The notes under the pieces were generated by a model that saw only the letters and a program-made list of their open reading frames with translations, was not told the DNA's origin and searched no databases. Shown here piece by piece: positions 1 to 64,000 of a stretch of DNA of 64,000 bases (positions are counted from its first letter, which is position 1; every line of letters starts with the position of its first letter). The position numbers and the translations under genes are program-made. Source of the DNA: Dehalococcoidia bacterium (lineage in GTDB: Bacteria > Chloroflexota > Dehalococcoidia > Lucifugimonadales > Lucifugimonadaceae); NCBI GenBank assembly GCA_012959765.1, contig DUCO01000040.1:1-64000 (forward strand), given 5' to 3'.

Positions 1-437
1 GCTGGTGAGCCAGTCGACCTGACTGCGCCTTACTCCACCGATGATTCTGGAACTGACCCTGACGTCGTACCTGGCGCAAGCACTGCAACGATCATTTCGT
101 ATGCAGATGAGAACCAGCGTATGTCCGATATTGCATGGTCACAGACTTTCATCGGCACGAACAACGGTGATTCTTTGCTCGAAGATGGTGAAAAAACTGA
201 AATTACAGTTTGGCTAATGGATCGTGCGACAGCCACAGCTGTCGGTTCAGACGATTCAATTGACTACACAGAGGCAACTCCGGTAACGGTGGTAGTGCTT
301 CGGGTTTGACTGCAACAGACAACCTCGTAGTAAAAAACACCAGATTCGTACTGGAACTGACGCCACAGCTCGGTGCGCCGTTGACAGTTCAGCGTGCGAT
401 TCCGCCTGCCCTTCGGAACGTAATGAACCTGAACTAA
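1..437 (+). pseudogene. Archaellin-like (archaeal-type flagellin) gene, 3' part, frameshifted
   Basis: The window opens inside this gene. Frame 1 gives VISYADENQ-like text (here IISYADENQRMSDIAWS), then FIGTNNGDSLLEDGEKTEI, which resembles the conserved C-terminal half of archaellins (structural subunit of the archaellum, a type IV-pilus-like motor filament on the cell surface). Frame 1 stops at 307-309. The homologous C-terminus continues in frame 3 (GLTATDNLVVKNTRF, then LELTPQLGAPLTVQRA, ending VMNLN) to TAA at 435-437. One missing base near 282-287 (ACTCCGGT-AACGGT) would join the two parts. The closing motif matches that of a second remnant at 26652-26837. The class III signal peptide lies outside the window. 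A frameshift in a live gene caused by sequencing error is possible. Assignment to archaellin is from motif memory, not a search. Confidence 0.68.
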
Positions 438-765
438 AAACCTTCAGGAACGTTACAGAAGCTCTTATGTAGTGCATCTAGGAGTGTCCCGGCCGGATCT
501 CTCCAAGACCACAGGCCATCTTCAGGCCAGCCGTACAGCGCATCAGGCTTTCCCCACTCAGTAGGTACTGAGCGGGTGCCCCGAAGATTCAAATGCCCTT
601 CTCCTCCGGCGAGAAGGGCATTTGCTGTTTTAATCCGTCTGTGGTGTCGAAGGTACGGTTCAGGATTTGTCACAAGCTTCATGTAGCATGGCGTCTTCTC
701 GTCAGAGCATCATTTGTTCGAGAAGTCAGATCACAAAATACGTACCAAATCTAGGAGCCGTACGG
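438..765. other. Intergenic region after the archaellin remnant
   Basis: No convincing coding sequence. It contains the strong hairpin terminator at 591-627 and, just before the SDR start, the AGGAG ribosome-binding site at 753-757. The ORFs listed here in the track on either strand have no recognisable protein features. Confidence 0.6.
591..627 (+). terminator. Rho-independent terminator, 13-bp stem
   Basis: AAATGCCCTTCTC pairs perfectly with GAGAAGGGCATTT around a 7-nt loop (CTCCGGC), followed by GCTGTTTT. It lies about 150 nt after the archaellin remnant and before the SDR gene, so it probably ended the transcript of the former. Confidence 0.8.
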
Positions 766-1569
766 ATGGGGAATCTCGAAGGAAAAGTTGCGATAGTCAC
801 AGGTGCAGGATCGGTAGACAGTGGTGCTGGTGCCGGCGATGCGATTTCCATTCTTTATGCCCGGCAAGGTGCGAGCGTAGTTCTTTTCGACATCGACGCG
901 GTCAAGGCGCAGCGCACACTCGACGCCATTGAGAGCGAAGGCGGTAAGGCCGTCATTTTCGAGGGCGACGTGACAATCGCATCCGACTGCGAAAAAGCAG
1001 TAAAAACTGCCGTTGAGCAGTTCGGCGGTGTGCATGTTCTGGTGAACAACGTTGCCATTATCGCTCCAGGAACGGTTGTCGACGTAACGGAGGAGGACTG
1101 GGACAAAGTTTTCGCCGTGAACGTCAAGTCAATGATGCTAATGAGCAAGTATTGCATTCCGGAAATGATCAAAGCGGGTGGCGGTTCAATAATCAACTTT
1201 TCATCGAATGAAGGCCTGCGTGGACAGGACTGGCTCCCCGTTGTCGCATATTCAACTTCTAAAGGTGCAGCAATCACGCTGACTGCATCGATGGCTGTGC
1301 AGCACGGTAAAGACAATGTTCGTGTGAACTGCATTGCTCCGGGGATGATGTATACGCCAATGATTGCTCCGCACATATCGGACGAGGTCAGAGATTTGCG
1401 CCGCAGAGGTGCACCTCTTGGAGTTGAAGGTAATGCCTGGGATGTTGCAAATGCCGCGGCATTTCTAGCCAGCGATGATGCTCGCTGGATCACCGGTGTC
1501 ACCCTCCCCGTCGATGGCGGGCTTCTCGCAACTCAGTCGCTATCGCTTGTAAATCGCTTCATCGAATAG
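766..1569 (+). CDS. Short-chain dehydrogenase/reductase (SDR family)
   Basis: Cytoplasmic NAD(P)-dependent oxidoreductase of about 267 residues; substrate not predictable. The N-terminal Rossmann motif is present in a lengthened form (VTGAGSVDSGAGAGD). NNVA stands where NNAG is usual, the active-site Ser sits in NFSS, the catalytic YSTSK follows, and VNCIAPG is the usual downstream motif. The ORF track starts at 667, but ATG 766 is preferred because AGGAG ends 8 nt upstream and MGNLEGKVAIVTG is the normal SDR beginning; the extra 33 residues look non-coding. It stands alone between a terminator and the CocE-type hydrolase 85 nt downstream, with which it may be cotranscribed. Confidence 0.9.
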   Translation: MGNLEGKVAIVTGAGSVDSGAGAGDAISILYARQGASVVLFDIDAVKAQRTLDAIESEGGKAVIFEGDVTIASDCEKAVKTAVEQFGGVHVLVNNVAIIAPGTVVDVTEEDWDKVFAVNVKSMMLMSKYCIPEMIKAGGGSIINFSSNEGLRGQDWLPVVAYSTSKGAAITLTASMAVQHGKDNVRVNCIAPGMMYTPMIAPHISDEVRDLRRRGAPLGVEGNAWDVANAAAFLASDDARWITGVTLPVDGGLLATQSLSLVNRFIE

Positions 1570-1654
1570 TAGGGCAGCTGTAGATTCTCTACTCAGTCAA
1601 TATTTTCGCTAAGTTCTGTAGAAACCCACTAAGATCGTCGTCAGGAGACGAAAT

Positions 1655-3355
1655 TTGCCGTCAATCAAATCCGAAGAAAACGTATCGGCAGAAATGAGAG
1701 ACGGAACCATCCTGAAGGCCGATATATATCGACCGGACGATGGCGGTCGTCACCCTGTACTCATTCTCCGAACCCCCTACTGGAAACTAAACCCTCGCTA
1801 CATCAAAACTGCAAGGAACCTCGCTGAGCGCGGTTACACGGTTATTTGCCAGGACATGCGGGGCCGATACGACTCCGAAGGCGAGTTCCTGTGGCAGTTC
1901 ATGGACAACTCGCTGACAGGAGACGCTGAAGATGGCTATGACACCGTCGAGTGGGCAGCAAACCTTGCATCCTCCGATGGACAGGTTGGAACGTGGGGCC
2001 ATTCCTACGACGGCTGGACATCGTGGCGTATGGCAGAGCTACAACCGCCTTCGCTAAAGGCCATTCACGCCAGCGGCATGGGCACCGATTCGCTGGAGAT
2101 GAACTTTGGTATTTTCGAAACGGGTCGCAGGCTCGAATGGACCTACATGATGGCCGCCGATATGAGACGGCGCGCCGGCGTGAAGCATGGCCCCCACTCA
2201 CCTGTCGACGCCGTAAATCAGTGGCGGGCGATCGAGCGTGGCAAGTGGATATGGTATTTGCCGTTAGAAAATATTCCAGAAGATCCGTTTTCGACATTGT
2301 CGGGTCAGCTAAAGCCGTTTTTCCGAGAACAGAATGTCGAAATGTGGGACTTCAAAAAGGTTCACCCGAAGGTAAACATACCGGCAGCGATGTTCACAGG
2401 TTGGTGGGATCGGGTGATCGGTACGGTCAACCAGTTCTCCGGGCTAGAAACAAACGGCCCTGAGCACCTACGAGGTCAACACAGACTCGTCGTAGGACCG
2501 TGGTCGCACATGATGACCACTCTCAATCGCGATCTGGGTCCTATCGACTACGGCCCACAGGCCGAAGAGACGTGGGAGAACTTGATCCTTCGCTGGTACG
2601 ACTACCAATTCAAGGGAATCGACGATGGTATTGGCACTGAACCGGGAGTGAAGCTGTTCATCCTTGGAGCCAACGAGTGGACGTTCGAAGACGAGTGGCC
2701 GATAAAACGCGCTGAGACCGTTCCGTACTATCTGCACAGCGAAGGTTCTGCAAACACTCCGGCTGGTGATGGGTCACTTTCACACGATCAGCCCTCTGGG
2801 GAGCGACCTGACACGTATTCATACGACCCTCGTGATCCGGTAATGAGCGTGATGGACATCGATGCCCAGCCTATGCCCAGAGACCAGGCACCGCTGGATG
2901 GGCGTCAGGACGTGCTCGCCTACCAAACCGCCCCATTCGAGGCGGTTACTCGCTTCGTGGGCCCTGTCGAGCTTGAGCTATGGGCGGCTTCGGATGCTCC
3001 CGACACCGATTGGACCGCAAAGCTTGTACTTGTTACCGAAGCCGGTTTAGCCGTGAATCTGACATACGGAATCATGAGAGCACGATATCGTTCCGGGTTC
3101 GACCAGGAGGTTCTGCTCGACGATGACTCCCCGGTTATGTACACCATCAAGTTGAACCCGGTCGGGATAGAGATTCAGCCCGGGCAGCGGTTGCGGTTGG
3201 ACATTTCGAGCTCAGACTTTCCGAATTTCGACAGGAACCACAACACCGGTAAAGACTTCTGGACCGATGCCGAGCTCAAAGTAGCGCGGCAAACCGTGTT
3301 CCACAATTCGGAAATGCCGTCGCTGTTGTTACTGCCGCTAGTCGCTACAAAGTAG
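1655..3355 (+). CDS. CocE/NonD-family alpha/beta hydrolase (X-Pro dipeptidyl-peptidase-like)
   Basis: 566 residues, normal for the CocE/NonD family of serine hydrolases, which cleave esters or acyl-peptide bonds. The N-terminal alpha/beta-hydrolase domain carries the nucleophile elbow GHSYDG (Ser about residue 117). The His of GPWSH, in the second half, fits the catalytic histidine. The C-terminal part is the jelly-roll domain typical of the family (for example LRLDISSSDFPNFDRN). The start is TTG at 1655, with CAGGAG about 8 nt upstream. No signal peptide is evident, so it is probably cytoplasmic. The 3' end nearly abuts the convergent ABC exporter gene. Real substrate unknown. Confidence 0.88.
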   Translation: MPSIKSEENVSAEMRDGTILKADIYRPDDGGRHPVLILRTPYWKLNPRYIKTARNLAERGYTVICQDMRGRYDSEGEFLWQFMDNSLTGDAEDGYDTVEWAANLASSDGQVGTWGHSYDGWTSWRMAELQPPSLKAIHASGMGTDSLEMNFGIFETGRRLEWTYMMAADMRRRAGVKHGPHSPVDAVNQWRAIERGKWIWYLPLENIPEDPFSTLSGQLKPFFREQNVEMWDFKKVHPKVNIPAAMFTGWWDRVIGTVNQFSGLETNGPEHLRGQHRLVVGPWSHMMTTLNRDLGPIDYGPQAEETWENLILRWYDYQFKGIDDGIGTEPGVKLFILGANEWTFEDEWPIKRAETVPYYLHSEGSANTPAGDGSLSHDQPSGERPDTYSYDPRDPVMSVMDIDAQPMPRDQAPLDGRQDVLAYQTAPFEAVTRFVGPVELELWAASDAPDTDWTAKLVLVTEAGLAVNLTYGIMRARYRSGFDQEVLLDDDSPVMYTIKLNPVGIEIQPGQRLRLDISSSDFPNFDRNHNTGKDFWTDAELKVARQTVFHNSEMPSLLLLPLVATK

Positions 3356-3358
3356 TCG

Positions 3359-5257
3359 TTAGGTGCTCGAAGCGGGAACGCCCGTGATGTCGTCGGCATT
3401 GCCTGCGATGTCATCGAACGACGTGTAGTTCGTCTGCCAGAGCTGTGCGTAGAGCCCTCCGGTTCCAACGAGAGCGTCGTGAGTACCCGACTCGATGATC
3501 TCTCCGTCCCGGACGACAATAATTCGATCAGAATTCCTGATGGTCGAAAGCCTGTGGGCTATGACCAGTGCAGTTCGACCTTCGAGCAATTTCTTCAATG
3601 CGTCCTGAATAATTCGCTCGGTGTAGCTATCGATATTCGCAGTCGCTTCGTCGAGCACAAGAATTTTAGGATCGGCGACCAGGGCACGAGCAAAGCTGAG
3701 CAACTGTCGCTGCCCCACTGAAAGGTTTGAGCCACGCTGTTCGAGCGTAGTGTCGTAGCCGTTTTCAAGCTGCATCACGAAGTCATGGGCGCCGATCACT
3801 TTGCAGGCGCTCACAACGTCTTTTCTGGTAGCGTCGACCGTGTTGTAACGAACATTTTCCAGAACGGTCTTCGAGAATAGGAACGGCTCTTGCAGCACCA
3901 TACCCATCACATCACCGAGCGATTCCTGCGTTACATCACGTATGTCCTGGCCATCGATCGTGATAGATCCTTCCTGCACATCGTAGAAGCGGTGAGCAAG
4001 TGCCGTAATAGACGTCTTCCCTGACCCGGTAGGACCAACGAGGGCGATTGTCTGGCCTGGCTCGGCCATGAAGTTGATGTTGCGGAGGATCGGCCTTGCA
4101 GGATCGTACCCAAACGTGACGTTTTTGAATTCGATGTGTCCCTTAACTTCACCAATTGGTGGTGCGTCGGGCTTATCTTCAATATCGAGTGGAATATCAA
4201 GCAGTTCGAATATTCTGTGACCGGAAGCGACCGCCCGTTGTAGAAGTGCGTAGTGCATTGTCAAAGTACGGATTGGCTCGAAGAAACGCTGAACGAACAG
4301 AAGGAAGGCGACCATCGTGCCTACTTCGGTTGTCCCGTTCAGCACTCGTCCACCACCGTAGACCAGAACAATCGCCAGAGCGGTTCCGGTCATCAACTCC
4401 ACCGTTGGCATCAACACGCCACCGAGCCGTGCAGCTCGCACCGTCGACCAGAAGAAGGTGTGAACCTTGCCGCCCATGATGCCGTGGTTTTCTTCCTGGC
4501 GGTTCAACGCCTGCACAACACGAATACCGCTGACATTTTGGTCGAGATAAACACCGACAACAGACGAGTTTCGCCGCATGCGAAGGAATGCACGTCGGGC
4601 GATGGGCTGCCATATCAACCTGATGAGGATCAGGAACGGAACGATGGAGAGGGTAAACAGCGCCAACTCCCAATCCAGAATTAACAGTATTACGACGATC
4701 CCAAAGAGGGTCAGAATGTCGCCGATGATCTCGATCGAAGATTCGAGCATTTCCTGCAACGCACCGACATCACCGAACATCCTGGCCATTAAAGCCCCGA
4801 TGGGTGTTTTGTCGGAAAACGACAGAGCCAGCCGTTGAAGCTGTAAAAACATGTCGGCTCGGATGTCGTACAACACTCTCAGCGCTACTCGTGTGATGAG
4901 CACCTGCTGGAGGAAGTGAGTGAACCAGTACAGTGCCGCAACGCCGACCAGCGTCATGGCGATGATGGTCAGCAGGTTTGAGTCGCCTTTGCGAATCGCT
5001 CCGTCAATTCCGAATTTGACGAGGAGTGGGATGGAGAGGTTAGCGGCCGTGAACCCGATTACGGCGATCGTCGCTGTGAGCATTGCTCGTTTGTATGGGC
5101 TGGCGTAGTAGAAGAAGCGCTTGAACACCGTGCTGTCGAGCTGGGCGAACATCTCCTCATCCGACTCGTTCAGCTTCGAGTGCTCTTCTTCAGCCGATAC
5201 CGGCCGGCGTCGCTTCGGATCTTGCTTGCTGTCCTGGGTTCCGGATGTGTTGACCAT
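3359..5257 (-). CDS. ABC exporter half-transporter, subunit B (TMD-NBD)
   Basis: About 632 residues. A charged N-terminal tail of about 50 residues is followed by six predicted membrane helices and a C-terminal nucleotide-binding domain with Walker A GPTGSGKTS, Q-loop VLQEP, signature LSVGQ, Walker B ILVLDEAT with the catalytic Glu, and H-loop AHRLS. It is in the MsbA/LmrA-type multidrug or lipid exporter family. The track start (5299) is rejected: ATG 5257 overlaps the upstream partner's stop as TAATG and has GAGGAGGTG before it, so the two are translationally coupled. The signature is LSVGQ instead of LSGGQ, which complements the altered Walker B of the partner and points to a heterodimer with one degenerate ATP site. 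Substrate unknown. Confidence 0.9.
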   Translation of the reverse strand: MVNTSGTQDSKQDPKRRRPVSAEEEHSKLNESDEEMFAQLDSTVFKRFFYYASPYKRAMLTATIAVIGFTAANLSIPLLVKFGIDGAIRKGDSNLLTIIAMTLVGVAALYWFTHFLQQVLITRVALRVLYDIRADMFLQLQRLALSFSDKTPIGALMARMFGDVGALQEMLESSIEIIGDILTLFGIVVILLILDWELALFTLSIVPFLILIRLIWQPIARRAFLRMRRNSSVVGVYLDQNVSGIRVVQALNRQEENHGIMGGKVHTFFWSTVRAARLGGVLMPTVELMTGTALAIVLVYGGGRVLNGTTEVGTMVAFLLFVQRFFEPIRTLTMHYALLQRAVASGHRIFELLDIPLDIEDKPDAPPIGEVKGHIEFKNVTFGYDPARPILRNINFMAEPGQTIALVGPTGSGKTSITALAHRFYDVQEGSITIDGQDIRDVTQESLGDVMGMVLQEPFLFSKTVLENVRYNTVDATRKDVVSACKVIGAHDFVMQLENGYDTTLEQRGSNLSVGQRQLLSFARALVADPKILVLDEATANIDSYTERIIQDALKKLLEGRTALVIAHRLSTIRNSDRIIVVRDGEIIESGTHDALVGTGGLYAQLWQTNYTSFDDIAGNADDITGVPASST

Positions 5258-6957
5258 TAGTCGAGCACCTCCTCGCCATGACCACGTTGCAGATCCCACA
5301 ATTGCTTGTAATGGCCATTGAGTGCCAGCAGTTCATCGTGGTTGCCACGTTCGATAACTTTTCCGGAATCGAGAACAATGATTTCATCGGCATGGCTGAG
5401 TGAACTCAACCGGTGAGCAATGATGATCGTCGTTTGGCCGCCCGTGAGTGCGTCGAGAGCTGAGCGTATACGTGCGTCGGTTCCGGCATCGACCGACGAT
5501 GTGGAATCATCGAGAATCAGTATTGGCGAATTTGTCAGTAGCGTTCGAGCAATAGCAACACGTTGTCGTTGCCCGCCGGAGAGACCGATTCCACGCTCGC
5601 CAAGCTCTGTGTCATATCCATCGGGAAGGCTGTCAATGAAATCGTGAATCTGGGCGATTTTCGCAGCGGAATAAATCTGTTCGTCCGATGCGTTCACATC
5701 GCCGTATCGAATGTTGTCTCGAATCGACCCGTCGAACAGGAACGGATCTTGCTCAACCAGGCCAATGGCCTGCCGGATCGAGATCATAGTGGCTTCTTTA
5801 AGATCGGTTCCATCAATGGTTACGATGCCTGATGTCGGATCGTAGAATCTGGGTATCAGATTGGTGATCGAACTTTTTCCGCTGCCCGGAGCACCTACGA
5901 TTCCAATAGTGTGGTCTTTGCGAGCTTCGAAGCTGACATTCTGCAGTGCGAGGGCATCACCGTATGAAAATGAAACGTTGTCGAACTTCACAACGCCATT
6001 GGTGATCTCGATGGGTTTCGATTTAGGAGAATCGGCGATTTCCGATGGGATATCGAGGATCTCAAAAATTCTTCCGCCCGCCGATGACGCTCGGGCAGTC
6101 GAGTTTATGATCATGATGATCATCCGAACCGGGAACCGCAGAAGCGCCAGGTAGAAGAAGAATTGAGTGAGTTGACCAATGGTTATCTGACCATCGATTA
6201 CTTTTTCGCCGCCGACCCACAGCACGATTGCCCACGACACGAGGAATGCGAACGAAACGAATCCGCCGCCCCGCGCTTGCGTGCGCGCCGCGTCCATTCG
6301 GAGATCGACCACTTCAACAGCAGTTACATCGAACTTTGCTTCCTCATATTTTTGGGCTGAAAATGCTCTGACAACTCTTATGCCAGCAAGGTTTTCCTGC
6401 ATGGTTGTTGTGAGCTCGCCAAGTGCATCCTGAATTTTTCGCCACATCTCACGAAGTTGCAGTCTCATACGAGCGCTTCGATAAACCATAAACGGAACGA
6501 AGCTGAGACTGAGCAGCATGAGCTGCCAATCGATCTGCGCCATGAATATTCCGGCTGCGATGATTACGACAAATACTCGAACTATCTGCACCAGACCGTT
6601 CTGAACGAACATTCTGACGCCTTCGATGTCGGACAATCCTCTCGACATCAACTGACCGGTGTGCACTCGATCATGGAAGCTGAAGCTAAGAATCTGGAGC
6701 TTGTCGAAGTACAGCATGCGCAGCCGGTTGGAAACACGTTGGCTCAGTGTTTCACCAAGGAACATCTGGGCAAATCCCGTGGTGCCTCGTAGGGCTGCGA
6801 CAATCAACACCAGAACCGCGGTATTACGAAGGAGTGCTTCGATCTCTGTGGGAGTGTTTAACCTCTGTTCATACAGCGTAAACGCCTGGTCGACACCTTC
6901 ACCCAGCAGCTTCGGGATGAACAAGGACATGACCGCTGTCGTTGCCGCAAAGATCAT
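5257..6957 (-). CDS. ABC exporter half-transporter, subunit A (TMD-NBD), 5' end uncertain
   Basis: 566 residues from ATG 6957: membrane domain, then NBD with Walker A GAPGSGKSS (about 355-363), signature LSGGQ (about 459-463), and Walker B ILILDDST, where position 484 is Asp instead of the catalytic Glu. It forms a coupled pair with the downstream gene. The start is doubtful: the reading frame stays open upstream to about 7131, and the codons just before ATG 6957 encode a typical pre-TM1 segment (VLWRIAKLTFGYKLHLAGG), but there is no in-frame ATG, GTG or TTG there. An out-of-frame ATG at 7016 would fit if one base were missing right after it. Either a rare start, a small indel or a shortened TM1 is possible. 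Confidence 0.85.
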   Translation of the reverse strand: MIFAATTAVMSLFIPKLLGEGVDQAFTLYEQRLNTPTEIEALLRNTAVLVLIVAALRGTTGFAQMFLGETLSQRVSNRLRMLYFDKLQILSFSFHDRVHTGQLMSRGLSDIEGVRMFVQNGLVQIVRVFVVIIAAGIFMAQIDWQLMLLSLSFVPFMVYRSARMRLQLREMWRKIQDALGELTTTMQENLAGIRVVRAFSAQKYEEAKFDVTAVEVVDLRMDAARTQARGGGFVSFAFLVSWAIVLWVGGEKVIDGQITIGQLTQFFFYLALLRFPVRMIIMIINSTARASSAGGRIFEILDIPSEIADSPKSKPIEITNGVVKFDNVSFSYGDALALQNVSFEARKDHTIGIVGAPGSGKSSITNLIPRFYDPTSGIVTIDGTDLKEATMISIRQAIGLVEQDPFLFDGSIRDNIRYGDVNASDEQIYSAAKIAQIHDFIDSLPDGYDTELGERGIGLSGGQRQRVAIARTLLTNSPILILDDSTSSVDAGTDARIRSALDALTGGQTTIIIAHRLSSLSHADEIIVLDSGKVIERGNHDELLALNGHYKQLWDLQRGHGEEVLD

Positions 6958-7264
6958 TCCACCGGCTAAATGCAGCTTGTACCCAAATGTGAGTTTGGCT
7001 ATCCGCCAGAGGACATCTGTTCCGGTCGGACCAGAGTCCGTTAGCCTACGTCGGGTGCTTCGACGTTGACGATCAGTTTGTATCGGAGTGGGGTTCGTTA
7101 CTGATGAACTCGTAGGATCGGCCTCTTATGGTTGCTCGTCGCCAACATACGGCGAACAACTTCTACTGTTGCCAATTACTTTTGACCGCGGGGAGTATAC
7201 GCCCGCGCAGCGTTCTACGATTCTGTATATCAGAACTTGCGAATTCTAGGCCGGGAAATTCGGA
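6958..7264. other. Intergenic region / possible 5' extension of the ABC exporter gene
   Basis: The part up to about 7020 is probably coding for the N-terminus of the ABC subunit (see that entry). From about 7060 to 7264 no gene is seen. It should hold the promoter of the minus-strand ABC pair, but no convincing -35/-10 pair was identified. Confidence 0.4.
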
Positions 7265-7933
7265 TTAAGCGGCCTGATCCAATCTGCGCACGATTCGGGG
7301 TATTTCGAACCCAATGCGAGTCCCCTTGCCAGGCGTGCTATCGACCGAGATTTTCCCGTCGTGCATCGTGATGATGGTCTGGGCGATGTTGAGTCCGAGT
7401 CCCAATCCGGATACAGCTCGCGTGGTTGGGTTTTCACCTCGATAGTAGAGTTCGAAAGCGTTCGCGGCGGCTTCACTATCCATGCCAATTCCGTCATCAA
7501 CAACAAACACATCAAACATCGATTTATCGCTGCTCGTCTCGAGCCGAATTTTGGCGCCCTCGCCGGCGTACTTCGTTGCGTTGCTGAGCATGTTTGAAAT
7601 TGTTTGCGAAATTCTGTTCTGATCGGCAGTAATGATCAGTTCACCCTCTGGCACATCTACGGTAATGGTCTGCCCTGCGTGCTGAACCAGTGGTTCAAAG
7701 CTTTCTCCGAGCGCTCTCAGCATAGAGTAGGCGTCGAAGTTCATTTCGAGGAGTTCGAACGTTCCCGGCACCACTCTTGAGTGGTCGAGTAGATCGTTGA
7801 TCAACAGGTGTAAGTGACTTCCGTTTCGGCGCAAAACTTCCAGCTGTTCAAGCTGCCGTGGAACGAGGTTGCCAAGACGGTTTCTCGAGAGGATATCGAT
7901 GAACGCGGCCATGCTGGCTCGAATTCGTGACAT
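7265..7933 (-). pseudogene. Histidine-kinase remnant: dimerisation/ATPase core without sensor or phospho-His
   Basis: 222 residues. The C-terminal HATPase_c domain looks intact: N-box NMLSNATKY, G1 DDGIGM, G2 GLGLGLNI. The N-terminus begins MSRIRASMAAFIDIL, which aligns with the usual MSHE(I/L)RTPL phosphoacceptor segment of HisKA but lacks the His-Glu pair. A TAG stop lies two codons upstream (7940-7942), and the codons before it do not look like a sensor kinase. No response regulator is adjacent. It is therefore probably a 5'-truncated, non-signalling remnant. A standalone ATPase-type regulator remains possible, since the rest of the domain is well kept. Confidence 0.7.
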
Positions 7934-8340
7934 GGAAAGCTAGGTGCCCCCAGTTGATTCGAACGTGGCGAAATCGCCAGATCGAGTATGGGGGAGCCTC
8001 ATCGGCACATATTCCGACCTTCGATCGTTTCGGTTCATCCGAGGTTCACTTTGTCTCATTCAGTGGATGTTGATCAACCACAAACTATTGAACTGCTTCA
8101 GCATCAATCAAAATGCGTGGAAGCACATTCGCCTGATGTGGGTAGATAAATTCTGAGCAATCCGAACCAGTTCCGAATCGGTGATTTCATTACTTGAGTT
8201 GCGCATTCGTCACTGTTGGACTGCGGTTTTACCTAATCACTGTCGCCGTAAATAATTTCTGCACACGCAAAAGACCCGTTCTGCTAAAAGAAGCAGAGCG
8301 GGTCTTTAGTTAGCCGTCATTTCGAGTTCAGGTTGATCGA
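7934..8340. other. Gene-poor region between kinase remnant and selenoprotein gene
   Basis: No supported gene. The frame upstream of the kinase remnant is open for about 40 codons but unlike any kinase domain. The plus-strand ORF at 7944-8156 has no protein features. The terminator at 8270-8307 is the only clear element. Confidence 0.55.
8270..8307 (-). terminator. Rho-independent terminator of the UGSC selenoprotein gene
   Basis: AAAGACCCGTTCTGC and GCAGAGCGGGTCTTT form a 15-bp stem (one G-U) around TAAAAGAA, with A/T tails on both sides. It lies about 34 nt past the stop codon of the minus-strand gene and could work in both directions. Confidence 0.82.
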
Positions 8341-9981
8341 TCAGGGCATGTACTGATCGATTCCTTCAGTAACGGGTGCCGGACCAGACGGGAACACAGC
8401 CGTCTTGGCTCTGTCGGCGCCAACAACAAGGATGTAGCAATCATCGGCCTCGTTCATGATCGGCACGGTGATCTCCAGCAGTTGCTGCTCCGTGAGTTTC
8501 TCAAGCCACTTCCAGTGATCGTGAACTCGTGCTTCACCTTCCAACGGCATGTACTGCATCAGCTTCCCAACACTGCCCCTTGCATGTTCATGGATGTACT
8601 CCTTTGCCTCTTGCTTCGAGAAGCCCTGAGTACCTACGGGTCTCGCCACATCAGGTGGCATGAGTATCAGGCGTTCCTGTCCACTTCTGGGGCTTTGCAA
8701 GCTCATGGTTCCGAAGGTCAAACCGTACGCAAGGTTCTTTAGTAACCCCTTAGCTGTGTGGTTTCCCTGATCCTGAACGTCGAGTTCACCGTCGGTTACA
8801 AAAATGCTAACCGTGCTTTCACCGGCTGCGAATCCTTGATCGACATGGAACGGCTGCCATGGACTGGCGTCTTCGTTTTCTGCGATGCACTGGATGAACT
8901 TTCGGGAAGTCCCGATCGTGTCCATGTCCATCTTGTTCAAGTACCAGTGCCCAATGTTCCTGAAACACAATGCGAACGCGCGGCCGATCAGGGTGTTGAT
9001 CTGGTTGTCTCGCCCCGGACCAAGTGCAGATCCGGGGTTGAGCCCGAGTTGCTTGGTTACGGGGCCATTAACGATAAGCAGCGGTGCCTGGGGGCTTGTC
9101 GACATAAGCAGTGACTTTCCGCCCTGCCCTCCAAGCTTCGATAGCGCCTTCACCGCCGCGATAACCACCGGCAGATGCTCGGGTTTTGCTCCCGCCATTA
9201 CCGAGTTGATGGCGATCTTCTCGACTGTTGCAACTCCAAATCCCGGGGGCATATCGCAGACGATGTGATCGGACGGTAGGTTAGTGCCCTTCAGCATTTC
9301 GGCTACCGCTTCGGGAGTTGCGGGCTGCAGGAACAGACCGTCGCCGAGGTCCTCGTTGATGAACTCCTGGTTCATCTTCAGGATCGAGTCGTACCTGTCT
9401 TCGCCCTCGTATCGACGAGTGTCGACTGCTTCCGACTCTTCTCGTGCGTCAATGGATGACGTGAGTGAACCGATCAGATCGTCGATAGCGTCTTCCGTCT
9501 GGGCGCGACAGGTTTCTGGGTCGAGGTTTCTGTAAATATGTGGAACGACGACCCACTGGAGGTCGGGCATTCCGAATGCTCGAGAACTTGCTACTGCGTC
9601 GCTTTCAAAGCGACCAGAAACAATGGCAACACCAGGCTTGCCCATCTTCTCGACCATAATCATGTCGTGGATCATCCACGACGCGCAGGTCCCTCAGTCG
9701 GCTGTGGCGCCAATAATGACGTCACACTCCTCCCCTGCTTGCTGAACTATTGCTGGCGGGGTCGGATAGTTACCGCCTGTGTAGAAGTTGACGCTGACGT
9801 TGTCGTAGCGTTCCTGAAGCATTTCGCCGGCACGTTTGAGCGCAATGTCGCCCCCGTGCGTACCGCTCCAGATCAGCCCAACTGTTTTGTTGTCGAGCGA
9901 GCCGGGTCGATTGCTGGCGCTGATGGCGTTAAGCACGCCTCTCTGCACAGCGACCGGATTACTTACTTCGAGTAGATGCAT
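8341..9981 (-). CDS. UGSC-family selenoprotein (Sec at codon 96, read through UGA)
   Basis: The track shows two ORFs (9694-10104 and 8341-9675) in the same frame, separated only by TGA at 9694-9696. Read as Sec they give one protein of about 546 residues with the core GATAD-Sec-GTCASW, matching the Sec/Cys-Gly-Ser-Cys motif of the UGSC (seleno)protein family, whose biochemical role is not established. The following residues (ASWMIHDMIMVEK..GKPGVAI) also fit the family. A 7-bp hairpin starts 12 nt after the UGA (separate entry). Start ATG 9981 is chosen because AAGGA lies upstream and MHLLEV begins a compact domain; the track start adds 41 unlikely residues. A long C-terminal domain (about residues 180-546) follows, function unknown. 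A terminator lies downstream. Confidence 0.87.
9664..9682 (-). promoter_or_regulatory. Putative bacterial SECIS hairpin of the UGSC selenoprotein
   Basis: On the minus strand GTCGTGG-ATGAT-CCACGAC forms a perfect 7-bp stem with a 5-nt apical loop. It begins 12 nt after the UGA, and the loop centre is about 21 nt away, the geometry known for bacterial SECIS elements bound by SelB. Apical-loop sequence matches to known SECIS are weak, so the call rests on position and the Sec-family context. Confidence 0.65.
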
Positions 9982-10145
9982 CTTCGCGTCCTTGTGGCGG
10001 GTTGCGCCCTGTTTAGGAGTTGGAATTTCCGTGTGGCGGCAGGATAGCACCGATGGCGCACAACGAGCAGCAGGCATAAACTCGCACCGCGTTTTCGTTC
10101 GCAATTATCAATGTCGGTGCTATTGCCATGCACATGGAGCCTGTA

Positions 10146-10541
10146 ATGAAGTTTCTAGGAGTCGATCACATCGACATTATCGTAAGCGATCTCGAACAAT
10201 CGATTGCTTACTACAGGAAGTACGGTATGCACCCCGAAGGCACGGTTGATGCCGGCGAGACGGTGTTCCTGTGGAATGGGGACGATGATCGACCAGTGCG
10301 GATCGAACTGCACAAGCAGCAGGAAGGTCAGACACTGGGAATCGATCACCTTTCCTTCCATGTTGACGATCCCATCCAGGCGCAAAAAGAGATCGAGTTC
10401 CTTGGCGGGGTCGATTTCCTGTTCGAGCCGTTCGAGAACCAGCAGTCGGGACGAACGATATCAAACAGTTACGACCCGGATGGGGTACAGATTCAGATGG
10501 CTCGGCAAACGGGTACCGGCACCTACAAGAACTGGGAATAG
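10146..10541 (+). CDS. VOC-superfamily (glyoxalase/dioxygenase-like) metalloprotein
   Basis: 131 residues with two beta-alpha-beta-beta-beta halves: GVDHIDIIVSDLEQSIAYY at the N-terminus and GIDHLSFHVDD in the middle, ending in YDPDGVQIQMA. The two His and the late Glu/Gln positions are the usual metal ligands of VOC enzymes (lactoylglutathione lyase, methylmalonyl-CoA epimerase, ring-cleaving dioxygenases). The reaction cannot be told from sequence. Start 10146 is preferred over 10128 because GGAG ends 6 nt upstream. Only six bases separate it from the ceramidase-like gene, so the two form an operon with the dehydrogenase after it. Confidence 0.85.
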   Translation: MKFLGVDHIDIIVSDLEQSIAYYRKYGMHPEGTVDAGETVFLWNGDDDRPVRIELHKQQEGQTLGIDHLSFHVDDPIQAQKEIEFLGGVDFLFEPFENQQSGRTISNSYDPDGVQIQMARQTGTGTYKNWE

Positions 10542-10547
10542 ATCGAT

Positions 10548-11918
10548 ATGGCTGATTCGAGTGTACGAATTGGGAGGCGCACTTTTAGCGGCGCTGCCAG
10601 AACGGTTATCACACCGCCGGTTGGCTACCCGATGGGTAACTGGGGGCTTCGTCAGGGTGTTGCAAAGGGCATTTACAGGGACATCCACGCACGGGCAGTA
10701 GTGTTCGAGCGGGATGGTCTTTCACTGGCGATCGTTTCACTGGAAATCGCCGGGCTTACTTCAGAGACAGTTCAGGCGATCAAGTCCCGAATACTTCAGG
10801 TGGCGGGGATACCCCTCGACAACGTTTTACTGAACTTCACGCACAATCACACGTCACCCGACACGATTGTTACGCTGCCGCGAGAGTGGATGACGTGGAC
10901 TACGTGGCTTGCCGATCAGGTAGCTGGAGTTGTGTTTAATGCGGCGAATCAGGCGGTTTCGGCTTCGATTGGCGCGGGGCTTGGGTCTTTTGATGGGTGG
11001 ACGGTTAATCGGCAGTATCCGGAAAAACCAATCGATACCGAAGTCGGTGTGATGTGTGTCGATGACGATGAGGGTGTGCCGATCGCTCGACTGGTGAATT
11101 TTGCGTGCCACGGAGTTGCCGATGGTGGTCAGTACCTCGAATGGTCTGGTGATTTCGCAGGCGAAATGTCGGCTGAAATCGAGGATCAGCTACCCGGCGT
11201 TGTGGCGGTTTATGTCCAGGGGGCAGCGGGAGATATTCATCCGTTCGACTGGTGGTTCGGTAACAATGCGTCTGAGCACCTTCACTCGCATGAAGACACA
11301 GCACTTCTTGGTAAGAGTCTGGCGAACGCTGCGCTGATGATTGCGAGCGAGGTGAAGGCATCGCCCGATGCGGTGCTCGGTGTTGTGAACGGACCGGCTA
11401 AACTACCGCGCCACCAGGTGAACTGGTCGTTAGACGAGGCGCTGGAGAACCGGTCGAGTCTTGAGAGTTCGCTTGGGAAGTACTCGGGCGAAACGTGGCT
11501 GCCCGGAACCACTACGGCAAACACGGCCGAGCGTCACCCTGAACTCTACGGTTGGGGCAACAACGAAGTGGGTTTGGTCAGCAACCAGAATCAACCGGAC
11601 GTTCCAATTTCTATCAGGGGATTCCGCATTGGCGATACGTTGATCTCTGCTCACGCCGGTGAGCTTTTCAACGAGCTCGGTACCGAAATCAAAGATGCTT
11701 TCCCAGCACATCGACCCTGGGTCGCCAGTTATTGCGACGACTACATCGGATATATCTCGACCCGACAGCCCCACGAAGAAATCAAAGCGATTCCGGTGAC
11801 TGAAATTGTCGATATGAAAAAGTACCGACGCTACTACGGAACAACGACGAGTCCGTACGCCCCTGAAGCCGGTGAAGCACTCGTCAAAACTGCGATCGAA
11901 GCCCTAAACAAGCTCTAG
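10548..11918 (+). CDS. Neutral/alkaline non-lysosomal ceramidase-like hydrolase
   Basis: 456 residues resembling the N-terminal catalytic domain of neutral ceramidases (hydrolysis of amide bonds in N-acyl lipids). Seen: GAARTVITPPVGYPMGNWG at the start, the metal-site segment LLNFTHNHTSPD, LVNFACHGV, then YVQGAAGDIHP. The last matches the family's GxxGDxxP block with the nucleophilic serine replaced or displaced, so activity on ceramide is not assured. No signal peptide is visible, whereas classic ceramidases are secreted. The second gene of the VOC, ceramidase-like, dehydrogenase run. Many Chloroflexota and planctomycete homologues are annotated only as hypothetical. Confidence 0.8.
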   Translation: MADSSVRIGRRTFSGAARTVITPPVGYPMGNWGLRQGVAKGIYRDIHARAVVFERDGLSLAIVSLEIAGLTSETVQAIKSRILQVAGIPLDNVLLNFTHNHTSPDTIVTLPREWMTWTTWLADQVAGVVFNAANQAVSASIGAGLGSFDGWTVNRQYPEKPIDTEVGVMCVDDDEGVPIARLVNFACHGVADGGQYLEWSGDFAGEMSAEIEDQLPGVVAVYVQGAAGDIHPFDWWFGNNASEHLHSHEDTALLGKSLANAALMIASEVKASPDAVLGVVNGPAKLPRHQVNWSLDEALENRSSLESSLGKYSGETWLPGTTTANTAERHPELYGWGNNEVGLVSNQNQPDVPISIRGFRIGDTLISAHAGELFNELGTEIKDAFPAHRPWVASYCDDYIGYISTRQPHEEIKAIPVTEIVDMKKYRRYYGTTTSPYAPEAGEALVKTAIEALNKL

Positions 11919-11942
11919 CTGAAGCGAAATTTTCTGAAATCT

Positions 11943-12905
11943 ATGAAAGCACTTTTACTCGCCGATTTCGGTGCCCCCTACTACCCTGCTCTCCGTGACG
12001 AGCACCCTGCTATTGAACTGGTTGAGGCGTACTCGAACGAAGACATTCTCAGCGAAGTCGGCTCTGCCGAAGCCGTGTTCGGCTACCTGACTGCCGAACA
12101 GTTCGAAGCGGCGAAGAACTTGAAGTGGATTCAAACGCTTGATGCCGGGATGGAGGGTCTGTTCAACGCAGTACCGGGCATCGTCGATACCGATGTTGAA
12201 GTAACCAACGCTCGTGGTGCGGGTGCGCCGATGATCGGTGAGCACGGTGTTGCGTTGATGTTGGCGCTCGCCCGGCAGTTGCCGAAGTTCTGGGCCGACA
12301 AGTCGGATCACAAGTGGGATCAGGACGGTGCGCTTCAAGTCGTTGAATACCTCGGGAATAAGACGTGCGGGATCGTTGGGCTTGGCAAGTCGGGTCGGGA
12401 GATCGGGTGGAGGGCTAAGGCTCTCGGCATGAACGTAATCGCTGTGGATGAACAGCCGGTTGATGGCGATCCGATCGTCGAAGACGTGTGGGGCCGTTCG
12501 AGGCTCAACGACCTGCTTGAGCAGTCGGACTACGTAGTGGTGACGGCGCCTTACACGCCTCGAAACGAGAACATGATCGGCGCAGCTGAGTTGGCATTAA
12601 TGAAGCCCACGGCGAGGCTTGTCGTTACTTCTCGGGGCCGGCTCGTGGAGCACAACGCGCTGGTTGCCGCGTTGAAGTCTGGGCAGATCGCCGGAGCGGG
12701 TCTCGACACGACTGTTGTTGAGCCGTTGCCAGCAGATAACGAACTGTGGGACCTGCCGAACGTGATCATCACACCGCACATCGCTGGTAACTCGGAGCAG
12801 GAGTTGCTGGACAAGCGAACCGTGGATATCTTCGCCGAGAACCTGCGACGGTACGTATCGGGGCAACCGCTGATTAACATAGTCGATAAGCAGTTGCAGT
12901 ACTGA
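11943..12905 (+). CDS. D-2-hydroxyacid dehydrogenase (NAD-binding, PGDH/GyaR-like)
   Basis: 320 residues. The nucleotide-binding fold carries GIVGLGKSGREIGW (GxGxxG, about residues 140-153). The catalytic triad of the family is recognisable: Arg in VVTSRGRLVEHNALV, Glu in LDTTVVEPLP and His in IITPHIAGNS. It interconverts a 2-oxoacid and a D-2-hydroxyacid with NAD(P)H; substrate unknown. It sits 24 nt after the ceramidase-like gene in the same orientation and converges with the metallophosphoesterase gene. Family assignment is firm; the acid it uses cannot be read from sequence. Confidence 0.9.
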   Translation: MKALLLADFGAPYYPALRDEHPAIELVEAYSNEDILSEVGSAEAVFGYLTAEQFEAAKNLKWIQTLDAGMEGLFNAVPGIVDTDVEVTNARGAGAPMIGEHGVALMLALARQLPKFWADKSDHKWDQDGALQVVEYLGNKTCGIVGLGKSGREIGWRAKALGMNVIAVDEQPVDGDPIVEDVWGRSRLNDLLEQSDYVVVTAPYTPRNENMIGAAELALMKPTARLVVTSRGRLVEHNALVAALKSGQIAGAGLDTTVVEPLPADNELWDLPNVIITPHIAGNSEQELLDKRTVDIFAENLRRYVSGQPLINIVDKQLQY

Positions 12906-12933
12906 ACGAGCCTGCTTACGAGGCTAAAGACGG

Positions 12934-14094
12934 CTAGTCGATTCCCAGTTCGATAAGTGTCACTTCCGGTGGGACACCAAGTCGCGCTGGAAGTATCCCA
13001 ACGCCGATGCCGGGGGTGACGATCAGCGTCGTTTTGGCACGGTCGTATCTACCCAGGAAATACTTTGCTGCGAGCCGCCCTACGTTCAGCCACCGGCCTG
13101 TGAACGGCACAGCGAGTTGCCCGCCGTGAGTATGGCCCGCAACTACCAGATCGGCTCCGTACTCGGCGCAAAGTTCGAAGATGTCCGGGTGATGACTCGC
13201 CACCAGTTTGAAATCGGCTGAGGTCTGCGAAATTTCGTACTTGAGCACCTGCTCTGCGAAGCGGCCGGTCTGGGCATCCCACCATTCCGCAGGGCTTTCA
13301 ATGCCTGTTATCTGGAGTGAGAAGACATTTCCAGACGGTTCGAACTCGATGACTACCGAATTGTTGCTCAGAAGGTTTATGGACTGATCGGCTTCAAATC
13401 CTTCGACTATTCGATGGGATTCCGACGCACCTATGTCGTGATTTCCTAGCACAGCGAATACTCCGTGCTTTGCTTTCAGGTTGGTGATTTCAGCCAGAAG
13501 TTCATCAGCCAATCCACCGTCGTGATCAACATAGTCGCCGAGTAGAAGCACGATATCTGGCGATTGAGCATTCGATATTTCGACTGCCTTTCGAATATGA
13601 TTGGCAGAAACGAATTCGCCCTGATGCAGGTCCGACAGGGCTGTTATGCGGACGGTGGTTTCCGCTTCGGTGTTCCCTAACTTGTAATTGCGAACCTTGA
13701 TTCGAGTGCGCCCAAGGGTGAACGCATAGGTGCTCACCGCGAGTGCAATAGCGCCCGATGCCCAAAAAATAGACTGCCCAACGGTGTTTTCAGCGGTATC
13801 GGGTATAAACGCGACAACGATGAGTGCAATCAGCCCAGTCGCTGCCCATCCAAGGCCTGCAGAACGCAAAGTATGTGCAACCCATACGAGTCCTCGTATC
13901 GACAGAAAATCGCCGAGTCGCTCAAATTCGCTCACAACCAGAAGTGCCAGTAGCAGGATGACGATCACCGGTGCCGCGGTGTCCCACGACGAATCATGAA
14001 GCAGGCGTGCTTCGAAGTAGACGGTTAAAAGGCCAAGCAACTGCCCAACTCTCATAATTTTCGCTACACCGAGTTTGCGCACCAGTACCGTCAA
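12934..14094 (-). CDS. Membrane-anchored metallophosphoesterase (calcineurin-like)
   Basis: 386 residues. Four hydrophobic segments fill about residues 15-125. The C-terminal two thirds hold the dimetal phosphoesterase motifs in order: ALSDLHQGEF, LLGDYVDHDGG, VLGNHDIG, ASHHPDIF and VAGHTHGGQ. This layout is that of YkuE/YaeI-like membrane phosphodiesterases, proposed to act on lipid phosphoesters such as UDP-2,3-diacylglucosamine-type or other phosphates; the substrate here is unknown. The start is uncertain by a few codons (an internal Met at residue 14 precedes the first membrane segment). It stands alone, divergent from the MBL hydrolase gene. Confidence 0.88.
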   Translation of the reverse strand: MTVLVRKLGVAKIMRVGQLLGLLTVYFEARLLHDSSWDTAAPVIVILLLALLVVSEFERLGDFLSIRGLVWVAHTLRSAGLGWAATGLIALIVVAFIPDTAENTVGQSIFWASGAIALAVSTYAFTLGRTRIKVRNYKLGNTEAETTVRITALSDLHQGEFVSANHIRKAVEISNAQSPDIVLLLGDYVDHDGGLADELLAEITNLKAKHGVFAVLGNHDIGASESHRIVEGFEADQSINLLSNNSVVIEFEPSGNVFSLQITGIESPAEWWDAQTGRFAEQVLKYEISQTSADFKLVASHHPDIFELCAEYGADLVVAGHTHGGQLAVPFTGRWLNVGRLAAKYFLGRYDRAKTTLIVTPGIGVGILPARLGVPPEVTLIELGID

Positions 14095-14347
14095 GGTTTC
14101 AATCCATTCATCTGATCAGTGATGTTTTACGTTGCCCCGGGCACTACTGACGACAGTGATTGTTCCATCGGCGAGTAAATACGTTCAATCGATTATCTCG
14201 ATTCCCGGTTCGATATGTTGCTATTGTTTCGTGTTCCTTTTCTGTAAGCCATGCAGGTCTTTGCAGCATTATTCACGCCGCCAAGCAAGTGGGAATCAGC
14301 TAAATTCTGCTCAGTGATACGGGTCGAATTGTTTGTAGGAGGATCGA

Positions 14348-15220
14348 ATGGCTCCCAGAGTGATAATGCTGTGCACCGGCACGCCAGCGCCCGATATGGC
14401 GCATTGGGGCTCGTCATTTTTGGTGGGTATCGGCGACGAGTGGCTCATGTTCGATTGCGGACACGGGGCCAACTACAAGCTCCACAAAGCCGGATTCCAA
14501 GCGACTCAGGTTGATCGGATGTTCTTCACTCACCACCACTCTGATCACGATGCCGACTATCCGTCGTTTCTGCTCACCCGCTTCGATATGTCGATCGGGA
14601 AAGAAAGTGAGTTGGAGGTTTACGGCCCCAAGCTCACCGAGCAATTGACTGAGCGATTACTTGGCGAACCTAACGGTGCTTACTGGCACGACATCGTCGC
14701 TCGCACAAAACACCCTCTTAGCGTTGCGGCCTATGTTGAGCGAGGAGGGATTCCACCTCGCAAACCACCGAAGATTCACGCTCGCGATATCGGGCCGGGA
14801 ACGGTTGCTACGGGTAAGAACTGGGAGATCACTGCCGTGGAGGTTGATCACGTTCAGCCATATCTCGATTCTCTCGCCTACCGTATTGATTCCGATGAAG
14901 GGTCGATTGTTTTCTCTGGCGATACGAGCCCATGTAAGTCGCTAACCGATCTGGCAACGGGTGCTGATCTTCTGGTTATGGAGTGCATCAAGATCGATGA
15001 GGACATGATCCCCGGGTCGCCGAGTTACGACACTGAAACGGGTACGTTCGGTGCTGCTCAGACTGCCAAGGACGCAGGTGTGAAGCGGTTAGCACTGGTG
15101 CATCAGCAGGGCAAGATGGAAGAGCCGGTGCGGAAGTCGCAGGCGTTGTTCGAGGTGAAGAGCGTGTATGACGGTCCGGTCATCTGGGGCGAAGAGCTTC
15201 TAGAAGTCCCCTGGGAGTAG
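14348..15220 (+). CDS. MBL-fold metallohydrolase (RNase Z-like family)
   Basis: 290 residues. Zinc-binding motif HHHSDHD near residue 60, a second metal Asp in FSGDTSPCKS, and a C-terminal His in ALVHQ. The arrangement resembles tRNase Z and related arylsulfatase/phosphodiesterase-type beta-lactamase-fold proteins. The flexible-arm exosite of true tRNase Z is not evident, so a catabolic hydrolase is as likely. A strong AGGAGG lies 5 nt before ATG 14348. It is a single-gene transcription unit, followed by a short hairpin with a T-run. Confidence 0.85.
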   Translation: MAPRVIMLCTGTPAPDMAHWGSSFLVGIGDEWLMFDCGHGANYKLHKAGFQATQVDRMFFTHHHSDHDADYPSFLLTRFDMSIGKESELEVYGPKLTEQLTERLLGEPNGAYWHDIVARTKHPLSVAAYVERGGIPPRKPPKIHARDIGPGTVATGKNWEITAVEVDHVQPYLDSLAYRIDSDEGSIVFSGDTSPCKSLTDLATGADLLVMECIKIDEDMIPGSPSYDTETGTFGAAQTAKDAGVKRLALVHQQGKMEEPVRKSQALFEVKSVYDGPVIWGEELLEVPWE

Positions 15221-15238
15221 GTGCCTGGGGCACGTTTT
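15221..15238 (+). terminator. Short hairpin with T-run after the MBL gene
   Basis: GTGCC-TGG-GGCAC followed by GTTTTGG directly after the stop codon. The stem is only 5 bp, so it is a weak terminator candidate. Confidence 0.45.
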
Positions 15239-15287
15239 GGATTGGGGTGTTGGCTGAGGTTGGACGCTAATTTACTTTGGCGTTTGG

Positions 15288-16415
15288 CTAGAACCGGTCG
15301 ATTCTAAGCAGGTCGATGTTGTGATTCGTCGCGCCGTTAATCGCCAGATCGCCGAGTATTTCGCCTACTACGCTGGCGAACTTGAAGCCGTGTCCTGAGA
15401 ACCCTGCGGCGATGGCAACCTGAGGCAGACCCGGCACCGTATCGATGATGAAGTGCTCGTCGGGCGTGTTGGTGAACATGCAGGTCTTTAAAGTCATCAG
15501 CGTTCCGTTGGCTTTCGGAAAGTATCTGGCTGTCGCTGTTCGCAGTATTTCCTCGTCTTCTCGAGTTACGCCTTGCTCCAGGTGATCGGGATCTACGACT
15601 TCTTCGAGGTGGTGATAGCGGCCAACCTTGAATCCGGGTATGCCGAAAACTGGGAAGCCGTAGTACCGGCCTTCCTCGAAGTAGGCGTTGAACACAGGGA
15701 AGACGTCTGGAGTGAACAGTGAGGGATCTTCAGGCTGCAGCCATGCCAGAACCTGTCGTTCGGGCACTGCGAGTTCTTCAAGCGAGGGCATCATTCCGGC
15801 AGCCCACGCGCCAGCGGTGACCACGAGTCGGTCGGCCGTGTACTCCGCCCTGTCTGTGAACACACGAACGCCGTCGCCTTCAGGTTCCCATTTCACTACT
15901 GATTCTCGGGCATGAATCTCCGCTCCTTCAGCAACGGCGGCATTTACATAAGCGACGATCGATCGTTCAGAAAGTACGAATCCGCCATCCTGTTGCAGCA
16001 GTCCCATCTGCCCGACAGGCATGTTGTAGCCGGGGAAACGATCGTTGATCTGCTGATAATTCAGTACTTCGTGCGGGATATCGTGTTCAAGGCACGATTC
16101 GAGTGAGCCTTCGAACACCTCGTGTCCAGATGGCGCAGTATCGATCGATCCGGTTTTAAACAGAAGCTGCTCGCCTGCTATTTTTTCAATATCCGCCCAC
16201 ATCTCGTAGGCCCGCCGGAGCAAAGGCACATAAGAAGTATCTTCGTAGTAGGCGAGCCTGATTATTCGGTTTACGCCGTGAGACGACCCTTCGGCGTGTG
16301 GGATGTCGAACTGCTCTAGCCCAAGAACTCGTTGTCCACGTTTCGCGAGGTTGTACACGGCGGAGCTACCCATTCCGCCAACACCGATAACTATGCAATC
16401 AATTTTTTGAGCCAA
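15288..16415 (-). CDS. FAD-dependent amine oxidase (monomeric sarcosine / N-methyltryptophan oxidase family)
   Basis: 375 residues, the typical length. The N-terminal FAD-binding motif is IVIGVGGMGSSAVYNLAKRG. The block SSHGVNRIIRLAYYED follows, then the segment KTCMFTNTPDEHFIID, where the Cys corresponds to the residue that covalently binds FAD in monomeric sarcosine oxidase. The C-terminal GFSGHGFKFASVVGEIL is also as in the family. It oxidises N-methylated or secondary amines to imines with release of H2O2. It is a single gene, divergent from the sulfatase across about 200 nt. The exact amine is not predictable. Confidence 0.92.
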   Translation of the reverse strand: MAQKIDCIVIGVGGMGSSAVYNLAKRGQRVLGLEQFDIPHAEGSSHGVNRIIRLAYYEDTSYVPLLRRAYEMWADIEKIAGEQLLFKTGSIDTAPSGHEVFEGSLESCLEHDIPHEVLNYQQINDRFPGYNMPVGQMGLLQQDGGFVLSERSIVAYVNAAVAEGAEIHARESVVKWEPEGDGVRVFTDRAEYTADRLVVTAGAWAAGMMPSLEELAVPERQVLAWLQPEDPSLFTPDVFPVFNAYFEEGRYYGFPVFGIPGFKVGRYHHLEEVVDPDHLEQGVTREDEEILRTATARYFPKANGTLMTLKTCMFTNTPDEHFIIDTVPGLPQVAIAAGFSGHGFKFASVVGEILGDLAINGATNHNIDLLRIDRF

Positions 16416-16617
16416 CAGTGAATCTCCAACGTTCTACGCACTCACAGGCATATATCGAGCGAGTTGGTACAACTTCCAACTAATTCATCTGGAGGCGAAC
16501 TTAGCACAGCAATCTTGCAATTCGAATGCGTTCCGACGCCGGGCAAGAGTAAAGTTTCCGTTCATCGACCAGTGCGTTAACGTAAACGTATTCCCAACAC
16601 AAGGATTTCAGCCAGAG

Positions 16618-18351
16618 ATGACTCAACCTGCATCAACGGGCCAGCATGGCACCGACAATCGGGCAAACATTGTTTTGATAATGGCTGATGATCTGGGGTG
16701 GTCCGATCTTGGCTGTTTTGGATCGGAAATTCGCACCCCGAACCTCGATAAACTCGCCAATCAGGGTGTTCGCTTTACGCAGATGTACAACTCGGCGCGC
16801 TGCTGCCCTTCCCGTGCTGCCCTCCTCACAGGCCTAAACCCCCAACAGGCCGGTATTGGACACATGATCAACGATCTGGGCACTCCGGCGTATCAGGGCT
16901 ATCTGAACGACAACTGCGTCACGATCGCCGAAGTCCTGAAGTCGTCTGGCTATCGAACTCTGATGGCAGGAAAGTGGCATGTTGGAGGCGAACAGGGAAA
17001 CCTTCCTGAGGGCTGGCATCCCGACATGGTTGGCTATCCGTCGCCAAAGGGCCGAGGGTTCGATCGGTTCTACGGCATTCTTTCTGGTGGGGGGAGCTAC
17101 TACAACCCGAACATGCTGATGGACGATGTGACTCGCATAAGTGTCGATACAACCGACTATCACTTCACCGACGCTATCGCATCGAAAGCCACCCAATTCG
17201 TTGACGATGCTGTGCATCGTGACGAGCCGTTTTTCCTTTACATGGCGTTCACCGCACCTCACTGGCCCTTGCATGCGTGGCCTGAAGACATTGAGAAGTA
17301 CCGCGGTAAATATTTGAAAGGGTGGGATGAAACCCGTCTGAATCGCCACGAAACGCAGCGTGGGCTCGGAGTGGTCGATCCTGACTGGAAGCTTTCGCCA
17401 CGTGATGCGGGAGTGGTGCCGTGGGAGGAATCGCCCGACAAGGAGTGGCGAGATCTCCAGATGGCTGTTTACTCGGCGCAGGTGGAGCAGGTTGATCGAG
17501 GCATCGGCAAGTTGATGGCCAAGTTAGAAGAAACTGGTGAGGCCAATAACACGGTGGTCGTTTTTCTCGCCGACAACGGTGGATGCGCAGAGTTTCTCGC
17601 TGAAGATTCACCTACGCCCGATCCTTCCCGCTACAACTACCCGACCGTTGATGGGCGAGTAGTTCGTACAGGAAATTCCCCATCTATAGACCCGGGTCCA
17701 CCCGACACTTTTGCCAGCGTCGATATCGCCTGGGCAAACGTAAACAACACTCCGTTCAGGCTGTTCAAGCACTACACGCACGAAGGTGGTATTTCGACCC
17801 CGTTCATTATTAGCTGGCCAGACAGGCTGGCTGATAAGGGCTCAGTCTTCAACAATCCGGCGCACATCATCGACATCAATGCCACGCTGCTCGACATTGC
17901 GGGAGCCACATACCCGACGACGTTCAAGGGAAACGACATCAAGCCAGCTGAAGGTGAGTCGTTTTCGAGCGTTCTAAACGGGAACAACTGGGAGCGTGAT
18001 AAGCCGATTGCGTGGGAGCACGAGGGCAATAGAGCGGTGCGGATGGGCAATTGGAAGTTAGTCAGTGAGATTGGCGACCCATCGGATCCTGATTCGAAGG
18101 CCGTGTGGGAGCTATACAACATCCGAGCCGATAGGACAGAGTTGAACGACTTGATCGACGGCGAGAGCGATCGTGTTAATGCGATGATCCGGTTCTACAA
18201 CGAGTGGGCAGAGCGATGCGAGGTTGAAGACTGGGAGAATCCGGGATTTACACTTCGACCGAGCTTACGAACGATAACCCGCCACAATCACGGTGGTGGA
18301 CCCGTGATAGCCGCTCGACTGGGTCCGAGGCGAGATATTCCAACCGCGTAG
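16618..18351 (+). CDS. Arylsulfatase (type I, formylglycine sulfatase)
   Basis: 577 residues. The start shows the metal-binding segment IVLIMADDLGWSDLGCFG, then the activation motif C-C-P-S-R-A-A-L-L-T-G with the Cys to be converted to formylglycine at about residue 62 (CxPSR form). Further metal/active-site blocks are GKWHVGG, PHWPLH and VVFLADNGG. The enzyme hydrolyses sulfate esters and needs a formylglycine-generating enzyme encoded elsewhere. No signal peptide is apparent, suggesting a cytoplasmic enzyme. Use of sulfated organic matter fits a marine habitat, an inference only. Confidence 0.93.
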   Translation: MTQPASTGQHGTDNRANIVLIMADDLGWSDLGCFGSEIRTPNLDKLANQGVRFTQMYNSARCCPSRAALLTGLNPQQAGIGHMINDLGTPAYQGYLNDNCVTIAEVLKSSGYRTLMAGKWHVGGEQGNLPEGWHPDMVGYPSPKGRGFDRFYGILSGGGSYYNPNMLMDDVTRISVDTTDYHFTDAIASKATQFVDDAVHRDEPFFLYMAFTAPHWPLHAWPEDIEKYRGKYLKGWDETRLNRHETQRGLGVVDPDWKLSPRDAGVVPWEESPDKEWRDLQMAVYSAQVEQVDRGIGKLMAKLEETGEANNTVVVFLADNGGCAEFLAEDSPTPDPSRYNYPTVDGRVVRTGNSPSIDPGPPDTFASVDIAWANVNNTPFRLFKHYTHEGGISTPFIISWPDRLADKGSVFNNPAHIIDINATLLDIAGATYPTTFKGNDIKPAEGESFSSVLNGNNWERDKPIAWEHEGNRAVRMGNWKLVSEIGDPSDPDSKAVWELYNIRADRTELNDLIDGESDRVNAMIRFYNEWAERCEVEDWENPGFTLRPSLRTITRHNHGGGPVIAARLGPRRDIPTA

Positions 18352-18534
18352 TTGTATTGCTATGGGCAGTATGGATGTGGGATCAGTTCGTCAGCTTGAG
18401 TGAGTCTCGACAACGCATGGCAGAGCGAAGTTCACTCGCGTTCCTTAGAGTTGAATCGCTGTAAACTCCCGTCGAAACGATGATTGACGATAAGTTAATT
18501 CAAACATAAATTCAGAATCAGGTCGCCGCTTTTT

Positions 18535-19926
18535 ATGCACTTCAAAACGATTTCAGAACTTGCGCCGCTAATTGAGACGGGTGATATATCGCCAGTGGAA
18601 TTGGCGCAATCGCAACTGGATCGCATCGACGAGCTCGACGGCACTCTGAAGACATACGCCACCGTGACCGCTGATCTAGCACTCGAACAAGCCCGGCAGG
18701 CCGAACAGGATATTGCCGGGGGTAACTACCAAGGAAAACTTCACGGAATCCCGATCGCTGTGAAAGACCTGTGCAATACCGCGGGCATCAAAACGATGGG
18801 GGGGTCGGCAGTGTTCGCCGACAACATTCCCGATCACGATGCGACGGTCGTGCGCAAGCTGCGAGAGGCCGGTGCCGTTTCTCTGGGCAAGCTGAACATG
18901 ACTGAAGGAGCGATGGGGGGTTACAACCCGAAACTCCAAATTCCAGAGAATCCGTGGCGGCCTTCTCACTGGGCGGGTGCGTCATCGAGTGGCTCGGGGT
19001 CGGCAACAGCAGCCGGGCTGGCGTATGGCACTCTGGGCAGCGACACGGGCGGGTCGATCCGTCACCCGGCAGCCGTCTGTGGCACGGTTGGGCTGAAGCC
19101 CACCTGGGGGCGAGTAAGTCGATTCGGCGTGATGGATCTTGCCGAATCACTCGATCATGTCGGGCCACTAACCCGGTCTGCAGCCGACGCAGGAATAATG
19201 CTTCAGGCGATATCGGGAATCGACCCAAACGATCCCACCACGCTACCGCAAAACGTCCCCGACATGCTCTATGAGATCGGCAAGGGGGTTAGTGGGCTGA
19301 AGATTGGCTGGGATCACGAGTACGCAACTTCCGGCTTGGAGCCAAGTTTCGCAAGCGCCGTAGAGCAGGGCGTGAAGGTGATGGAGGGGCTTGGTGCGGA
19401 GATTGTCGAAGTGAAGTTTCCCGAAATCATGCGCGAAGCAATGGAGGCTTGGCCGGTAATTTGTTCAACCGAAGCCGCTATGGCGCACTCTGCAACCTTC
19501 CCTTCTCGATCTGCCGAGTACGGGCCGTTCTTTAGAGAATGGCTCGAAAATGGCAGTGCTCATTCAGCCACCGATTATGCGAAGGCTCACAGCTTGCGAT
19601 TGGCTATGAACGGCGGGTTGAGAAATACAATGCGTGGCATCGACGTGCTCGCCGGGCCATCGACGGCAAAAGCGTCGTATCCGGTTACTCGTGATGCGCT
19701 TTACGGCCCGATCCCTACGGATCGTGTCCCATGGGATAGTCGGTTCACTGTGCCATTCGATTTCGCAGGACTCCCGACTATCGCCCTGCCTTGCGGACTC
19801 GATGACAACGGCATGCCAGTTTCGCTGCAGTTTTCGGGGCACCATCTGGCCGAACCGCTTTTAGTTGGCGTCGGTGACGCATTCGAAAGTGCAACTGATT
19901 TTCACAATTTACATCCGCCTGTTTAG
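18535..19926 (+). CDS. Amidase (amidase-signature family)
   Basis: 463 residues with the Ser-cisSer-Lys triad: Lys in GIPIAVKDLCN (about residue 79), the cis-Ser in the Gly/Ser-rich GASSSGSGSATAAG, and the nucleophile Ser in GSDTGGSIRHPA. It is close in form to GatA and to catabolic amidases. No gatB or gatC is adjacent, so it is more likely a catabolic amidase hydrolysing small amides or aryl acylamides. The following SDR gene begins 29 nt downstream in the same direction, suggesting cotranscription. Confidence 0.9.
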   Translation: MHFKTISELAPLIETGDISPVELAQSQLDRIDELDGTLKTYATVTADLALEQARQAEQDIAGGNYQGKLHGIPIAVKDLCNTAGIKTMGGSAVFADNIPDHDATVVRKLREAGAVSLGKLNMTEGAMGGYNPKLQIPENPWRPSHWAGASSSGSGSATAAGLAYGTLGSDTGGSIRHPAAVCGTVGLKPTWGRVSRFGVMDLAESLDHVGPLTRSAADAGIMLQAISGIDPNDPTTLPQNVPDMLYEIGKGVSGLKIGWDHEYATSGLEPSFASAVEQGVKVMEGLGAEIVEVKFPEIMREAMEAWPVICSTEAAMAHSATFPSRSAEYGPFFREWLENGSAHSATDYAKAHSLRLAMNGGLRNTMRGIDVLAGPSTAKASYPVTRDALYGPIPTDRVPWDSRFTVPFDFAGLPTIALPCGLDDNGMPVSLQFSGHHLAEPLLVGVGDAFESATDFHNLHPPV

Positions 19927-19955
19927 GCAGTTTTAGGACTAATTCAGGAATCGAT

Positions 19956-20747
19956 ATGAAAACAAGATTCGAAGGCAAAGTGGCTCTGGTCGTTGGCGGT
20001 GCGAACGCTGATGAAAGTCGGCTTCTTGGGTTTGCAGGCCTTTCGGCACTGGAGATCGCCCGGGATGGCGGAATAGTCGTCATCGCCGATATAGATGATG
20101 AAGCGGGTGAACGCTCGGTTGGAAAAATGCGAGACGCCGGGTTGACCGCTGACTATGTGCACCTGAACGTGACATCGGAATCGGACTGGTTCGCGGCGGT
20201 GGAAATGACTGTTTCGAAGCACAATCGACTCGACATATTGATTATGGCGGCAGGCATACCAGATCGTGGCGAAACTATCGAATCGACCGATGTCGATGCG
20301 TGGAGAAACGTCATGGATGTGACTAATTTGGGAATGTTTCTTGGTACCCGTTCGGTCGTGGAGTCGATGCGTGCCAGCGGTGGTGGGTCGATAGTGTTGA
20401 TCTCGTCGATGATGGCAAGAGTGGTGCGCGATCAGGCCAATGCCTACGCAACGTCGAGGGCTGGGATGACCCACTTCGCACGGTCGGCCGCAGTGCAGTA
20501 CGGCTCCGACAACATCCGGGTCAATTGCGTCCTGCCCGGATGGACGCTCACGCCGTTCACATCGAGTGCATTCAACGATGAATGGTCGGAACGGCTCGCT
20601 AAACGAGTTCCGCTCGGCAGGGTCGCTGATGCATCCGATATCGCCGGGCCGATACTATTTTTGGCCTCAGACGAAGCGAAGTACGTCACGGGCAGCGAGT
20701 TGCTTGCCGACGGTGGTGTAACCGGGTGGATCGGACCGATGGACTAA
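19956..20747 (+). CDS. SDR-family protein with Arg in place of the catalytic Lys
   Basis: 263 residues of SDR fold: beta1 VALVVGGANADESRLLGFAG with a Gly motif unlike TGxxxGxG, ISSMM as the Ser block, YATSR where YxxxK is expected, VNCVLPG and a C-terminal FLASDEAKYVTGSELLADGG. Lys to Arg at the catalytic position and the altered nucleotide loop suggest an enoyl-reductase-like or divergent oxidoreductase, or an inactive homologue. It is the second gene after the amidase and is followed by dgkA 29 nt downstream. Confidence 0.85.
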   Translation: MKTRFEGKVALVVGGANADESRLLGFAGLSALEIARDGGIVVIADIDDEAGERSVGKMRDAGLTADYVHLNVTSESDWFAAVEMTVSKHNRLDILIMAAGIPDRGETIESTDVDAWRNVMDVTNLGMFLGTRSVVESMRASGGGSIVLISSMMARVVRDQANAYATSRAGMTHFARSAAVQYGSDNIRVNCVLPGWTLTPFTSSAFNDEWSERLAKRVPLGRVADASDIAGPILFLASDEAKYVTGSELLADGGVTGWIGPMD

Positions 20748-20776
20748 GCGTCCGATGATTACCTTGATTCGATCTA

Positions 20777-21139
20777 ATGAATAACTTTTTCAAAATACTC
20801 AACCCGGCATTGCTCATCAAAGCATTTGGCAATTCACTGAATGGCCTTGCTCTTGCAGTTAAATCTGAGCGAGCGTTTCAGCAAGAGTTGATCGTCATGG
20901 TCGTCGGCGTGGTTGCTGCGATTATGCTCACCGACCAGAGTGTTGAACGCGCGGTGTTGATCGGTTCACTGGCCATCGTGCTCGTTGTCGAGCTGATCAA
21001 TTCAGCGATAGAAGCGACTATCGACCGTATTGGCCCTGAGCAAAACCCACTTTCAAAGCGAGCGAAAGACCTTGGTTCGGCTGCTGTACTTGTTTCTCTT
21101 ATTTCCGCAGTCGCAGTGTGGCTGATAATCCTCGTCTAA
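20777..21139 (+). CDS. dgkA: Diacylglycerol/undecaprenol kinase (DgkA family)
   Basis: 120 residues, standard length. An N-terminal amphipathic segment is followed by three membrane helices. The family signature is clear: ELINSAIEATIDRIG followed by SKRAKDLGSAAVLVSLI. It phosphorylates diacylglycerol or undecaprenol at the inner face of the membrane; Gram-positive-type homologues prefer undecaprenol. The same-strand run with the SDR upstream and the epimerase downstream may be a loose operon. Confidence 0.9.
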   Translation: MNNFFKILNPALLIKAFGNSLNGLALAVKSERAFQQELIVMVVGVVAAIMLTDQSVERAVLIGSLAIVLVVELINSAIEATIDRIGPEQNPLSKRAKDLGSAAVLVSLISAVAVWLIILV

Positions 21140-21191
21140 ATTGCAATGGTTACGCCCCACTTGTCCTTAAGAAAATTACTGGAGAGCTAAA

Positions 21192-21971
21192 TTGTCAGAA
21201 AAGTTAAAGCTGTTGATCACCGGGCTGAACGGTGTTGTTGGGCAGGCACTGCGACCAGCGCTGGAGGAGCGATACACGATCAGCGCACTTTCTCGTAGCG
21301 GCGTAGACGGACTGCCTCCTGAACGGGTGTTCAAGGCAAATGTCGCCGATATCGAGTCGCTTCGCCCTGCTTTCGAGGGCATCGACGTGGTGCTCAATTT
21401 GGCTGCCGATGGCGGCATGGGCAGCGAGGAAGGTATGAACGCCGGTTGGGACTCGATGCTGCATAACAACATTATTGGTGCTTACAACGTGCTTGAGGTG
21501 GCCAGGCAGGCAGGCGTATCACGGGTAATTCTTGCAAGCTCAGGAGCCACTTCTAACGGCTACGAACTGGAAGAGCCATACAAGAGCCTGGTTTCGACTA
21601 AAGATGTTGAGATTCCTGAGTCGTGGGAGATGGTCAACGAATTCTCCGAGCCAAAACCGGTTAGTTTGTACGGCGTGACGAAGCTGTTCGGTGAAGATCT
21701 TGGGCGATATTATGCGGCGACCACTCCCCTTTCGGTGATCAACTTGCGAATCAGCAGTTGCGGCCCGGTCGACAAAGCCGGTCCGGGTCGAGCTCAGGCC
21801 AACTGGGCGAGTCACCGCGACACCCAACAGCTCACGATCAAAATCATCGAAGCTCCGGCCGATCTCAAATTCGATATCTTCTGGGCGACTTCTGACAACC
21901 GTAAGTTATTCCGCGACAATTCCCACGCGAAAGAGGTGCTCGGGTATACTCCGCAGGATGGAGTTCGCTAG
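21192..21971 (+). CDS. NAD-dependent epimerase/dehydratase (extended SDR)
   Basis: 259 residues. The Rossmann motif TGLNGVVGQALRP is at the N-terminus, LNLAADGG follows, and the active-site YGVTK lies near residue 165. It probably acts on a nucleotide sugar or a uronic acid; similar proteins include uronate dehydrogenase-like enzymes. The start is TTG at 21192, preceded by GGAGAG. The C-terminus is short compared with full epimerases (about 310), but the usual core is present. Confidence 0.85.
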   Translation: MSEKLKLLITGLNGVVGQALRPALEERYTISALSRSGVDGLPPERVFKANVADIESLRPAFEGIDVVLNLAADGGMGSEEGMNAGWDSMLHNNIIGAYNVLEVARQAGVSRVILASSGATSNGYELEEPYKSLVSTKDVEIPESWEMVNEFSEPKPVSLYGVTKLFGEDLGRYYAATTPLSVINLRISSCGPVDKAGPGRAQANWASHRDTQQLTIKIIEAPADLKFDIFWATSDNRKLFRDNSHAKEVLGYTPQDGVR

Positions 21972-22027
21972 TCTCGTGTTCTGGGCGGTAGATATATTGG
22001 TATCTGCTCACGTTCGGTGAGTTCAAT

Positions 22028-22285
22028 ATGACAGAAATCCAAACAACCCAAATAACGGTCTATTCATCCAATTTCTGAGGATCTTGCGAAATGGTGAAAG
22101 GGTTCCTTTCACTTCGTAAGGTCGAGTTTGTCGAGAAGAATGTTTCGACAGATCTTGAAGGGAGCGTCGAGTTGGTTGCGATGGGCTACGATTCGACCCC
22201 GGTCACAGTGATCGGGGATCGGGAGTTGACCGGGTTTAATGTGCCAGAAATCGATGCGGCACTAGCAGCGCTGAATCTCGAATAA
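22028..22285 (+). CDS. Glutaredoxin-like selenoprotein (Sec-Gly-Ser-Cys active site)
   Basis: The track gives only the part from 22091 (64 residues), which has a glutaredoxin-like C-terminus (GYDSTPVTVIGDRELTGF, with the cis-Pro TPV) but no redox site. In the same frame, from ATG 22028, the sequence reads MTEIQTTQITVYSSNF, TGA (22076-22078), then GSCEMVKGFL. With UGA as Sec this is a complete 85-residue glutaredoxin with UGSC where CPxC is normal. A hairpin begins 16 nt after the UGA, and selA is in the window. It would reduce disulfides or handle glutathione/thiol chemistry in the cytoplasm. A NifU-like gene lies 100 nt downstream. Confidence 0.86.
22094..22112 (+). promoter_or_regulatory. 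Putative bacterial SECIS hairpin of the seleno-glutaredoxin
   Basis: GTGAAAG-GGTTC-CTTTCAC forms a perfect 7-bp stem (8 bp if the loop shrinks to three bases). It starts 16 nt after the UGA, and the apical loop GGUUC carries the G-G-U also found in the loop of the E. coli fdhF SECIS. Part of the coding sequence. Confidence 0.7.
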
Positions 22286-22385
22286 TCAACGGGGGCTCAG
22301 TTGGGCGTGTATAGAATGAGTCGATACATTCGAGTGGCCAGCGCCTTCGACCGCTCAATATGCCAGCCAGAAGGATTCGAAAAGA

Positions 22386-22631
22386 ATGGTTCAGAGTACG
22401 TCCGACTCAAGCGTAGATTTCGTTCTTGAACAGATCCAAACCATGGTGGCCTCTGAAGGCGGAACGCTTGGCGAGCCCACGCTCTATGGTGCCAGTCTGA
22501 AGGTTGAATACACACCCGGCGTCAATGAAGAGTGCCCGGAGTGCGTGCCCACTCTCGAAATGGTTACCCAGTTTCTCACTGCGTCTATCGGCATTCACGC
22601 CCCGCACGTAACCGACATCGAAGTTAGCTAG
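22386..22631 (+). CDS. NifU-like C-terminal domain protein (Fe-S scaffold type)
   Basis: 81 residues. The pattern VDFVLEQIQTMVASEGG near the N-terminus, then KVEYTPGVNEECPECVPTLEM and a final HVTDIEV, resembles the NifU C-terminal domain, with CPEC as the CxxC iron-sulfur ligand pair. Such small proteins hold or pass Fe-S clusters. It follows the seleno-glutaredoxin by 100 nt on the same strand, which suits a link to Fe-S or thiol metabolism. Similarity is modest and judged by eye, so an unrelated CxxC protein is possible. Confidence 0.6.
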   Translation: MVQSTSDSSVDFVLEQIQTMVASEGGTLGEPTLYGASLKVEYTPGVNEECPECVPTLEMVTQFLTASIGIHAPHVTDIEVS

Positions 22632-22645
22632 CCAGCCGGCTAGCC
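22628..22645 (+). terminator. Hairpin after the NifU-like gene
   Basis: GCTAGCC-AGCC-GGCTAGC, a perfect 7-bp stem overlapping the stop codon of the NifU-like gene. Only a weak T-rich tail follows (GGGTTCTCTTGTTC), so termination is uncertain. Confidence 0.45.
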
Positions 22646-22878
22646 GGGTTCTCTTGTTCGTGAGAGTTGCTCGCCTGCCCCTGCGATTCATCTTGGCGGC
22701 TGTAAATCCGGAAATCGCTTATTCGCAGTTGCCAGCAACTCAGTTCTCGGCGAAAAATACCCCCACGGGGAGACGCCCCTCGCGCTCGGGCGCCAGAAAC
22801 TGTAGGTACGAAATCGCAGTACCAACATCGGTATCAGCGTTGATAACGATTCAGGGCGGCGAACAGGACACACTGGCA

Positions 22879-23736
22879 ATGACCACGATCACAACACATA
22901 ATTTCTGGGACTCAAGATCCGCTACTCGGATTGCAGGAATCGCGCTTCTGAATTCTTCTCTGTTCCTCGTCGGATGTCTGTCGATATCAACCGATGGCGA
23001 ACATGGAGAAGGCTCCTCATAAGAGAACTATCTTCACACTTTTGAGGTCGGTGAGAATCCGACGATCGACGCTCGTGGGTTTAACGGTGAAGTTGAGATA
23101 CTTGCTGGTGCCGACGGCGTGGTCGAAGCTGAAACAGAACTCAAGATTCCAGATCGGGTGTCATACAGCGCTACGGTTAGCGGAAACACTGTGTCGGTTA
23201 TCGCAAAGAAAATCGGCAACGGAATTACTATAGGTCGATCTCCTCAGGCCGAAATTCATCTGATTGTCCCTGCCCGTTCCACTATTACTGCACATACGAG
23301 CGACGGCCCGCTCATTATCGTTGGGATCACTGGAAACGGTGACCTTGAAACGAGCAACGGCAAAATTACGATCAAGAACGTTAACGGACAGTTCAATTCG
23401 TCGACCAGCAATGGCTCGGTTCAAATGCTGAACGTTGTTGGTGAGTTCGACGCAAAGACTTCGAATGGGAAAATTCTGTACTCAGGTACGTTCACTTCTG
23501 GCGGAGACAACGAATTTTCGACGTCGAATGGCTCGATTGGTATCACCTTCAATGATGAGCCAGATGTCGAGTTGGACGCACGAACTAGTAATGGAACGGT
23601 AAAGACCGACCGGTCAATTCTGGCGACAGTTAATGGCAGTTCTCTGAACAACCGCGCTCACCTTGAAGGCAAATATGGCGCCGGTTCAGCGTTTCTTGAA
23701 CTGACTACATCCAACGGCTCGATCAATATTCACTGA
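22879..23736 (+). pseudogene. DUF4097-type beta-repeat lipoprotein interrupted by TAA
   Basis: From ATG 22879 a lipoprotein signal (IAGIALLNSSLFLVGC, lipobox LVGC) runs to an in-frame TAA at 23020-23022. The same frame then continues open for 238 codons (ENYLHTFEVGENPTIDARGF and on) to 23736. The downstream part shows the repeated (T/S)SNGxI/V motif (LETSNGKI, STSNGSV, KTSNGKI, STSNGSI, RTSNGTV, TTSNGSI) of DUF4097 adhesin-like beta-helix proteins, whose role is unknown. Intact, it would be an outer-surface lipoprotein of about 285 residues. A single base change (for example CAA to TAA) explains the break. Translation from the internal GTG at 23119 would give a non-exported protein. Confidence 0.7.
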
Positions 23737-23856
23737 TTTTCAGCGAGTTCGTTTGGCTGTTCCAAAGTAAATCGCGATGCGACCGGTTGGTCCATCACGA
23801 TTTAGATTTAAGAGTTGGCGCTCGGATGCCGATGATCAACCGGTTCAGACGACCGA

Positions 23857-24507
23857 TCAGGAAGTTGGGGTCTGGCTTCGAATCTGAGCGGCTCTCTCCG
23901 CGAGTACATTGGCGCTGGTCGATAGTCGGTCCGGTTGATTCGACGCTACGAAGCTATCGTCGCTCTCTCGCCACGAAAATAGCTCGACAGCGTTCGGCTT
24001 CCCGGCCTCAACGCCTCGAATTTCGTAGATACCGTCAATACGACGCCAGTAGCTTTCTTTATCTTCACCGAACCGGGCGATGTGAATCACGTAGTCGATG
24101 ATCGAGGCATCGGCATCGGATATTTCATTCACACCGCATATCTGCTCGAATACATCTTCGACGCCGGACGTGTGCATGGTAGTACACAGTGAATAGCCGG
24201 TTTTCAGCGTCTCAAACAGCGCTCGAACCGGCTCATGCCAGATGTATCGCTCCGGATTGTGGTCGCTTATCTCCCCAATTTCCATGTAGCCGCCTTTACC
24301 GGCTCCAGCGAACTCTCGAATTTCGTCGATCTGCCCCGTCATAGGGTGAATTGGAGTTCCTTCTGGTGCGAATTCCAGAGCTGCCCAGAGCACAGTGCTT
24401 TTTCCGGCGTGCTGTGGTCCCGCTCCCGAAACGAACGATTTTTTCTCAGCAGCGATGGTCCAGAGGAGAGCTGCCATATGTTCGTCCATGGTGTGATTGG
24501 CGACCAT
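23857..24507 (-). CDS. Small secretion-ATPase-like protein (TadA/VirB11/archaellar FlaI fold)
   Basis: 216 residues. It has a Walker A-like loop GPQHAGKST near residue 30, a GEISD segment, then TGYSLCTTMHTSGVEDVFEQI, which is the TGHxxxxTxHA-type His box of type II/IV secretion and pilus ATPases, and a C-terminal IIDYVIHIARFG. The N-terminal domain of normal ATPases is absent. It may start upstream: ATG 24544 with GTAGGA before it would read MEVN and join this frame (IVDVTLVD) if one T were removed near 24531, so either a 5' frameshift or a shorter protein is present. It follows the seleno-thioredoxin gene by 56 nt on the same strand. Confidence 0.65.
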   Translation of the reverse strand: MVANHTMDEHMAALLWTIAAEKKSFVSGAGPQHAGKSTVLWAALEFAPEGTPIHPMTGQIDEIREFAGAGKGGYMEIGEISDHNPERYIWHEPVRALFETLKTGYSLCTTMHTSGVEDVFEQICGVNEISDADASIIDYVIHIARFGEDKESYWRRIDGIYEIRGVEAGKPNAVELFSWRESDDSFVASNQPDRLSTSANVLAERAAQIRSQTPTS

Positions 24508-24563
24508 GTCGACCAGAGTTACATCAACGATAATTCACTTCCATTCCTACGAACGAGAGGGGC

Positions 24564-25250
24564 TTACTTGCCCTGCTCAACCTGTTCGCGCTGCCATGTG
24601 TAATCGACCTTGCCGGAGTAAAACTTGTCTGGGTTTTCGACAGCCCAGAGTTGTTTTCGCATGTTCCAGTTTTCGGGATCGATAGCGATACCTTCTCGCC
24701 AGATAGCGAGCGCACCCTCATCATCACCCTCTTGATAGAGAGCCAACCCGCGCTCGAAATGATCGGAAGCCGGGCCTCCTACGGATTCTGGTGATTCACC
24801 TGCTACTTGTCCTGACGAAATGAAAGCCGAAACAAGTCCCTGTGTTTCGTCTTTCTTGATGTCGAAGCCACCGTACTGCTGGAACTGGATATTGCCCTCT
24901 TCGTCGATCAGTATTCCGTTCGGAATTGCTCGATACCCGAAGGTTCTCGCGAGTGCGTTCTCTTCATCGACAACAGTCGTGAATTCGGCACCAGCCTCTT
25001 CGTGATACGGACGTGATTTGTCGGGTCCCTGAAGGTCAACAGCGATCGACAAGATGTCGGCGTTTTTCGACTTCATGTCCGCATACATTTGCTGCCACAC
25101 GGGCAGCTGTTCGCGGCATGCTCACCAGGAGGCCCAGAAGAACAACACCAGGCGCTTGCCGAGATAGTCGGATGGTCGAACTAACTCTCCTGAGACCGAT
25201 CGTAATTCAAAATCGGGTACGGCTGAGCCGTCGGGAATATTGGCGACCAT
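24564..25250 (-). CDS. TlpA/AhpC-type thioredoxin-fold selenoprotein (Sec at codon 43)
   Basis: The track begins at 25100, after the redox site. From ATG 25250 the same frame gives MVANIPDGSAVPDFELRS, then RLVLFFWASW, TGA (25122-25124), ACREQLPVWQQMYADM. FWASW-C-xx-C-R is the textbook TlpA/AhpC-TSA active site, and the UGA stands at the first Cys. With Sec the protein has 228 residues: a thioredoxin domain (1-140) and a helical TPR-like tail (about 165-228). Only one residue (Ala) lies between Sec and Cys, where two are usual. A hairpin follows at the right distance. No signal peptide is seen, so it is cytoplasmic; probably a peroxiredoxin-like or disulfide reductase. Confidence 0.86.
25091..25107 (-). 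promoter_or_regulatory. Putative bacterial SECIS hairpin of the seleno-thioredoxin
   Basis: On the minus strand GCTGCC-CGTGT-GGCAGC forms a 6-bp stem with loop CGUGU. It occupies positions +15 to +31 after the UGA, the same distance as the apical part of the E. coli fdhF SECIS, with a G-U in the loop. Confidence 0.7.
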
Positions 25251-25488
25251 TAGTCGCTCCTCTCGAACTTCATATGCCGCTCATCACAGTGGAATCGGCG
25301 TGCCACATCCTACGTGACGAGACGGACTCGTGCCAAAAATTTGGAGGCACGCTTTATGGCGCACTGTGCAAGCGAGTGGGTATTTGCGCAGGCAGGCTGA
25401 AGTGCGCCTAGAATGACCGGCGCACCTAGATATTCGGCTGATTCGTAAATTAGCCGTTTCGCAACCTGATAATCCGGAGGAACTGAAC

Positions 25489-26292
25489 GTGGCAAATCGA
25501 CTGGCTGGCAAAGTTGCCGTAATTACCGGTGGAAACAGTGGTATTGGCGAAGGCACCGCTCACCTGTTCGCCCAAGAAGGTGCGAAGGTTGTGATCATGG
25601 CTCGCCGAGATGATCAAGGCAAAGCTGTTGAGGCGTCGATCAGACAGGCCGGGGGCGAGGCTACTTTTATCGCCTGCGATGTTGGCGATGAAGCGGCAGT
25701 GAATGCAGCCGTCGAGAAGGCTGTTGGGACGTACGGTGGCATCGATATTTTGTTCAACAACGCTGGTGGTGGCGGGCGCGAAAATTTCCCCAACGAATCC
25801 AGCGAAGAGTTCAGTCGCGTTATCAACGTAAACCTGAACGGCACGCTCTACGTTAGCCAGGCCGTTTGGCCGCACATGATCAAGGCCGGTGGCGGTGCCG
25901 TGGTGAATATGTCGTCAGTGGCTGCTACACGTGGCACAAGCCCGAAGATGCACGCTAAGTTCGGATCGACTTCGGCTTCGTACTGGGCGGCGAAAGCTGG
26001 AGTCGATGCCATGACTCGCTACATGGCCGGGATTGGTGGTGCCGACAAAATCCGGGTAAATGGCGTTCGACCGGGCCAAATTATGACGCCGGGAGCGACC
26101 CGTGGGACGCTTACCGACGCCGATGGGGGCCATCATGCGTTCGAAGGTATGTTCGAGCTTATGCAGATGCTCGAAGGCCCCGGCTACCCGCTCGACGTGG
26201 CGAATCTGGTGCTGTTTCTCGTGTCAGACGAGTCGCGGTTCATCACGAGCCAGATCATCAACATCGATGGCGGTACTCCGGTCAAGATCTAG
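25489..26292 (+). CDS. Short-chain dehydrogenase/reductase (classical SDR)
   Basis: 267 residues with all classical SDR motifs: VAVITGGNSGIGEGTA (TGxxxGIG), LFNNAGGGGREN (NNAG), MSSVAA, SYWAAKAGV (YxxxK) and VNGVRPGQIMTPG. An NAD(P)-dependent alcohol/ketone oxidoreductase; substrate unknown. The start is GTG 25489 with GGAGG about 8 nt upstream. It ends three bases before the convergent epimerase fragment. Confidence 0.92.
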   Translation: MANRLAGKVAVITGGNSGIGEGTAHLFAQEGAKVVIMARRDDQGKAVEASIRQAGGEATFIACDVGDEAAVNAAVEKAVGTYGGIDILFNNAGGGGRENFPNESSEEFSRVINVNLNGTLYVSQAVWPHMIKAGGGAVVNMSSVAATRGTSPKMHAKFGSTSASYWAAKAGVDAMTRYMAGIGGADKIRVNGVRPGQIMTPGATRGTLTDADGGHHAFEGMFELMQMLEGPGYPLDVANLVLFLVSDESRFITSQIINIDGGTPVKI

Positions 26293-26294
26293 GT

Positions 26295-26639
26295 CTAAAG
26301 GCCTTCCCATGCTCGCTCGTATGTGGCGATGATGCGATCGGTGAGATCGTTGAATTCGTCGTCTATTACCTGACGAGATGGATCGGCGTCGTACCACCAC
26401 ACCATCTCTTTCGCGCCCACTTCGTAGGGAACGGTGCACATGAACTCGGGCGAGAAACTCTTGATTTTTGTGTTGTCGAAAATCATGCTGGCTGCCTTGT
26501 CACCAAGCAGACCTACGCCCCATTCAGGGTTGATAGCGTTGATCAAATCCGAAGGAATGTGAACTATATTCAGCGGCGGTGCTCCGGCTGCTCGGGCGGC
26601 AATCTCATGGAGTTGACCTGCCCCATAAACCTGTACCAC
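26295..26639 (-). pseudogene. C-terminal fragment of an NAD-dependent epimerase/reductase
   Basis: 114 residues with the C-terminal half of a sugar-epimerase-like SDR (IVHIPSDLINAINPEWG, LGDKAASMIFDNTKIKSF, FNDLTDRIIATYERAW). The Rossmann half and the catalytic YxxxK are absent: reading upstream, a TAG is met two codons before the apparent GTG start (26643-26645). Immediately beyond it begins the archaellin fragment on the other strand, so the gene was cut at about 26640-26652 by a rearrangement. Confidence 0.75.
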
Positions 26640-26651
26640 TCGCTAAGTTAG

Positions 26652-26837
26652 TCCGACGACGGTGTCGCAAAGTACGCCGCAGTCGACGTAAACGGTTCAT
26701 CGGGAATCCTGTACACAGGCACCCTGCTCACTACATACGATCAGTTCACCCTAGAAGTAAAACCAGAGAGCGGCGTGGTGTTGACCATTCAGCGAACAGC
26801 ACCAGGCAGGCTCGACACGGTCATGGACCTGAGGTAA
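26652..26837 (+). pseudogene. Archaellin-like C-terminal fragment
   Basis: The open frame from TCC 26652 (preceded by in-frame TAG) to TAA 26835-26837 reads SDDGVAKYAAVDVNGSSGI, then FTLEVKPESGVVLTIQRTAP and GRLDTVMDLR. It matches the C-terminus of the gene at 1-437 position by position (FxLExxPxxGxxLTxQRxxPxxLxxVMxL). Only about 61 residues remain and no start codon is available. It is cut at the same point as the epimerase fragment and is followed by a strong terminator, as expected for the real end of an archaellin gene. Confidence 0.7.
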
Positions 26838-26860
26838 TTCCTCGGTTCGACAGATCTTGT

Positions 26861-26893
26861 GAAACAGCCGTCAGTGAAACTGGCGGCTGTTTC
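26861..26893 (+). terminator. Rho-independent terminator after the archaellin fragment
   Basis: GAAACAGCCGTCAGT and ACTGGCGGCTGTTTC pair over 15 bp (one G-U) around GAA, followed by GTTTAAC. It is 24 nt past the stop codon of the archaellin fragment. Confidence 0.82.
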
Positions 26894-26964
26894 GTTTAAC
26901 CGTTGACCGGCACAAGAACGGAGTTGATTACCCAATGTGCCAAGAATCCACTCAACCGAAATCC

Positions 26965-27882
26965 CTAAAACACCGCAATCGGATTGGCCGGTGATCCCGT
27001 GCCGCCCATCACAACCAACGGATTGACGGTGAGCATGAATTCGTACCGCCCCTCTTCGGCGCACACAGCCGCCAGAGGTTCAAGCAGCGAGTTATCCACA
27101 AGAGCGACTCCGTAAGCGAAGATAACCCCGTGTACAGGCCAGGGAACGTTGTACTCGTTTGGAGCAGCATCCATCATGTCCCACACCAACATCGATATAT
27201 CGTTGTCACGAACGAACGGCAGGCACGACGCATGCAGACCCGGACGTTCTGCCCCTCGAGTCCACACGCCGCCATTGCTGGCCGCGAACTTCTCTCTACC
27301 GCTGTAAACACACACCGCATCACCCGGTTCTATCTTCAGGCCCTGAGCTTCAGCGATTTCTTCCAATTCCCAGCCGTGAACCGGAGTATCCATGGTCACG
27401 TGCGATACACCTCGATATTTTGGCACATCGAGTAGAACGCCTCGCGTCAATATGCCATCCGACCACGCGTCGATAGTCCCGTACTGAACACCATCGAACC
27501 GAATGTTCTCTTCGGGATCACGACCATCCCACCCGCCATTTTCGTCCCACACATGGCACAGAGCGTCGATATGAGTTGTTGAGGTTCCGTGATAGGCAAT
27601 GCCATAGTAGTCGGTTGCGGCTCCACCACCGGGCGGCCGATCACCTTTCATCAGGAATTTCACTGCAGGTCGAGGGTTTTCTTCCGAAGGCTCGACAGGA
27701 AACGGCCGACTGAGCGAAACCGTGCGACCGGTTTTTACCAGAGCAGCAGCTTTTATCCGCTTGGCGTCATCGATCAGATTCATTGCACCTGCGGCTCCAT
27801 CATTTCCCCAGCGACCCCAGTTGCGACGATCCCTCAGGTACGAATCTACGTCTTCTCGGGTAGGCAGACGATTTTCGGTCAT
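26965..27882 (-). CDS. Cyclase-family (kynurenine-formamidase-like) metal hydrolase
   Basis: 305 residues of the Cyclase family (PF04199 type). The N-terminus RDRRNWGRWGNDGAAGAMNLI is shared with the paralogue at 35677-36621. The metal-binding block is HGTSTTHIDALCHVWD, comparable to HxGTHxDxxxH of KynB. Later GVLLDVPKYRGV and the C-terminal NPLVVMGGTGSPANPIAVF close the domain. Such enzymes hydrolyse amides or lactones (kynurenine formamidase, isatin hydrolase, polyketide cyclase-like). Natural substrate unknown. A single gene. Confidence 0.88.
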   Translation of the reverse strand: MTENRLPTREDVDSYLRDRRNWGRWGNDGAAGAMNLIDDAKRIKAAALVKTGRTVSLSRPFPVEPSEENPRPAVKFLMKGDRPPGGGAATDYYGIAYHGTSTTHIDALCHVWDENGGWDGRDPEENIRFDGVQYGTIDAWSDGILTRGVLLDVPKYRGVSHVTMDTPVHGWELEEIAEAQGLKIEPGDAVCVYSGREKFAASNGGVWTRGAERPGLHASCLPFVRDNDISMLVWDMMDAAPNEYNVPWPVHGVIFAYGVALVDNSLLEPLAAVCAEEGRYEFMLTVNPLVVMGGTGSPANPIAVF

Positions 27883-28111
27883 TTATGAATTCCTTTTGTT
27901 CGGTCTTGGAAATCGGGCTGAGAAGCAACGGATAGCCATCTTCACGAACACAGATCATGCTGTTGAAAGTGGCATCTTACGGGTATGACACCTGTCCGGG
28001 CGTGATATCGTCTCGCTGCGAGTCGAATACATATGAGTCCAACTACGGTCATCGCTTCGAAGTACGCCAACAGGCCAATGGAAATGTTAAGCACGCAACA
28101 AGGAAGAAATA

Positions 28112-28729
28112 ATGATTTACGAGTTCCGGACGTACGACCTGTACCCAAGAACCCTGGGACAGTACGAGGAGATCCTGACAAAGTCGCTGGCTGGCGGAAG
28201 GCCCGATGTATCGCCGCTGTTTGGCTATTTCCACTCCGAGTTCGGGCGTCTGAATCAGGCACTTCACATCTGGCCGTACCAGGATTTGCAGGAGCGGATG
28301 TCCGTACGAGACGAAGTGATGAAACTGGATTCATGGCCGCCGCCAACCGGCGAACTTCTGGCGGGTCAAAATACCGAGATCTACTTCCCAGCCCCGTTCA
28401 ATGATGAGTCGATTACTGGCGATCAAGGACCGTACTACGAACTACGCACCTACACATACGCAACCGGAGACATCCCGAAAGTGATCGATGCGTGGTCGAC
28501 CGCGATCGATGAGCGAAAGAAGTTATCGCCCTTTATTGGCGCTTGGTTCACAGAACTTGGAACCCTGAACAAGTGGACTCATCTCTGGGGGTACTCATCG
28601 TTGGAAGAGCGGGAACGAGTTCGAACTGATGCCATCGAACGCGGCATTTGGCCCGCGCCAGGTGGACCTGTGCCGCGTGCCCAGCAAAGCCAGCTGTTCT
28701 TGCCGTTCCCATTCAGCCCACTTTGCTGA
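28112..28729 (+). CDS. NIPSNAP-family protein, two tandem domains
   Basis: 205 residues made of two NIPSNAP-type ferredoxin-like halves. Each begins with the motif YE(F/L)RTY (MIYEFRTYDLYP; YYELRTYTYATG) and contains a W-x-Y block (LHIWPYQDLQERM; THLWGYSSLEERERV). The C-terminus PFSPL is usual for the family. Function is not well established; bacterial members may bind small ligands or act as monooxygenase-like dimeric barrels. The start has AGGAAG upstream. The tRNA-Lys gene follows on the other strand. Confidence 0.85.
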   Translation: MIYEFRTYDLYPRTLGQYEEILTKSLAGGRPDVSPLFGYFHSEFGRLNQALHIWPYQDLQERMSVRDEVMKLDSWPPPTGELLAGQNTEIYFPAPFNDESITGDQGPYYELRTYTYATGDIPKVIDAWSTAIDERKKLSPFIGAWFTELGTLNKWTHLWGYSSLEERERVRTDAIERGIWPAPGGPVPRAQQSQLFLPFPFSPLC

Positions 28730-28816
28730 AGTCCAACAGTGCTAGTGACCAGTTAGTGACCATCACGCGAAAAGACCCCGGAATAATCCGAGATCTTGTT
28801 CAGAAGGTATTCAGTT

Positions 28817-28892
28817 TGGTGACGGGCCGGGGACTCGAACCCCGAACCTAGTGATTAAGAGTCACTTGCTCTGCCAATTGAGCTAGCCCGTC
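28817..28892 (-). tRNA. tRNA-Lys (anticodon CUU)
   Basis: On the minus strand a full cloverleaf folds: acceptor GACGGGC/GCCCGTC, D-arm GCTC..GAGC, anticodon stem AGTGA/TCACT with loop CTCTTAA (anticodon CTT), T-arm CGGGG-TTCGAGT-CCCCG, discriminator A and an encoded CCA (complement of TGG at 28817-28819). It decodes AAG. Confidence 0.97.
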
Positions 28893-29067
28893 TCTGTTAA
28901 CAATTCAATCGGAGGCGCAATGCAGTGTCAACGGCAAATATTGCCGGTATCACAAAGTGTCGAACTCACAGCTCTGCACCAATGCGTCTGAATCCACGGT
29001 ATTTCCTTCGATAGGCGACTGCGCGATCAACCTTTCGTTGATTCATTTGCGCCAACAGCGTAGGCCA

Positions 29068-29086
29068 GTCTGACGCTTTGTCAGAC
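29068..29086 (-). terminator. Hairpin downstream of the P-II-like gene
   Basis: GTCTGAC-GCTTT-GTCAGAC, a perfect 7-bp stem about 40 nt after the end of the minus-strand P-II-like gene. There is no clear T-run, so this is a tentative terminator. Confidence 0.4.
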
Positions 29087-29124
29087 CGACTTAGCTGCTA
29101 ATCCTGAACGGGTGATATGAACCG

Positions 29125-29464
29125 CTAAAGAGCAGCTTCGTTTCGCTCACCGGTGCGCACGCGAACCACTTCCGAAATGGGCGAGACGAATATCTTTCCA
29201 TCGCCAATAGCGCCTTCTTCAGAGCTTCTGGCTGAATTCAGAATGACTTCGATGATTTTTTCCCTCCACCGTGGTTATCAACGCCTTTGGCAGTGACGTT
29301 CGTGTGGCAGTCGTAGTGCCTCGCCCTGTGAACACCTCGACGCCCTTTTGCTGTCCTCTGCCGTTTATGTTTTGCACATTGAAACCGCGACAGCCAACTT
29401 CGTTAAGGGCTTCAATGACGATGTTTATTGGATCGGGTCGAACGATAGCTTCAATTTTTATCAC
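29125..29464 (-). pseudogene. P-II-like nitrogen regulatory protein, frameshifted in an A-run
   Basis: From GTG 29464 (GAGGAAGG upstream) the frame reads VIKIEAIVRPDPINIVIEAL, then an unusual T-loop (VQNINGRGQQKGVEVFTGRG) and LPKALITTVEGK. It then shifts out of frame at a run of six A (T-run 29256-29261 on the plus strand). Removing one A restores IIEVILNSARSSEEGAIGDG, KIFVSPISEVVRVRTGER and NEAAL to TAG 29125, the exact C-terminus of P-II (IGDGKIFV..RTGE). P-II proteins sense ATP/ADP and 2-oxoglutarate and control nitrogen or carbon uptake. The uridylylation Tyr of GlnB is absent. Sequencing error, real mutation, or slippage at the A-run could all explain the shift. Confidence 0.75.
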
Positions 29465-29609
29465 TTCTAATTCGCCTTCCTCATTGCCGCACTCCTGCAC
29501 GGCAAATAATAGTTCTTTGTCGATTAATCAGCCTCGCCGGCAACGTATAGGCGCCCACTGTGAAGCGTGAAATCGAGAACGAGAAACGCGGTTACAGCAA
29601 CACCGTAAT

Positions 29610-29795
29610 CTAGCTATCTGACATCATCTCGCCACCGACCGACCAGCTGGCCTTTTCAACATCCTGGAAGATGATGGTGGTTGCGGAGTCGGGAACTCCG
29701 GCGGTTTCAGATATTGCTTTCGTTATCGCTTTTGCGAGATCAGCTTTTTGCTGGTCAGTTCGCCCAGCGTAGAGTGCTACGTTCACAATCGGCAT
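29610..29795 (-). CDS. 4-Oxalocrotonate tautomerase-family protein
   Basis: 61 residues, the standard size of 4-OT subunits. Pro follows the initiator Met (MPIVNVALYAGRT), giving the catalytic N-terminal Pro1 after Met removal; an Arg at position 11-12 (GRT) fits the substrate-binding Arg. VPDSATTIIFQDVEKASWSVGG is the typical C-terminal half. It isomerises unsaturated 2-oxoacids or similar compounds, probably as a hexamer. A single small gene. Confidence 0.9.
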   Translation of the reverse strand: MPIVNVALYAGRTDQQKADLAKAITKAISETAGVPDSATTIIFQDVEKASWSVGGEMMSDS

Positions 29796-29975
29796 TTTTC
29801 GCTCCTACTTTCGTTTATCTGGCATTTATCTGGCGTTTAGCCTGTTTTTTTGAGGTCGCGGAACCACATAGGTGACGCTCAAACCGGCCAAATTATAGGT
29901 GGGTGCGCGCCGAATTATGTTCATTTGGTCGCCGTTATCCAAAGGATTTACGTTTATCGCAATATAATGATTACG

Positions 29976-31007
29976 ATGGCAGATTCTTCAGTGAACAACG
30001 ATGGCAGCAGCATGAGCGAATTCGGGCTAATTGCCCGACTCGCTGAGTTCGGCGTGGCTGAAAGTCTGCAGAACCCCGAATCCGTCCTGACGGGTATCGG
30101 AGATGACGCTGCGGTGGTCTCAACCCCTTCCGGAAAGCTTCTTCTCACCACCGACGCTATTGTCGATGGAGTCCACTTCAGGTCAGTCGATGAACGCTGG
30201 TACGACATCGGCTGGAAGTGTGCGGTTTCCAATCTCAGCGATATCGCCGCTATGGGTGGAATTCCCGATCATGCACTCGTAACTCTGGGTGTGCCTCAGG
30301 GTGCATCGATGGATACGTACGTCGACTTCTACTCAGGTATGAACGAGGCGTTCGCTAAGTTCGGTGGAGCGGTTGTTGGAGGCGATGTCGTTTCATCTCC
30401 AACCATGTTCGTCAATCTGGCGCTGACAGGACATCCGGTATCAACCGACGATGGCGAACCAGCATGGCTACAGCGAGGTGCCGCACAGGTCGACGATCTT
30501 GTGTGCGTGACAGGGTCGCTCGGCGGATCGGCGGGTGGACTTGAAGTACTACTCAGTGGCGAAACGAACCCAAGTGGTCAGACACTGGTCAAAAGGCACT
30601 TCCACCCTACCCCGCGTATCGAACTGGGCAATCAGCTGGTCCGGGCAGGCGTCCGCTGCGCAATGGATGTGAGCGATGGGCTGGTTGGCGATCTTGAAAA
30701 ATTGGCAAGTGCAAGTAACGTTCAAATCAGGATCGATATGACAAATATTCCGATTCCACCTGAACTGATATTCATGTTCGGTACCAGTGCAATTGAGCTG
30801 GCGCTGAGCGGCGGAGAAGATTACGAACTTGCGTTCACCGCGCCAGAGTCGATCGTGAAAGCGCTACAAGAAGAAAACGATTCCAGATTTACTGTTATCG
30901 GTCGGGTCACTGAAGAAGGTGTAGATGGCGGAAAAGTGAGTCTGGTCGATGCCACTGGCGAAGACTACGAACCAATTCGCAAAGGTTGGGATCACCTGAA
31001 TGGCTGA
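29976..31007 (+). CDS. thiL: Thiamine-monophosphate kinase
   Basis: About 343 residues. ThiL hallmarks are present: SEFGLIARLAEFGV, the Mg/ATP-binding GIGDDAAVV, LLTTDAIVDGVHF, DVSDGLVGDLEKLA and SGGEDYELAFT. It phosphorylates thiamine phosphate to the active cofactor thiamine diphosphate. The start is uncertain: the track's 29850 is too early, ATG 29967 and 29976 lie close together, and 30012 (MSEFGL) is the shortest choice. Its last 8 nt overlap the start of tsaE (CTGAATGGCTGA), so thiL-tsaE-tsaB is one operon. Confidence 0.95.
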   Translation: MADSSVNNDGSSMSEFGLIARLAEFGVAESLQNPESVLTGIGDDAAVVSTPSGKLLLTTDAIVDGVHFRSVDERWYDIGWKCAVSNLSDIAAMGGIPDHALVTLGVPQGASMDTYVDFYSGMNEAFAKFGGAVVGGDVVSSPTMFVNLALTGHPVSTDDGEPAWLQRGAAQVDDLVCVTGSLGGSAGGLEVLLSGETNPSGQTLVKRHFHPTPRIELGNQLVRAGVRCAMDVSDGLVGDLEKLASASNVQIRIDMTNIPIPPELIFMFGTSAIELALSGGEDYELAFTAPESIVKALQEENDSRFTVIGRVTEEGVDGGKVSLVDATGEDYEPIRKGWDHLNG

Positions 31008-31563
31008 AAATATCTCAGCTAGCGCTGCGGGGCCGAGCCCGGCGCTATTACTGGTGTCCGATTCGGAATCTGACACGGTTCGAATCGGAAAGTCCATCGG
31101 GCTTGCGCTGCGCACTGGCGACACGGTTCTACTCTCTGGCGATCTCGGAGCCGGCAAAACTCGCATGGTTCACGGCATGGCCGAAGCCATTGAGAGCCCC
31201 ATCCCAGCTCGAAGCCCAACCTTCGTGATCGTGAACGAGTACCCGGGTCGGCTGCGCCTGAGCCACTGTGATCTGTACAGGCTGGGCTCTGTCGACGAGG
31301 TTGAAGAGCTGGCTCTCGATGAGCGACTGGTGGATGGAGCATTGGTGGTCGAATGGCCAGAAATCGGTGCGGCGGCGCTACCTGAAGACGTACTATTTCT
31401 CCAATTCGTCAACGGCGGCCACGACGATCAACGGCTAATTACGTTCACACCTACCGGACCTCGGTCTGCCGGATTACTTAGCCGTTCAGCCGCGGTGTTC
31501 GAGTCGCTCGATGCCACGGTTGGCCTTACCCATTCAAACTCTCCAGAATCCGACACAAATTGA
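31000..31563 (+). CDS. tsaE: tRNA threonylcarbamoyladenosine biosynthesis ATPase TsaE
   Basis: 187 residues. Walker A GDLGAGKTRMVHG, then SPTFVIVNEYPG, LRLSHCDLYRLGSVDEVEEL and LVVEWPEIGAAALP are diagnostic of TsaE, the ATPase that drives t6A synthesis with TsaB and TsaD at A37 of ANN-decoding tRNAs. An N-terminal extension of about 20 residues and a longer C-terminal tail (about 30) exceed the usual 150 residues. It overlaps thiL by 8 nt, and its stop overlaps the TTG start of tsaB (TTGA). Confidence 0.95.
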   Translation: MAENISASAAGPSPALLLVSDSESDTVRIGKSIGLALRTGDTVLLSGDLGAGKTRMVHGMAEAIESPIPARSPTFVIVNEYPGRLRLSHCDLYRLGSVDEVEELALDERLVDGALVVEWPEIGAAALPEDVLFLQFVNGGHDDQRLITFTPTGPRSAGLLSRSAAVFESLDATVGLTHSNSPESDTN

Positions 31564-32231
31564 ATCTTGTAGTAATCGATACCTCGACCCGATTCGCCGG
31601 GGTCAGCGTGGCAAACGACGCGGGCGACCGAGCGACACGTAGCTGGCGTTCGACTCAGAATCATGGTCGGGAGCTTATGCCGGCTATCGTCGAATCACTT
31701 GCCGAGTTATCGCTGACTCCGGTGGATATAACGCACGTAGCGGTTGCCCTCGGCCCAGGTGGGTTCAGCGCCGTTCGGGTGGGAATTAGTGTTGCGCTGG
31801 GTCTTGTGATAGCCAATCACTTGCCGGTTCTGGGGATTTCAACGCACGAGATCGAGGCGGAACCGCATGAGGCGAGTGCAGGCGCGGATACCCCGCTGTA
31901 CTCGCTGATTCCGGCTGGTCGCAACGAGATTTCGTGGACACGGCACTCGACCGGAGGTCAAACGGAATCGAAAACCGGCATTGCCGCCCCTGAGCAACTG
32001 GCACAGCAACTCGAGGCGGGTGCATTACTGTGCGGTGAGGCGTGCGATCTGATGGCTGGCCTCGTTGAAGCTTCACGATTCCGCGGTCACGAAGCTCCCA
32101 CCCGAGACTCAAACTCGATTCTCGATATGGCCATCCGTAAGTTCGAATCGGGTTTATCGACTCCTTACGAGGAATTACGACCCATCTACGCTCGGCCACC
32201 TTCAATTACCAAGCCAAAACCTGCAAAGTAG
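31560..32231 (+). CDS. tsaB: tRNA threonylcarbamoyladenosine biosynthesis protein TsaB
   Basis: 223 residues of the ASKHA-like TsaB family: LVVIDTSTRFAGVSVAND at the start, NHGRELMPAI, VALGPGGFSAVRVGISVALGL and the central VLGISTHE. TsaB is the scaffold partner of TsaD in t6A modification. The TTG start at 31560 overlaps the tsaE stop, so translation is coupled. tsaD is not in the window. The C-terminal half is less conserved, as usual. Confidence 0.92.
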   Translation: MNLVVIDTSTRFAGVSVANDAGDRATRSWRSTQNHGRELMPAIVESLAELSLTPVDITHVAVALGPGGFSAVRVGISVALGLVIANHLPVLGISTHEIEAEPHEASAGADTPLYSLIPAGRNEISWTRHSTGGQTESKTGIAAPEQLAQQLEAGALLCGEACDLMAGLVEASRFRGHEAPTRDSNSILDMAIRKFESGLSTPYEELRPIYARPPSITKPKPAK

Positions 32232-32313
32232 TCGATCTCCCAAACGCCCCAATTTCGATATTTCACGGCACAATGAACAGACGCAATTCCTGTAAATCCT
32301 CTAGGGAGAAGAA

Positions 32314-32769
32314 ATGACAACGGAGCGAACACTCGTACTGGTAAAGCCTGATGGCGTACAACGCGGACTTGCCGGTGAGATTATTGGGCGGCTTGAGCGC
32401 ACGGGCCTGCAGATCATCGGCATGAAGCTGATGCAGATTTCAGACGAGCTGGCTGCCACGCACTATGGCGAGCACGAAGGCAAGCCGTTCTACGCTGGAC
32501 TCGTGGGTTTCATCACGTCTTCTCCGGTTGTTGCACTTGCTCTTGAAGGCCCGAGTGCTATTTCGACTACCCGAAAAATTATGGGCGCCACAAACCCTGC
32601 TGATGCAGACCCGGGTACCGTTCGTGGTGACCTCGGGGTGGACATGGGTCGAAACCTGATCCACGGATCAGCAAATGCCGACGATGCTGCCCGAGAGGTG
32701 GCGTTGTTCTTCAACGATTCCGAACTGACTTCCTACGGCAGGGCGACTCAACCCTGGATCGTAGAGTAG
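32314..32769 (+). CDS. ndk: Nucleoside-diphosphate kinase
   Basis: 151 residues. TLVLVKPDGVQRGLAGEIIGR, GEHEGKPFY, RKIMGATNP, GTVRGDLG and the active-site NLIHGSANADDAAREVALFF (phospho-His) are all in place. It transfers gamma-phosphate between nucleoside triphosphates and diphosphates. Strong AGGGAGAAG before ATG. It follows the thiL-tsaE-tsaB operon by 82 nt and converges with rsfS. Confidence 0.98.
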   Translation: MTTERTLVLVKPDGVQRGLAGEIIGRLERTGLQIIGMKLMQISDELAATHYGEHEGKPFYAGLVGFITSSPVVALALEGPSAISTTRKIMGATNPADADPGTVRGDLGVDMGRNLIHGSANADDAAREVALFFNDSELTSYGRATQPWIVE

Positions 32770-32793
32770 AGCTGTTCGATACCGCTTAACGAA

Positions 32794-33168
32794 CTACTGA
32801 GCTCGTACGATTTCTCTAGCTCGTGCCCAGAGCTGCTCGAGGCCGTAGTGCTCTCGCTGCTCTCTGGTGAACAGGTGGATGACCACGCCGGTGAAGTCGA
32901 TCAGCACCCAGCCGCCCTTGCCCGATCCTTCACGATGAGTGACGTGCACGCCCATCTTGCGTGAACGCCGGCTGATGTCTTCAGCCATCGATTCGAGGTG
33001 GCGGTCGGTCTCACCGCTGATAATTACGAAGTAGTCAGCGAATGTGCTGATGCCCTGAGTGTCGAGTAAAACGATATCGGATCCGAGTTTCTCTGATGCC
33101 TCATCGACCGCCGCCCGGGCGATCTCTTCGTTTGTGGCGGTAATTTTTATTTGTGCGGTGTCTTCCAT
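32794..33168 (-). CDS. rsfS: Ribosomal silencing factor RsfS
   Basis: 124 residues. The family core is clear: IVLLDTQGISTFADYFVIISG, DRHLESMAEDI, HREGSGKGGWVLIDFTGVVIHLF and REHYGLEQLW. RsfS binds L14 of the large ribosomal subunit and blocks subunit joining during starvation. It is usually next to nadD, which is not seen here. Divergent from mnmA with about 110 nt between. Confidence 0.96.
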   Translation of the reverse strand: MEDTAQIKITATNEEIARAAVDEASEKLGSDIVLLDTQGISTFADYFVIISGETDRHLESMAEDISRRSRKMGVHVTHREGSGKGGWVLIDFTGVVIHLFTREQREHYGLEQLWARAREIVRAQ

Positions 33169-33277
33169 TGCTTAAGAATTATAGATGCAGAACCGCGATT
33201 CCGAACTCACCAATTTTGCCCAAATGGTTTAACACTGGATTAGCTGCTAAATCGGCTGATTTTGGTATTCTGAACTA

Positions 33278-34438
33278 ATGGCGCAAGTACAGAACAAAAA
33301 GAAACGGGCGGTTGTGGCGATGAGCGGCGGGGTCGACTCATCGGTCGCCGCTGCCCTACTGGCACGTGATGGCTACGACGTTGTGGGTGTCACAATGCGT
33401 CTTTTCAGCGCGCCGAACGAACAGATTGCCAAGCTGAACAAGTCGTGCTGCTCGTTAGAAGACGTTGAAGACGCACGAGCTGTTTGCCGCAAGATTGGCG
33501 CCAAGCACTATTTCCTGAACTTCGAAGAAGACTTCCAGAAGCATGTTGTTGACTACTTCGTTAGCGAATACGAACGCGGTCGCACTCCCCACCCCTGCCT
33601 TGCATGTAACGATCGCCTGAAGTTCAATTTCCTGTTCAAGCGAGCCGAGTTGATGGACGCCGATGTAATCGCCACAGGCCACTACGGGCGAATTCGTGAG
33701 CACGACGGCGAGTACCAGCTGCTGGCTGGCATCGATTCGATGAAGGATCAGTCGTATGTGCTTTACACCTTGAGGCAGGATCAGCTTGCGAAGCTCTCTC
33801 TGCCGATCGGTGACTACTCGAAGAGCGAGATCAGGGAAGTTGCCAGGGAACTCGGACTTTCTATTGCAGACAAGCCCGATTCTCAGGATATTTGCTTTAT
33901 TCCCGATGGCGACTACAACCGGTTCATCGAGCCGCGATTGAAGCGAAAGTTGTCGGGCGAAATTGTCGATGCTGAAGGAAAGGTTCTCGGCCAGCACGAT
34001 GGGATTCACGGATTTACGATCGGTCAGCGCAAGCGCATTCCGGCCGTGAACAACACTAAGCGCCCGCTGTACGTGAGCGACATCAACGCTGATTCGGGAC
34101 GCGTTACGGTGGGTCCTGCCGAAAATCTTATGAAGACTCGGCTTTACGCTTCGGGTATGAACTGGATTTCCGGTGTTGCGCCTGTCGATCCGATCCAGGT
34201 TTCGGCACGAATCAGGTACAACGGAGGAAACTCTCCAGCCACCGTTCGTGCGCTTGAGCCTAAAAATGGGGCAGAAATCGAGTTCGACCAGCCGGTGCGT
34301 GCGATCACACCCGGTCAGGCGGTTGTGTTCTACAACGATGACGTTGTCATTGGGGGCGGTTTAATCGAAACATCGCTTCCCGAGCCCACGACTCCCAAGT
34401 CTCAAGACTTCGCTGGCTCATCGGTCATCTCGGTCTAA
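33278..34438 (+). CDS. mnmA: tRNA-specific 2-thiouridylase MnmA
   Basis: 386 residues. The PP-loop is VVAMSGGVDSSVAAALL. The first catalytic Cys lies in RTPHPCLACNDRLKF and the second in KPDSQDICFIPDGDY; GHYGRI and GFTIGQRKRI follow, with a C-terminal beta-barrel. It makes s2U34 in Lys, Glu and Gln tRNAs using sulfur relayed from a cysteine desulfurase (one is encoded at 45000-46208). Residues 1-12 (QNKKKR) are a charged extension before the PP-loop strand. Confidence 0.97.
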   Translation: MAQVQNKKKRAVVAMSGGVDSSVAAALLARDGYDVVGVTMRLFSAPNEQIAKLNKSCCSLEDVEDARAVCRKIGAKHYFLNFEEDFQKHVVDYFVSEYERGRTPHPCLACNDRLKFNFLFKRAELMDADVIATGHYGRIREHDGEYQLLAGIDSMKDQSYVLYTLRQDQLAKLSLPIGDYSKSEIREVARELGLSIADKPDSQDICFIPDGDYNRFIEPRLKRKLSGEIVDAEGKVLGQHDGIHGFTIGQRKRIPAVNNTKRPLYVSDINADSGRVTVGPAENLMKTRLYASGMNWISGVAPVDPIQVSARIRYNGGNSPATVRALEPKNGAEIEFDQPVRAITPGQAVVFYNDDVVIGGGLIETSLPEPTTPKSQDFAGSSVISV

Positions 34439-34534
34439 CTTTTCCCACGGTAGCTATATGCTTCGGATTCCGACGCGCGTCGTCCTTTCGAAATTGACAT
34501 GGCGCTTCTCGCTGTGCCGTTCACCCGTTAGCTT

Positions 34535-35191
34535 TTGTGGATTCAGTTATTGTCCAAAACCACCAGATCGCTTCCTGACTTCTCGATCGAAACCGAAATA
34601 TCAAACGGGTCGGCACTGCTGGTGGCAGGCGTTGACGAGGTTGGGCGTGGAACGCTCGCAGGCCCAGTGGTGGCTGCGGCCGCAATTCTGCCTGGGCCGG
34701 TGCCTGCGGAGTACGAAAAAATCGTTAATGACAGCAAATTGCTTTCGGCTGCCCAAAGACAGCGGGCCTGTGATTGGCTTGTCGATTGGTGTGTGAGCTA
34801 CGGGGTTGGCGCTTGCACGGCCGACGAGATCGATGCAATGGGAATTGTTCCCGCTACCCGCCTTGCTATGTCACGGGCGGTTGCGGAGCTCGATCCTCAG
34901 CCTGACCATCTTTTAATCGACGCGGTAGAGCTGGCCGGGGTGGATATTCCGCAGACGTCGATCATCCGAGCCGATTCAACAAGCCAGAGCGCGGCCGCGG
35001 CGTCGATTATTGCGAAGGTCACGCGGGATAAGTTGATGGCGAACATCTTTGAGTCGGAGTATCCGGGTTACGGTTTCGCGTCGCACAAGGGTTATGGAAC
35101 CGCTTTTCATTTGTCAGCGTTGGAAAAATTGGGCGTTTCACCGATCCACAGATGCAGCTTCAAGCCCGTAAAGGACATATTGGGGCGTTAG
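34535..35191 (+). CDS. rnhB: Ribonuclease HII
   Basis: 218 residues at most. VAGVDEVGRGTLAGPVVAAA carries the first Asp and Glu of the active site, followed by NDSKLLSAAQR, LLIDAVEL (third Asp), SIIRADSTSQSAAAASIIAKVTRD and HKGYGT. It removes RNA from RNA-DNA hybrids and single ribonucleotides. The beginning is uncertain: TTG 34535, a later TTG (LSKTTR) or a further internal codon could be used. It is followed 66 nt later by the YraN-family gene, a common pairing. Confidence 0.96.
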   Translation: MWIQLLSKTTRSLPDFSIETEISNGSALLVAGVDEVGRGTLAGPVVAAAAILPGPVPAEYEKIVNDSKLLSAAQRQRACDWLVDWCVSYGVGACTADEIDAMGIVPATRLAMSRAVAELDPQPDHLLIDAVELAGVDIPQTSIIRADSTSQSAAAASIIAKVTRDKLMANIFESEYPGYGFASHKGYGTAFHLSALEKLGVSPIHRCSFKPVKDILGR

Positions 35192-35256
35192 TACATCTCA
35201 AGAGCCTCTGCGTTTGATTTGAGTATGATCTTTTTAGTGCGACAGATTGGTGAAAT

Positions 35257-35652
35257 GTGGAATCTTCGAGCGGGAAACTGAATTTACCGCCCGGAACTGG
35301 ACGTGCTGGGGAAGCTGTTGTGCGGTCGTATGTAGTCGAAATATTGGGCTACGAAATTACGGACACCAATTTTCGCAACCGTGAAGGCGAGATCAACATA
35401 GTTGATCGCGATGACGGGATGATCATCTTTATTGAGGTCAAAACCCGGACGAATCAGAAGTTCGGTGCCGCGATCGAACAGATCTCTAGCAGCAAGGCTC
35501 AACGTCTTCAGGCAACTGCCCAGCGATATTTATCCCAAAACGATCTCGAAAACGCTGAATGCCGAATCGATTTGCTGAGTATTGAGATGGATCGACGAGG
35601 CCGCGTATCAAACGTGGAACACGTTCAATACGCGATCGAAGACCAAGAGTAG
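35257..35652 (+). CDS. YraN/UPF0102-family nuclease-like protein
   Basis: 131 residues. GRAGEAVVRSYV, GYEITDTNFRNREGEINIVDRDD and IIFIEVKTRTNQKFGAA match the UPF0102 family, which has an endonuclease-like fold near Holliday-junction resolvases. The usual EIDIV has Asn instead of Asp (EINIV). GTG start. Role not established, but its neighbourhood with rnhB is conserved in many bacteria, so it is probably cotranscribed with it. Confidence 0.9.
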   Translation: MESSSGKLNLPPGTGRAGEAVVRSYVVEILGYEITDTNFRNREGEINIVDRDDGMIIFIEVKTRTNQKFGAAIEQISSSKAQRLQATAQRYLSQNDLENAECRIDLLSIEMDRRGRVSNVEHVQYAIEDQE

Positions 35653-35676
35653 TATCCCGTAGACTCTACTGTCCTC

Positions 35677-36621
35677 TTAGAAGATTGCGATCGGGTTCAC
35701 TGGAGAACCCGTAACCGTTGGGAGCTTCAACGGGAGTATCGAGATCATGAACTCCCACTTCCCACGCTGCTTACAGGCCTCTGCAAGGTCGTCCAGCCAG
35801 GCGTTATCGAGGATCCACAGTCCTAATCCCACTATCCCCACTTGGTGAACAGGGTTTGAGAAGCGTTCGTATGGGTTTGGCCCGACGTCATTCCCTGTAT
35901 CGGAGCCCATTACTGCCACTCCCCTGTCGTGAAGGAACGGCAGTATTTCCGGCGAGGGACCTGAAGACCCACCAACGTTCACGTCAACAGGCCCTGAGAT
36001 CGCCCGTTGACCCAGTTGCCCCGTTCTGAGCAGTAGAACGTCACCCTGCTCTACACGAACGCCGTGTTCACGTTCCGCGGCCTCTATATCGGCGACACCA
36101 ACTCCATCTCCACGCTCGATGTAATCGACACCTCTCAGTAACGGGGCATCGACAAGAACACCTTTGGTCACGATTCCACCAGAGGCAGCCATCACGTCGA
36201 ACTCAGTTGCACCGTCCTGAGTGGACACAACGCTCGAAGGCCGCCCGTTGTACGTTTGGCCATCCCAGAAGAAGTGGGCGAGGCTGTCGATATGGGTCAC
36301 AGTGTGACCGTGAAAGATCAGTCCAAAGTAGTCCATTGCAACCTGTCGATCGCCAGTTTCGCCTTTTCTATAAGTATCACCGGCAGAAACCATGAAGTGC
36401 TGGGGAGGGCGAGGCACATCGACAGATGCTGAGAACTCCACCGGCTGTGCGCAGCTCATCGTGACGCCTTCTGAAACCAAACTGAGCGCCTGGAGTGTTT
36501 TTTCGGCCGAAAGATGGTTCAGTGTGCCTTTCTGATCGTCCTTTCCCCAACGTCCCCAGTTGTTGAGATCAGATTGCATCCAGTTCAGGAGATCGTCCTG
36601 AGAAGGCCATACAACGGTCAT
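35677..36621 (-). CDS. Cyclase-family (kynurenine-formamidase-like) metal hydrolase, second copy
   Basis: 314 residues, paralogue of the protein at 26965-27882. Shared features: N-terminal LNNWGRWGKDDQKGTLNHLS, the metal block FHGHTVTHIDSLAHFFWDG (HxxTHxDxxxH), GVLVDAPLLRGVDYIERG and the C-terminus LPLKLPTVTGSPVNPIAIF. Probably a Zn or Mn hydrolase of amides or lactones; substrate unknown. Convergent with yraN, 24 nt apart. Confidence 0.88.
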   Translation of the reverse strand: MTVVWPSQDDLLNWMQSDLNNWGRWGKDDQKGTLNHLSAEKTLQALSLVSEGVTMSCAQPVEFSASVDVPRPPQHFMVSAGDTYRKGETGDRQVAMDYFGLIFHGHTVTHIDSLAHFFWDGQTYNGRPSSVVSTQDGATEFDVMAASGGIVTKGVLVDAPLLRGVDYIERGDGVGVADIEAAEREHGVRVEQGDVLLLRTGQLGQRAISGPVDVNVGGSSGPSPEILPFLHDRGVAVMGSDTGNDVGPNPYERFSNPVHQVGIVGLGLWILDNAWLDDLAEACKQRGKWEFMISILPLKLPTVTGSPVNPIAIF

Positions 36622-37406
36622 TTATCCAACACTCCATTACGTTTACAAATGCGTTTTTACTAATTGGCACCCAAACAAAGATCGCCGAAGCTTATAGGAA
36701 ACATCAATCGAGCGGATGTGAGTGCAAAAACTCGCCGCCAGGAAAGCCGGGAAGTCGAAGTTGAACTGTAGCTGTGATCGCGTCACAAGAACGTACTCGA
36801 CATCATCCAGTACAGTCGAGACAACTGGATTCTGTGGAAGCGATCCATATTCGTATTGAGTGAACCCGAAAGTCGACCGACAGATAATTGGAACTTCACA
36901 CGCTCTTCTTACCGAAGCCGAAGAATCCGAAGATTTCGGAGCTGAGTACCTGGCATCCGGACCATCCCCTAGACCACCAAGTCTGATACGCGATCGACTG
37001 GGCGCGAGACTCTCCAAGCGATAGTATTTCAGCTGCCACCGATCGCTTACCCATCTCGCGATATACCGGGTAGTTCCCTCATTCCCTCAGCAGGTCTATC
37101 TCGAGAGGCCTGATGGCTATCTTAGATATCTTGGTACTGCGACCAACACGCTAACGAGTACACTGGAGCGTAGCTGGATTGCTGTAAAACCACTGGTTTC
37201 AATTAACGGAATACGTAGCTCAGTTCGTTGACTGACATATTTGGCGATGCTAGCGTTCATTGGTCAACCTTAAGTTGGGGGCACCGAATTGAGCCCGATA
37301 CTCGGAAATGATCGGTGGTCTGATATTCCAACTTCTAAAACAGACCTTCCCATGGCGCCAATAGAAATGGCGGCTGCATGTGGAAGGTTTTTCGCGGAGA
37401 TATCTA
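36622..37406. other. Gene-poor region upstream of hppA
   Basis: About 785 nt with no recognised gene. The only long frame is the minus-strand ORF 36643-37017 (separate entry). The last 150 nt should hold the hppA promoter; TTGACT at 37228 with TAGCGT 17 nt later is a poor candidate and is not claimed. Confidence 0.5.
36643..37017 (-). CDS. Hypothetical ORF of unknown function, may be non-coding
   Basis: 124 residues from a TTG start, not recognised. It has no membrane segment or known motif, and its composition (Ser/Arg-rich N-terminal third) is unlike the neighbouring genes. The middle (EVPIICRSTFGFTQYEYGSL) and end look more protein-like. It lies 21 nt upstream of the cyclase gene on the same strand, so an upstream cotranscribed gene or a decayed one is possible. 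Confidence 0.2.
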   Translation of the reverse strand: MESLAPSRSRIRLGGLGDGPDARYSAPKSSDSSASVRRACEVPIICRSTFGFTQYEYGSLPQNPVVSTVLDDVEYVLVTRSQLQFNFDFPAFLAASFCTHIRSIDVSYKLRRSLFGCQLVKTHL

Positions 37407-39506
37407 ATGGATTCGATCTTGCTTGCAATTGCAGCGGGAGCCGTTGGTCTGGTGACCGCTGGCCTGCTAGCTATGCGGGTACTAAAACAGCCTCAAGGCA
37501 ATGAAGAAGTCCGAGAGATTGGTCAACTTATTCAGGAAGGATCAGCAGCATTCCTCAAAAAGGAATACTCGATCCTCGCTGTATTCGTTCTGATCATATT
37601 TGTAATCCTGACCCTGTTCATCGATTACAACATTCTCGACAACGCCACGATTACCGAACTCGGTTCTGGTGGTGCAATCACTGCCGACGGCCCATGGACC
37701 GCCATCGCCTACATTTTTGGCGCAATCGGTTCTGCTCTCGCTGGATTTATCGGCATGAGCATCGCGGTACGAGGTAACACTCGAACGGCGACAGCAGCAC
37801 AGACCGGACTCAACAAAGCACTTCAGGTTGCGTTCCGCACCGGTGCAGTAATGGGTCTGACAGTAGTCGGCATTGGCATCATCGGTGTATCTGCACTCTG
37901 GATCATCTTTGAAAACCCGAATGTCATCGCTGGCTTCGGTTTCGGTGCATCGTCAATCGCACTGTTTGCTCGTGTTGGTGGCGGAATCTACACGAAGGCT
38001 GCCGACGTTGGAGCCGACCTTGTGGGTAAGGTCGAGGCTGGTCTTGATGAAGACGACCCACGCAACCCTGCTGTGATCGCCGATAACGTTGGTGACAACG
38101 TTGGTGACGTAGCCGGCATGGGTGCCGACCTGTTCGAGTCTTACGTTGGATCGATCATCGCAACGATTTCGCTGGCATTCTTCGCTGTGACCGCCAGCGG
38201 CGTCACCGCGATCCCGTTCGATGTCGACGCCGAGAAGGCTGTTCTGCCTCTCGTTATCGCCGGCATCGGCATCATCGCTTCCGTACTTGGAATGTTCCTT
38301 GTACGAACTGGCGACAATGCCGATATGGGCAAACTGCTCTGGACACTCCGTTACGGAATCTTCAGTGCCGGTGCTCTTTCTCTGATTGGTACCGCTGTGT
38401 ACATCAGTTCCTCCGACACCCTGAGCATGGACCTATTCTGGGTCGTCGTTGTGGGTATCGTCGTTGGACAGGTGATCGGCACTTCGACCGAATGGTTTAC
38501 TTCTTACGAAGGTCTGAAGATCTTCGGCAAAGAGTTCAACCCGGTGAGGTGGATTGCTTCGCAGTCGGAAACGGGTCACCCTTCCGTGATCATCGCTGGC
38601 CTGGCGATTGGTCTCTACAGCACGGTTATCCCGGCGCTTGCGATCGTCGTAGGTATCTACTTCGCTAACGAACTCGCAGGCCTCTACGGCATCGGCCTCG
38701 CCGCTGTCGGAATGCTGTCGACACTTGGTATCACGCTCGCAACCGACGCTTACGGCCCTGTTGCCGATAACGCTGGTGGTATCGCAGAGCAGGCTCACCT
38801 TGATCCTGAGGTACGTAAGCGCACTGATGCTCTCGACGCCCTCGGTAACACCACTGCCGCTACAGGCAAGGGATTCGCCATCGGATCGGCTGTGCTCACC
38901 GCTCTGGCGCTTCTAGTGGCGTATGCGTTCGTAACTGGCATCGATTCACTCGACCTGCTAGAGCCGAAGGTTCTGATGGGAACGATCATTGGTGGTCTTC
39001 TCCCCTTCCTGTTCTCAGGTCTCACGATGCAGGCCGTTGGTACGGCAGCTGGTGAGATGATCGAAGAGGTCCGACGTCAGTTCAGAGAGATCCCCGGACT
39101 GCGTGAAGGCCTGCCTGGCGTAAAGCCAGACGCTGCCCGAGCTGTTGCAATCAGCACAGAGGGTTCGCTGAAGGCAATGATTGTTCCTGGAATGATCGCA
39201 ATCGTCGCTCCGATCGTTGTCGGCGGATTCATGGGTGCAGAGGCATTGGGCGGCATGCTTGCCGGCTCGATCGTTTCTGGATTCCTGCTTGCGATCTTCA
39301 TGGCAAACGCTGGTGGAGCATGGGACAACGCAAAGAAGTACGTTGAGCTTGGCAACTTCGGCGGCAAGGGTTCAGACTCCCACGCTGCAGCTGTTACTGG
39401 TGACACGGTTGGTGACCCCTTCAAGGACACCTCGGGTCCCGCGATCAACATTCTGCTGAAGCTCATGGCGATTGTTTCGCTGATCTTCGGTCCTCTGTTC
39501 ATCTAG
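37407..39506 (+). CDS. hppA: Membrane-bound K+-dependent-type pyrophosphatase (H+ or Na+ pumping)
   Basis: 699 residues with about 16 membrane helices. Substrate-binding motifs: GGGIYTKAADVGADLVGKVE, DDPRNPAVIADNVGDNVGD and, near the end, GDTVGDPFKDTSGPAIN. The determinant GNTTAATGKG has Ala and Gly at the positions (460/463 in the usual numbering) that mark K+-dependent enzymes; K+-independent ones have Lys and Thr. It hydrolyses PPi and pumps H+ or Na+ across the membrane; which ion cannot be fixed by eye. ATG 37407 (MDSILL) is preferred to the track's 37380 as it begins the first helix. A strong terminator follows. Confidence 0.97.
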   Translation: MDSILLAIAAGAVGLVTAGLLAMRVLKQPQGNEEVREIGQLIQEGSAAFLKKEYSILAVFVLIIFVILTLFIDYNILDNATITELGSGGAITADGPWTAIAYIFGAIGSALAGFIGMSIAVRGNTRTATAAQTGLNKALQVAFRTGAVMGLTVVGIGIIGVSALWIIFENPNVIAGFGFGASSIALFARVGGGIYTKAADVGADLVGKVEAGLDEDDPRNPAVIADNVGDNVGDVAGMGADLFESYVGSIIATISLAFFAVTASGVTAIPFDVDAEKAVLPLVIAGIGIIASVLGMFLVRTGDNADMGKLLWTLRYGIFSAGALSLIGTAVYISSSDTLSMDLFWVVVVGIVVGQVIGTSTEWFTSYEGLKIFGKEFNPVRWIASQSETGHPSVIIAGLAIGLYSTVIPALAIVVGIYFANELAGLYGIGLAAVGMLSTLGITLATDAYGPVADNAGGIAEQAHLDPEVRKRTDALDALGNTTAATGKGFAIGSAVLTALALLVAYAFVTGIDSLDLLEPKVLMGTIIGGLLPFLFSGLTMQAVGTAAGEMIEEVRRQFREIPGLREGLPGVKPDAARAVAISTEGSLKAMIVPGMIAIVAPIVVGGFMGAEALGGMLAGSIVSGFLLAIFMANAGGAWDNAKKYVELGNFGGKGSDSHAAAVTGDTVGDPFKDTSGPAINILLKLMAIVSLIFGPLFI

Positions 39507-39556
39507 ACGAGCGTTTAGTCGACGTTCACTCAGTTGAACTGAAAAAAGTTCGATAA

Positions 39557-39591
39557 AAAAGCGCCCTGGTCGTAATGGCCCGGGCGCTTTT
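39557..39591 (+). terminator. Rho-independent terminator of hppA
   Basis: AAAAGCGCCC pairs with GGGCGCTTTT (10 bp) around 15 nt, with A-rich and T-rich flanks. It is 50 nt after the hppA stop and lies between convergent genes, so it may serve both. Confidence 0.88.
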
Positions 39592-39624
39592 GCGTTCTGG
39601 AATATTTGGATCGACAGTAGGCAA

Positions 39625-40248
39625 CTACCGAACGAACCTGTTGTTGGCTTTTTCGTGAGCAATCGTGGTTGAGGCACCGTGGCCGGGAAGTACGATCGTG
39701 TCGTCATCGAGGTCGAAGAGGACGTTCTTGATGCTGGCGATTTCGAGTTGCTCGTCGCCGTCGGACAGGTCGAATCGCCCAATCGTCTCTCGGAACAGGG
39801 TGTCGCCAGTGAGAACGTGGCCATCGACGTGTAGAGATATGCTGCCACTTGTGTGACCAGGAGTTGCGAGTACTTTTATCTCAAACCCTTCTGCGTCGAT
39901 TACGTCGCCGTCATCGAGCAGCCGTGCGGGCACGGGCGGTTCCTGAAAGTCTCCAAGCATGCTCTTCAGCCACGAAAGCTGGTCTGCTGCCGACTGGGCG
40001 TCGGCAGTACCGATCATGAACTTGCTACCGTACTGCTCAACCAGAGGTGCAACAGCACCAGTGTGGTCGGCATGGGCGTGTGTCGAAATGATGCTTGTTG
40101 GAGAGAGGTTTCGCTCCCGAAGAAACTCGACGATTTTTAACTGTTCGCTGCCGGGATCTACGACTACACAGTTCGAATTTCCCGCTAGGTGAATCACATA
40201 GCAGCTGGTTGCGAGCACTCCAACCTGAACGACGTCGATCTGGACCAT
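39625..40248 (-). CDS. MBL-fold metallohydrolase (glyoxalase II-like)
   Basis: 207 residues. Metal motifs HAHADH (THxHxDH type), GHTSGS, TGDTLF and the late GHG are all in the glyoxalase II order. The size matches the YcbL/GloB2-like subgroup, which hydrolyses thioesters such as S-lactoylglutathione or related thiols. It follows the chimeric prepilin-peptidase fragment by 14 nt on the same strand. Confidence 0.92.
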   Translation of the reverse strand: MVQIDVVQVGVLATSCYVIHLAGNSNCVVVDPGSEQLKIVEFLRERNLSPTSIISTHAHADHTGAVAPLVEQYGSKFMIGTADAQSAADQLSWLKSMLGDFQEPPVPARLLDDGDVIDAEGFEIKVLATPGHTSGSISLHVDGHVLTGDTLFRETIGRFDLSDGDEQLEIASIKNVLFDLDDDTIVLPGHGASTTIAHEKANNRFVR

Positions 40249-40262
40249 TTACGAACGGCTTC

Positions 40263-40727
40263 CTAAAGCTGGGTCGATATCCAGTCGGCGATCTCGCGGA
40301 AATACAGAATTGAGATTATTCCGCCTGCAACCAGATAGGGACCATACGGTATCAACACTCGATTGAAGCCAAACAGTCTGGCGGCGTAGACGATTATCAC
40401 TACGAAACCACCAACCAGAACTCCAAGATACAGACCAAGCAATAGCGGGGCTAGTCCTAGAAAGGTTCCAAGTGCGGCCGAAAGCTTCACGTCGCCCCAG
40501 CCCATGATCGGCCGATTCAGACGATCGCCGATCCAGGCGAACGGGTAGAACACAGCGTATCCAACTGCAGCTCCTGCCAATCCCTCCCACCACTTGCTCT
40601 TGTAATTCCCGGGCTTGGGGTCTTTCCAGATCTCCAGCACCAGATCTATCGCCTGGCGAGTCATCTCACGATTCTCGCCACTGCGAGGATCGAAGCCGTG
40701 CTCGTTCAGATCACCGGGGAATCCCAC
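40263..40727 (-). pseudogene. Chimeric ORF: luciferase-like monooxygenase tail piece fused to prepilin peptidase C-terminus
   Basis: 154 residues. The first about 47 (FPGDLNEHGFDPRSGENREM, QAIDLVLEIWKDP) belong to a luciferase-like monooxygenase. From about nt 40586 on the text changes to an A24-type prepilin peptidase C-terminal half with membrane helices and the active-site MGWGDVKLSAALGTFLG. The first catalytic Asp and the N-terminal helices of the peptidase are missing, so it should be inactive. The full-length peptidase would process type IV pilins or archaellins; with the two archaellin remnants in this window it may be another relic of the same apparatus. Confidence 0.72.
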
Positions 40728-41048
40728 CCGAGCCGACTCCCCACATCAACCGACCTCGTGACATCTGATCGAGCTGGGCGATTCTGTGCGCAATCGAGAA
40801 CGGATCGTGATTGGGCATGCACGTAACGCCAGTGCCAAGACGAATCTGGGAAGTAACGCCAAGAGCCTAGGCAATCAGGAGATCGGGAGCGGGAATGTTC
40901 TCCCATTCCGCCGTGTAGTGCTCGCCGATCCACGCCTCGGAGTAGCCGAGTTGATCAAGATATATGAGTTGCTTGAGATCAGCTTCAAGCGTGTCGGCGA
41001 TATTGGCCCCGGCGGGTGCAGGGGCATTGTGAACAAACCGAGATCCAT
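40587..41048 (-). pseudogene. Luciferase-like (LLM-class) flavin monooxygenase, degraded
   Basis: From ATG 41048 the start MDLGLFTMPLHPPG is typical of the family. One base is missing in the G-run near 41007, after which ANIADTLEADLKQLIYLDQL and EAWIGEHYT follow. A TAG stands at 40867-40869 where a codon such as CAG is expected (DLLIA-stop-ALGVTSQIRLGTGV). A second frame change (one extra base near 40722) precedes GFPGDLNEHG. The 3' half is replaced by the prepilin peptidase piece. At least three inactivating changes are thus present, and the gene is dead. Confidence 0.8.
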
Positions 41049-41155
41049 TCCAGCCTCCGAGCAATTCACGAGAGTTCAATTTGAACCACATAGATGTTCG
41101 GGCATCCTACAACGGTTTGATCCGTAGCGAAGCCGCATTTGAGTCGAGCTACGGG

Positions 41156-43834
41156 CTACTCGGATGTGCGGTTGACCTGTTCTTGAAGTTTGAACAGCGC
41201 ATTCATGGCTTCGAGCGGCGTCATATTGGCGATATCCAGTTCACGGAGCTCGTCCACTGCCTCGCTGTGAGATTCAGGTTCACCGAACGGCATTTGAAGC
41301 TGATACCCGGTGGAACTGCCGGTTTGTTTGGCACCGTTTTCCAGTTCGTCCAGCAGATCCCACGCCCTGTTGATAACCGCTCCGGGCATGCCAGCCAGGC
41401 GTGCCACATGCACCCCGTACGAGCGATCTGCGCCTCCGGGCACTATCTGGTGCAGGAACACAACTTCGCCGGCCTCTTCGGCAACTGCAACACGTAAGTT
41501 GTGTGCACGTGGTAGCTGGTCTGCCAGCTCCGTCATCTCGTGATAGTGGGTGGCGAACAGTGTTTTACAACCGAGCCGGGGTGAATTGTGAATATGCTCG
41601 GCAACAGATCGGGCAATCGCCAGACCGTCATAAGTTGAGGTACCTCGGCCGATCTCATCGAGAACTGCGAGAGATCGACTCGTCGCCTGATTCAGAATCG
41701 AGGCCGTTTCGACCATTTCGACCATGAAAGTCGATTTACCGCCTGAAATATCGTCCGAAAGGCCAGCACGAGTGAAAATCCGATCCACAACGCCAATACG
41801 AGCCCTAGTCGCCGGGATATAGCTCCCGACCTGGGCCATCAACACCAGAACGGCCGTCTGGCGAATGTAGGTCGATTTACCGGACATGTTGGGACCAGTG
41901 ATGATGGTCAACTGCCGTTCGTCGTTAGAAAGATCCAGATCGTTCGGCACGAACCGTCCTGGCCCGAGCGACGCTTCGACGACGGGATGTCTCCCGGCTT
42001 CTACTTCGAGAACCGTGTCGTCATCGATAACTGGCCGAATCCAGCCGTTCTCAGCCGCCGCTTGCGACATCGCTACCAGTGCGTCGAGAACACCGAGCGC
42101 TTTGGCAGTTTCCATGATGCGATCGGCGTGTACGGTCAGCTCAGCACAAACACGTCTGAATATCTCTCGTTCCAGCTCACTAATTCGATCTCGCGCCGAG
42201 AGGATTTCCGACTCAAATTCCTTCAGTTCTGGCGTGATAAACCGCTCGCCATTCACCAGTGTTTGGCGGCGTTCAAAGTGTTCGGGAACGAGATGTACGT
42301 TGCCTTTTGAAACTTCGAGGTAGTAGCCGAATACACGGTTGTAGCCGATTTTCAGATTCTTGATGCCGGTTGATTCGCGGTGGTCTGCTTCAAGCGCAGC
42401 AATGCTCGATCGGGCATCGCCAGAAAGCGACCGCACCTCGTCGAGTTCCAGATGAAAGCCTTCTCGAATGGCAGAACCTTCACCGACGCTGATCGACGGG
42501 TCATCGGAAATTGCTGCGTTGAGAAGATCGACGGCCTCTTTTGACGAATGGAGCCTGCCTATCACGGCCCCACCAGGTGTTACGCCGCTGGGAAGAGCCT
42601 CGATGAGTTCAGGGATAACCGCCAGCCCGGTACGTAGCGAGGCCAGATCACGAGGGGTTGCGGTGTTTGTTCGAATGCGATTAGTGAGGCGTTCGAGGTC
42701 TGAAACACCGCCGAGTAGTCCCTGAACCTTCGATCTCACGCTCTGGTCATCGAAGAACTCAGCGATAACATCCTGTCGCCGTTGAATTTCGTCTGGAACG
42801 ATCAGCGGACGAGTGAGCCACGACTTCAGTGATCTTGCGCCCATCGCCGTTTTCGAAAAATCGATCGTTCTGAAAAGCGTTGGCCCGTTCTTTTTGCCGG
42901 TCGACGATGTGAACACTTCAAGATCGCGAAGCGCCTTCTGGTCCAGCTTCATGTAGGAATTGGTCGATTCGGTGCGCAGCGACGTTAGCTGCGGGATCGC
43001 CCCAAACTGGGTATCGGCAACGTAATCGAGAACCGACGCAGCTGCCACCACTGCCAGAGGCATGTTTTCACAGCCAAACGCATCGAGTGATTTCACCTTG
43101 AAATGATCGGCGAGTCTCGCTCGTGACAACTCGAAGTCGAGGCGATTTTCATCAAGCGGACGAACCACCATGGCAGCGTCTTGGTCGGGTTGAACGATAT
43201 CGAGTGATGCTGAATCAGCTATTAGCTCGGCGGGAGAAAGGCGAAATAGTTCGTCTTTGAGATCGGATATGGGAAATTCCCCGGTCACAAATTCGCTTGT
43301 CGATATATCAACGTAGGCGAGTCCCGTACGCCCGCCGTCGCTAACGGCTGCCGCCAGATAGTTGTTTGTTGCCTGATCGAGCAATGCTGGTTCTATTACA
43401 GTTCCCGGTGTGACAACTCGTACTACGGCACGTTCGACAAGTCCTTTAGATTTCGCCGGGTCGCTTGTCTGCTCTGCGATCGCAATTTTGAGCCCGGCAG
43501 CCACCAGCGTACCGAGATGATTATCGAGCGAGTGGTGTGGAATTCCAGCCAGAGGCGCCTTGCCGCCGGCACCCGATTCACGAGCAGTTAGCGCTATGCC
43601 AAGCACTTTCGAGAGGGTGTGAGCGTCATCGTCGAAGGCTTCGTAGAAGTCCCCCATTCGGATAAGTAGCAGCGAATCGGGGTAGTTAGCCTTGAACTCC
43701 AGAAACTGCCGACGTCCTGGCGAGAGCTTCTTGGGTTTCACTTTAGAAGAAGCTCTTTTTTTTAGACGTTTTTTTGACGCGTCTCCGCTGCTATTCGCCG
43801 TTTCGTTGGGAGCGGAATTTGGAGTAGCTGACAT
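41156..43834 (-). CDS. mutS: DNA mismatch repair protein MutS
   Basis: 892 residues, full length. The mismatch-binding N-terminal domain has LLIRMGDFYEAFDDDA (the F-x-E motif is FYE) after a Lys/Arg-rich leader of about 40 residues. Connector, lever and clamp domains follow, then the ATPase with GPNMSGKSTYIRQTAVLVLMAQVGSYIPA, DDISGGKSTFMVEM, LAVLDEIGRGTSTYDGLAIA and ATHYHEMTEL. It recognises mismatches. Single gene; mutL is not in the window. Intact despite the pseudogene just downstream. Confidence 0.98.
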   Translation of the reverse strand: MSATPNSAPNETANSSGDASKKRLKKRASSKVKPKKLSPGRRQFLEFKANYPDSLLLIRMGDFYEAFDDDAHTLSKVLGIALTARESGAGGKAPLAGIPHHSLDNHLGTLVAAGLKIAIAEQTSDPAKSKGLVERAVVRVVTPGTVIEPALLDQATNNYLAAAVSDGGRTGLAYVDISTSEFVTGEFPISDLKDELFRLSPAELIADSASLDIVQPDQDAAMVVRPLDENRLDFELSRARLADHFKVKSLDAFGCENMPLAVVAAASVLDYVADTQFGAIPQLTSLRTESTNSYMKLDQKALRDLEVFTSSTGKKNGPTLFRTIDFSKTAMGARSLKSWLTRPLIVPDEIQRRQDVIAEFFDDQSVRSKVQGLLGGVSDLERLTNRIRTNTATPRDLASLRTGLAVIPELIEALPSGVTPGGAVIGRLHSSKEAVDLLNAAISDDPSISVGEGSAIREGFHLELDEVRSLSGDARSSIAALEADHRESTGIKNLKIGYNRVFGYYLEVSKGNVHLVPEHFERRQTLVNGERFITPELKEFESEILSARDRISELEREIFRRVCAELTVHADRIMETAKALGVLDALVAMSQAAAENGWIRPVIDDDTVLEVEAGRHPVVEASLGPGRFVPNDLDLSNDERQLTIITGPNMSGKSTYIRQTAVLVLMAQVGSYIPATRARIGVVDRIFTRAGLSDDISGGKSTFMVEMVETASILNQATSRSLAVLDEIGRGTSTYDGLAIARSVAEHIHNSPRLGCKTLFATHYHEMTELADQLPRAHNLRVAVAEEAGEVVFLHQIVPGGADRSYGVHVARLAGMPGAVINRAWDLLDELENGAKQTGSSTGYQLQMPFGEPESHSEAVDELRELDIANMTPLEAMNALFKLQEQVNRTSE

Positions 43835-43885
43835 CGTTGCCCGATTCTAGCGTGAATTCGAGCCGCTTTTGGGATTGATCAGCTT

Positions 43886-44821
43886 CTACTGGTACTTAAT
43901 CGATGCGGAATCGGATGCAATCCAGCGAATTTCCGTAAACGAACTGCCTTTGGGCATCTCGAAGACCATCATTCCGACGACCTGTTGACCCTCATTCAAC
44001 TTGAGCGAGCCCCACATTGGAATGAACCCCGGCACGTTGTACTGCAGAGTGCTTTCGGCTGCGTATGCAGTGGTAATGGTGTTCACCGGTAGGTAGGTTT
44101 TCAGGTCTCCATCGAGCAGTGTGGCCGCCTTTTCGTCGATCACCAAATTCACCGTTCCTGATGTCTGGTTGATCAACGTAACTTTCACATAAACGAGCTC
44201 GTTGAGCACTTCATCGACAGGTTTCATCGCCCATGTTTGAATTGTGCCTTCAGAATCGGCACCGTTATAAACGATGTAGTCCTGCCCTTTCGGTTCTTCC
44301 GCACGAATCCACAGGGTTCGTCCGCGCACGTAGAGAGGATCTCCACTTTCGGGTTTGAACACGGTCATCAGGCTGATGAGCACTACTGCCAGCACAACAG
44401 AAAACGCCGTGATGCCCATGAGCATGACTGGACTGTTTTCTTTAGGAATGCTGATCTGCCGTCGGGCGAGTACAGCTCCGCCAGCGTCGACATCCATGTA
44501 CTCGATTCCGGGATCGCCGCGGAAGCCTGAAGCTGGAACAAATTCGACTCGGACTCGAGCAATGTTGTTCGACATTGGCTCTACCGAGACCACGTTCCAA
44601 TTAATTTCAGCGTTGCGAAAACGAGGGCCGTACGCATATCTGTTGGCGGCCGCATAATCCAGAGCCGCTCGAACGTGATCTGGGTACTTTGTTACAGCAT
44701 CATTGCCGAACGCGAATCCCGCGGATTCTTTGTTCAAATCGGCCACATGCGCGCTTGGAGAATCCTCAGCTACCTGAGAATTTTCGTCAGCAACCTGTTC
44801 GTTTTGATTTTCTTCAGTCAT
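43886..44821 (-). CDS. Uncharacterised single-pass membrane protein
   Basis: About 311 residues from ATG 44821 (MTEENQNEQ); the track start adds 27 residues without support. An acidic N-terminal stretch is followed by a small domain (YPDHVRAALDYAAANRYAYG), one membrane helix (PVMLMGITAFSVVLAVVLISLM, about 150-170) and a C-terminal beta-rich extracytoplasmic domain (VYVKVTLINQTSGTVNLVID, PMWGSLKLNEGQQVVGMMVF) like DUF4352-type domains. Function unknown. It lies between mutS and the cysteine desulfurase on the same strand. Confidence 0.75.
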   Translation of the reverse strand: MTEENQNEQVADENSQVAEDSPSAHVADLNKESAGFAFGNDAVTKYPDHVRAALDYAAANRYAYGPRFRNAEINWNVVSVEPMSNNIARVRVEFVPASGFRGDPGIEYMDVDAGGAVLARRQISIPKENSPVMLMGITAFSVVLAVVLISLMTVFKPESGDPLYVRGRTLWIRAEEPKGQDYIVYNGADSEGTIQTWAMKPVDEVLNELVYVKVTLINQTSGTVNLVIDEKAATLLDGDLKTYLPVNTITTAYAAESTLQYNVPGFIPMWGSLKLNEGQQVVGMMVFEMPKGSSFTEIRWIASDSASIKYQ

Positions 44822-44999
44822 CCATTGCTCCGGCAGCGATTGGCCCGGACGATTCCGAACCGACAAGCGAGAGTACACGATGTGCGCACATCGCCGCACC
44901 ATTTCGATATCTCTAATATCTAATTATTGCCAAGACTTCGCGATTCAGCGAATCTAATTTTATTTTCCACCCTAATTAACTACGAATCACACTTGGGAT

Positions 45000-46208
45000 T
45001 CACACTTGGGCCGCAGGGAACGTGCCCAGCTGTTCCAGCACACTTGCCAGTGCTTGAACTACGTCATCAACATCCTCTTCGATTGTATCGCGCCCCATAG
45101 ATATCCTCACACTTCCGACCGCCAGCTCGGGATCGACACCCATCGCCAGCAACACATGTGAAGGTTCGAGCGATGCCGAACTGCAAGCACTACCGCTGGA
45201 TGCAGCAATGCCTTTGAAATCGAGACCCAGCAAGATGGGTTCGCCCTCCACACCCGGGAACGAGAAGTTCACCACTTCGGGAACACGCCCGCCAGAAGAC
45301 TGGTCTGGGTTGTCGTTGCCGTTGAACGACGCATTCGGTATTCGTTCGTTAACCCCCGCAATTAGCCGGGTAGCAAGCCTGTCGAATCGGTCACGCGAAG
45401 CAGGTCGTTCGGATTCAGAAAGCGTCAACGCCTCAGCCATGCCGACTATCAGTGCCACGTTTTCAGTACCAGAACGACGTTGGCGCTCCTGTCCACCACC
45501 GGCAATTAACGGTTCGAGCTCCACACCGCGCCGTACGTAAAGCACGCCAACGCCCTTAGGGCCGTAGATTTTATGACCAGACAGACTCATCAGGTCGACA
45601 CCAAGTTCATCTACGTTCAGGGAAAGTTTCCCTGCGGCTTGCACGGCGTCGGAATGGATCAACACTTTAGTGCCAGAACGTTCGGCAGATTCACGTACCA
45701 GCCTTGAAATTGCGGCAACGTCTTGGATGGTTCCCACTTCGTTGTTAACGAGCATCACGCTTGCCAGAAATGTATCGGGTTGAACTGCAGCGGCGAATTC
45801 TTCTGGATCGACTCGGCCTGTGCTGTCGACGCCCACGTACGTGGCGGTAAACCCCCGTTTTTCGAGTTGCTCAACTGGGTGAATCACTGCATGGTGCTCG
45901 ATTGCGGTGGTGATGATGTGCCCGCCCGCATGCGCTTGCAGCGCTGCCAATCCCTTGATTGCGAGATTGTCGGATTCGGAGCCACCGCCAGTGAAAACAA
46001 TTTCGCTAGATCGTGCGCCGAGAACGGCTGCAACTTGCTCTCGGGATTCATCGACGCCGTACCGAGCTTCACCCGCAAGCGCATAAAGGCTCGATGGATT
46101 TCCAAATATTTCGGTGAAATAGGGCAACATTTTCTCGAGCACTTCAGGCCGTACCGGTGTTGTAGCGGCATGGTCGAGATAATTAATCCGATCGTCACTC
46201 GGTATCAT
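45000..46208 (-). CDS. Cysteine desulfurase (IscS/NifS family)
   Basis: 402 residues. NYLDHAATTPVRPEVLEKM at the start, TGGGSESDNLAIKG, the PLP-lysine block SLSGHKIYGPKGVGVLYVR, and the catalytic Cys in SSGSACSSASLEPSHVL. A PLP enzyme that takes sulfur from cysteine for Fe-S clusters and for tRNA thiolation by MnmA. NifS-type homologues can also free selenium from selenocysteine, of interest because of the selenoproteins here. Divergent from the Gld-type ABC operon. Confidence 0.95.
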   Translation of the reverse strand: MIPSDDRINYLDHAATTPVRPEVLEKMLPYFTEIFGNPSSLYALAGEARYGVDESREQVAAVLGARSSEIVFTGGGSESDNLAIKGLAALQAHAGGHIITTAIEHHAVIHPVEQLEKRGFTATYVGVDSTGRVDPEEFAAAVQPDTFLASVMLVNNEVGTIQDVAAISRLVRESAERSGTKVLIHSDAVQAAGKLSLNVDELGVDLMSLSGHKIYGPKGVGVLYVRRGVELEPLIAGGGQERQRRSGTENVALIVGMAEALTLSESERPASRDRFDRLATRLIAGVNERIPNASFNGNDNPDQSSGGRVPEVVNFSFPGVEGEPILLGLDFKGIAASSGSACSSASLEPSHVLLAMGVDPELAVGSVRISMGRDTIEEDVDDVVQALASVLEQLGTFPAAQV

Positions 46209-46414
46209 GATTCATACACTTTCATTGAGTCAAGATGAACAGCGAATCCGTGTAGCCGTTTGATAATTGCTTGGATAAGATAACTTGGTTTGAAATCCAC
46301 GTTTGCAGAACTTCCGTATCAATGTGCCGTGTAGCCCATGGCATGTTTAAGTTTGGCAGAATAGTTCCGTTGTGACGAGAATAGCTGTTTAGCAGCCGAG
46401 ACCGGAGTGAGTAG

Positions 46415-47386
46415 TTGATCAAGATCGAGCATATGTCGAAGAGTTACGGCCCCTATCCGGCCGTCATCGACATCTCTTTCGAAGTTCTCAAGGGCGAAAT
46501 TGTTGGATTTCTTGGTCCTAACGGCGCTGGTAAGACGACCACGATGCGGGTGATAACCGGCTTTACGCCTCCTACCGAGGGTGAAGTAACGGTGGGCGGC
46601 TACGATGTCGTTTCTCATTCCCTCGACGTCAGGCGCCACATTGGCTACCTTCCGGAAACCGTTCCGCTGTATCTGGATATGCCCGTAAACGAATATCTCA
46701 CCTACATGGGTGAAATTCGTGGAATGAACAGGTCGTGGGTGAAAGAAAGCCTTCCCAAGGTGATCGATATGGTCAAACTTGGTGAATACCAGAACACCCT
46801 GGTGGGTCGTCTTTCGAAGGGTTACCGTCAGCGTGTGGGAATTGCTCAGGCGATCTTGCACGAGCCCGACGTGCTGGTAATGGACGAGCCGACTATCGGT
46901 ATCGACCCAATTCAGGTCGTTGAGACTCGTGAGTTGATCAGCAATCTGGGTGAAGAGCACACGATGCTTCTTAGTTCCCACATCCTTCCTGAGGTCAGCG
47001 CCATATGCAAGCGAGTTCTGGTTATAAACGATGGCCGAATTGTTGCCGATGACAAGCCAGATGATCTTTCAGAGAAGCTTCAGCATGCAGAGCGAATTGA
47101 GATAAGTGTTCGAGGTGCAGAAGGCCCGGCATTTATTAACGCGATGCGAGATCTCTCGGTCGTCGTCGACGCTCGTTCTGATCAACGAGCATCCATTTCT
47201 CAGCGGGCTGAACGTGAAGATTTTTCACCGTTTATTGTTGACGCCCGCCCCAATTTGCAGGCCTCCGAACAGATAGCAAAAACAATCATTGAAAACGGCT
47301 GGGGTCTGACAAATCTGACACCCCTGCCGATGACCCTTGAGGAAATCTTCCTCGAATTGACAACCGAAGAGAATTTAGGCGACTAG
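46415..47386 (+). CDS. ABC transporter ATPase, GldA-like
   Basis: 323 residues. Walker A GPNGAGKTTT, Q-loop GYLPETVPLY, signature LSKGYRQR, Walker B VLVMDEPTIGIDP and H-loop SSHIL, then a C-terminal domain of about 100 residues. It is in the NatA/GldA group. TTG start with GGAG upstream. First gene of a four-gene operon: three genes with 3-16 nt gaps after it encode permease, GldG-like and DUF4340 proteins. In Bacteroidota GldA/F/G is linked to gliding; in other phyla the role is unknown. Confidence 0.93.
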   Translation: MIKIEHMSKSYGPYPAVIDISFEVLKGEIVGFLGPNGAGKTTTMRVITGFTPPTEGEVTVGGYDVVSHSLDVRRHIGYLPETVPLYLDMPVNEYLTYMGEIRGMNRSWVKESLPKVIDMVKLGEYQNTLVGRLSKGYRQRVGIAQAILHEPDVLVMDEPTIGIDPIQVVETRELISNLGEEHTMLLSSHILPEVSAICKRVLVINDGRIVADDKPDDLSEKLQHAERIEISVRGAEGPAFINAMRDLSVVVDARSDQRASISQRAEREDFSPFIVDARPNLQASEQIAKTIIENGWGLTNLTPLPMTLEEIFLELTTEENLGD

Positions 47387-47389
47387 GCA

Positions 47390-48151
47390 TTGCGTTTCAT
47401 AACCGTTATAGCGATCAAAGAGATTCGCACATACTTTGCCTCGCCAATGGCCTATGTGGTTTCGGCGGCATTTCTAGCCATCACAGGGTTCTTCTTCGTA
47501 GCATCGGTTTCCGACGCGTTCGCAGAAGCCAGCATTCGTGGCTATCTGGCAGGCGCAATTTTCTTCATGATTTTCATGTCGCCTGCGTTAACCATGCGGC
47601 TCATCGCTGAAGAGCAGAAGTTGGGAACGCTGGAGCTTCTTCTAACTTCTCCACTCCGTGAATTCGAAATCGTAATGGGCAAGTTCATCGCTTCCTTCGT
47701 AATGACGATGATCATGGTGGTGCTATCGCTCTACTTTGTTCTCGTGCTCTTTGTTTACGGCGACCCGGACATTGGCCCGCTTCTGAGCGGACTTGGCGGG
47801 TTGATGTTGTACGCAGCAGCCACGCTTTCGGTTGGACTTTTCGCTTCGGCGTTGAGCAGTAACCAGATTGTTGGTTTGGTTGTTGGATCGGGAATTCTTA
47901 CTGCGCTGACGATCATCGACTTCGTGAGTGCCCGTCTTTCGGGAGTGGGCTCTCAGATTCTCGATGCCTTCCAGCTCGGCGCATCTTTCTCAGTATTTGA
48001 TCTTGATAGCTTTGGGGTTGCCGAAGGTGGCCACTTTGCAGACTTCGCTAGAGGCATTGTCTCGATGACAGATATTGCCTATTACTTATCACTAACAGCA
48101 GTGTTCTTGCTCCTCACAGTTCTTGTGTTGGAAGCAAGGCGATGGCGCTAG
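47390..48151 (+). CDS. ABC-2 type permease, GldF-like
   Basis: 253 residues with six membrane helices. IAIKEIRTYFASPMAYVVSA at the N-terminus and EEQKLGTLELLLTSPL are the hallmark of GldF/NosY-type ABC-2 permeases. It begins with TTG three bases after the ATPase stop. It works with the ATPase upstream and the GldG-like protein downstream as one complex; the exported substrate is unknown. Confidence 0.92.
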   Translation: MRFITVIAIKEIRTYFASPMAYVVSAAFLAITGFFFVASVSDAFAEASIRGYLAGAIFFMIFMSPALTMRLIAEEQKLGTLELLLTSPLREFEIVMGKFIASFVMTMIMVVLSLYFVLVLFVYGDPDIGPLLSGLGGLMLYAAATLSVGLFASALSSNQIVGLVVGSGILTALTIIDFVSARLSGVGSQILDAFQLGASFSVFDLDSFGVAEGGHFADFARGIVSMTDIAYYLSLTAVFLLLTVLVLEARRWR

Positions 48152-48167
48152 GCCAGTATTCACGTAG

Positions 48168-49922
48168 ATGTCAACAGAGCAGCAGAACACTTCCGAGAAC
48201 CGGCCATCAGCCGATTCAACTCGGGTCAAGACTCCGATTCTTCAGAGTCTTAAGAACAACACGCGATCGATCAGACAAGCACTCGCCTTAGTTGGTGTCG
48301 GTGCTGTCGTGTTCGGCATATTGATATGGATTTTCTTGCGTGGCCTCGAAGGTCCCGCTTTCATTGTGATGGGCGTGGGTGCACTGCTCCTGATCGTCGA
48401 TGCGTTCATCTCTCTGGCAACGGTTCGCCAGGCGGTATTCGGTCGCAGAGGTCGGTACGGGCTCAACACAGCGATCGTATTTATCGTGTTCGTGACAATT
48501 GCCGTGATAGTGAACTTCGCCATCATGTGGGCACTTGACCGTCCGAATCCTGCTGGTTGGCTTCGTGTCGATACCACGGCTACCAAGCAGTTCCTTCTGG
48601 AGGAGCAGGTAGTAAACACACTTGCCAACATGAAAGAGCCGGTGAAAATTACCGTTCTCATGGCAACCGACAACGCGAGCGGCGCGGCCGCATGGCGTGA
48701 CACGGATGACATGCTCAGCGAGTTCCGACGTCGTTCAGGCGAGTTCGACCTTTCTTACGAGAAAGTCGACCCCGAAATCAACCCGAACGTTGCGACAAGC
48801 CTTGGTGTAACTCAGTTCCCTTCACTCGCAATCGTAGGTGTCCAGAGTCAACGTCTTGAGGTTGTTGTTGGCACGAATCCGAACGCCGGGCCAAATATAT
48901 TCACCGAACAGCAGGTCGTAACTGGGTTGCTGGTGATCAACGAAATTGCCCAAAAGAAGATCATCTTCATCACAGGCCACTCGGAGCGAGACGTTACCGA
49001 TGTCTCAACGATCACCAGTCTCGGGCTTGCCGGACTCGCACTCAACCGTGAGAACTACGTGGTTCTTGTCGAGACGCTTCAGGAACTAGCCACACGGATG
49101 AGTTTCGGAATTCCAGAGGAGCTTCCTGCTGCACTCGTGTTTGCTGGTCCGACTCAGGAATTGCTGCCGATCGATCAACAGGCATTGCTGAACTACGCCC
49201 GATTAGGCGGCAGCATTCTGTTCATGCTTGAACCAAACGAAACGCCCGATACGTTCAAGCAGTTCCTTTCACGTTATGCAGTTGCAGTTGGAGAAGGTGA
49301 AGCGGCCGATATCCAAAGCTTCGTCGCTCCAAGCCCGACATTTATTCAGGTGAAGAAGAGCAACGGTCAGTTGCCTCAACACACCGTCACAGAAGGATTT
49401 GAAGTTCTGTACATGCCTGGTGCAACCCACTTTGGTTGGACCATTGACCCGCAGACGGTTCCTCTCGTCGGTGACGATTTCCCGGTTCCGCTGGTTCAGC
49501 AACAGCTTCTCGCCTCAACGACAATCGGTAGTTGGTCAGAGCTAGATCCCGATGTGCTCCAGTTCGACGTTGATTCCGAATTAGGGGGGCCACTACCGAT
49601 CTCAGTGGTAGTTGAAGCTGTTGGAGAAGTAGCCGGTGGTGTATACGCCGAGGACGCCCAGCTCACCATGATCTTGATCGGTGACACTGATTTCGCATCT
49701 AACAACTATTTCGGGTCTGCCAACAACTCCGATTTATTTATAAATTCGGTGAACTACCTTGCTAGGGATTTCGAGTTGATTTCGATCCGCACGAAAACCG
49801 ATTCAAACCGCCAGTTATTCCTAACCAAAAACGAACGTGATTTCGTTCGCTGGTCAGGTTGGCTCTTAATGCCATCGCTGATTAGTATTTTCGGATTCTG
49901 GACCTGGTGGAGAAGGCGCTAG
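48168..49922 (+). CDS. GldG-like ABC-associated protein
   Basis: 584 residues. Helices at about 37-60, 65-85 and 100-125 lead into a large extracytoplasmic domain of the GldG/ABC_transp_aux type (EKVDPEINPNVATSLGVTQ, KKIIFITGHSERDV, LLPIDQQALLNYARLGGSIL). One membrane helix near the C-terminus is followed by WWRRR. This is the auxiliary subunit of the Gld-type transporter. The order GldA, GldF, GldG and DUF4340 in close spacing shows one operon. Confidence 0.9.
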   Translation: MSTEQQNTSENRPSADSTRVKTPILQSLKNNTRSIRQALALVGVGAVVFGILIWIFLRGLEGPAFIVMGVGALLLIVDAFISLATVRQAVFGRRGRYGLNTAIVFIVFVTIAVIVNFAIMWALDRPNPAGWLRVDTTATKQFLLEEQVVNTLANMKEPVKITVLMATDNASGAAAWRDTDDMLSEFRRRSGEFDLSYEKVDPEINPNVATSLGVTQFPSLAIVGVQSQRLEVVVGTNPNAGPNIFTEQQVVTGLLVINEIAQKKIIFITGHSERDVTDVSTITSLGLAGLALNRENYVVLVETLQELATRMSFGIPEELPAALVFAGPTQELLPIDQQALLNYARLGGSILFMLEPNETPDTFKQFLSRYAVAVGEGEAADIQSFVAPSPTFIQVKKSNGQLPQHTVTEGFEVLYMPGATHFGWTIDPQTVPLVGDDFPVPLVQQQLLASTTIGSWSELDPDVLQFDVDSELGGPLPISVVVEAVGEVAGGVYAEDAQLTMILIGDTDFASNNYFGSANNSDLFINSVNYLARDFELISIRTKTDSNRQLFLTKNERDFVRWSGWLLMPSLISIFGFWTWWRRR

Positions 49923-49925
49923 AAA

Positions 49926-50936
49926 ATGAATCTGCGTCTGCTACTCGTTCTTATCACAGTTCTTTCGTACGTTGCCATTGGGGTGACCTGGTTTATCGCG
50001 AACCCAACTGAAGTGGTTAGAGAACCGGAACCGCCGTTCTTCTACACACTGGCGCCCAAAGACATTCGCACAATTCAGATCAGCACTGGTGATCTGTCGA
50101 CAAGCTGGTCGCTCAGAGAAGATGAGAATCGCTGGTACTTCGACGAGCGGAATAACATTCCAGCCGACCTGTACCGATGGGGTGGTATCACTCAGCTTAT
50201 GGGAGGACCTCGCACCCAGCGAGTTCTGGCTCAGAATATTGATGACCCAACAAAATACGGCCTCGATACCCCTTCTTCCGAGTTTGCAGTGACCCTTCGT
50301 GATGATTCGGTTGTACGGCTGGCACTGGGCGACTTGACGCCCGACGGTGGCAACAACTACGCACGAGTTGTGGGCTTCCCGCAGTTGGTGCTTGTCAACT
50401 CCACCTGGGGAGCAGTTCTCGAACGACTCGTTAACGACCCACCGCTGCCGGAGTGGTACTACCAGCTCGAAGGCCAGGTTCGAGAGATCATCATGTTCGA
50501 TGAGAACGAAGTTGTTCGAGCTTACGGCTACAACCGTGACGCTGAAGTCTGGAAGATTTGCGACTTACCGCTGCAAGGCGACCCGTGCTCTGGCACGCAG
50601 ATTGCTAACAGCGATCTGCTCGAAGCTGAGATTGCCCACTTTGGTGATCCAGCGATCAATGGAGCGGTGGAGCTCAACCTAGAAAGTGATGGCGATTTCG
50701 TGGAGTTTGGCACCACGGTGGATTCACCCTACATTGCACTTCGAGTCGAGAACAAAACTGCGACGAACGTAACCGAAGTCTCACGTCTGACGATGACGAT
50801 CGGCAAAGTTTCTAAAGACGGTAAGTCTCGATTCGCCGTAGCTAACGAAACGTCTGACGTGATTCTCGTGGATCTCGAATGGGCAGATCGAGTGCTTGAT
50901 CTGTTCTTCGGCGATGTGCTAATCGACAACGGCTAG
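49926..50936 (+). CDS. DUF4340-type membrane-anchored protein
   Basis: 336 residues. An N-terminal signal anchor (LRLLLVLITVLSYVAIGVTWFIA) is followed by an extracytoplasmic domain with the repeated layout of DUF4340: strands such as DIRTIQISTGDLSTSWSLRED, WYFDERNNIPADLYRWGGIT and a YGLDTPSSEFAVTLRDDS block. DUF4340 proteins commonly sit directly behind gldG, as here (3-nt gap). Function unknown; it likely belongs to the same envelope complex. Confidence 0.85.
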   Translation: MNLRLLLVLITVLSYVAIGVTWFIANPTEVVREPEPPFFYTLAPKDIRTIQISTGDLSTSWSLREDENRWYFDERNNIPADLYRWGGITQLMGGPRTQRVLAQNIDDPTKYGLDTPSSEFAVTLRDDSVVRLALGDLTPDGGNNYARVVGFPQLVLVNSTWGAVLERLVNDPPLPEWYYQLEGQVREIIMFDENEVVRAYGYNRDAEVWKICDLPLQGDPCSGTQIANSDLLEAEIAHFGDPAINGAVELNLESDGDFVEFGTTVDSPYIALRVENKTATNVTEVSRLTMTIGKVSKDGKSRFAVANETSDVILVDLEWADRVLDLFFGDVLIDNG

Positions 50937-51070
50937 TCGCTGGCGCCCGCGTTCGCTGGCTCATTCCCGACTGTCCTGAATTAGTCGAACGGCGAAGGGT
51001 TTTCGCGGAATCCACGGCTCTATACAACTAACGGTTTACGCGTCCCTAGCTCAACCTGCAACGCACCCGC

Positions 51071-51097
51071 TCTACGCCCTCATAGAGGGCAAGTAGA
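51071..51097. terminator. Bidirectional terminator between the Gld operon and the VWA gene
   Basis: TCTACGCCCTC pairs with GAGGGC and, past a two-base bulge, GTAGA, around a loop ATA. It lies between the convergent ends at 50936 and 51103. T-runs are weak on both sides. Confidence 0.6.
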
Positions 51098-51102
51098 ACG
51101 AA

Positions 51103-54100
51103 TTATGTGGTCAAGTTGCGGTACAGCTGGGGCAGGCGCTTCGGAAGCAGGCTGATGTCGGGCAGAACCTCGTAACTGAAGTCTTCCATCATCGTCTTCA
51201 TGTAATCGTGTCCGGCCTTGTCCACGGTCAGACAGAACGGCGTGATGCCCATGTTCCGAGCTTCGATCAGCGACTGACGGGTGTCATGTACCGCGTATTC
51301 CTTCTCAACCCCTTCTCGGGAGTAGCCACGATCCTGCGGTCGACCGTCGGAGATCAGGAATAAGAATCGCGAACGAGCTTCCACTTCATTCAGCTTTGCA
51401 GCCGTGTGACGAATCGCAGGTCCCATGCGGGTTGCGTGAAGCGGGGCGATACGGTCGATACGTCGCGGAACAATTTCGGTGAATTTCTCGTCGAGGTCCT
51501 TGATCGTGTAGAACTCGACATTCTCTCGTCCGTACCCAGAGAATCCGTAGATACCGTATGCATCGCCAAGCGTTTCGAGCGAGTTGACCAGAAGAGTTAT
51601 CCCTTCCTTCTCAACGTCGACAATTCGCTTGTAGGTTCGGCGGAGGCCCTCCGAGCGACGTGAACGCAGCCAGACCATGTATTCGACTGGATCATCGGGC
51701 GCACCCCAGTCGTCAGACGGCTTCTTAGCTTCGTCGATAGCTTCGGCTGTGGACGCAGAGAGGTCGAGAAGGAACGCAACGGCAACCGAGCGTTCGTTCT
51801 TGTTCCTGCGCCAGTACAGCTTCTCTTCAGGAGAAACACCGATCCTTATATCGATCAGTGCCTCCAGAACCGTATCGAGGTCATATTCTTCGCCATCTTC
51901 AAGTCGCTTCTGCTTTCGGTACATCTCGGGGATGACCAGCTCGAACTGGCGTTTGATCTGTGAGACAAGACCTGCGTTTTCGGCGAGTGTCTCACGGAAG
52001 AAATGCGGTTCGCCATCGGTCATGATCTTCTCGTGGACCATGCACCAGTTTGGCTTGTATTCGTTCGCCCTGAAGTCCCACTCCGGGTAAGTGTAGGTGT
52101 CGGGTTCGGTGGCCGTAAGTGGGCCGCCATCTTCATCGACGTGCTGTGACGGACCGGGTTGGAACTGCTGATTTTCGGTATCGCGTTTCTGCAGCTCTTT
52201 CATCAAGTTTTCGATCATCTCGGAAACCTGTTGATCGCCGCCTTCTTCGCCTTCCGTCTGCTCCATCTCCATCTCGGGAGCGTTCTTCATCATCTCTTCG
52301 AGCTGCTCTTGAGTGATCGGTTCCATCTCGCCGCCCTCAGACATCTCGCCGCTTTCCATCATCTGCATTTGGGAAAGCAACTGAGAAAGCTCGGGCTTGA
52401 ACTCGCCTCGGTAGTCGACTTCCTGTGGCGACGAGTAGTCCTCTTCTTCGCCTTCGGATTCGAACTCCTGCTCGTCGGAACCGTCTTCCGGTTCGCCCTC
52501 ACCTTCACCATCGGGGGAAGCCTGGCCCATGAACTGCTGAATCACCTCTTCAGGGTCGACGACATCCTCTTCGTCGTTGTCTGAAGATTCTTCTTCCTCT
52601 TCGGGTTCGAGTTGTTCGAATTCGTCATCGTCCAACTCGTCGTTCTTGATATCGATGAGAATCGAGTAGGCACGAATCGCGGCCTCGGCAGCGTCTTCTA
52701 CGATCGCATCGACCGTGGTGACCTGCCTGATGAGTCTGCGAAGCTTACGAGCCGCATCTTTGTGCTCACCCGGAACGATCATGTCGTCGACCTGCCCAAG
52801 ACTCACCCTGATCATGAACTCGACCAGTGCCTCACGAGCCGGCAGATCGGTTACCTCGGGGCGGGATTCGAGCGCTGCGCCACGCACGATCGCGTACATC
52901 GACATAATCCCCGGGTACAACTCTGCAACGTTGCCGTCGATTCGTGAACTCTCGAGAACCGTAAAGACGTCGAGGGCCAGTCGACGTTCGTGGAACAGAT
53001 CGAAGAAGCGGCTCATGTCGGTCAAGAACTCGGGAGCCTCTTGTTCAGCGGCTGGTTCAGGTGTTACCGACGATGCAGCAACAGGAGATTCATGGCCAAA
53101 CACAATCACTTCTGGCTTTGCCGAAGCCTTCTTCTTGGCTTCCTCGTCGACGGCCTTGGCCGCCTTGAGCTCAGTTGCTCCGGGAAGTCGTGGGCGAAGA
53201 TCATCAAATATGAACGACGGCTCGTTGAAGTCGAATGCGAACGACCCGAATTCGATGTGCCCTATCTGGTGGGTTGAAATCACCTTGAAGAAGCCGAAGT
53301 TTTCGTCTTTAGACGTGTATCGGTTGATAACCGAGGGCATGTAAATCGTCGTGCCTTCAGTTGTTGGCAGTTCGCCCTGGAACCAGCCGATGTTCTTTTC
53401 GGCGAGAGCCTGTGCGGCCTGAATATCGATATTGCGACCGGTTAGGGCCAGGCAGTACATCGAAATGATGTCTCGGACCCTGGAAAGCTCGATTGAAGAC
53501 GAAAGCGAATCGAGCATTTCGAGCGAGCGAGGTGATTCAAGCCTGAAGTACGAGACCGCAGCCTCGTCACTTTCGCGGGCAGTCTGGATGCCTTCGATTT
53601 GCCACTGACCCATCTGGTCGAACGTCACTCGTTCGAGAACTTCGGGAACGATCTTGAGAAATTCTGGTGCTGCCGGAGCCGAAACAGCGGCAATGCCGTC
53701 GGTCATTTCGAGCAGGCGATCCCTTGAATCGGTTGGCACGCGATTCACGGTGTTGGCACCATCTCTCAGCACTCCGGCTGCATCGCTTACACCGGTAATT
53801 ACCAAGCGACGGGCAAGCGAAATCAACGGTGCACGGTGGGTCGAGTTGAGCTCGATCAGTGCTGCAGTAGCCGAATCGAAAAGCACTGCCGTTTCGCGCC
53901 ACGACTTTTCGGCAACGATCTGGGCGAGGTTTATGAACCGGTCGATATCGCCCGGAATTTTGGGGAAGAGGTCGATGCCAGCACCAAGGGCGTCGCCAGC
54001 CTGATCGTATGAACGGCGTGAAAGCACTTCGAGGAACTCACCAAAGTGGCAGAACTCTTCGAATGAAAGTGACTCAAGCAGATCAGGTGTTGCTTCGAAC

Positions 54101-54540
54101 AGACGGCAGGCGAGAGCCGACGACTTCCACGTTCCGCGATAAAGCGCACGACAGACGTTTGCCCAGTCGTCGATGTACCGGGGTCGAAGCCTGAGCATGG
54201 ATTTGGGCGACGATTTGAAATATGCGACGGCGAGCGACGGCGAATCTTCACAGAGCGAAGTGCCTGTCTTTGCCCACTTCAGGAATTGGCCTGAAGGCAG
54301 CTGGCGCTGAACGGCCACGGATGCATCGAAGAACTCCGCTGCGGCTTCCCACGAGCGGACTGTTTTACGTGCGATCTCAAGCCCTTCAGTGGACCATTGC
54401 TGGCACGTCTCGTCGGCGAGCCGGCCTGAAAGTTTCTCGAGGGCTATTTCGTAGCGTTCAAGAACTGGCGCAGGAAACTGCTTGAGTTCTTCTCTTGTGT
54501 TTTCGATAGCCGATTGTTTTGGGTCGTCAGAACTAGTCAA
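51103..54540 (-). CDS. NorD/CbbO-like VWA-domain protein
   Basis: 1145 residues, TTG start. The N-terminal 450 residues are alpha-helical with recurring motifs (for example QWSTEGLEIARKTVRSWEAA; QWQIEGIQTARESDEAAVSYF; KWAKTGTSLCEDSPSLAVAYF), probably a solenoid. A very acidic, low-complexity linker follows (about 650-800, many Glu/Asp/Gln). The C-terminal VWA domain carries the MIDAS motif DLSAST. This is the architecture of NorD/CbbO, which with a MoxR AAA+ partner remodels metalloenzymes or inserts cofactors. The partner (55147-56028) is two genes upstream. No nor, cbb or cox genes are nearby, so the client is unknown. Confidence 0.9.
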   Translation of the reverse strand: MTSSDDPKQSAIENTREELKQFPAPVLERYEIALEKLSGRLADETCQQWSTEGLEIARKTVRSWEAAAEFFDASVAVQRQLPSGQFLKWAKTGTSLCEDSPSLAVAYFKSSPKSMLRLRPRYIDDWANVCRALYRGTWKSSALACRLFEATPDLLESLSFEEFCHFGEFLEVLSRRSYDQAGDALGAGIDLFPKIPGDIDRFINLAQIVAEKSWRETAVLFDSATAALIELNSTHRAPLISLARRLVITGVSDAAGVLRDGANTVNRVPTDSRDRLLEMTDGIAAVSAPAAPEFLKIVPEVLERVTFDQMGQWQIEGIQTARESDEAAVSYFRLESPRSLEMLDSLSSSIELSRVRDIISMYCLALTGRNIDIQAAQALAEKNIGWFQGELPTTEGTTIYMPSVINRYTSKDENFGFFKVISTHQIGHIEFGSFAFDFNEPSFIFDDLRPRLPGATELKAAKAVDEEAKKKASAKPEVIVFGHESPVAASSVTPEPAAEQEAPEFLTDMSRFFDLFHERRLALDVFTVLESSRIDGNVAELYPGIMSMYAIVRGAALESRPEVTDLPAREALVEFMIRVSLGQVDDMIVPGEHKDAARKLRRLIRQVTTVDAIVEDAAEAAIRAYSILIDIKNDELDDDEFEQLEPEEEEESSDNDEEDVVDPEEVIQQFMGQASPDGEGEGEPEDGSDEQEFESEGEEEDYSSPQEVDYRGEFKPELSQLLSQMQMMESGEMSEGGEMEPITQEQLEEMMKNAPEMEMEQTEGEEGGDQQVSEMIENLMKELQKRDTENQQFQPGPSQHVDEDGGPLTATEPDTYTYPEWDFRANEYKPNWCMVHEKIMTDGEPHFFRETLAENAGLVSQIKRQFELVIPEMYRKQKRLEDGEEYDLDTVLEALIDIRIGVSPEEKLYWRRNKNERSVAVAFLLDLSASTAEAIDEAKKPSDDWGAPDDPVEYMVWLRSRRSEGLRRTYKRIVDVEKEGITLLVNSLETLGDAYGIYGFSGYGRENVEFYTIKDLDEKFTEIVPRRIDRIAPLHATRMGPAIRHTAAKLNEVEARSRFLFLISDGRPQDRGYSREGVEKEYAVHDTRQSLIEARNMGITPFCLTVDKAGHDYMKTMMEDFSYEVLPDISLLPKRLPQLYRNLTT

Positions 54541-54568
54541 CTCTGGTCTTGCCCTTTTTCAGACTTTG

Positions 54569-55150
54569 TCATGCTGCATTCATCACAACGTCGATTACGT
54601 CAGAAATTATCCGGCCCGAAGCGCCCCAAATAATTCGATCTTCATATGCGTAAGCAGTTATTTTTCGTGTCTGTCCATTTCGGATCAGTGTGATGGTGCG
54701 TTTTGAAGCTGCATCAACAAAAATCCGTACTGGCACACTTACTACCTCAGCAACTTCGCTTTCCTGAGGTGTAATTTTTACAGCGTCTTTAACGCGCCCT
54801 GTGTATGGTCGAACCTCGAATCCCGTCGATGTGTCGACCGAACTCATCTGACACCAGATATCGATATCGTTTGAGTCGATTCCAAGCTCCTCGTTCGTCT
54901 CACGTAATGCGGTGTGCATCAGCGATTCGTCCGAGTCCTCAGTCATCCCGCCAGGGAACGCCCATTCACCACTGTGATGTCGGAGCGTTGCTGCCCTTTT
55001 GATCATCAACACACAGGGTTCACCGTCTGTCATGTTGAACAAAACAGACACGGCCGCGGCAGCTCCGTTACCCTCGGCTCTCTGGCTTCCGCCAGAGTAA
55101 GACCGGAGGGTAGTTTCGAGCTGTTTGATCGTTAGCTTGGTGGTGTTCAC
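54569..55150 (-). CDS. NUDIX hydrolase (CoA pyrophosphatase type)
   Basis: 193 residues. The Nudix box reads [26 protein letters not shown], with the spacing of NudL/YeaB-type CoA pyrophosphatases. The upstream [16 protein letters not shown] and [13 protein letters not shown] fit that subgroup. It would hydrolyse CoA or ADP-linked compounds to 3',5'-ADP and phosphopantetheine. Its GTG start overlaps the norQ-like stop (GTGA). With coaE two genes upstream it makes a CoA-related theme within the NorQ/NorD operon. Confidence 0.9.
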
Positions 55151-56028
55151 GCGAAGATCGAAGTTACGACCTCGTCAATGCTGCGCTGGATCTGGGGGTC
55201 GTCTGTGATACCCCAGGTCACAGAAACCTGGCATGCTCGACGGTCGGCTACGCCTTCTTTGATCAGGCGACCTGCATAAATAAGCATTCGAGTGCTGGCA
55301 CCTTCTTCAAGTCCATGCTCACGAAGGTTACGAATTTTCACACCGAGCCTCGCCAATCGTTCGGCAATAGCTGGTTCGCAACCCGATTCGTGGGCGATGA
55401 TCAATGCTTCGTGTTCTTCATCCGGGAAGTCGAATTCCAGAGCCACGAATCGCTGTCGGGTACTGTGCTTCAAATCTTTAAGCGCGTTCTGGTAGCCAGG
55501 GTTGTAGGAAACAACCAGCAGGAAGCCGTCGGCTGCATCGATAGTCGAGCCGAGCTTGTCGATGGTCAGCGAACGTCGGTGGTCGGTGAGCGGGTGAATG
55601 ATAACCGTGGTGTCTTTTCGAGCCTCAACTATTTCATCGAGGTAGCAAATTCCACCGAACTTCACTGCGCGGGTTAGCGGGCCGTCGATCCAACGTGTTC
55701 CGTCGGCATCGAGCAGGTAACGCCCAACAAGGTCGCTGGCGGTGAGGTCTTCGTGACATGCCACGGTGATCAGCGGAAGCTTTTCGCCCGTACCATTCGG
55801 GGAAACGTCTTCGGGGTTTCGTTTTGAAATGCCCTCACTCAAGCGCCACGCCATGTGCTCAACGAATCGGGTTTTACCGGTACCTGTCGGGCCTTTTAGG
55901 AGAATAGGTACTCTCTGGCGATAGGCCGATTCAAAAATTTCGATTTCGTCAGAAGTCGGTACGTAATACGGTTGTTCCGTCACGTAATACTCTTCGATAT
56001 TTCGTTCGATGTATTGCTGTGTGGCCAT
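55147..56028 (-). CDS. MoxR-type AAA+ ATPase, NorQ/CbbQ/NirQ family
   Basis: 293 residues. Walker [20 protein letters not shown], Walker [43 protein letters not shown] (sensor and Arg-finger region) are as in CbbQ/NirQ. It drives metalloenzyme activation together with a CbbO/NorD VWA protein, here encoded at 51103-54540 in the same operon. The client enzyme is not visible in the window. ATG start; the stop overlaps the NUDIX gene. Confidence 0.94.
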
Positions 56029-56096
56029 TAGTACTCGCGCCTTGAAGGCGTTTCCTCACCAATAATTTCAGTGAACTATTTCGGATACAAATCCGT

Positions 56097-56696
56097 TTAT
56101 TTTTTCTTTGGGATTGATTCCCAGATTCTCGATACTTGAGCAATCAGTTCTTCAAGTGTTCCGTTGTTTTCGATCACCCTGTCAGATATAGCGATACGTT
56201 CTTCTCGGGTCAGCTGTGCAGCCACTCGAGCGTCGGTTTCCGATCTGCCAAGCCCCGATCGTTGCTCTACTCTCTTGTTGATTTCACCTGATGGTGATTC
56301 AACAGTCCAGACAACGTCAGCGATTTGATCCCATCCTGATTCGAATAATTTTGGGACCTCTACAATGACAACTTCAGTTCCGCGTTTCTCCTCATTTTCT
56401 AATCGAGCCAGAGTCAGCTTTCGCGTAGCTGGCCATACGATTTCCTCAAGCTCCAAACGTCGGGCGGAATCGGAGAAAACGATTTTTCCTAGAGACTTCC
56501 GATCGATAGATCCGAATTCATCCAGCACGTCGTCACCGAAACGGCTGACGATCAGTCCATGTGCCTCAGTACCTGGCTCGTAGGACTCATGCGCAACCTT
56601 GTCCGATTCGATCACCACCGCACCAAGTTCTCGAAGAACATGTGTAACCTCGGTTTTTCCGGTACCAATACCGCCGGTGAGGCCAATGACTAACAC
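56097..56696 (-). CDS. coaE: Dephospho-CoA kinase
   Basis: 199 residues. P-loop LVIGLTGGIGTGKTEVTHVL, the substrate-site ALVIESDKVAHESYEPG-like block (VVIESDKVAHESYE) and the lid region EQRSGLGRSETDARVAAQLT. It carries out the last step of coenzyme A synthesis. It is the first gene of the minus-strand run coaE, norQ-like, NUDIX, norD-like, divergent from selA. Confidence 0.96.
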   Translation of the reverse strand: MLVIGLTGGIGTGKTEVTHVLRELGAVVIESDKVAHESYEPGTEAHGLIVSRFGDDVLDEFGSIDRKSLGKIVFSDSARRLELEEIVWPATRKLTLARLENEEKRGTEVVIVEVPKLFESGWDQIADVVWTVESPSGEINKRVEQRSGLGRSETDARVAAQLTREERIAISDRVIENNGTLEELIAQVSRIWESIPKKK

Positions 56697-56893
56697 TTGT
56701 GCTCCCAGTTACCAATGTGGCGAACCGAGTAATCTTACGCCCGCGCGTCCCTTATCGCTGTGTTATTTCTAACTAGATCACAGTTCAGCAGTAGTAAACT
56801 TTTGTACCCGGTATTGCCCAAAAGTAATTAGTTACGCTACCTGGACAGTTTTTCAGCCGAACGCACACGGATGCCGAGGGATTGGGGAGTTTT

Positions 56894-58279
56894 ATGACAG
56901 AGTCCGCATACCGATCGCTGCCATCGGTCGACGCATTGCTTCAATCCGATGAAGTGATGACGCTCGTGCGCGACTTTTCCCATGATGCCGTAACGACCGT
57001 TGCGAGGGAGGTTTTGGCTCGGGCCCGTTCTGCGATCAAGAGCAATGGCAAAGCCCCTTCGACTGAGATGATGATCGCCGAGATAGTCGAACGAGCGGAT
57101 AGAGCGTGGGGTGCGTGGCCGAAGGGTGTTGTGAACGCAACCGGGGTGGTCCTGCACACGAATCTTGGGCGCGCTCCGCTGAGCGTCGGGGTTGCCGAAG
57201 CAGCGGCCGCATCTGCATCGATTTATTCAGACCTTGAGTTCTATCTGAACTCTGGGAAACGCGGATCACGCAACGCCCATATCTCTGATCTGATTTCCCA
57301 AACGTCTGGTGCCGAGGCCGGCATGGCGGTGAACAACAACGCTTCAGGCGTGTTGCTTACTCTTGCCGCCGTAGTAGGAGCCGATCACGGCAAGAAAGAA
57401 GTCATCGTTTCTCGTGGCGAGGCTGTCGAGATTGGCGGTGGATTCCGGATCCCAGACGTGATGCTGCAATCGGGTGCAACTCTGATCGAAGTGGGCACGA
57501 CAAATCGGACGTATGCAGCCGACTACGAGGCTGCCATTACGCCGAACACCGGCGCTATTTTGAAGGTTCACCCGAGCAACTTTGTGGTCGAGGGCTTCAC
57601 ACATGTGCCGAGCCTCGCCGACATGGTTGCGGTGGGAAACAAGCACGGTATCCCCGTGATCAACGATCTGGGTTCCGGATGCCTTGTCGACACCCGCAAA
57701 TACGGTCTCGCTCAGGAACCGCAGGTGCAGGAATCTGTTTCCGACGGCGCTGCCTTAACACTGTTTTCTGGAGATAAGTTGCTCGGTGGTCCGCAGGCCG
57801 GGCTGATCGCCGGTGATCAGAAGTGGGTTGATCTTGTTACAAAGCATCCACTCGCCCGCGCTGTACGCATCGACAAGATGACACTTTCGGCGATTGCAGC
57901 AACACTCGTTTCGTATTTGAAAGACGCTCACGAGGAAGAAATACCGATCTGGAACATGATTTCGATGAGCGAGTCTCAGGTCGCAACCAGGGCTGAAAAG
58001 TGGCGAGATGCGATTGGCGCTGGGGATGTGACTCCGGCACGGTCGGCAATCGGTGGCGGATCATTGCCGGGTCAAACACTCCCCACTACGGCGCTAGTTA
58101 TCCAGGCCGGCAGCGCTGGTGCCGACAGCTTTGCTGCAAGCCTTCGCAAGAGCCCGGTCGCGGTGATCGCTCGCATCGAAAACAACCGGATATTGCTCGA
58201 CCCACGCACCGTGTTGCCGGGTCAGGATGATGCAGTTGTCGAGGCAGTTAAGTTCGCTCTGGAGCAGTCTGACCAATGA
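56894..58279 (+). CDS. selA: L-seryl-tRNA(Sec) selenium transferase
   Basis: 461 residues. YRSLPSVDALLQSDEVMTLV at the start, VVLHTNLGRAPLS, VNNNASGVLLTLAAVVG, SRGEAVEIGGGFRIPDVM and the PLP-lysine site TLFSGDKLLGGPQAGLIAG are all diagnostic. It converts Ser-tRNA(Sec) to Sec-tRNA(Sec) using selenophosphate. ATG 56894 is preferred to the track's TTG 56882 (GGGGAG lies just before it). The stop overlaps the Smr gene by 4 nt (ATGA). selB, selC and selD must be elsewhere. Its presence supports the three UGA-containing genes as real selenoproteins. Confidence 0.98.
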   Translation: MTESAYRSLPSVDALLQSDEVMTLVRDFSHDAVTTVAREVLARARSAIKSNGKAPSTEMMIAEIVERADRAWGAWPKGVVNATGVVLHTNLGRAPLSVGVAEAAAASASIYSDLEFYLNSGKRGSRNAHISDLISQTSGAEAGMAVNNNASGVLLTLAAVVGADHGKKEVIVSRGEAVEIGGGFRIPDVMLQSGATLIEVGTTNRTYAADYEAAITPNTGAILKVHPSNFVVEGFTHVPSLADMVAVGNKHGIPVINDLGSGCLVDTRKYGLAQEPQVQESVSDGAALTLFSGDKLLGGPQAGLIAGDQKWVDLVTKHPLARAVRIDKMTLSAIAATLVSYLKDAHEEEIPIWNMISMSESQVATRAEKWRDAIGAGDVTPARSAIGGGSLPGQTLPTTALVIQAGSAGADSFAASLRKSPVAVIARIENNRILLDPRTVLPGQDDAVVEAVKFALEQSDQ

Positions 58280-58668
58280 GCCCACAACGTCGCAGGCGCC
58301 CCAAGCCATCTGCCGAGCAGGGTTGGGCAGCGAGCTCTTCAGGCGGTGTTGATGCTGTGGAAATCGAGATCGATCTTCACGGAATGCGGGCGAGCGGAGC
58401 CGATACTGCGATCAAGATTCACCTGCAGCGGTGCCACAACGCTCGGCTTCACATCGCCAAAATAAATCATGGCCACGGAACCGGCGTACTAAAGCAACTC
58501 ACTCGAGATACTCTTACTAAGAGTGACCTTGTCGTTCGGCATTATCCTGCTTCATGGGGCGACGGCGGTGACGGGGTAACGATCGCTGAAATGAACTACG
58601 GTGGGCACAAGGCTTTCAACCGGCGCGCCAACAATTCGATTGTGCCCAAGGCGTTGCCTCGCCGATAG
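58276..58668 (+). CDS. Smr-domain protein
   Basis: 130 residues. A basic N-terminus (PQRRRRPKPS) is followed by a Smr domain: EIDLHGMRASGADTAIKIHL, then INHGHGTGVLKQLTRDTL (HGxGxG). Smr domains, as in MutS2, bind or cut nucleic acids, recently linked to mRNA cleavage at collided ribosomes. Coupled to selA by ATGA overlap. Whether this pairing is functional for recoding or only operonic convenience is unknown. Confidence 0.9.
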   Translation: MSPQRRRRPKPSAEQGWAASSSGGVDAVEIEIDLHGMRASGADTAIKIHLQRCHNARLHIAKINHGHGTGVLKQLTRDTLTKSDLVVRHYPASWGDGGDGVTIAEMNYGGHKAFNRRANNSIVPKALPRR

Positions 58669-58778
58669 TGATCGCCAGAGGAGCGACTGGCAGCACGTCG
58701 ATTGGCGTAACCTGTGTGCACTGACAGGGACTAGTAAGTCCGCCTCCCTAATCAAACCTAGTTTGTTTAAATCTGCAG

Positions 58779-60119
58779 ATGACGTTATTTGACCGACGAA
58801 AACAAGAGTTACAGGATCGCATCGCGCCGTTGGCGACTCGAATGCGACCCACCAATCTTGATGAGTACGTGGGTCAAAAGCACATCCTGACACCGGGCAA
58901 AGTGCTTCGACGAGCTATCGATGAGGATCGCCTGCCCTCGATGATTCTCTGGGGTCCTCCGGGAAGTGGAAAAACAACTCTTGCACGACTTGTCGCCGGT
59001 GCCACAAATTCACATTTTGAGCAGTTAAGTGCTGTTTCGTCGGGCATCAAAGACGTACGGGCCGTGATGGTGGCCGCTGGAGATCGGCTCGGGCAAACGG
59101 GTCGGCGAACAATTCTTTTCATCGATGAGATCCACCGATTCTCGAAGTCACAGCAGGACGGGCTTCTCCCCCATGTCGAAGACGGAACGGTAACGCTGAT
59201 TGGTGCGACTACGGAGAACCCATCGTTCGAGGTTATCTCCCCCCTGTTGTCACGAACCCGGGTTTACCGGTTGGAACCGTTACAGGACGAGGACCTCACT
59301 GAAATCATCGAACGAGCGTTGACTGACGAAGACCACGGCCTCGGACGTGAGGGTGTTTCGCTTTCTGAAGACGCCATGCACTTCTTGCTGCGGGTTGCCA
59401 ATGGCGATGCCCGTTCAGCGCTCAACACGCTTGAGCTGGCAGTTGAATCTACCCAGAGAGATGACGACGGCAAGATCGCCGTCGAGGTCGAAACGATGGA
59501 GGAGGCGGTGCAACGCCAGTCTCGCTACGACCGGCTCGGCGACATGCACTACGACACGATTTCAGCCTTCATCAAGACAATTCGTGCTTCCGATCCAGAC
59601 GCAGCGTTGTACTACCTGGCGAGGATGATCGATGCTGGTGAAGACCCTGTGTTCATCGCTCGCAGGCTCGTTATTTCAGCTGCCGAAGACATTGGTCTTG
59701 GCAATCCAAACGCACTCGCAGTGGCGATGGCGGCTCAGCAGGCGGTAAGTTTCGTGGGGATGCCGGAGGGTCGAATTCCACTTGCGGAGGCGACTATATA
59801 TCTGGCTACAGCGCCGAAATCGAACTCAGCCTACAAAGCAATCGACAAGGCACTCGAATTCGTGCGTAGTTCGCGAGATGAGCCGGTTCCTCAGCATTTG
59901 AGGAACGCACCGACTCGATTGATGAAAGATCTTGGTTTCGGAGAGGGTTATGAATACCCGCACGACAAGCCGGGGCACTTCGTTCAGGCCGACAATCTGC
60001 CTGAGGCGATCAAGAATGCCCGCTTCTACGAGCCGGGGGATCTGGGATCCGAGCAGGCGATTCGAGAACGGTTACTCGGATGGTGGGGCGAGCGGTACAA
60101 GGACTCGTCGTCGAAGTAG
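58779..60119 (+). CDS. rarA: Replication-associated recombination protein A (MgsA/RarA AAA+ ATPase)
   Basis: 446 residues. PLATRMRPTNLDEYVGQKHI, Walker A GPPGSGKTTLARLVA, Walker B FIDEIHRFSKSQQDGLLPHVE, ATTENPSFEV, then the helical C-terminal domain with RYDRLGDMHYDTISAFIKT and DPDAALYYLARMI. A clamp-loader-like ATPase acting at stalled forks. ATG start 58779, about 110 nt after the Smr gene. Confidence 0.97.
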   Translation: MTLFDRRKQELQDRIAPLATRMRPTNLDEYVGQKHILTPGKVLRRAIDEDRLPSMILWGPPGSGKTTLARLVAGATNSHFEQLSAVSSGIKDVRAVMVAAGDRLGQTGRRTILFIDEIHRFSKSQQDGLLPHVEDGTVTLIGATTENPSFEVISPLLSRTRVYRLEPLQDEDLTEIIERALTDEDHGLGREGVSLSEDAMHFLLRVANGDARSALNTLELAVESTQRDDDGKIAVEVETMEEAVQRQSRYDRLGDMHYDTISAFIKTIRASDPDAALYYLARMIDAGEDPVFIARRLVISAAEDIGLGNPNALAVAMAAQQAVSFVGMPEGRIPLAEATIYLATAPKSNSAYKAIDKALEFVRSSRDEPVPQHLRNAPTRLMKDLGFGEGYEYPHDKPGHFVQADNLPEAIKNARFYEPGDLGSEQAIRERLLGWWGERYKDSSSK

Positions 60120-60128
60120 TTGCGTGGC

Positions 60129-60166
60129 TTCGATTTCCTGAGCGGAGTCTTCGGAGTCGAAGGATC
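60129..60166. repeat. Dispersed palindromic (REP-like) element, first copy
   Basis: GCTTCGATTTCCTGAGCGGAGT and CTTCGGAGTCGAAGGATCT form an imperfect palindrome (TTCGA/TCGAA outer stem, GGAGTC/GACTCC-type inner repeats). CCTGAGCGxAGTCGAAGG is a sequence type often dispersed in bacterial genomes. It lies between two convergent genes. Confidence 0.45.
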
Positions 60167-60220
60167 TCGATGGAATCAACTTTCATTCCCGAAAATAGCG
60201 TGTAATTCTGCGGCTTGGCG

Positions 60221-60275
60221 TTGTCTCCCACGAGAGCCCTCTACTTCGCTTCGCTCCGGTCGGGAAAATTGTCTC
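60221..60275. repeat. Dispersed repeat-like segment flanked by 7-bp direct repeats
   Basis: GAGAGCCCTCTACTTCGCTTCGCTCCGGTCGGGAAAA reads on the minus strand as the often-seen translated artefact RPERSEVEGSRG, typical of dispersed non-coding repeats. It is bounded by direct repeats TTGTCTC at 60221-60227 and 60269-60275, which could be target-site duplications or chance. Confidence 0.4.
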
Positions 60276-60276
60276 T

Positions 60277-61517
60277 TTAGTCGACCTGCTTCAGCGCGGC
60301 CCAGACGTTCCTGACGCCCATTCGCTGGTCGTAAAGCAACAGGCCAGACCGGAATACACGGGCACTGAGCCACATCAGGAATAGTCCCGAAACAGCCGTA
60401 ACCAGAAGTCCGATGATCACCTCGTACATCATGTGAGTCCCGCCAGCTATCCGCATCATCGAGGCCGCGGGCGACGTCAGCGGGAAGTACGTCATCGCTC
60501 GGGTTAAGCCGCCATCCGGATTCGGAATGATTAGTGCCGACGCATAGATCGGAATCACTGCTGGAATTATTACTATCGCCGAAATCTGGCTGGCCTCGCG
60601 AACGGTGGTTGATGCAGCGCCAATAGACGCCATCAGCGCGGCAAATACGAAATAACCGGCGAAGTAGAAAGCGATCAAAAGTAGTATCAGTTCAGGTTTA
60701 AGGCTAAGTGCCGAGAGCCCTGCGAACTGATCGCTAATCTGTGGAACTGCAATCACAACTGCGGTTATCCAAACCGCGATCTGAAGCAGACCCGCAGCCC
60801 CAAGTCCTATGATTTTTCCAAGCATTATCGACAGCGGCGATGTCGAAGTAATGAGCATTTCCACCATACGATTTTCTTTTTCTTCAGTCACGCTCTACAG
60901 TAGAGCCGCTGTGCCGACGACGATCGAAATCAGCAACAGCATTGCGAAGATAAAGGGAGGCGCAGCTTTTGCTATTTCGTCCTGCAGGGTTCCAGATGAT
61001 TCAGGGCGCCCTTCGTCATCGACTGTAAAAAGCACATAGTTCGCTGGATCGAGTATCCGAACGACAAGTTCTGGCTCAAGCGATTCGTCTGCTACGGCGG
61101 CTCGTAAAAAGTTAAAGAAGCCATCTCCCGTTGAGTCTTCAGATGCCAGCCCCGATGACTTACGGTACCAGTCCACACGTCCCGACTCGATGTAATCGGC
61201 AGGAATCACGAACAGGGCTTTGATCTCTTCGTTGCCAAGTAGTTGCGTGCCATCCGCAAGATTTCCTATCCGCCGTACTCCAGAAATCTCGCCAAGTGAT
61301 TCGGTTATTCCCGTGTTGTCGACATATCCAATTAGGTCGCCTGAATCAATGCCATCGTCATCTCCAGATAGAGTATCGATGGCACGAGGAACGAGGAATG
61401 TGACGATGAGCATTACCAGTGGAACGCCACTGTAAAAATCCGCCAGCCAGTTCGTTTTATCTGGCGTTTGAACTCTTCTTCTATGATGACGCGGGTGTTA
61501 GCCGTGCTGCCGAGCAT
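60277..61517 (-). pseudogene. ABC-2 permease (NatB-like), broken by a frameshift and a TAG
   Basis: ATG 61517 with GAGGAGGTGA begins MLGSTANTRVIIEEEFKRQI. One base is missing near 61424, after which PLVMLIVTFLVPRAID follows in a new frame (the track ORF 60895-61413). An in-frame TAG at 60895-60897 then interrupts GTAALL-stop-SVTEEKENRMVEMLITS, a junction that in NatB-type permeases is continuous (VTEEKENR). The remaining 204 residues (60277-60891) hold the C-terminal helices. Intact, it would be a Na+- or drug-efflux-type permease of about 410 residues. It overlaps the end of the ATPase remnant by 20 nt. Confidence 0.85.
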
Positions 61518-62408
61518 TGCTCACCTCCTCGATGAAGATGTCGTTCAGAGACGGCAGAACCTGCTCAAATCGTGAAAGCACAATACCCTTTGTTGAGTAG
61601 GCGTTCAGGATAATTTACGGGGTGAGTTCATCGCTCAACCGGTACTCAACATGGCCGCCTCTGTCTGCATGCCTTTGTGCGCCGGGGAGTCCGTCTGAAT
61701 GGGACTGCGCTTCAACCATCACTGCGTTTGCACCCCTCGACTGGCGTATCTCGGCGAGATCACCGAACAGGAGCATTTTGGCATCAGCAATTAGCGCCAC
61801 GCGTTCACACATTTCTTCGACATCCGACAGTACGTGCGTACTAAATATTACGGTCGCGCCGCGACCTTGCTCGGTTGCGAGTATTTCCTTCATAAGCTGG
61901 ACGTTGAGCGGGTCGAGCCCGGCAAACGGCTCGTCGAGAATGATCAGATCGGGTCGGGTCGTTGAATGAGCGAAGCGACGAACTGGACGAGCTGCGTCAT
62001 TCCCCGCGAAAGCCCTTCTACCTTCTTGTCCCGGTGCTCATAGAGTCCGACTTTATGCAGTATCTCTAAACCGCGATCCAGTGCTTCGTCTTTCGATAGT
62101 CCTCGCAGCCGCCCCAGGTACCGAAGAATGCTCGAAACTTTTTCCTTGCGAAGTAGCCCTCGTTCTTCTGGCAGGTAGCCAACACGAGACATGGCGTCGT
62201 CGGCTTTCAGACCATCGAGCATCCGTATTTGTCCCGCATCGGGTCGAAGAATGCCGAGGGCGGTTCGAATGGTCGTGGTTTTCCCAGAGCCGTTGGGGCC
62301 AAGAAAGCCAAACACATCGCCTTCTTCAACAGAAAATGAGATGTCATCGATGACTGTTTTGTCGCCGAAACGCTTCGTCAGATCTTCTATTTCCAGAGCG
62401 TAGGCCAA
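61498..62408 (-). pseudogene. ABC ATPase (NatA-like), broken by a 5-bp duplication and a TAA
   Basis: From ATG 62408 Walker A GPNGSGKTTT, GYLPEERGLL and signature LSRGM are read. Then a tandem copy of GACCC (plus strand GGGTCGGGTC, 61951-61960) shifts the frame and cuts off Walker B. In the other frame the sequence resumes DLIILDEPFAGLDPLNVQLM and FSTHVLSDVEEMCERV. An in-frame TAA at 61615-61617 is followed by IILNAYSTKGIVLSRF to TAA 61498, the normal C-terminus (LNDIFIEEV). Partner of the broken permease, so the whole transporter is lost. Confidence 0.87.
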
Positions 62409-62460
62409 TTAAAGAATCCTGATTTTGCCGAGCCCGTTCAGCGATACGGCTGTTGAACCG

Positions 62461-63495
62461 CTAGGAGATTTCTTTCATCACACGATCGAGGGCAGAAATG
62501 GCGAATTCGTAATCTTCGCTCGATACACCGTAGTGGGTCACGATCCTCAAATCTGAGTCTCCACCGTTGATGTGGACGCCTTCTTCTTTCATTCTGGCAG
62601 CGATTTCGTTGCCTGTATGTGCAGGAACATCGAATCTGATGATGTTGGTCTGGATGTGTTCGGGGTCGACAGAAATACCCTTCATCTCTGCCATTCTCGA
62701 TGCGATGTGTCGGGCGCTGTCGTGGTCTTCCTGCATCCGGTCGATCATCGAATCAAGTGCCACGATACCCGCCGCCGCCACGATGCCGACCTGTCGCATG
62801 CCCGCTCCGAGCATCTTGCGCCATCGATCGGCCTCGTCAATGAAATCTTTTGAGCCAACCAAAACCGAACCGATCGGGCAGGATAGCCCTTTGGAAAGAC
62901 AGAACGTTGCGCTATCCATCTGCTCAGTGAGATCGGAAGCTGGAACTCCTAACGCAACCGCTGCGTTGAATATCCGAGCGCCATCGAGGTGAACTTGCAG
63001 GTCCTTTTCGTGTGCAGCATCGGCCATAGCCTTCATCTGCCCAGCGTTCAGGGCACGACCGCTCGATGCGTTGTGGGTGTTCTCAATTGTCAGCAATCGG
63101 GTCGGTGGCTTGTGGTAGTCCCGTGGTTTCACCGCTTCCTGAATCAGGTCCGGCTCCAAAAAACCGAATGCGTCGGTTTTGATCGGATACAGAATCACGC
63201 TGCCCAGCACCATCGTGCCGCCAGCTTCGTTGTTCATGATGTGGCACTGATCGCCTACCAGCACTTCATCGCCACGCTGGCAATGAGCCAGAACCGCAAC
63301 AAGATTTCCCTGTGTGCCTGAAGTCACGAACAATCCCGCTTCTTTGCCCAGCGTGTCGGCGGCCTTTTGCTGCAGCTCGTTCACCGTCGGGTCGTCGCCG
63401 TAAACATCGTCGCCAAGTTCGGCCTCGTACATGGCCCGTCGCATCTCGGGGCTTGGGTGTGTGACTGTGTCACTCCGTAGATCGACTCGGATCAT
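62461..63495 (-). CDS. Low-specificity L-threonine aldolase (PLP enzyme)
   Basis: 344 residues. VDLRSDTVTHPSPEMRRAMY, ELGDDVYGDDPTVNELQ, FVTSGTQGNLVAVLAHCQRGD, IENTHNASSGRAL, VHLDGARIFNAAVALG and the PLP-lysine site FCLSKGLSCPIGSVLVG. It cleaves threonine (and allo-threonine) to glycine and acetaldehyde. Single gene, divergent from lspA across about 170 nt. Confidence 0.95.
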   Translation of the reverse strand: MIRVDLRSDTVTHPSPEMRRAMYEAELGDDVYGDDPTVNELQQKAADTLGKEAGLFVTSGTQGNLVAVLAHCQRGDEVLVGDQCHIMNNEAGGTMVLGSVILYPIKTDAFGFLEPDLIQEAVKPRDYHKPPTRLLTIENTHNASSGRALNAGQMKAMADAAHEKDLQVHLDGARIFNAAVALGVPASDLTEQMDSATFCLSKGLSCPIGSVLVGSKDFIDEADRWRKMLGAGMRQVGIVAAAGIVALDSMIDRMQEDHDSARHIASRMAEMKGISVDPEHIQTNIIRFDVPAHTGNEIAARMKEEGVHINGGDSDLRIVTHYGVSSEDYEFAISALDRVMKEIS

Positions 63496-63662
63496 GCCGT
63501 TGGTTCTCCTGAATGGGGAAAGTTCGTTTTGGAAACTTAGTACTGATATCTATTTCGACCGGCGATTCTATCTGTCGGATGACTCCGCGCCTACGGTCCG
63601 AACGTATACTCGAATAGGACTTTCAGAGCCGACATCCGGCATTAAGAGCAAAATCGACCAAA

Positions 63663-64000
63663 TTGACCACGTCTCCGCCAACCGAATCTAGCAGCAGCAG
63701 CAGGGCGAAATTATCCGATCCAATTCCATGGATCATGATGCTGACCGCCGTCGTTCTCGACCAGCTTACTAAGTGGCTCGTTATTCAAAACCTGGCAGTT
63801 GGGCAATCGTGGCCCGAAACCGGACTCTTCAGGTTTACCCATGCCTGGAACACCGGAACCGCTTTTTCTCTGTTTCAGGGTCAGGGCGACATTCTGACGT
63901 GGGTGTCGCTTGGTGCCGTTGCTGTTCTGACCTGGATCTACCGATCTATCGACAACCCGTCGTGGATGCTACGAGTTGCGTTCGGAATGCAGTTCGGTGG
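63663..64000 (+). CDS. lspA: Lipoprotein signal peptidase, 5' part (cut by window end)
   Basis: The open frame runs off the window. MMLTAVVLDQLTKWLVIQNL contains the first conserved block of LspA (DQxTK), and FTHAWNTGTAFSLFQGQGD is the second (N-x-G-x-A-F-S). It is the inner-membrane aspartyl protease that removes signal peptides of prolipoproteins. The start is uncertain: TTG 63663 gives a Ser-rich leader, ATG 63735 or 63738 starts at the first helix. It is absent from the supplied track. Confidence 0.88.
   Translation, partial: MTTSPPTESSSSSRAKLSDPIPWIMMLTAVVLDQLTKWLVIQNLAVGQSWPETGLFRFTHAWNTGTAFSLFQGQGDILTWVSLGAVAVLTWIYRSIDNPSWMLRVAFGMQFG

Follow-up and report, generated by a model that had tools for sequence, protein, structure and literature searches.

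An archaellin gene at the start of contig C40

The analyzed window comprises bases 1-64,000 of contig C40 from a SAR202 genome (G000; 2.63 Mb, 49 contigs, 92% complete) in the genus of Candidatus Lucifugimonas marina. For comparison we used the complete chromosome of the cultivated SAR202 bacterium Candidatus Lucifugimonas marina JH1073 (G013, CP046147.1). The window edge, where the original prediction had placed an archaellin-like gene, is the true start of the contig. It carries the 3' half of a genuine archaellin (arlB/flaB) gene, frame-broken at about 273-287 and followed by its flank:

1-273, forward strand: archaellin (arlB/flaB) fragment in the first frame, covering the filament domain from its middle to its C-terminal part (tblastn, 86% identity to residues 82-172 of the 226-residue G013 orthologue; two-flank synteny)
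273-437, forward strand: continuation of the archaellin in another frame, with the C-terminus and the stop codon (91% identity, residues 173-226 of the G013 orthologue)
438-630, forward strand: 3' flank of a duplicated archaellin unit, with an inverted repeat at about 590-624 (blastn, 93% to contig C18 of G000, 85% to both G013 copies)

Frame 1 (window 1-309) encodes ADENQRMSDIAWS and FIGTNNGDSLLEDGEKTEI, while frame 3 encodes TPQLGAPLTVQRA and ends with a stop codon at 435-437; the peptides quoted earlier as archaeal-type flagellin text are present in the DNA. With the intact Ca. L. marina orthologue as the tblastn query, window 1-273 and 273-434 matched in two frames. Because both segments are consecutive parts of one protein, the frame break, previously suspected near 282-287, is real in this assembly. 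With two frames instead of a single open one, the gene was classed as broken, not active. The break lies within 300 bp of the contig tip and inside a duplicated unit, the kind of place most prone to assembly errors.

Profile searches gave a divided answer. The window fragment alone matched no Pfam or NCBIfam archaellin model, since these models cover mainly the N-terminal part, but its orthologues scored as much as 61 bits against PF01917 (cut-off 29.5), and a closely related archaellin matched the solved Litorilinea aerophila archaellin 9i5h (E 4e-31). The missing 5' half of the gene lies, by synteny, at the end of contig C48, behind an ordinary gene for a thiamine diphosphate (ThDP)-dependent enzyme. 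This half scored 44.7 bits against PF01917 (cut-off 29.5) and holds, outside the window, the class III signal peptide that had been proposed as a check, with its hydrophobic helix (NQKG-ITGLETAIVLIAF; TIGR02537, 21.8 bits, cut-off 20). A related archaellin copy aligns to the mature start of 9i5h. Window 1-437 was thus confirmed as an archaellin gene with a frame break in a Chloroflexota bacterium, as originally read. The further fla/arl genes expected upstream were not there: the ThDP enzyme gene is the last one before the archaellin on C48, upstream by synteny, which ruled out an arl operon at this place, and motor genes were found nowhere in the genome.

C48 and the window match the two flanks of one scattered flaB gene of Ca. 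L. marina (G013 C1:1643k; 85% DNA identity). Six tandem and six scattered flaB copies were reported in the 2023 cultivation paper on this organism (PMC10444878), and the window locus corresponds by synteny to one of those six scattered genes. An archaeal fragment binned with a bacterium might be suspected from the archaeal origin of the protein family. Both flanks are syntenic with a complete Ca. L. marina chromosome, though, and many genomes of the genus share these loci; the synteny ruled out contamination, leaving it a negligible probability. The other archaellin loci of G000 correspond by synteny to the G013 copies at 2755k (C18), 2630k (C7) and 2800k (C17). Three PF01917 matches in G000 exceeded the cut-off (C7, C17 and the C48 end), and the beginning of C18 gave a match at the DNA level.

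The G013 copies at 1643k and 2755k form one 1,543-bp unit with 95% identity, and blastn matches of the 3' flank to C18 and to both G013 copies all stop at window position 630. The near-identical duplication of this 1.5-kb unit explains why the assemblies of G000 and several relatives break into contigs inside the archaellin. Within the two genomes (G000 and G013), the copies differ by a pS of 0.14 and 0.18, versus mostly 0.35-0.6 between orthologues; likeness within genomes exceeds that between orthologues in both cases, as gene conversion would give. Such near-identity at two distant sites per genome (L090 2490-4032 and L091 in G013) looks like conversion that is still going on. Separately, a short-chain dehydrogenase gene occupies window 766-1569, between the archaellin and a hydrolase at 1655; it is absent at the Ca. 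L. marina locus, where 189 bp separate the unit from the hydrolase region.

A peptidase remnant and the missing motor genes

A second relic lies 40 kb further into the window:

40263-40727, reverse strand: remnant prepilin peptidase (type IV leader peptidase A24; FlaK/PibD candidate), fused to a luciferase-like monooxygenase fragment (PF01478 positions 43-104 only)
40728-41127, reverse strand: broken rest of the luciferase-like monooxygenase, the neighbor of the peptidase in relatives (short open reading frames (ORFs) matching a 382-aa PF00296 protein of Ca. L. marina)

The single prepilin peptidase of G013 (254 aa) is flanked by an MBL-fold gene on one side and a luciferase-like monooxygenase on the other, and the gene order in the window is the same. 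The remnant lacks the first half of the peptidase, including the region of the first catalytic aspartate. Alignment to Ca. L. marina jumps by 1,244 bp at window 40585-40594; the missing sequence comprises this first half and the monooxygenase end, and what is left of the two genes is fused. At 40 kb from the contig start, the deletion is no artefact of a contig end. This half domain was the sole PF01478 match in G000, and we detected no intact class III (A24) signal peptidase in the genome.

Motor genes were likewise missing. A genome-wide profile search of G000 returned no PF00437 ATPase of any kind, and a joined ArlG-F-H-I-J query (1,752 aa) gave only chance-level matches in this 92% complete assembly. 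The same query recovered complete sets in five genomes of the genus (G004, G006, G009, G013 and G014), with ArlI-ArlJ matches of 84-99% identity. NCBIfam models recognized FlaI (618.8 bits, cut-off 550) and FlaH (257.6 bits, cut-off 194) in G013, while its ArlJ-like and ArlG-like genes scored below the cut-offs. G013 also encodes a second full-length PF00437 ATPase of PilB/GspE-like type (C1:995559-996710), shared with G004, G006 and G009 and present in no genome of the genus lacking arl genes.

In relatives, the arl cluster spans about 19 kb. Its site in G000 extends across two contig ends: C3 carries the S9-peptidase side and C5 the GroEL side. At the end of C3, the arl-side response regulator survives as its last ~24 codons, which run into a truncated IS3 OrfB (rve PF00665, 5.4e-23); C5 ends with IS3 OrfA (HTH_Tnp_1 PF01527, 2.6e-15) and the start of OrfB. 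Mapped onto another copy of the insertion sequence (IS), the two ends lie 22 bp apart, and G000 holds no second copy of this element closer than 87%. On the basis of this spacing and the lack of a closer copy, a single IS3-type element most likely stands in place of the roughly 19-kb cluster; two IS elements flanking an unassembled arl cluster would be a conceivable, less probable arrangement.

Probable decay of the remaining archaellins

Archaellin decay extends beyond the window. Three of the four archaellin loci in G000 are broken (C7, C17 and C40), those on C7 and C17 well inside their contigs, while the visible 3' part of the C18 gene is intact and open. In the same stretches, 21 ordinary genes compared with G013 are intact; the broken genes are the archaellins, besides a handful of apparently spurious, partial or unresolved ORFs. 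Supporting evidence came from sites invariant among genomes with arl genes, counted by leave-one-out and not corrected for branch length: in group A, changes amounted to 4.6% in genomes lacking arl genes versus 1.0%, and in group B to 6.4% versus 2.7%. The dN/dS of the G000 copies against intact orthologues is low (0.08-0.18), which, together with the intact C18 part, indicates that any loss is recent. It points the same way as the invariant-site changes for group A, with group B near saturation. Aside from these loci, contig C4 (L207:3747-4514) has an uninterrupted frame of 256 aa whose product begins with an archaellin-like N-terminus (GAVAIEVAIIAIAGF) and is about 30% identical to archaellin. 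Its homologues occur in genomes of the genus with and without arl genes, and it is possibly a separate pilin-like protein.

G000 seems to have lost its archaellum. The window very probably holds two relics of it: an ancestor would have had the whole motor, which this lineage deleted, leaving archaellins that are decaying. The ancestor of this SAR202 genus very probably carried a complete arl operon with tandem archaellins, scattered extra archaellins and a single prepilin peptidase. The operon would then have disappeared from the window's lineage, in the simplest case through an event that left behind one truncated IS3-type element, and the peptidase lost its first half to a deletion. With motor and processing enzyme gone, the scattered archaellins, including window 1-437, would now be losing their reading frames. 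From these gene contents we infer that the cell makes no archaellum, that events took this order and that an IS caused the operon deletion.

We weighed this loss against a working archaellum whose arl cluster fell into the assembly gap between C3 and C5, with the archaellin frame breaks as errors. Both flanking contigs do end at the arl site, contig ends cut the cluster in the relatives G012 and G017 in the same way, and archaellin units lie at contig ends in several assemblies. Against a gap stand the 22-bp fit of the C3 and C5 ends on one IS map, a peptidase deletion deep inside a contig where the peptidases of G012 and G017 are intact, and two further archaellins broken away from contig ends while ordinary genes are not. 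An intact archaellum in G000 is therefore unlikely.

The scattered archaellins could also be orphans with a second use, for example as a pilin-like adhesin, for which the motor is no longer required. Intact orphan archaellins remain in G007 and G008, where no motor genes were found, and dN/dS among orthologues is well below 1. Such a use is nevertheless very unlikely for G000, with three of its four loci broken and neither a PF00437 ATPase nor an intact prepilin peptidase to assemble or process the products; moreover, the intact orphans have already changed at otherwise invariant sites (5.6-9% in the two of group B). Switchable surface genes would similarly show several broken archaellins, and the window break might then be reversible, by phase variation or programmed frameshifting. 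The break position differs in each archaellin, though, the window site has no simple repeat, and the motor and the peptidase are missing too, making a switch highly improbable.

Probable archaellum loss across the genus and comparison with known systems

The comparison covered 19 genomes of the genus. Seven had arl genes and an intact peptidase, and 12 had neither, an association with a Fisher P of 2e-5 when kinship is ignored. The seven include two with clusters cut by contig ends: G012, with an ArlJ C-terminus (97%) at a contig start, and G017, with an archaellin array cut by a contig end. Taking ArlI absence in assemblies at face value was dropped on this evidence, and both were scored as having arl genes. 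Among the 12 others, the peptidase is broken in G000, G008 and G015 and absent in the rest.

Traces of the former cluster persist in several genomes. The emptied arl site lies on one contig in G010, with a response-regulator relic 50 bp after the S9 gene, and in G018. In G008 and G015, a regulator relic directly adjoins either an IS3 element or an unrelated gene. Archaellin relics of 40-50 codons occur in G001, at the window's own locus, and in G011. A further observation concerns contig C18 of G008 (L171 4500-6666): next to the former arl site, the regulator relic precedes another IS3 element and a gene for a sugar-nucleotide epimerase.

On a tree of 17 genomes built from four genes beside, and linked to, the arl site (G007 and G016 were left off), the trait needs six changes, at least four of them forced by well-supported branches, and grouping all genomes lacking arl genes as one clade was rejected. 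Relics at the old sites identify the changes as losses. Close relatives thus appear to have lost the archaellum several times independently, at least six times on the 17-genome tree. It is very unlikely that, after repeated loss, some orphan archaellins (C18 of G000 and the G007 and G008 copies) were retained in a new role, at the surface or secreted, that needs no motor.

Bacterial archaella have so far been described as a successful transfer from archaea, and this genus offers the other side. Losses in ocean bacteria with readable breakpoints and relics would allow tests of when and where SAR202 cells no longer profit from swimming. Archaellin matches alone do not equate to an archaellum, and surveys of flaB presence would count relic-bearing genomes like G000.

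Bacterial flagella are lost through IS insertion, deletion and pseudogene decay. The archaellum case resembles this in that structural and assembly genes are lost or broken, with leftovers at the old sites, but the lost machine is here an archaeal-type motor that Chloroflexota acquired from archaea. While the decay itself is ordinary, the open-access literature searched yielded no description of repeated archaellum loss, whether in bacteria generally or in SAR202.

Chloroflexota archaella, called little-studied in the original prediction, are better documented than that: flaB copies were reported in 2023 (PMC10444878), and function, structure, swimming and transfer were published in 2025, with mention of incomplete second loci (PMC12488501). 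The closest known counterpart of the window gene is the scattered flaB of Ca. L. marina at G013 C1:1643k (PMC10444878; CP046147.1), with 85% identical DNA over window 1-630 and the same C-terminal sequence. That gene is intact and accompanied by a complete arl operon and a prepilin peptidase, whereas the G000 copy is broken and neither was found; even in Ca. L. marina, no archaella were seen (PMC10444878). Litorilinea aerophila ArlB (PDB 9i5h; PMC12488501) belongs to the same family and shares its mature N-terminus with the intact orthologues. It forms a working filament in a genome that contains the machinery; its counterpart in G000 is very probably a relic.
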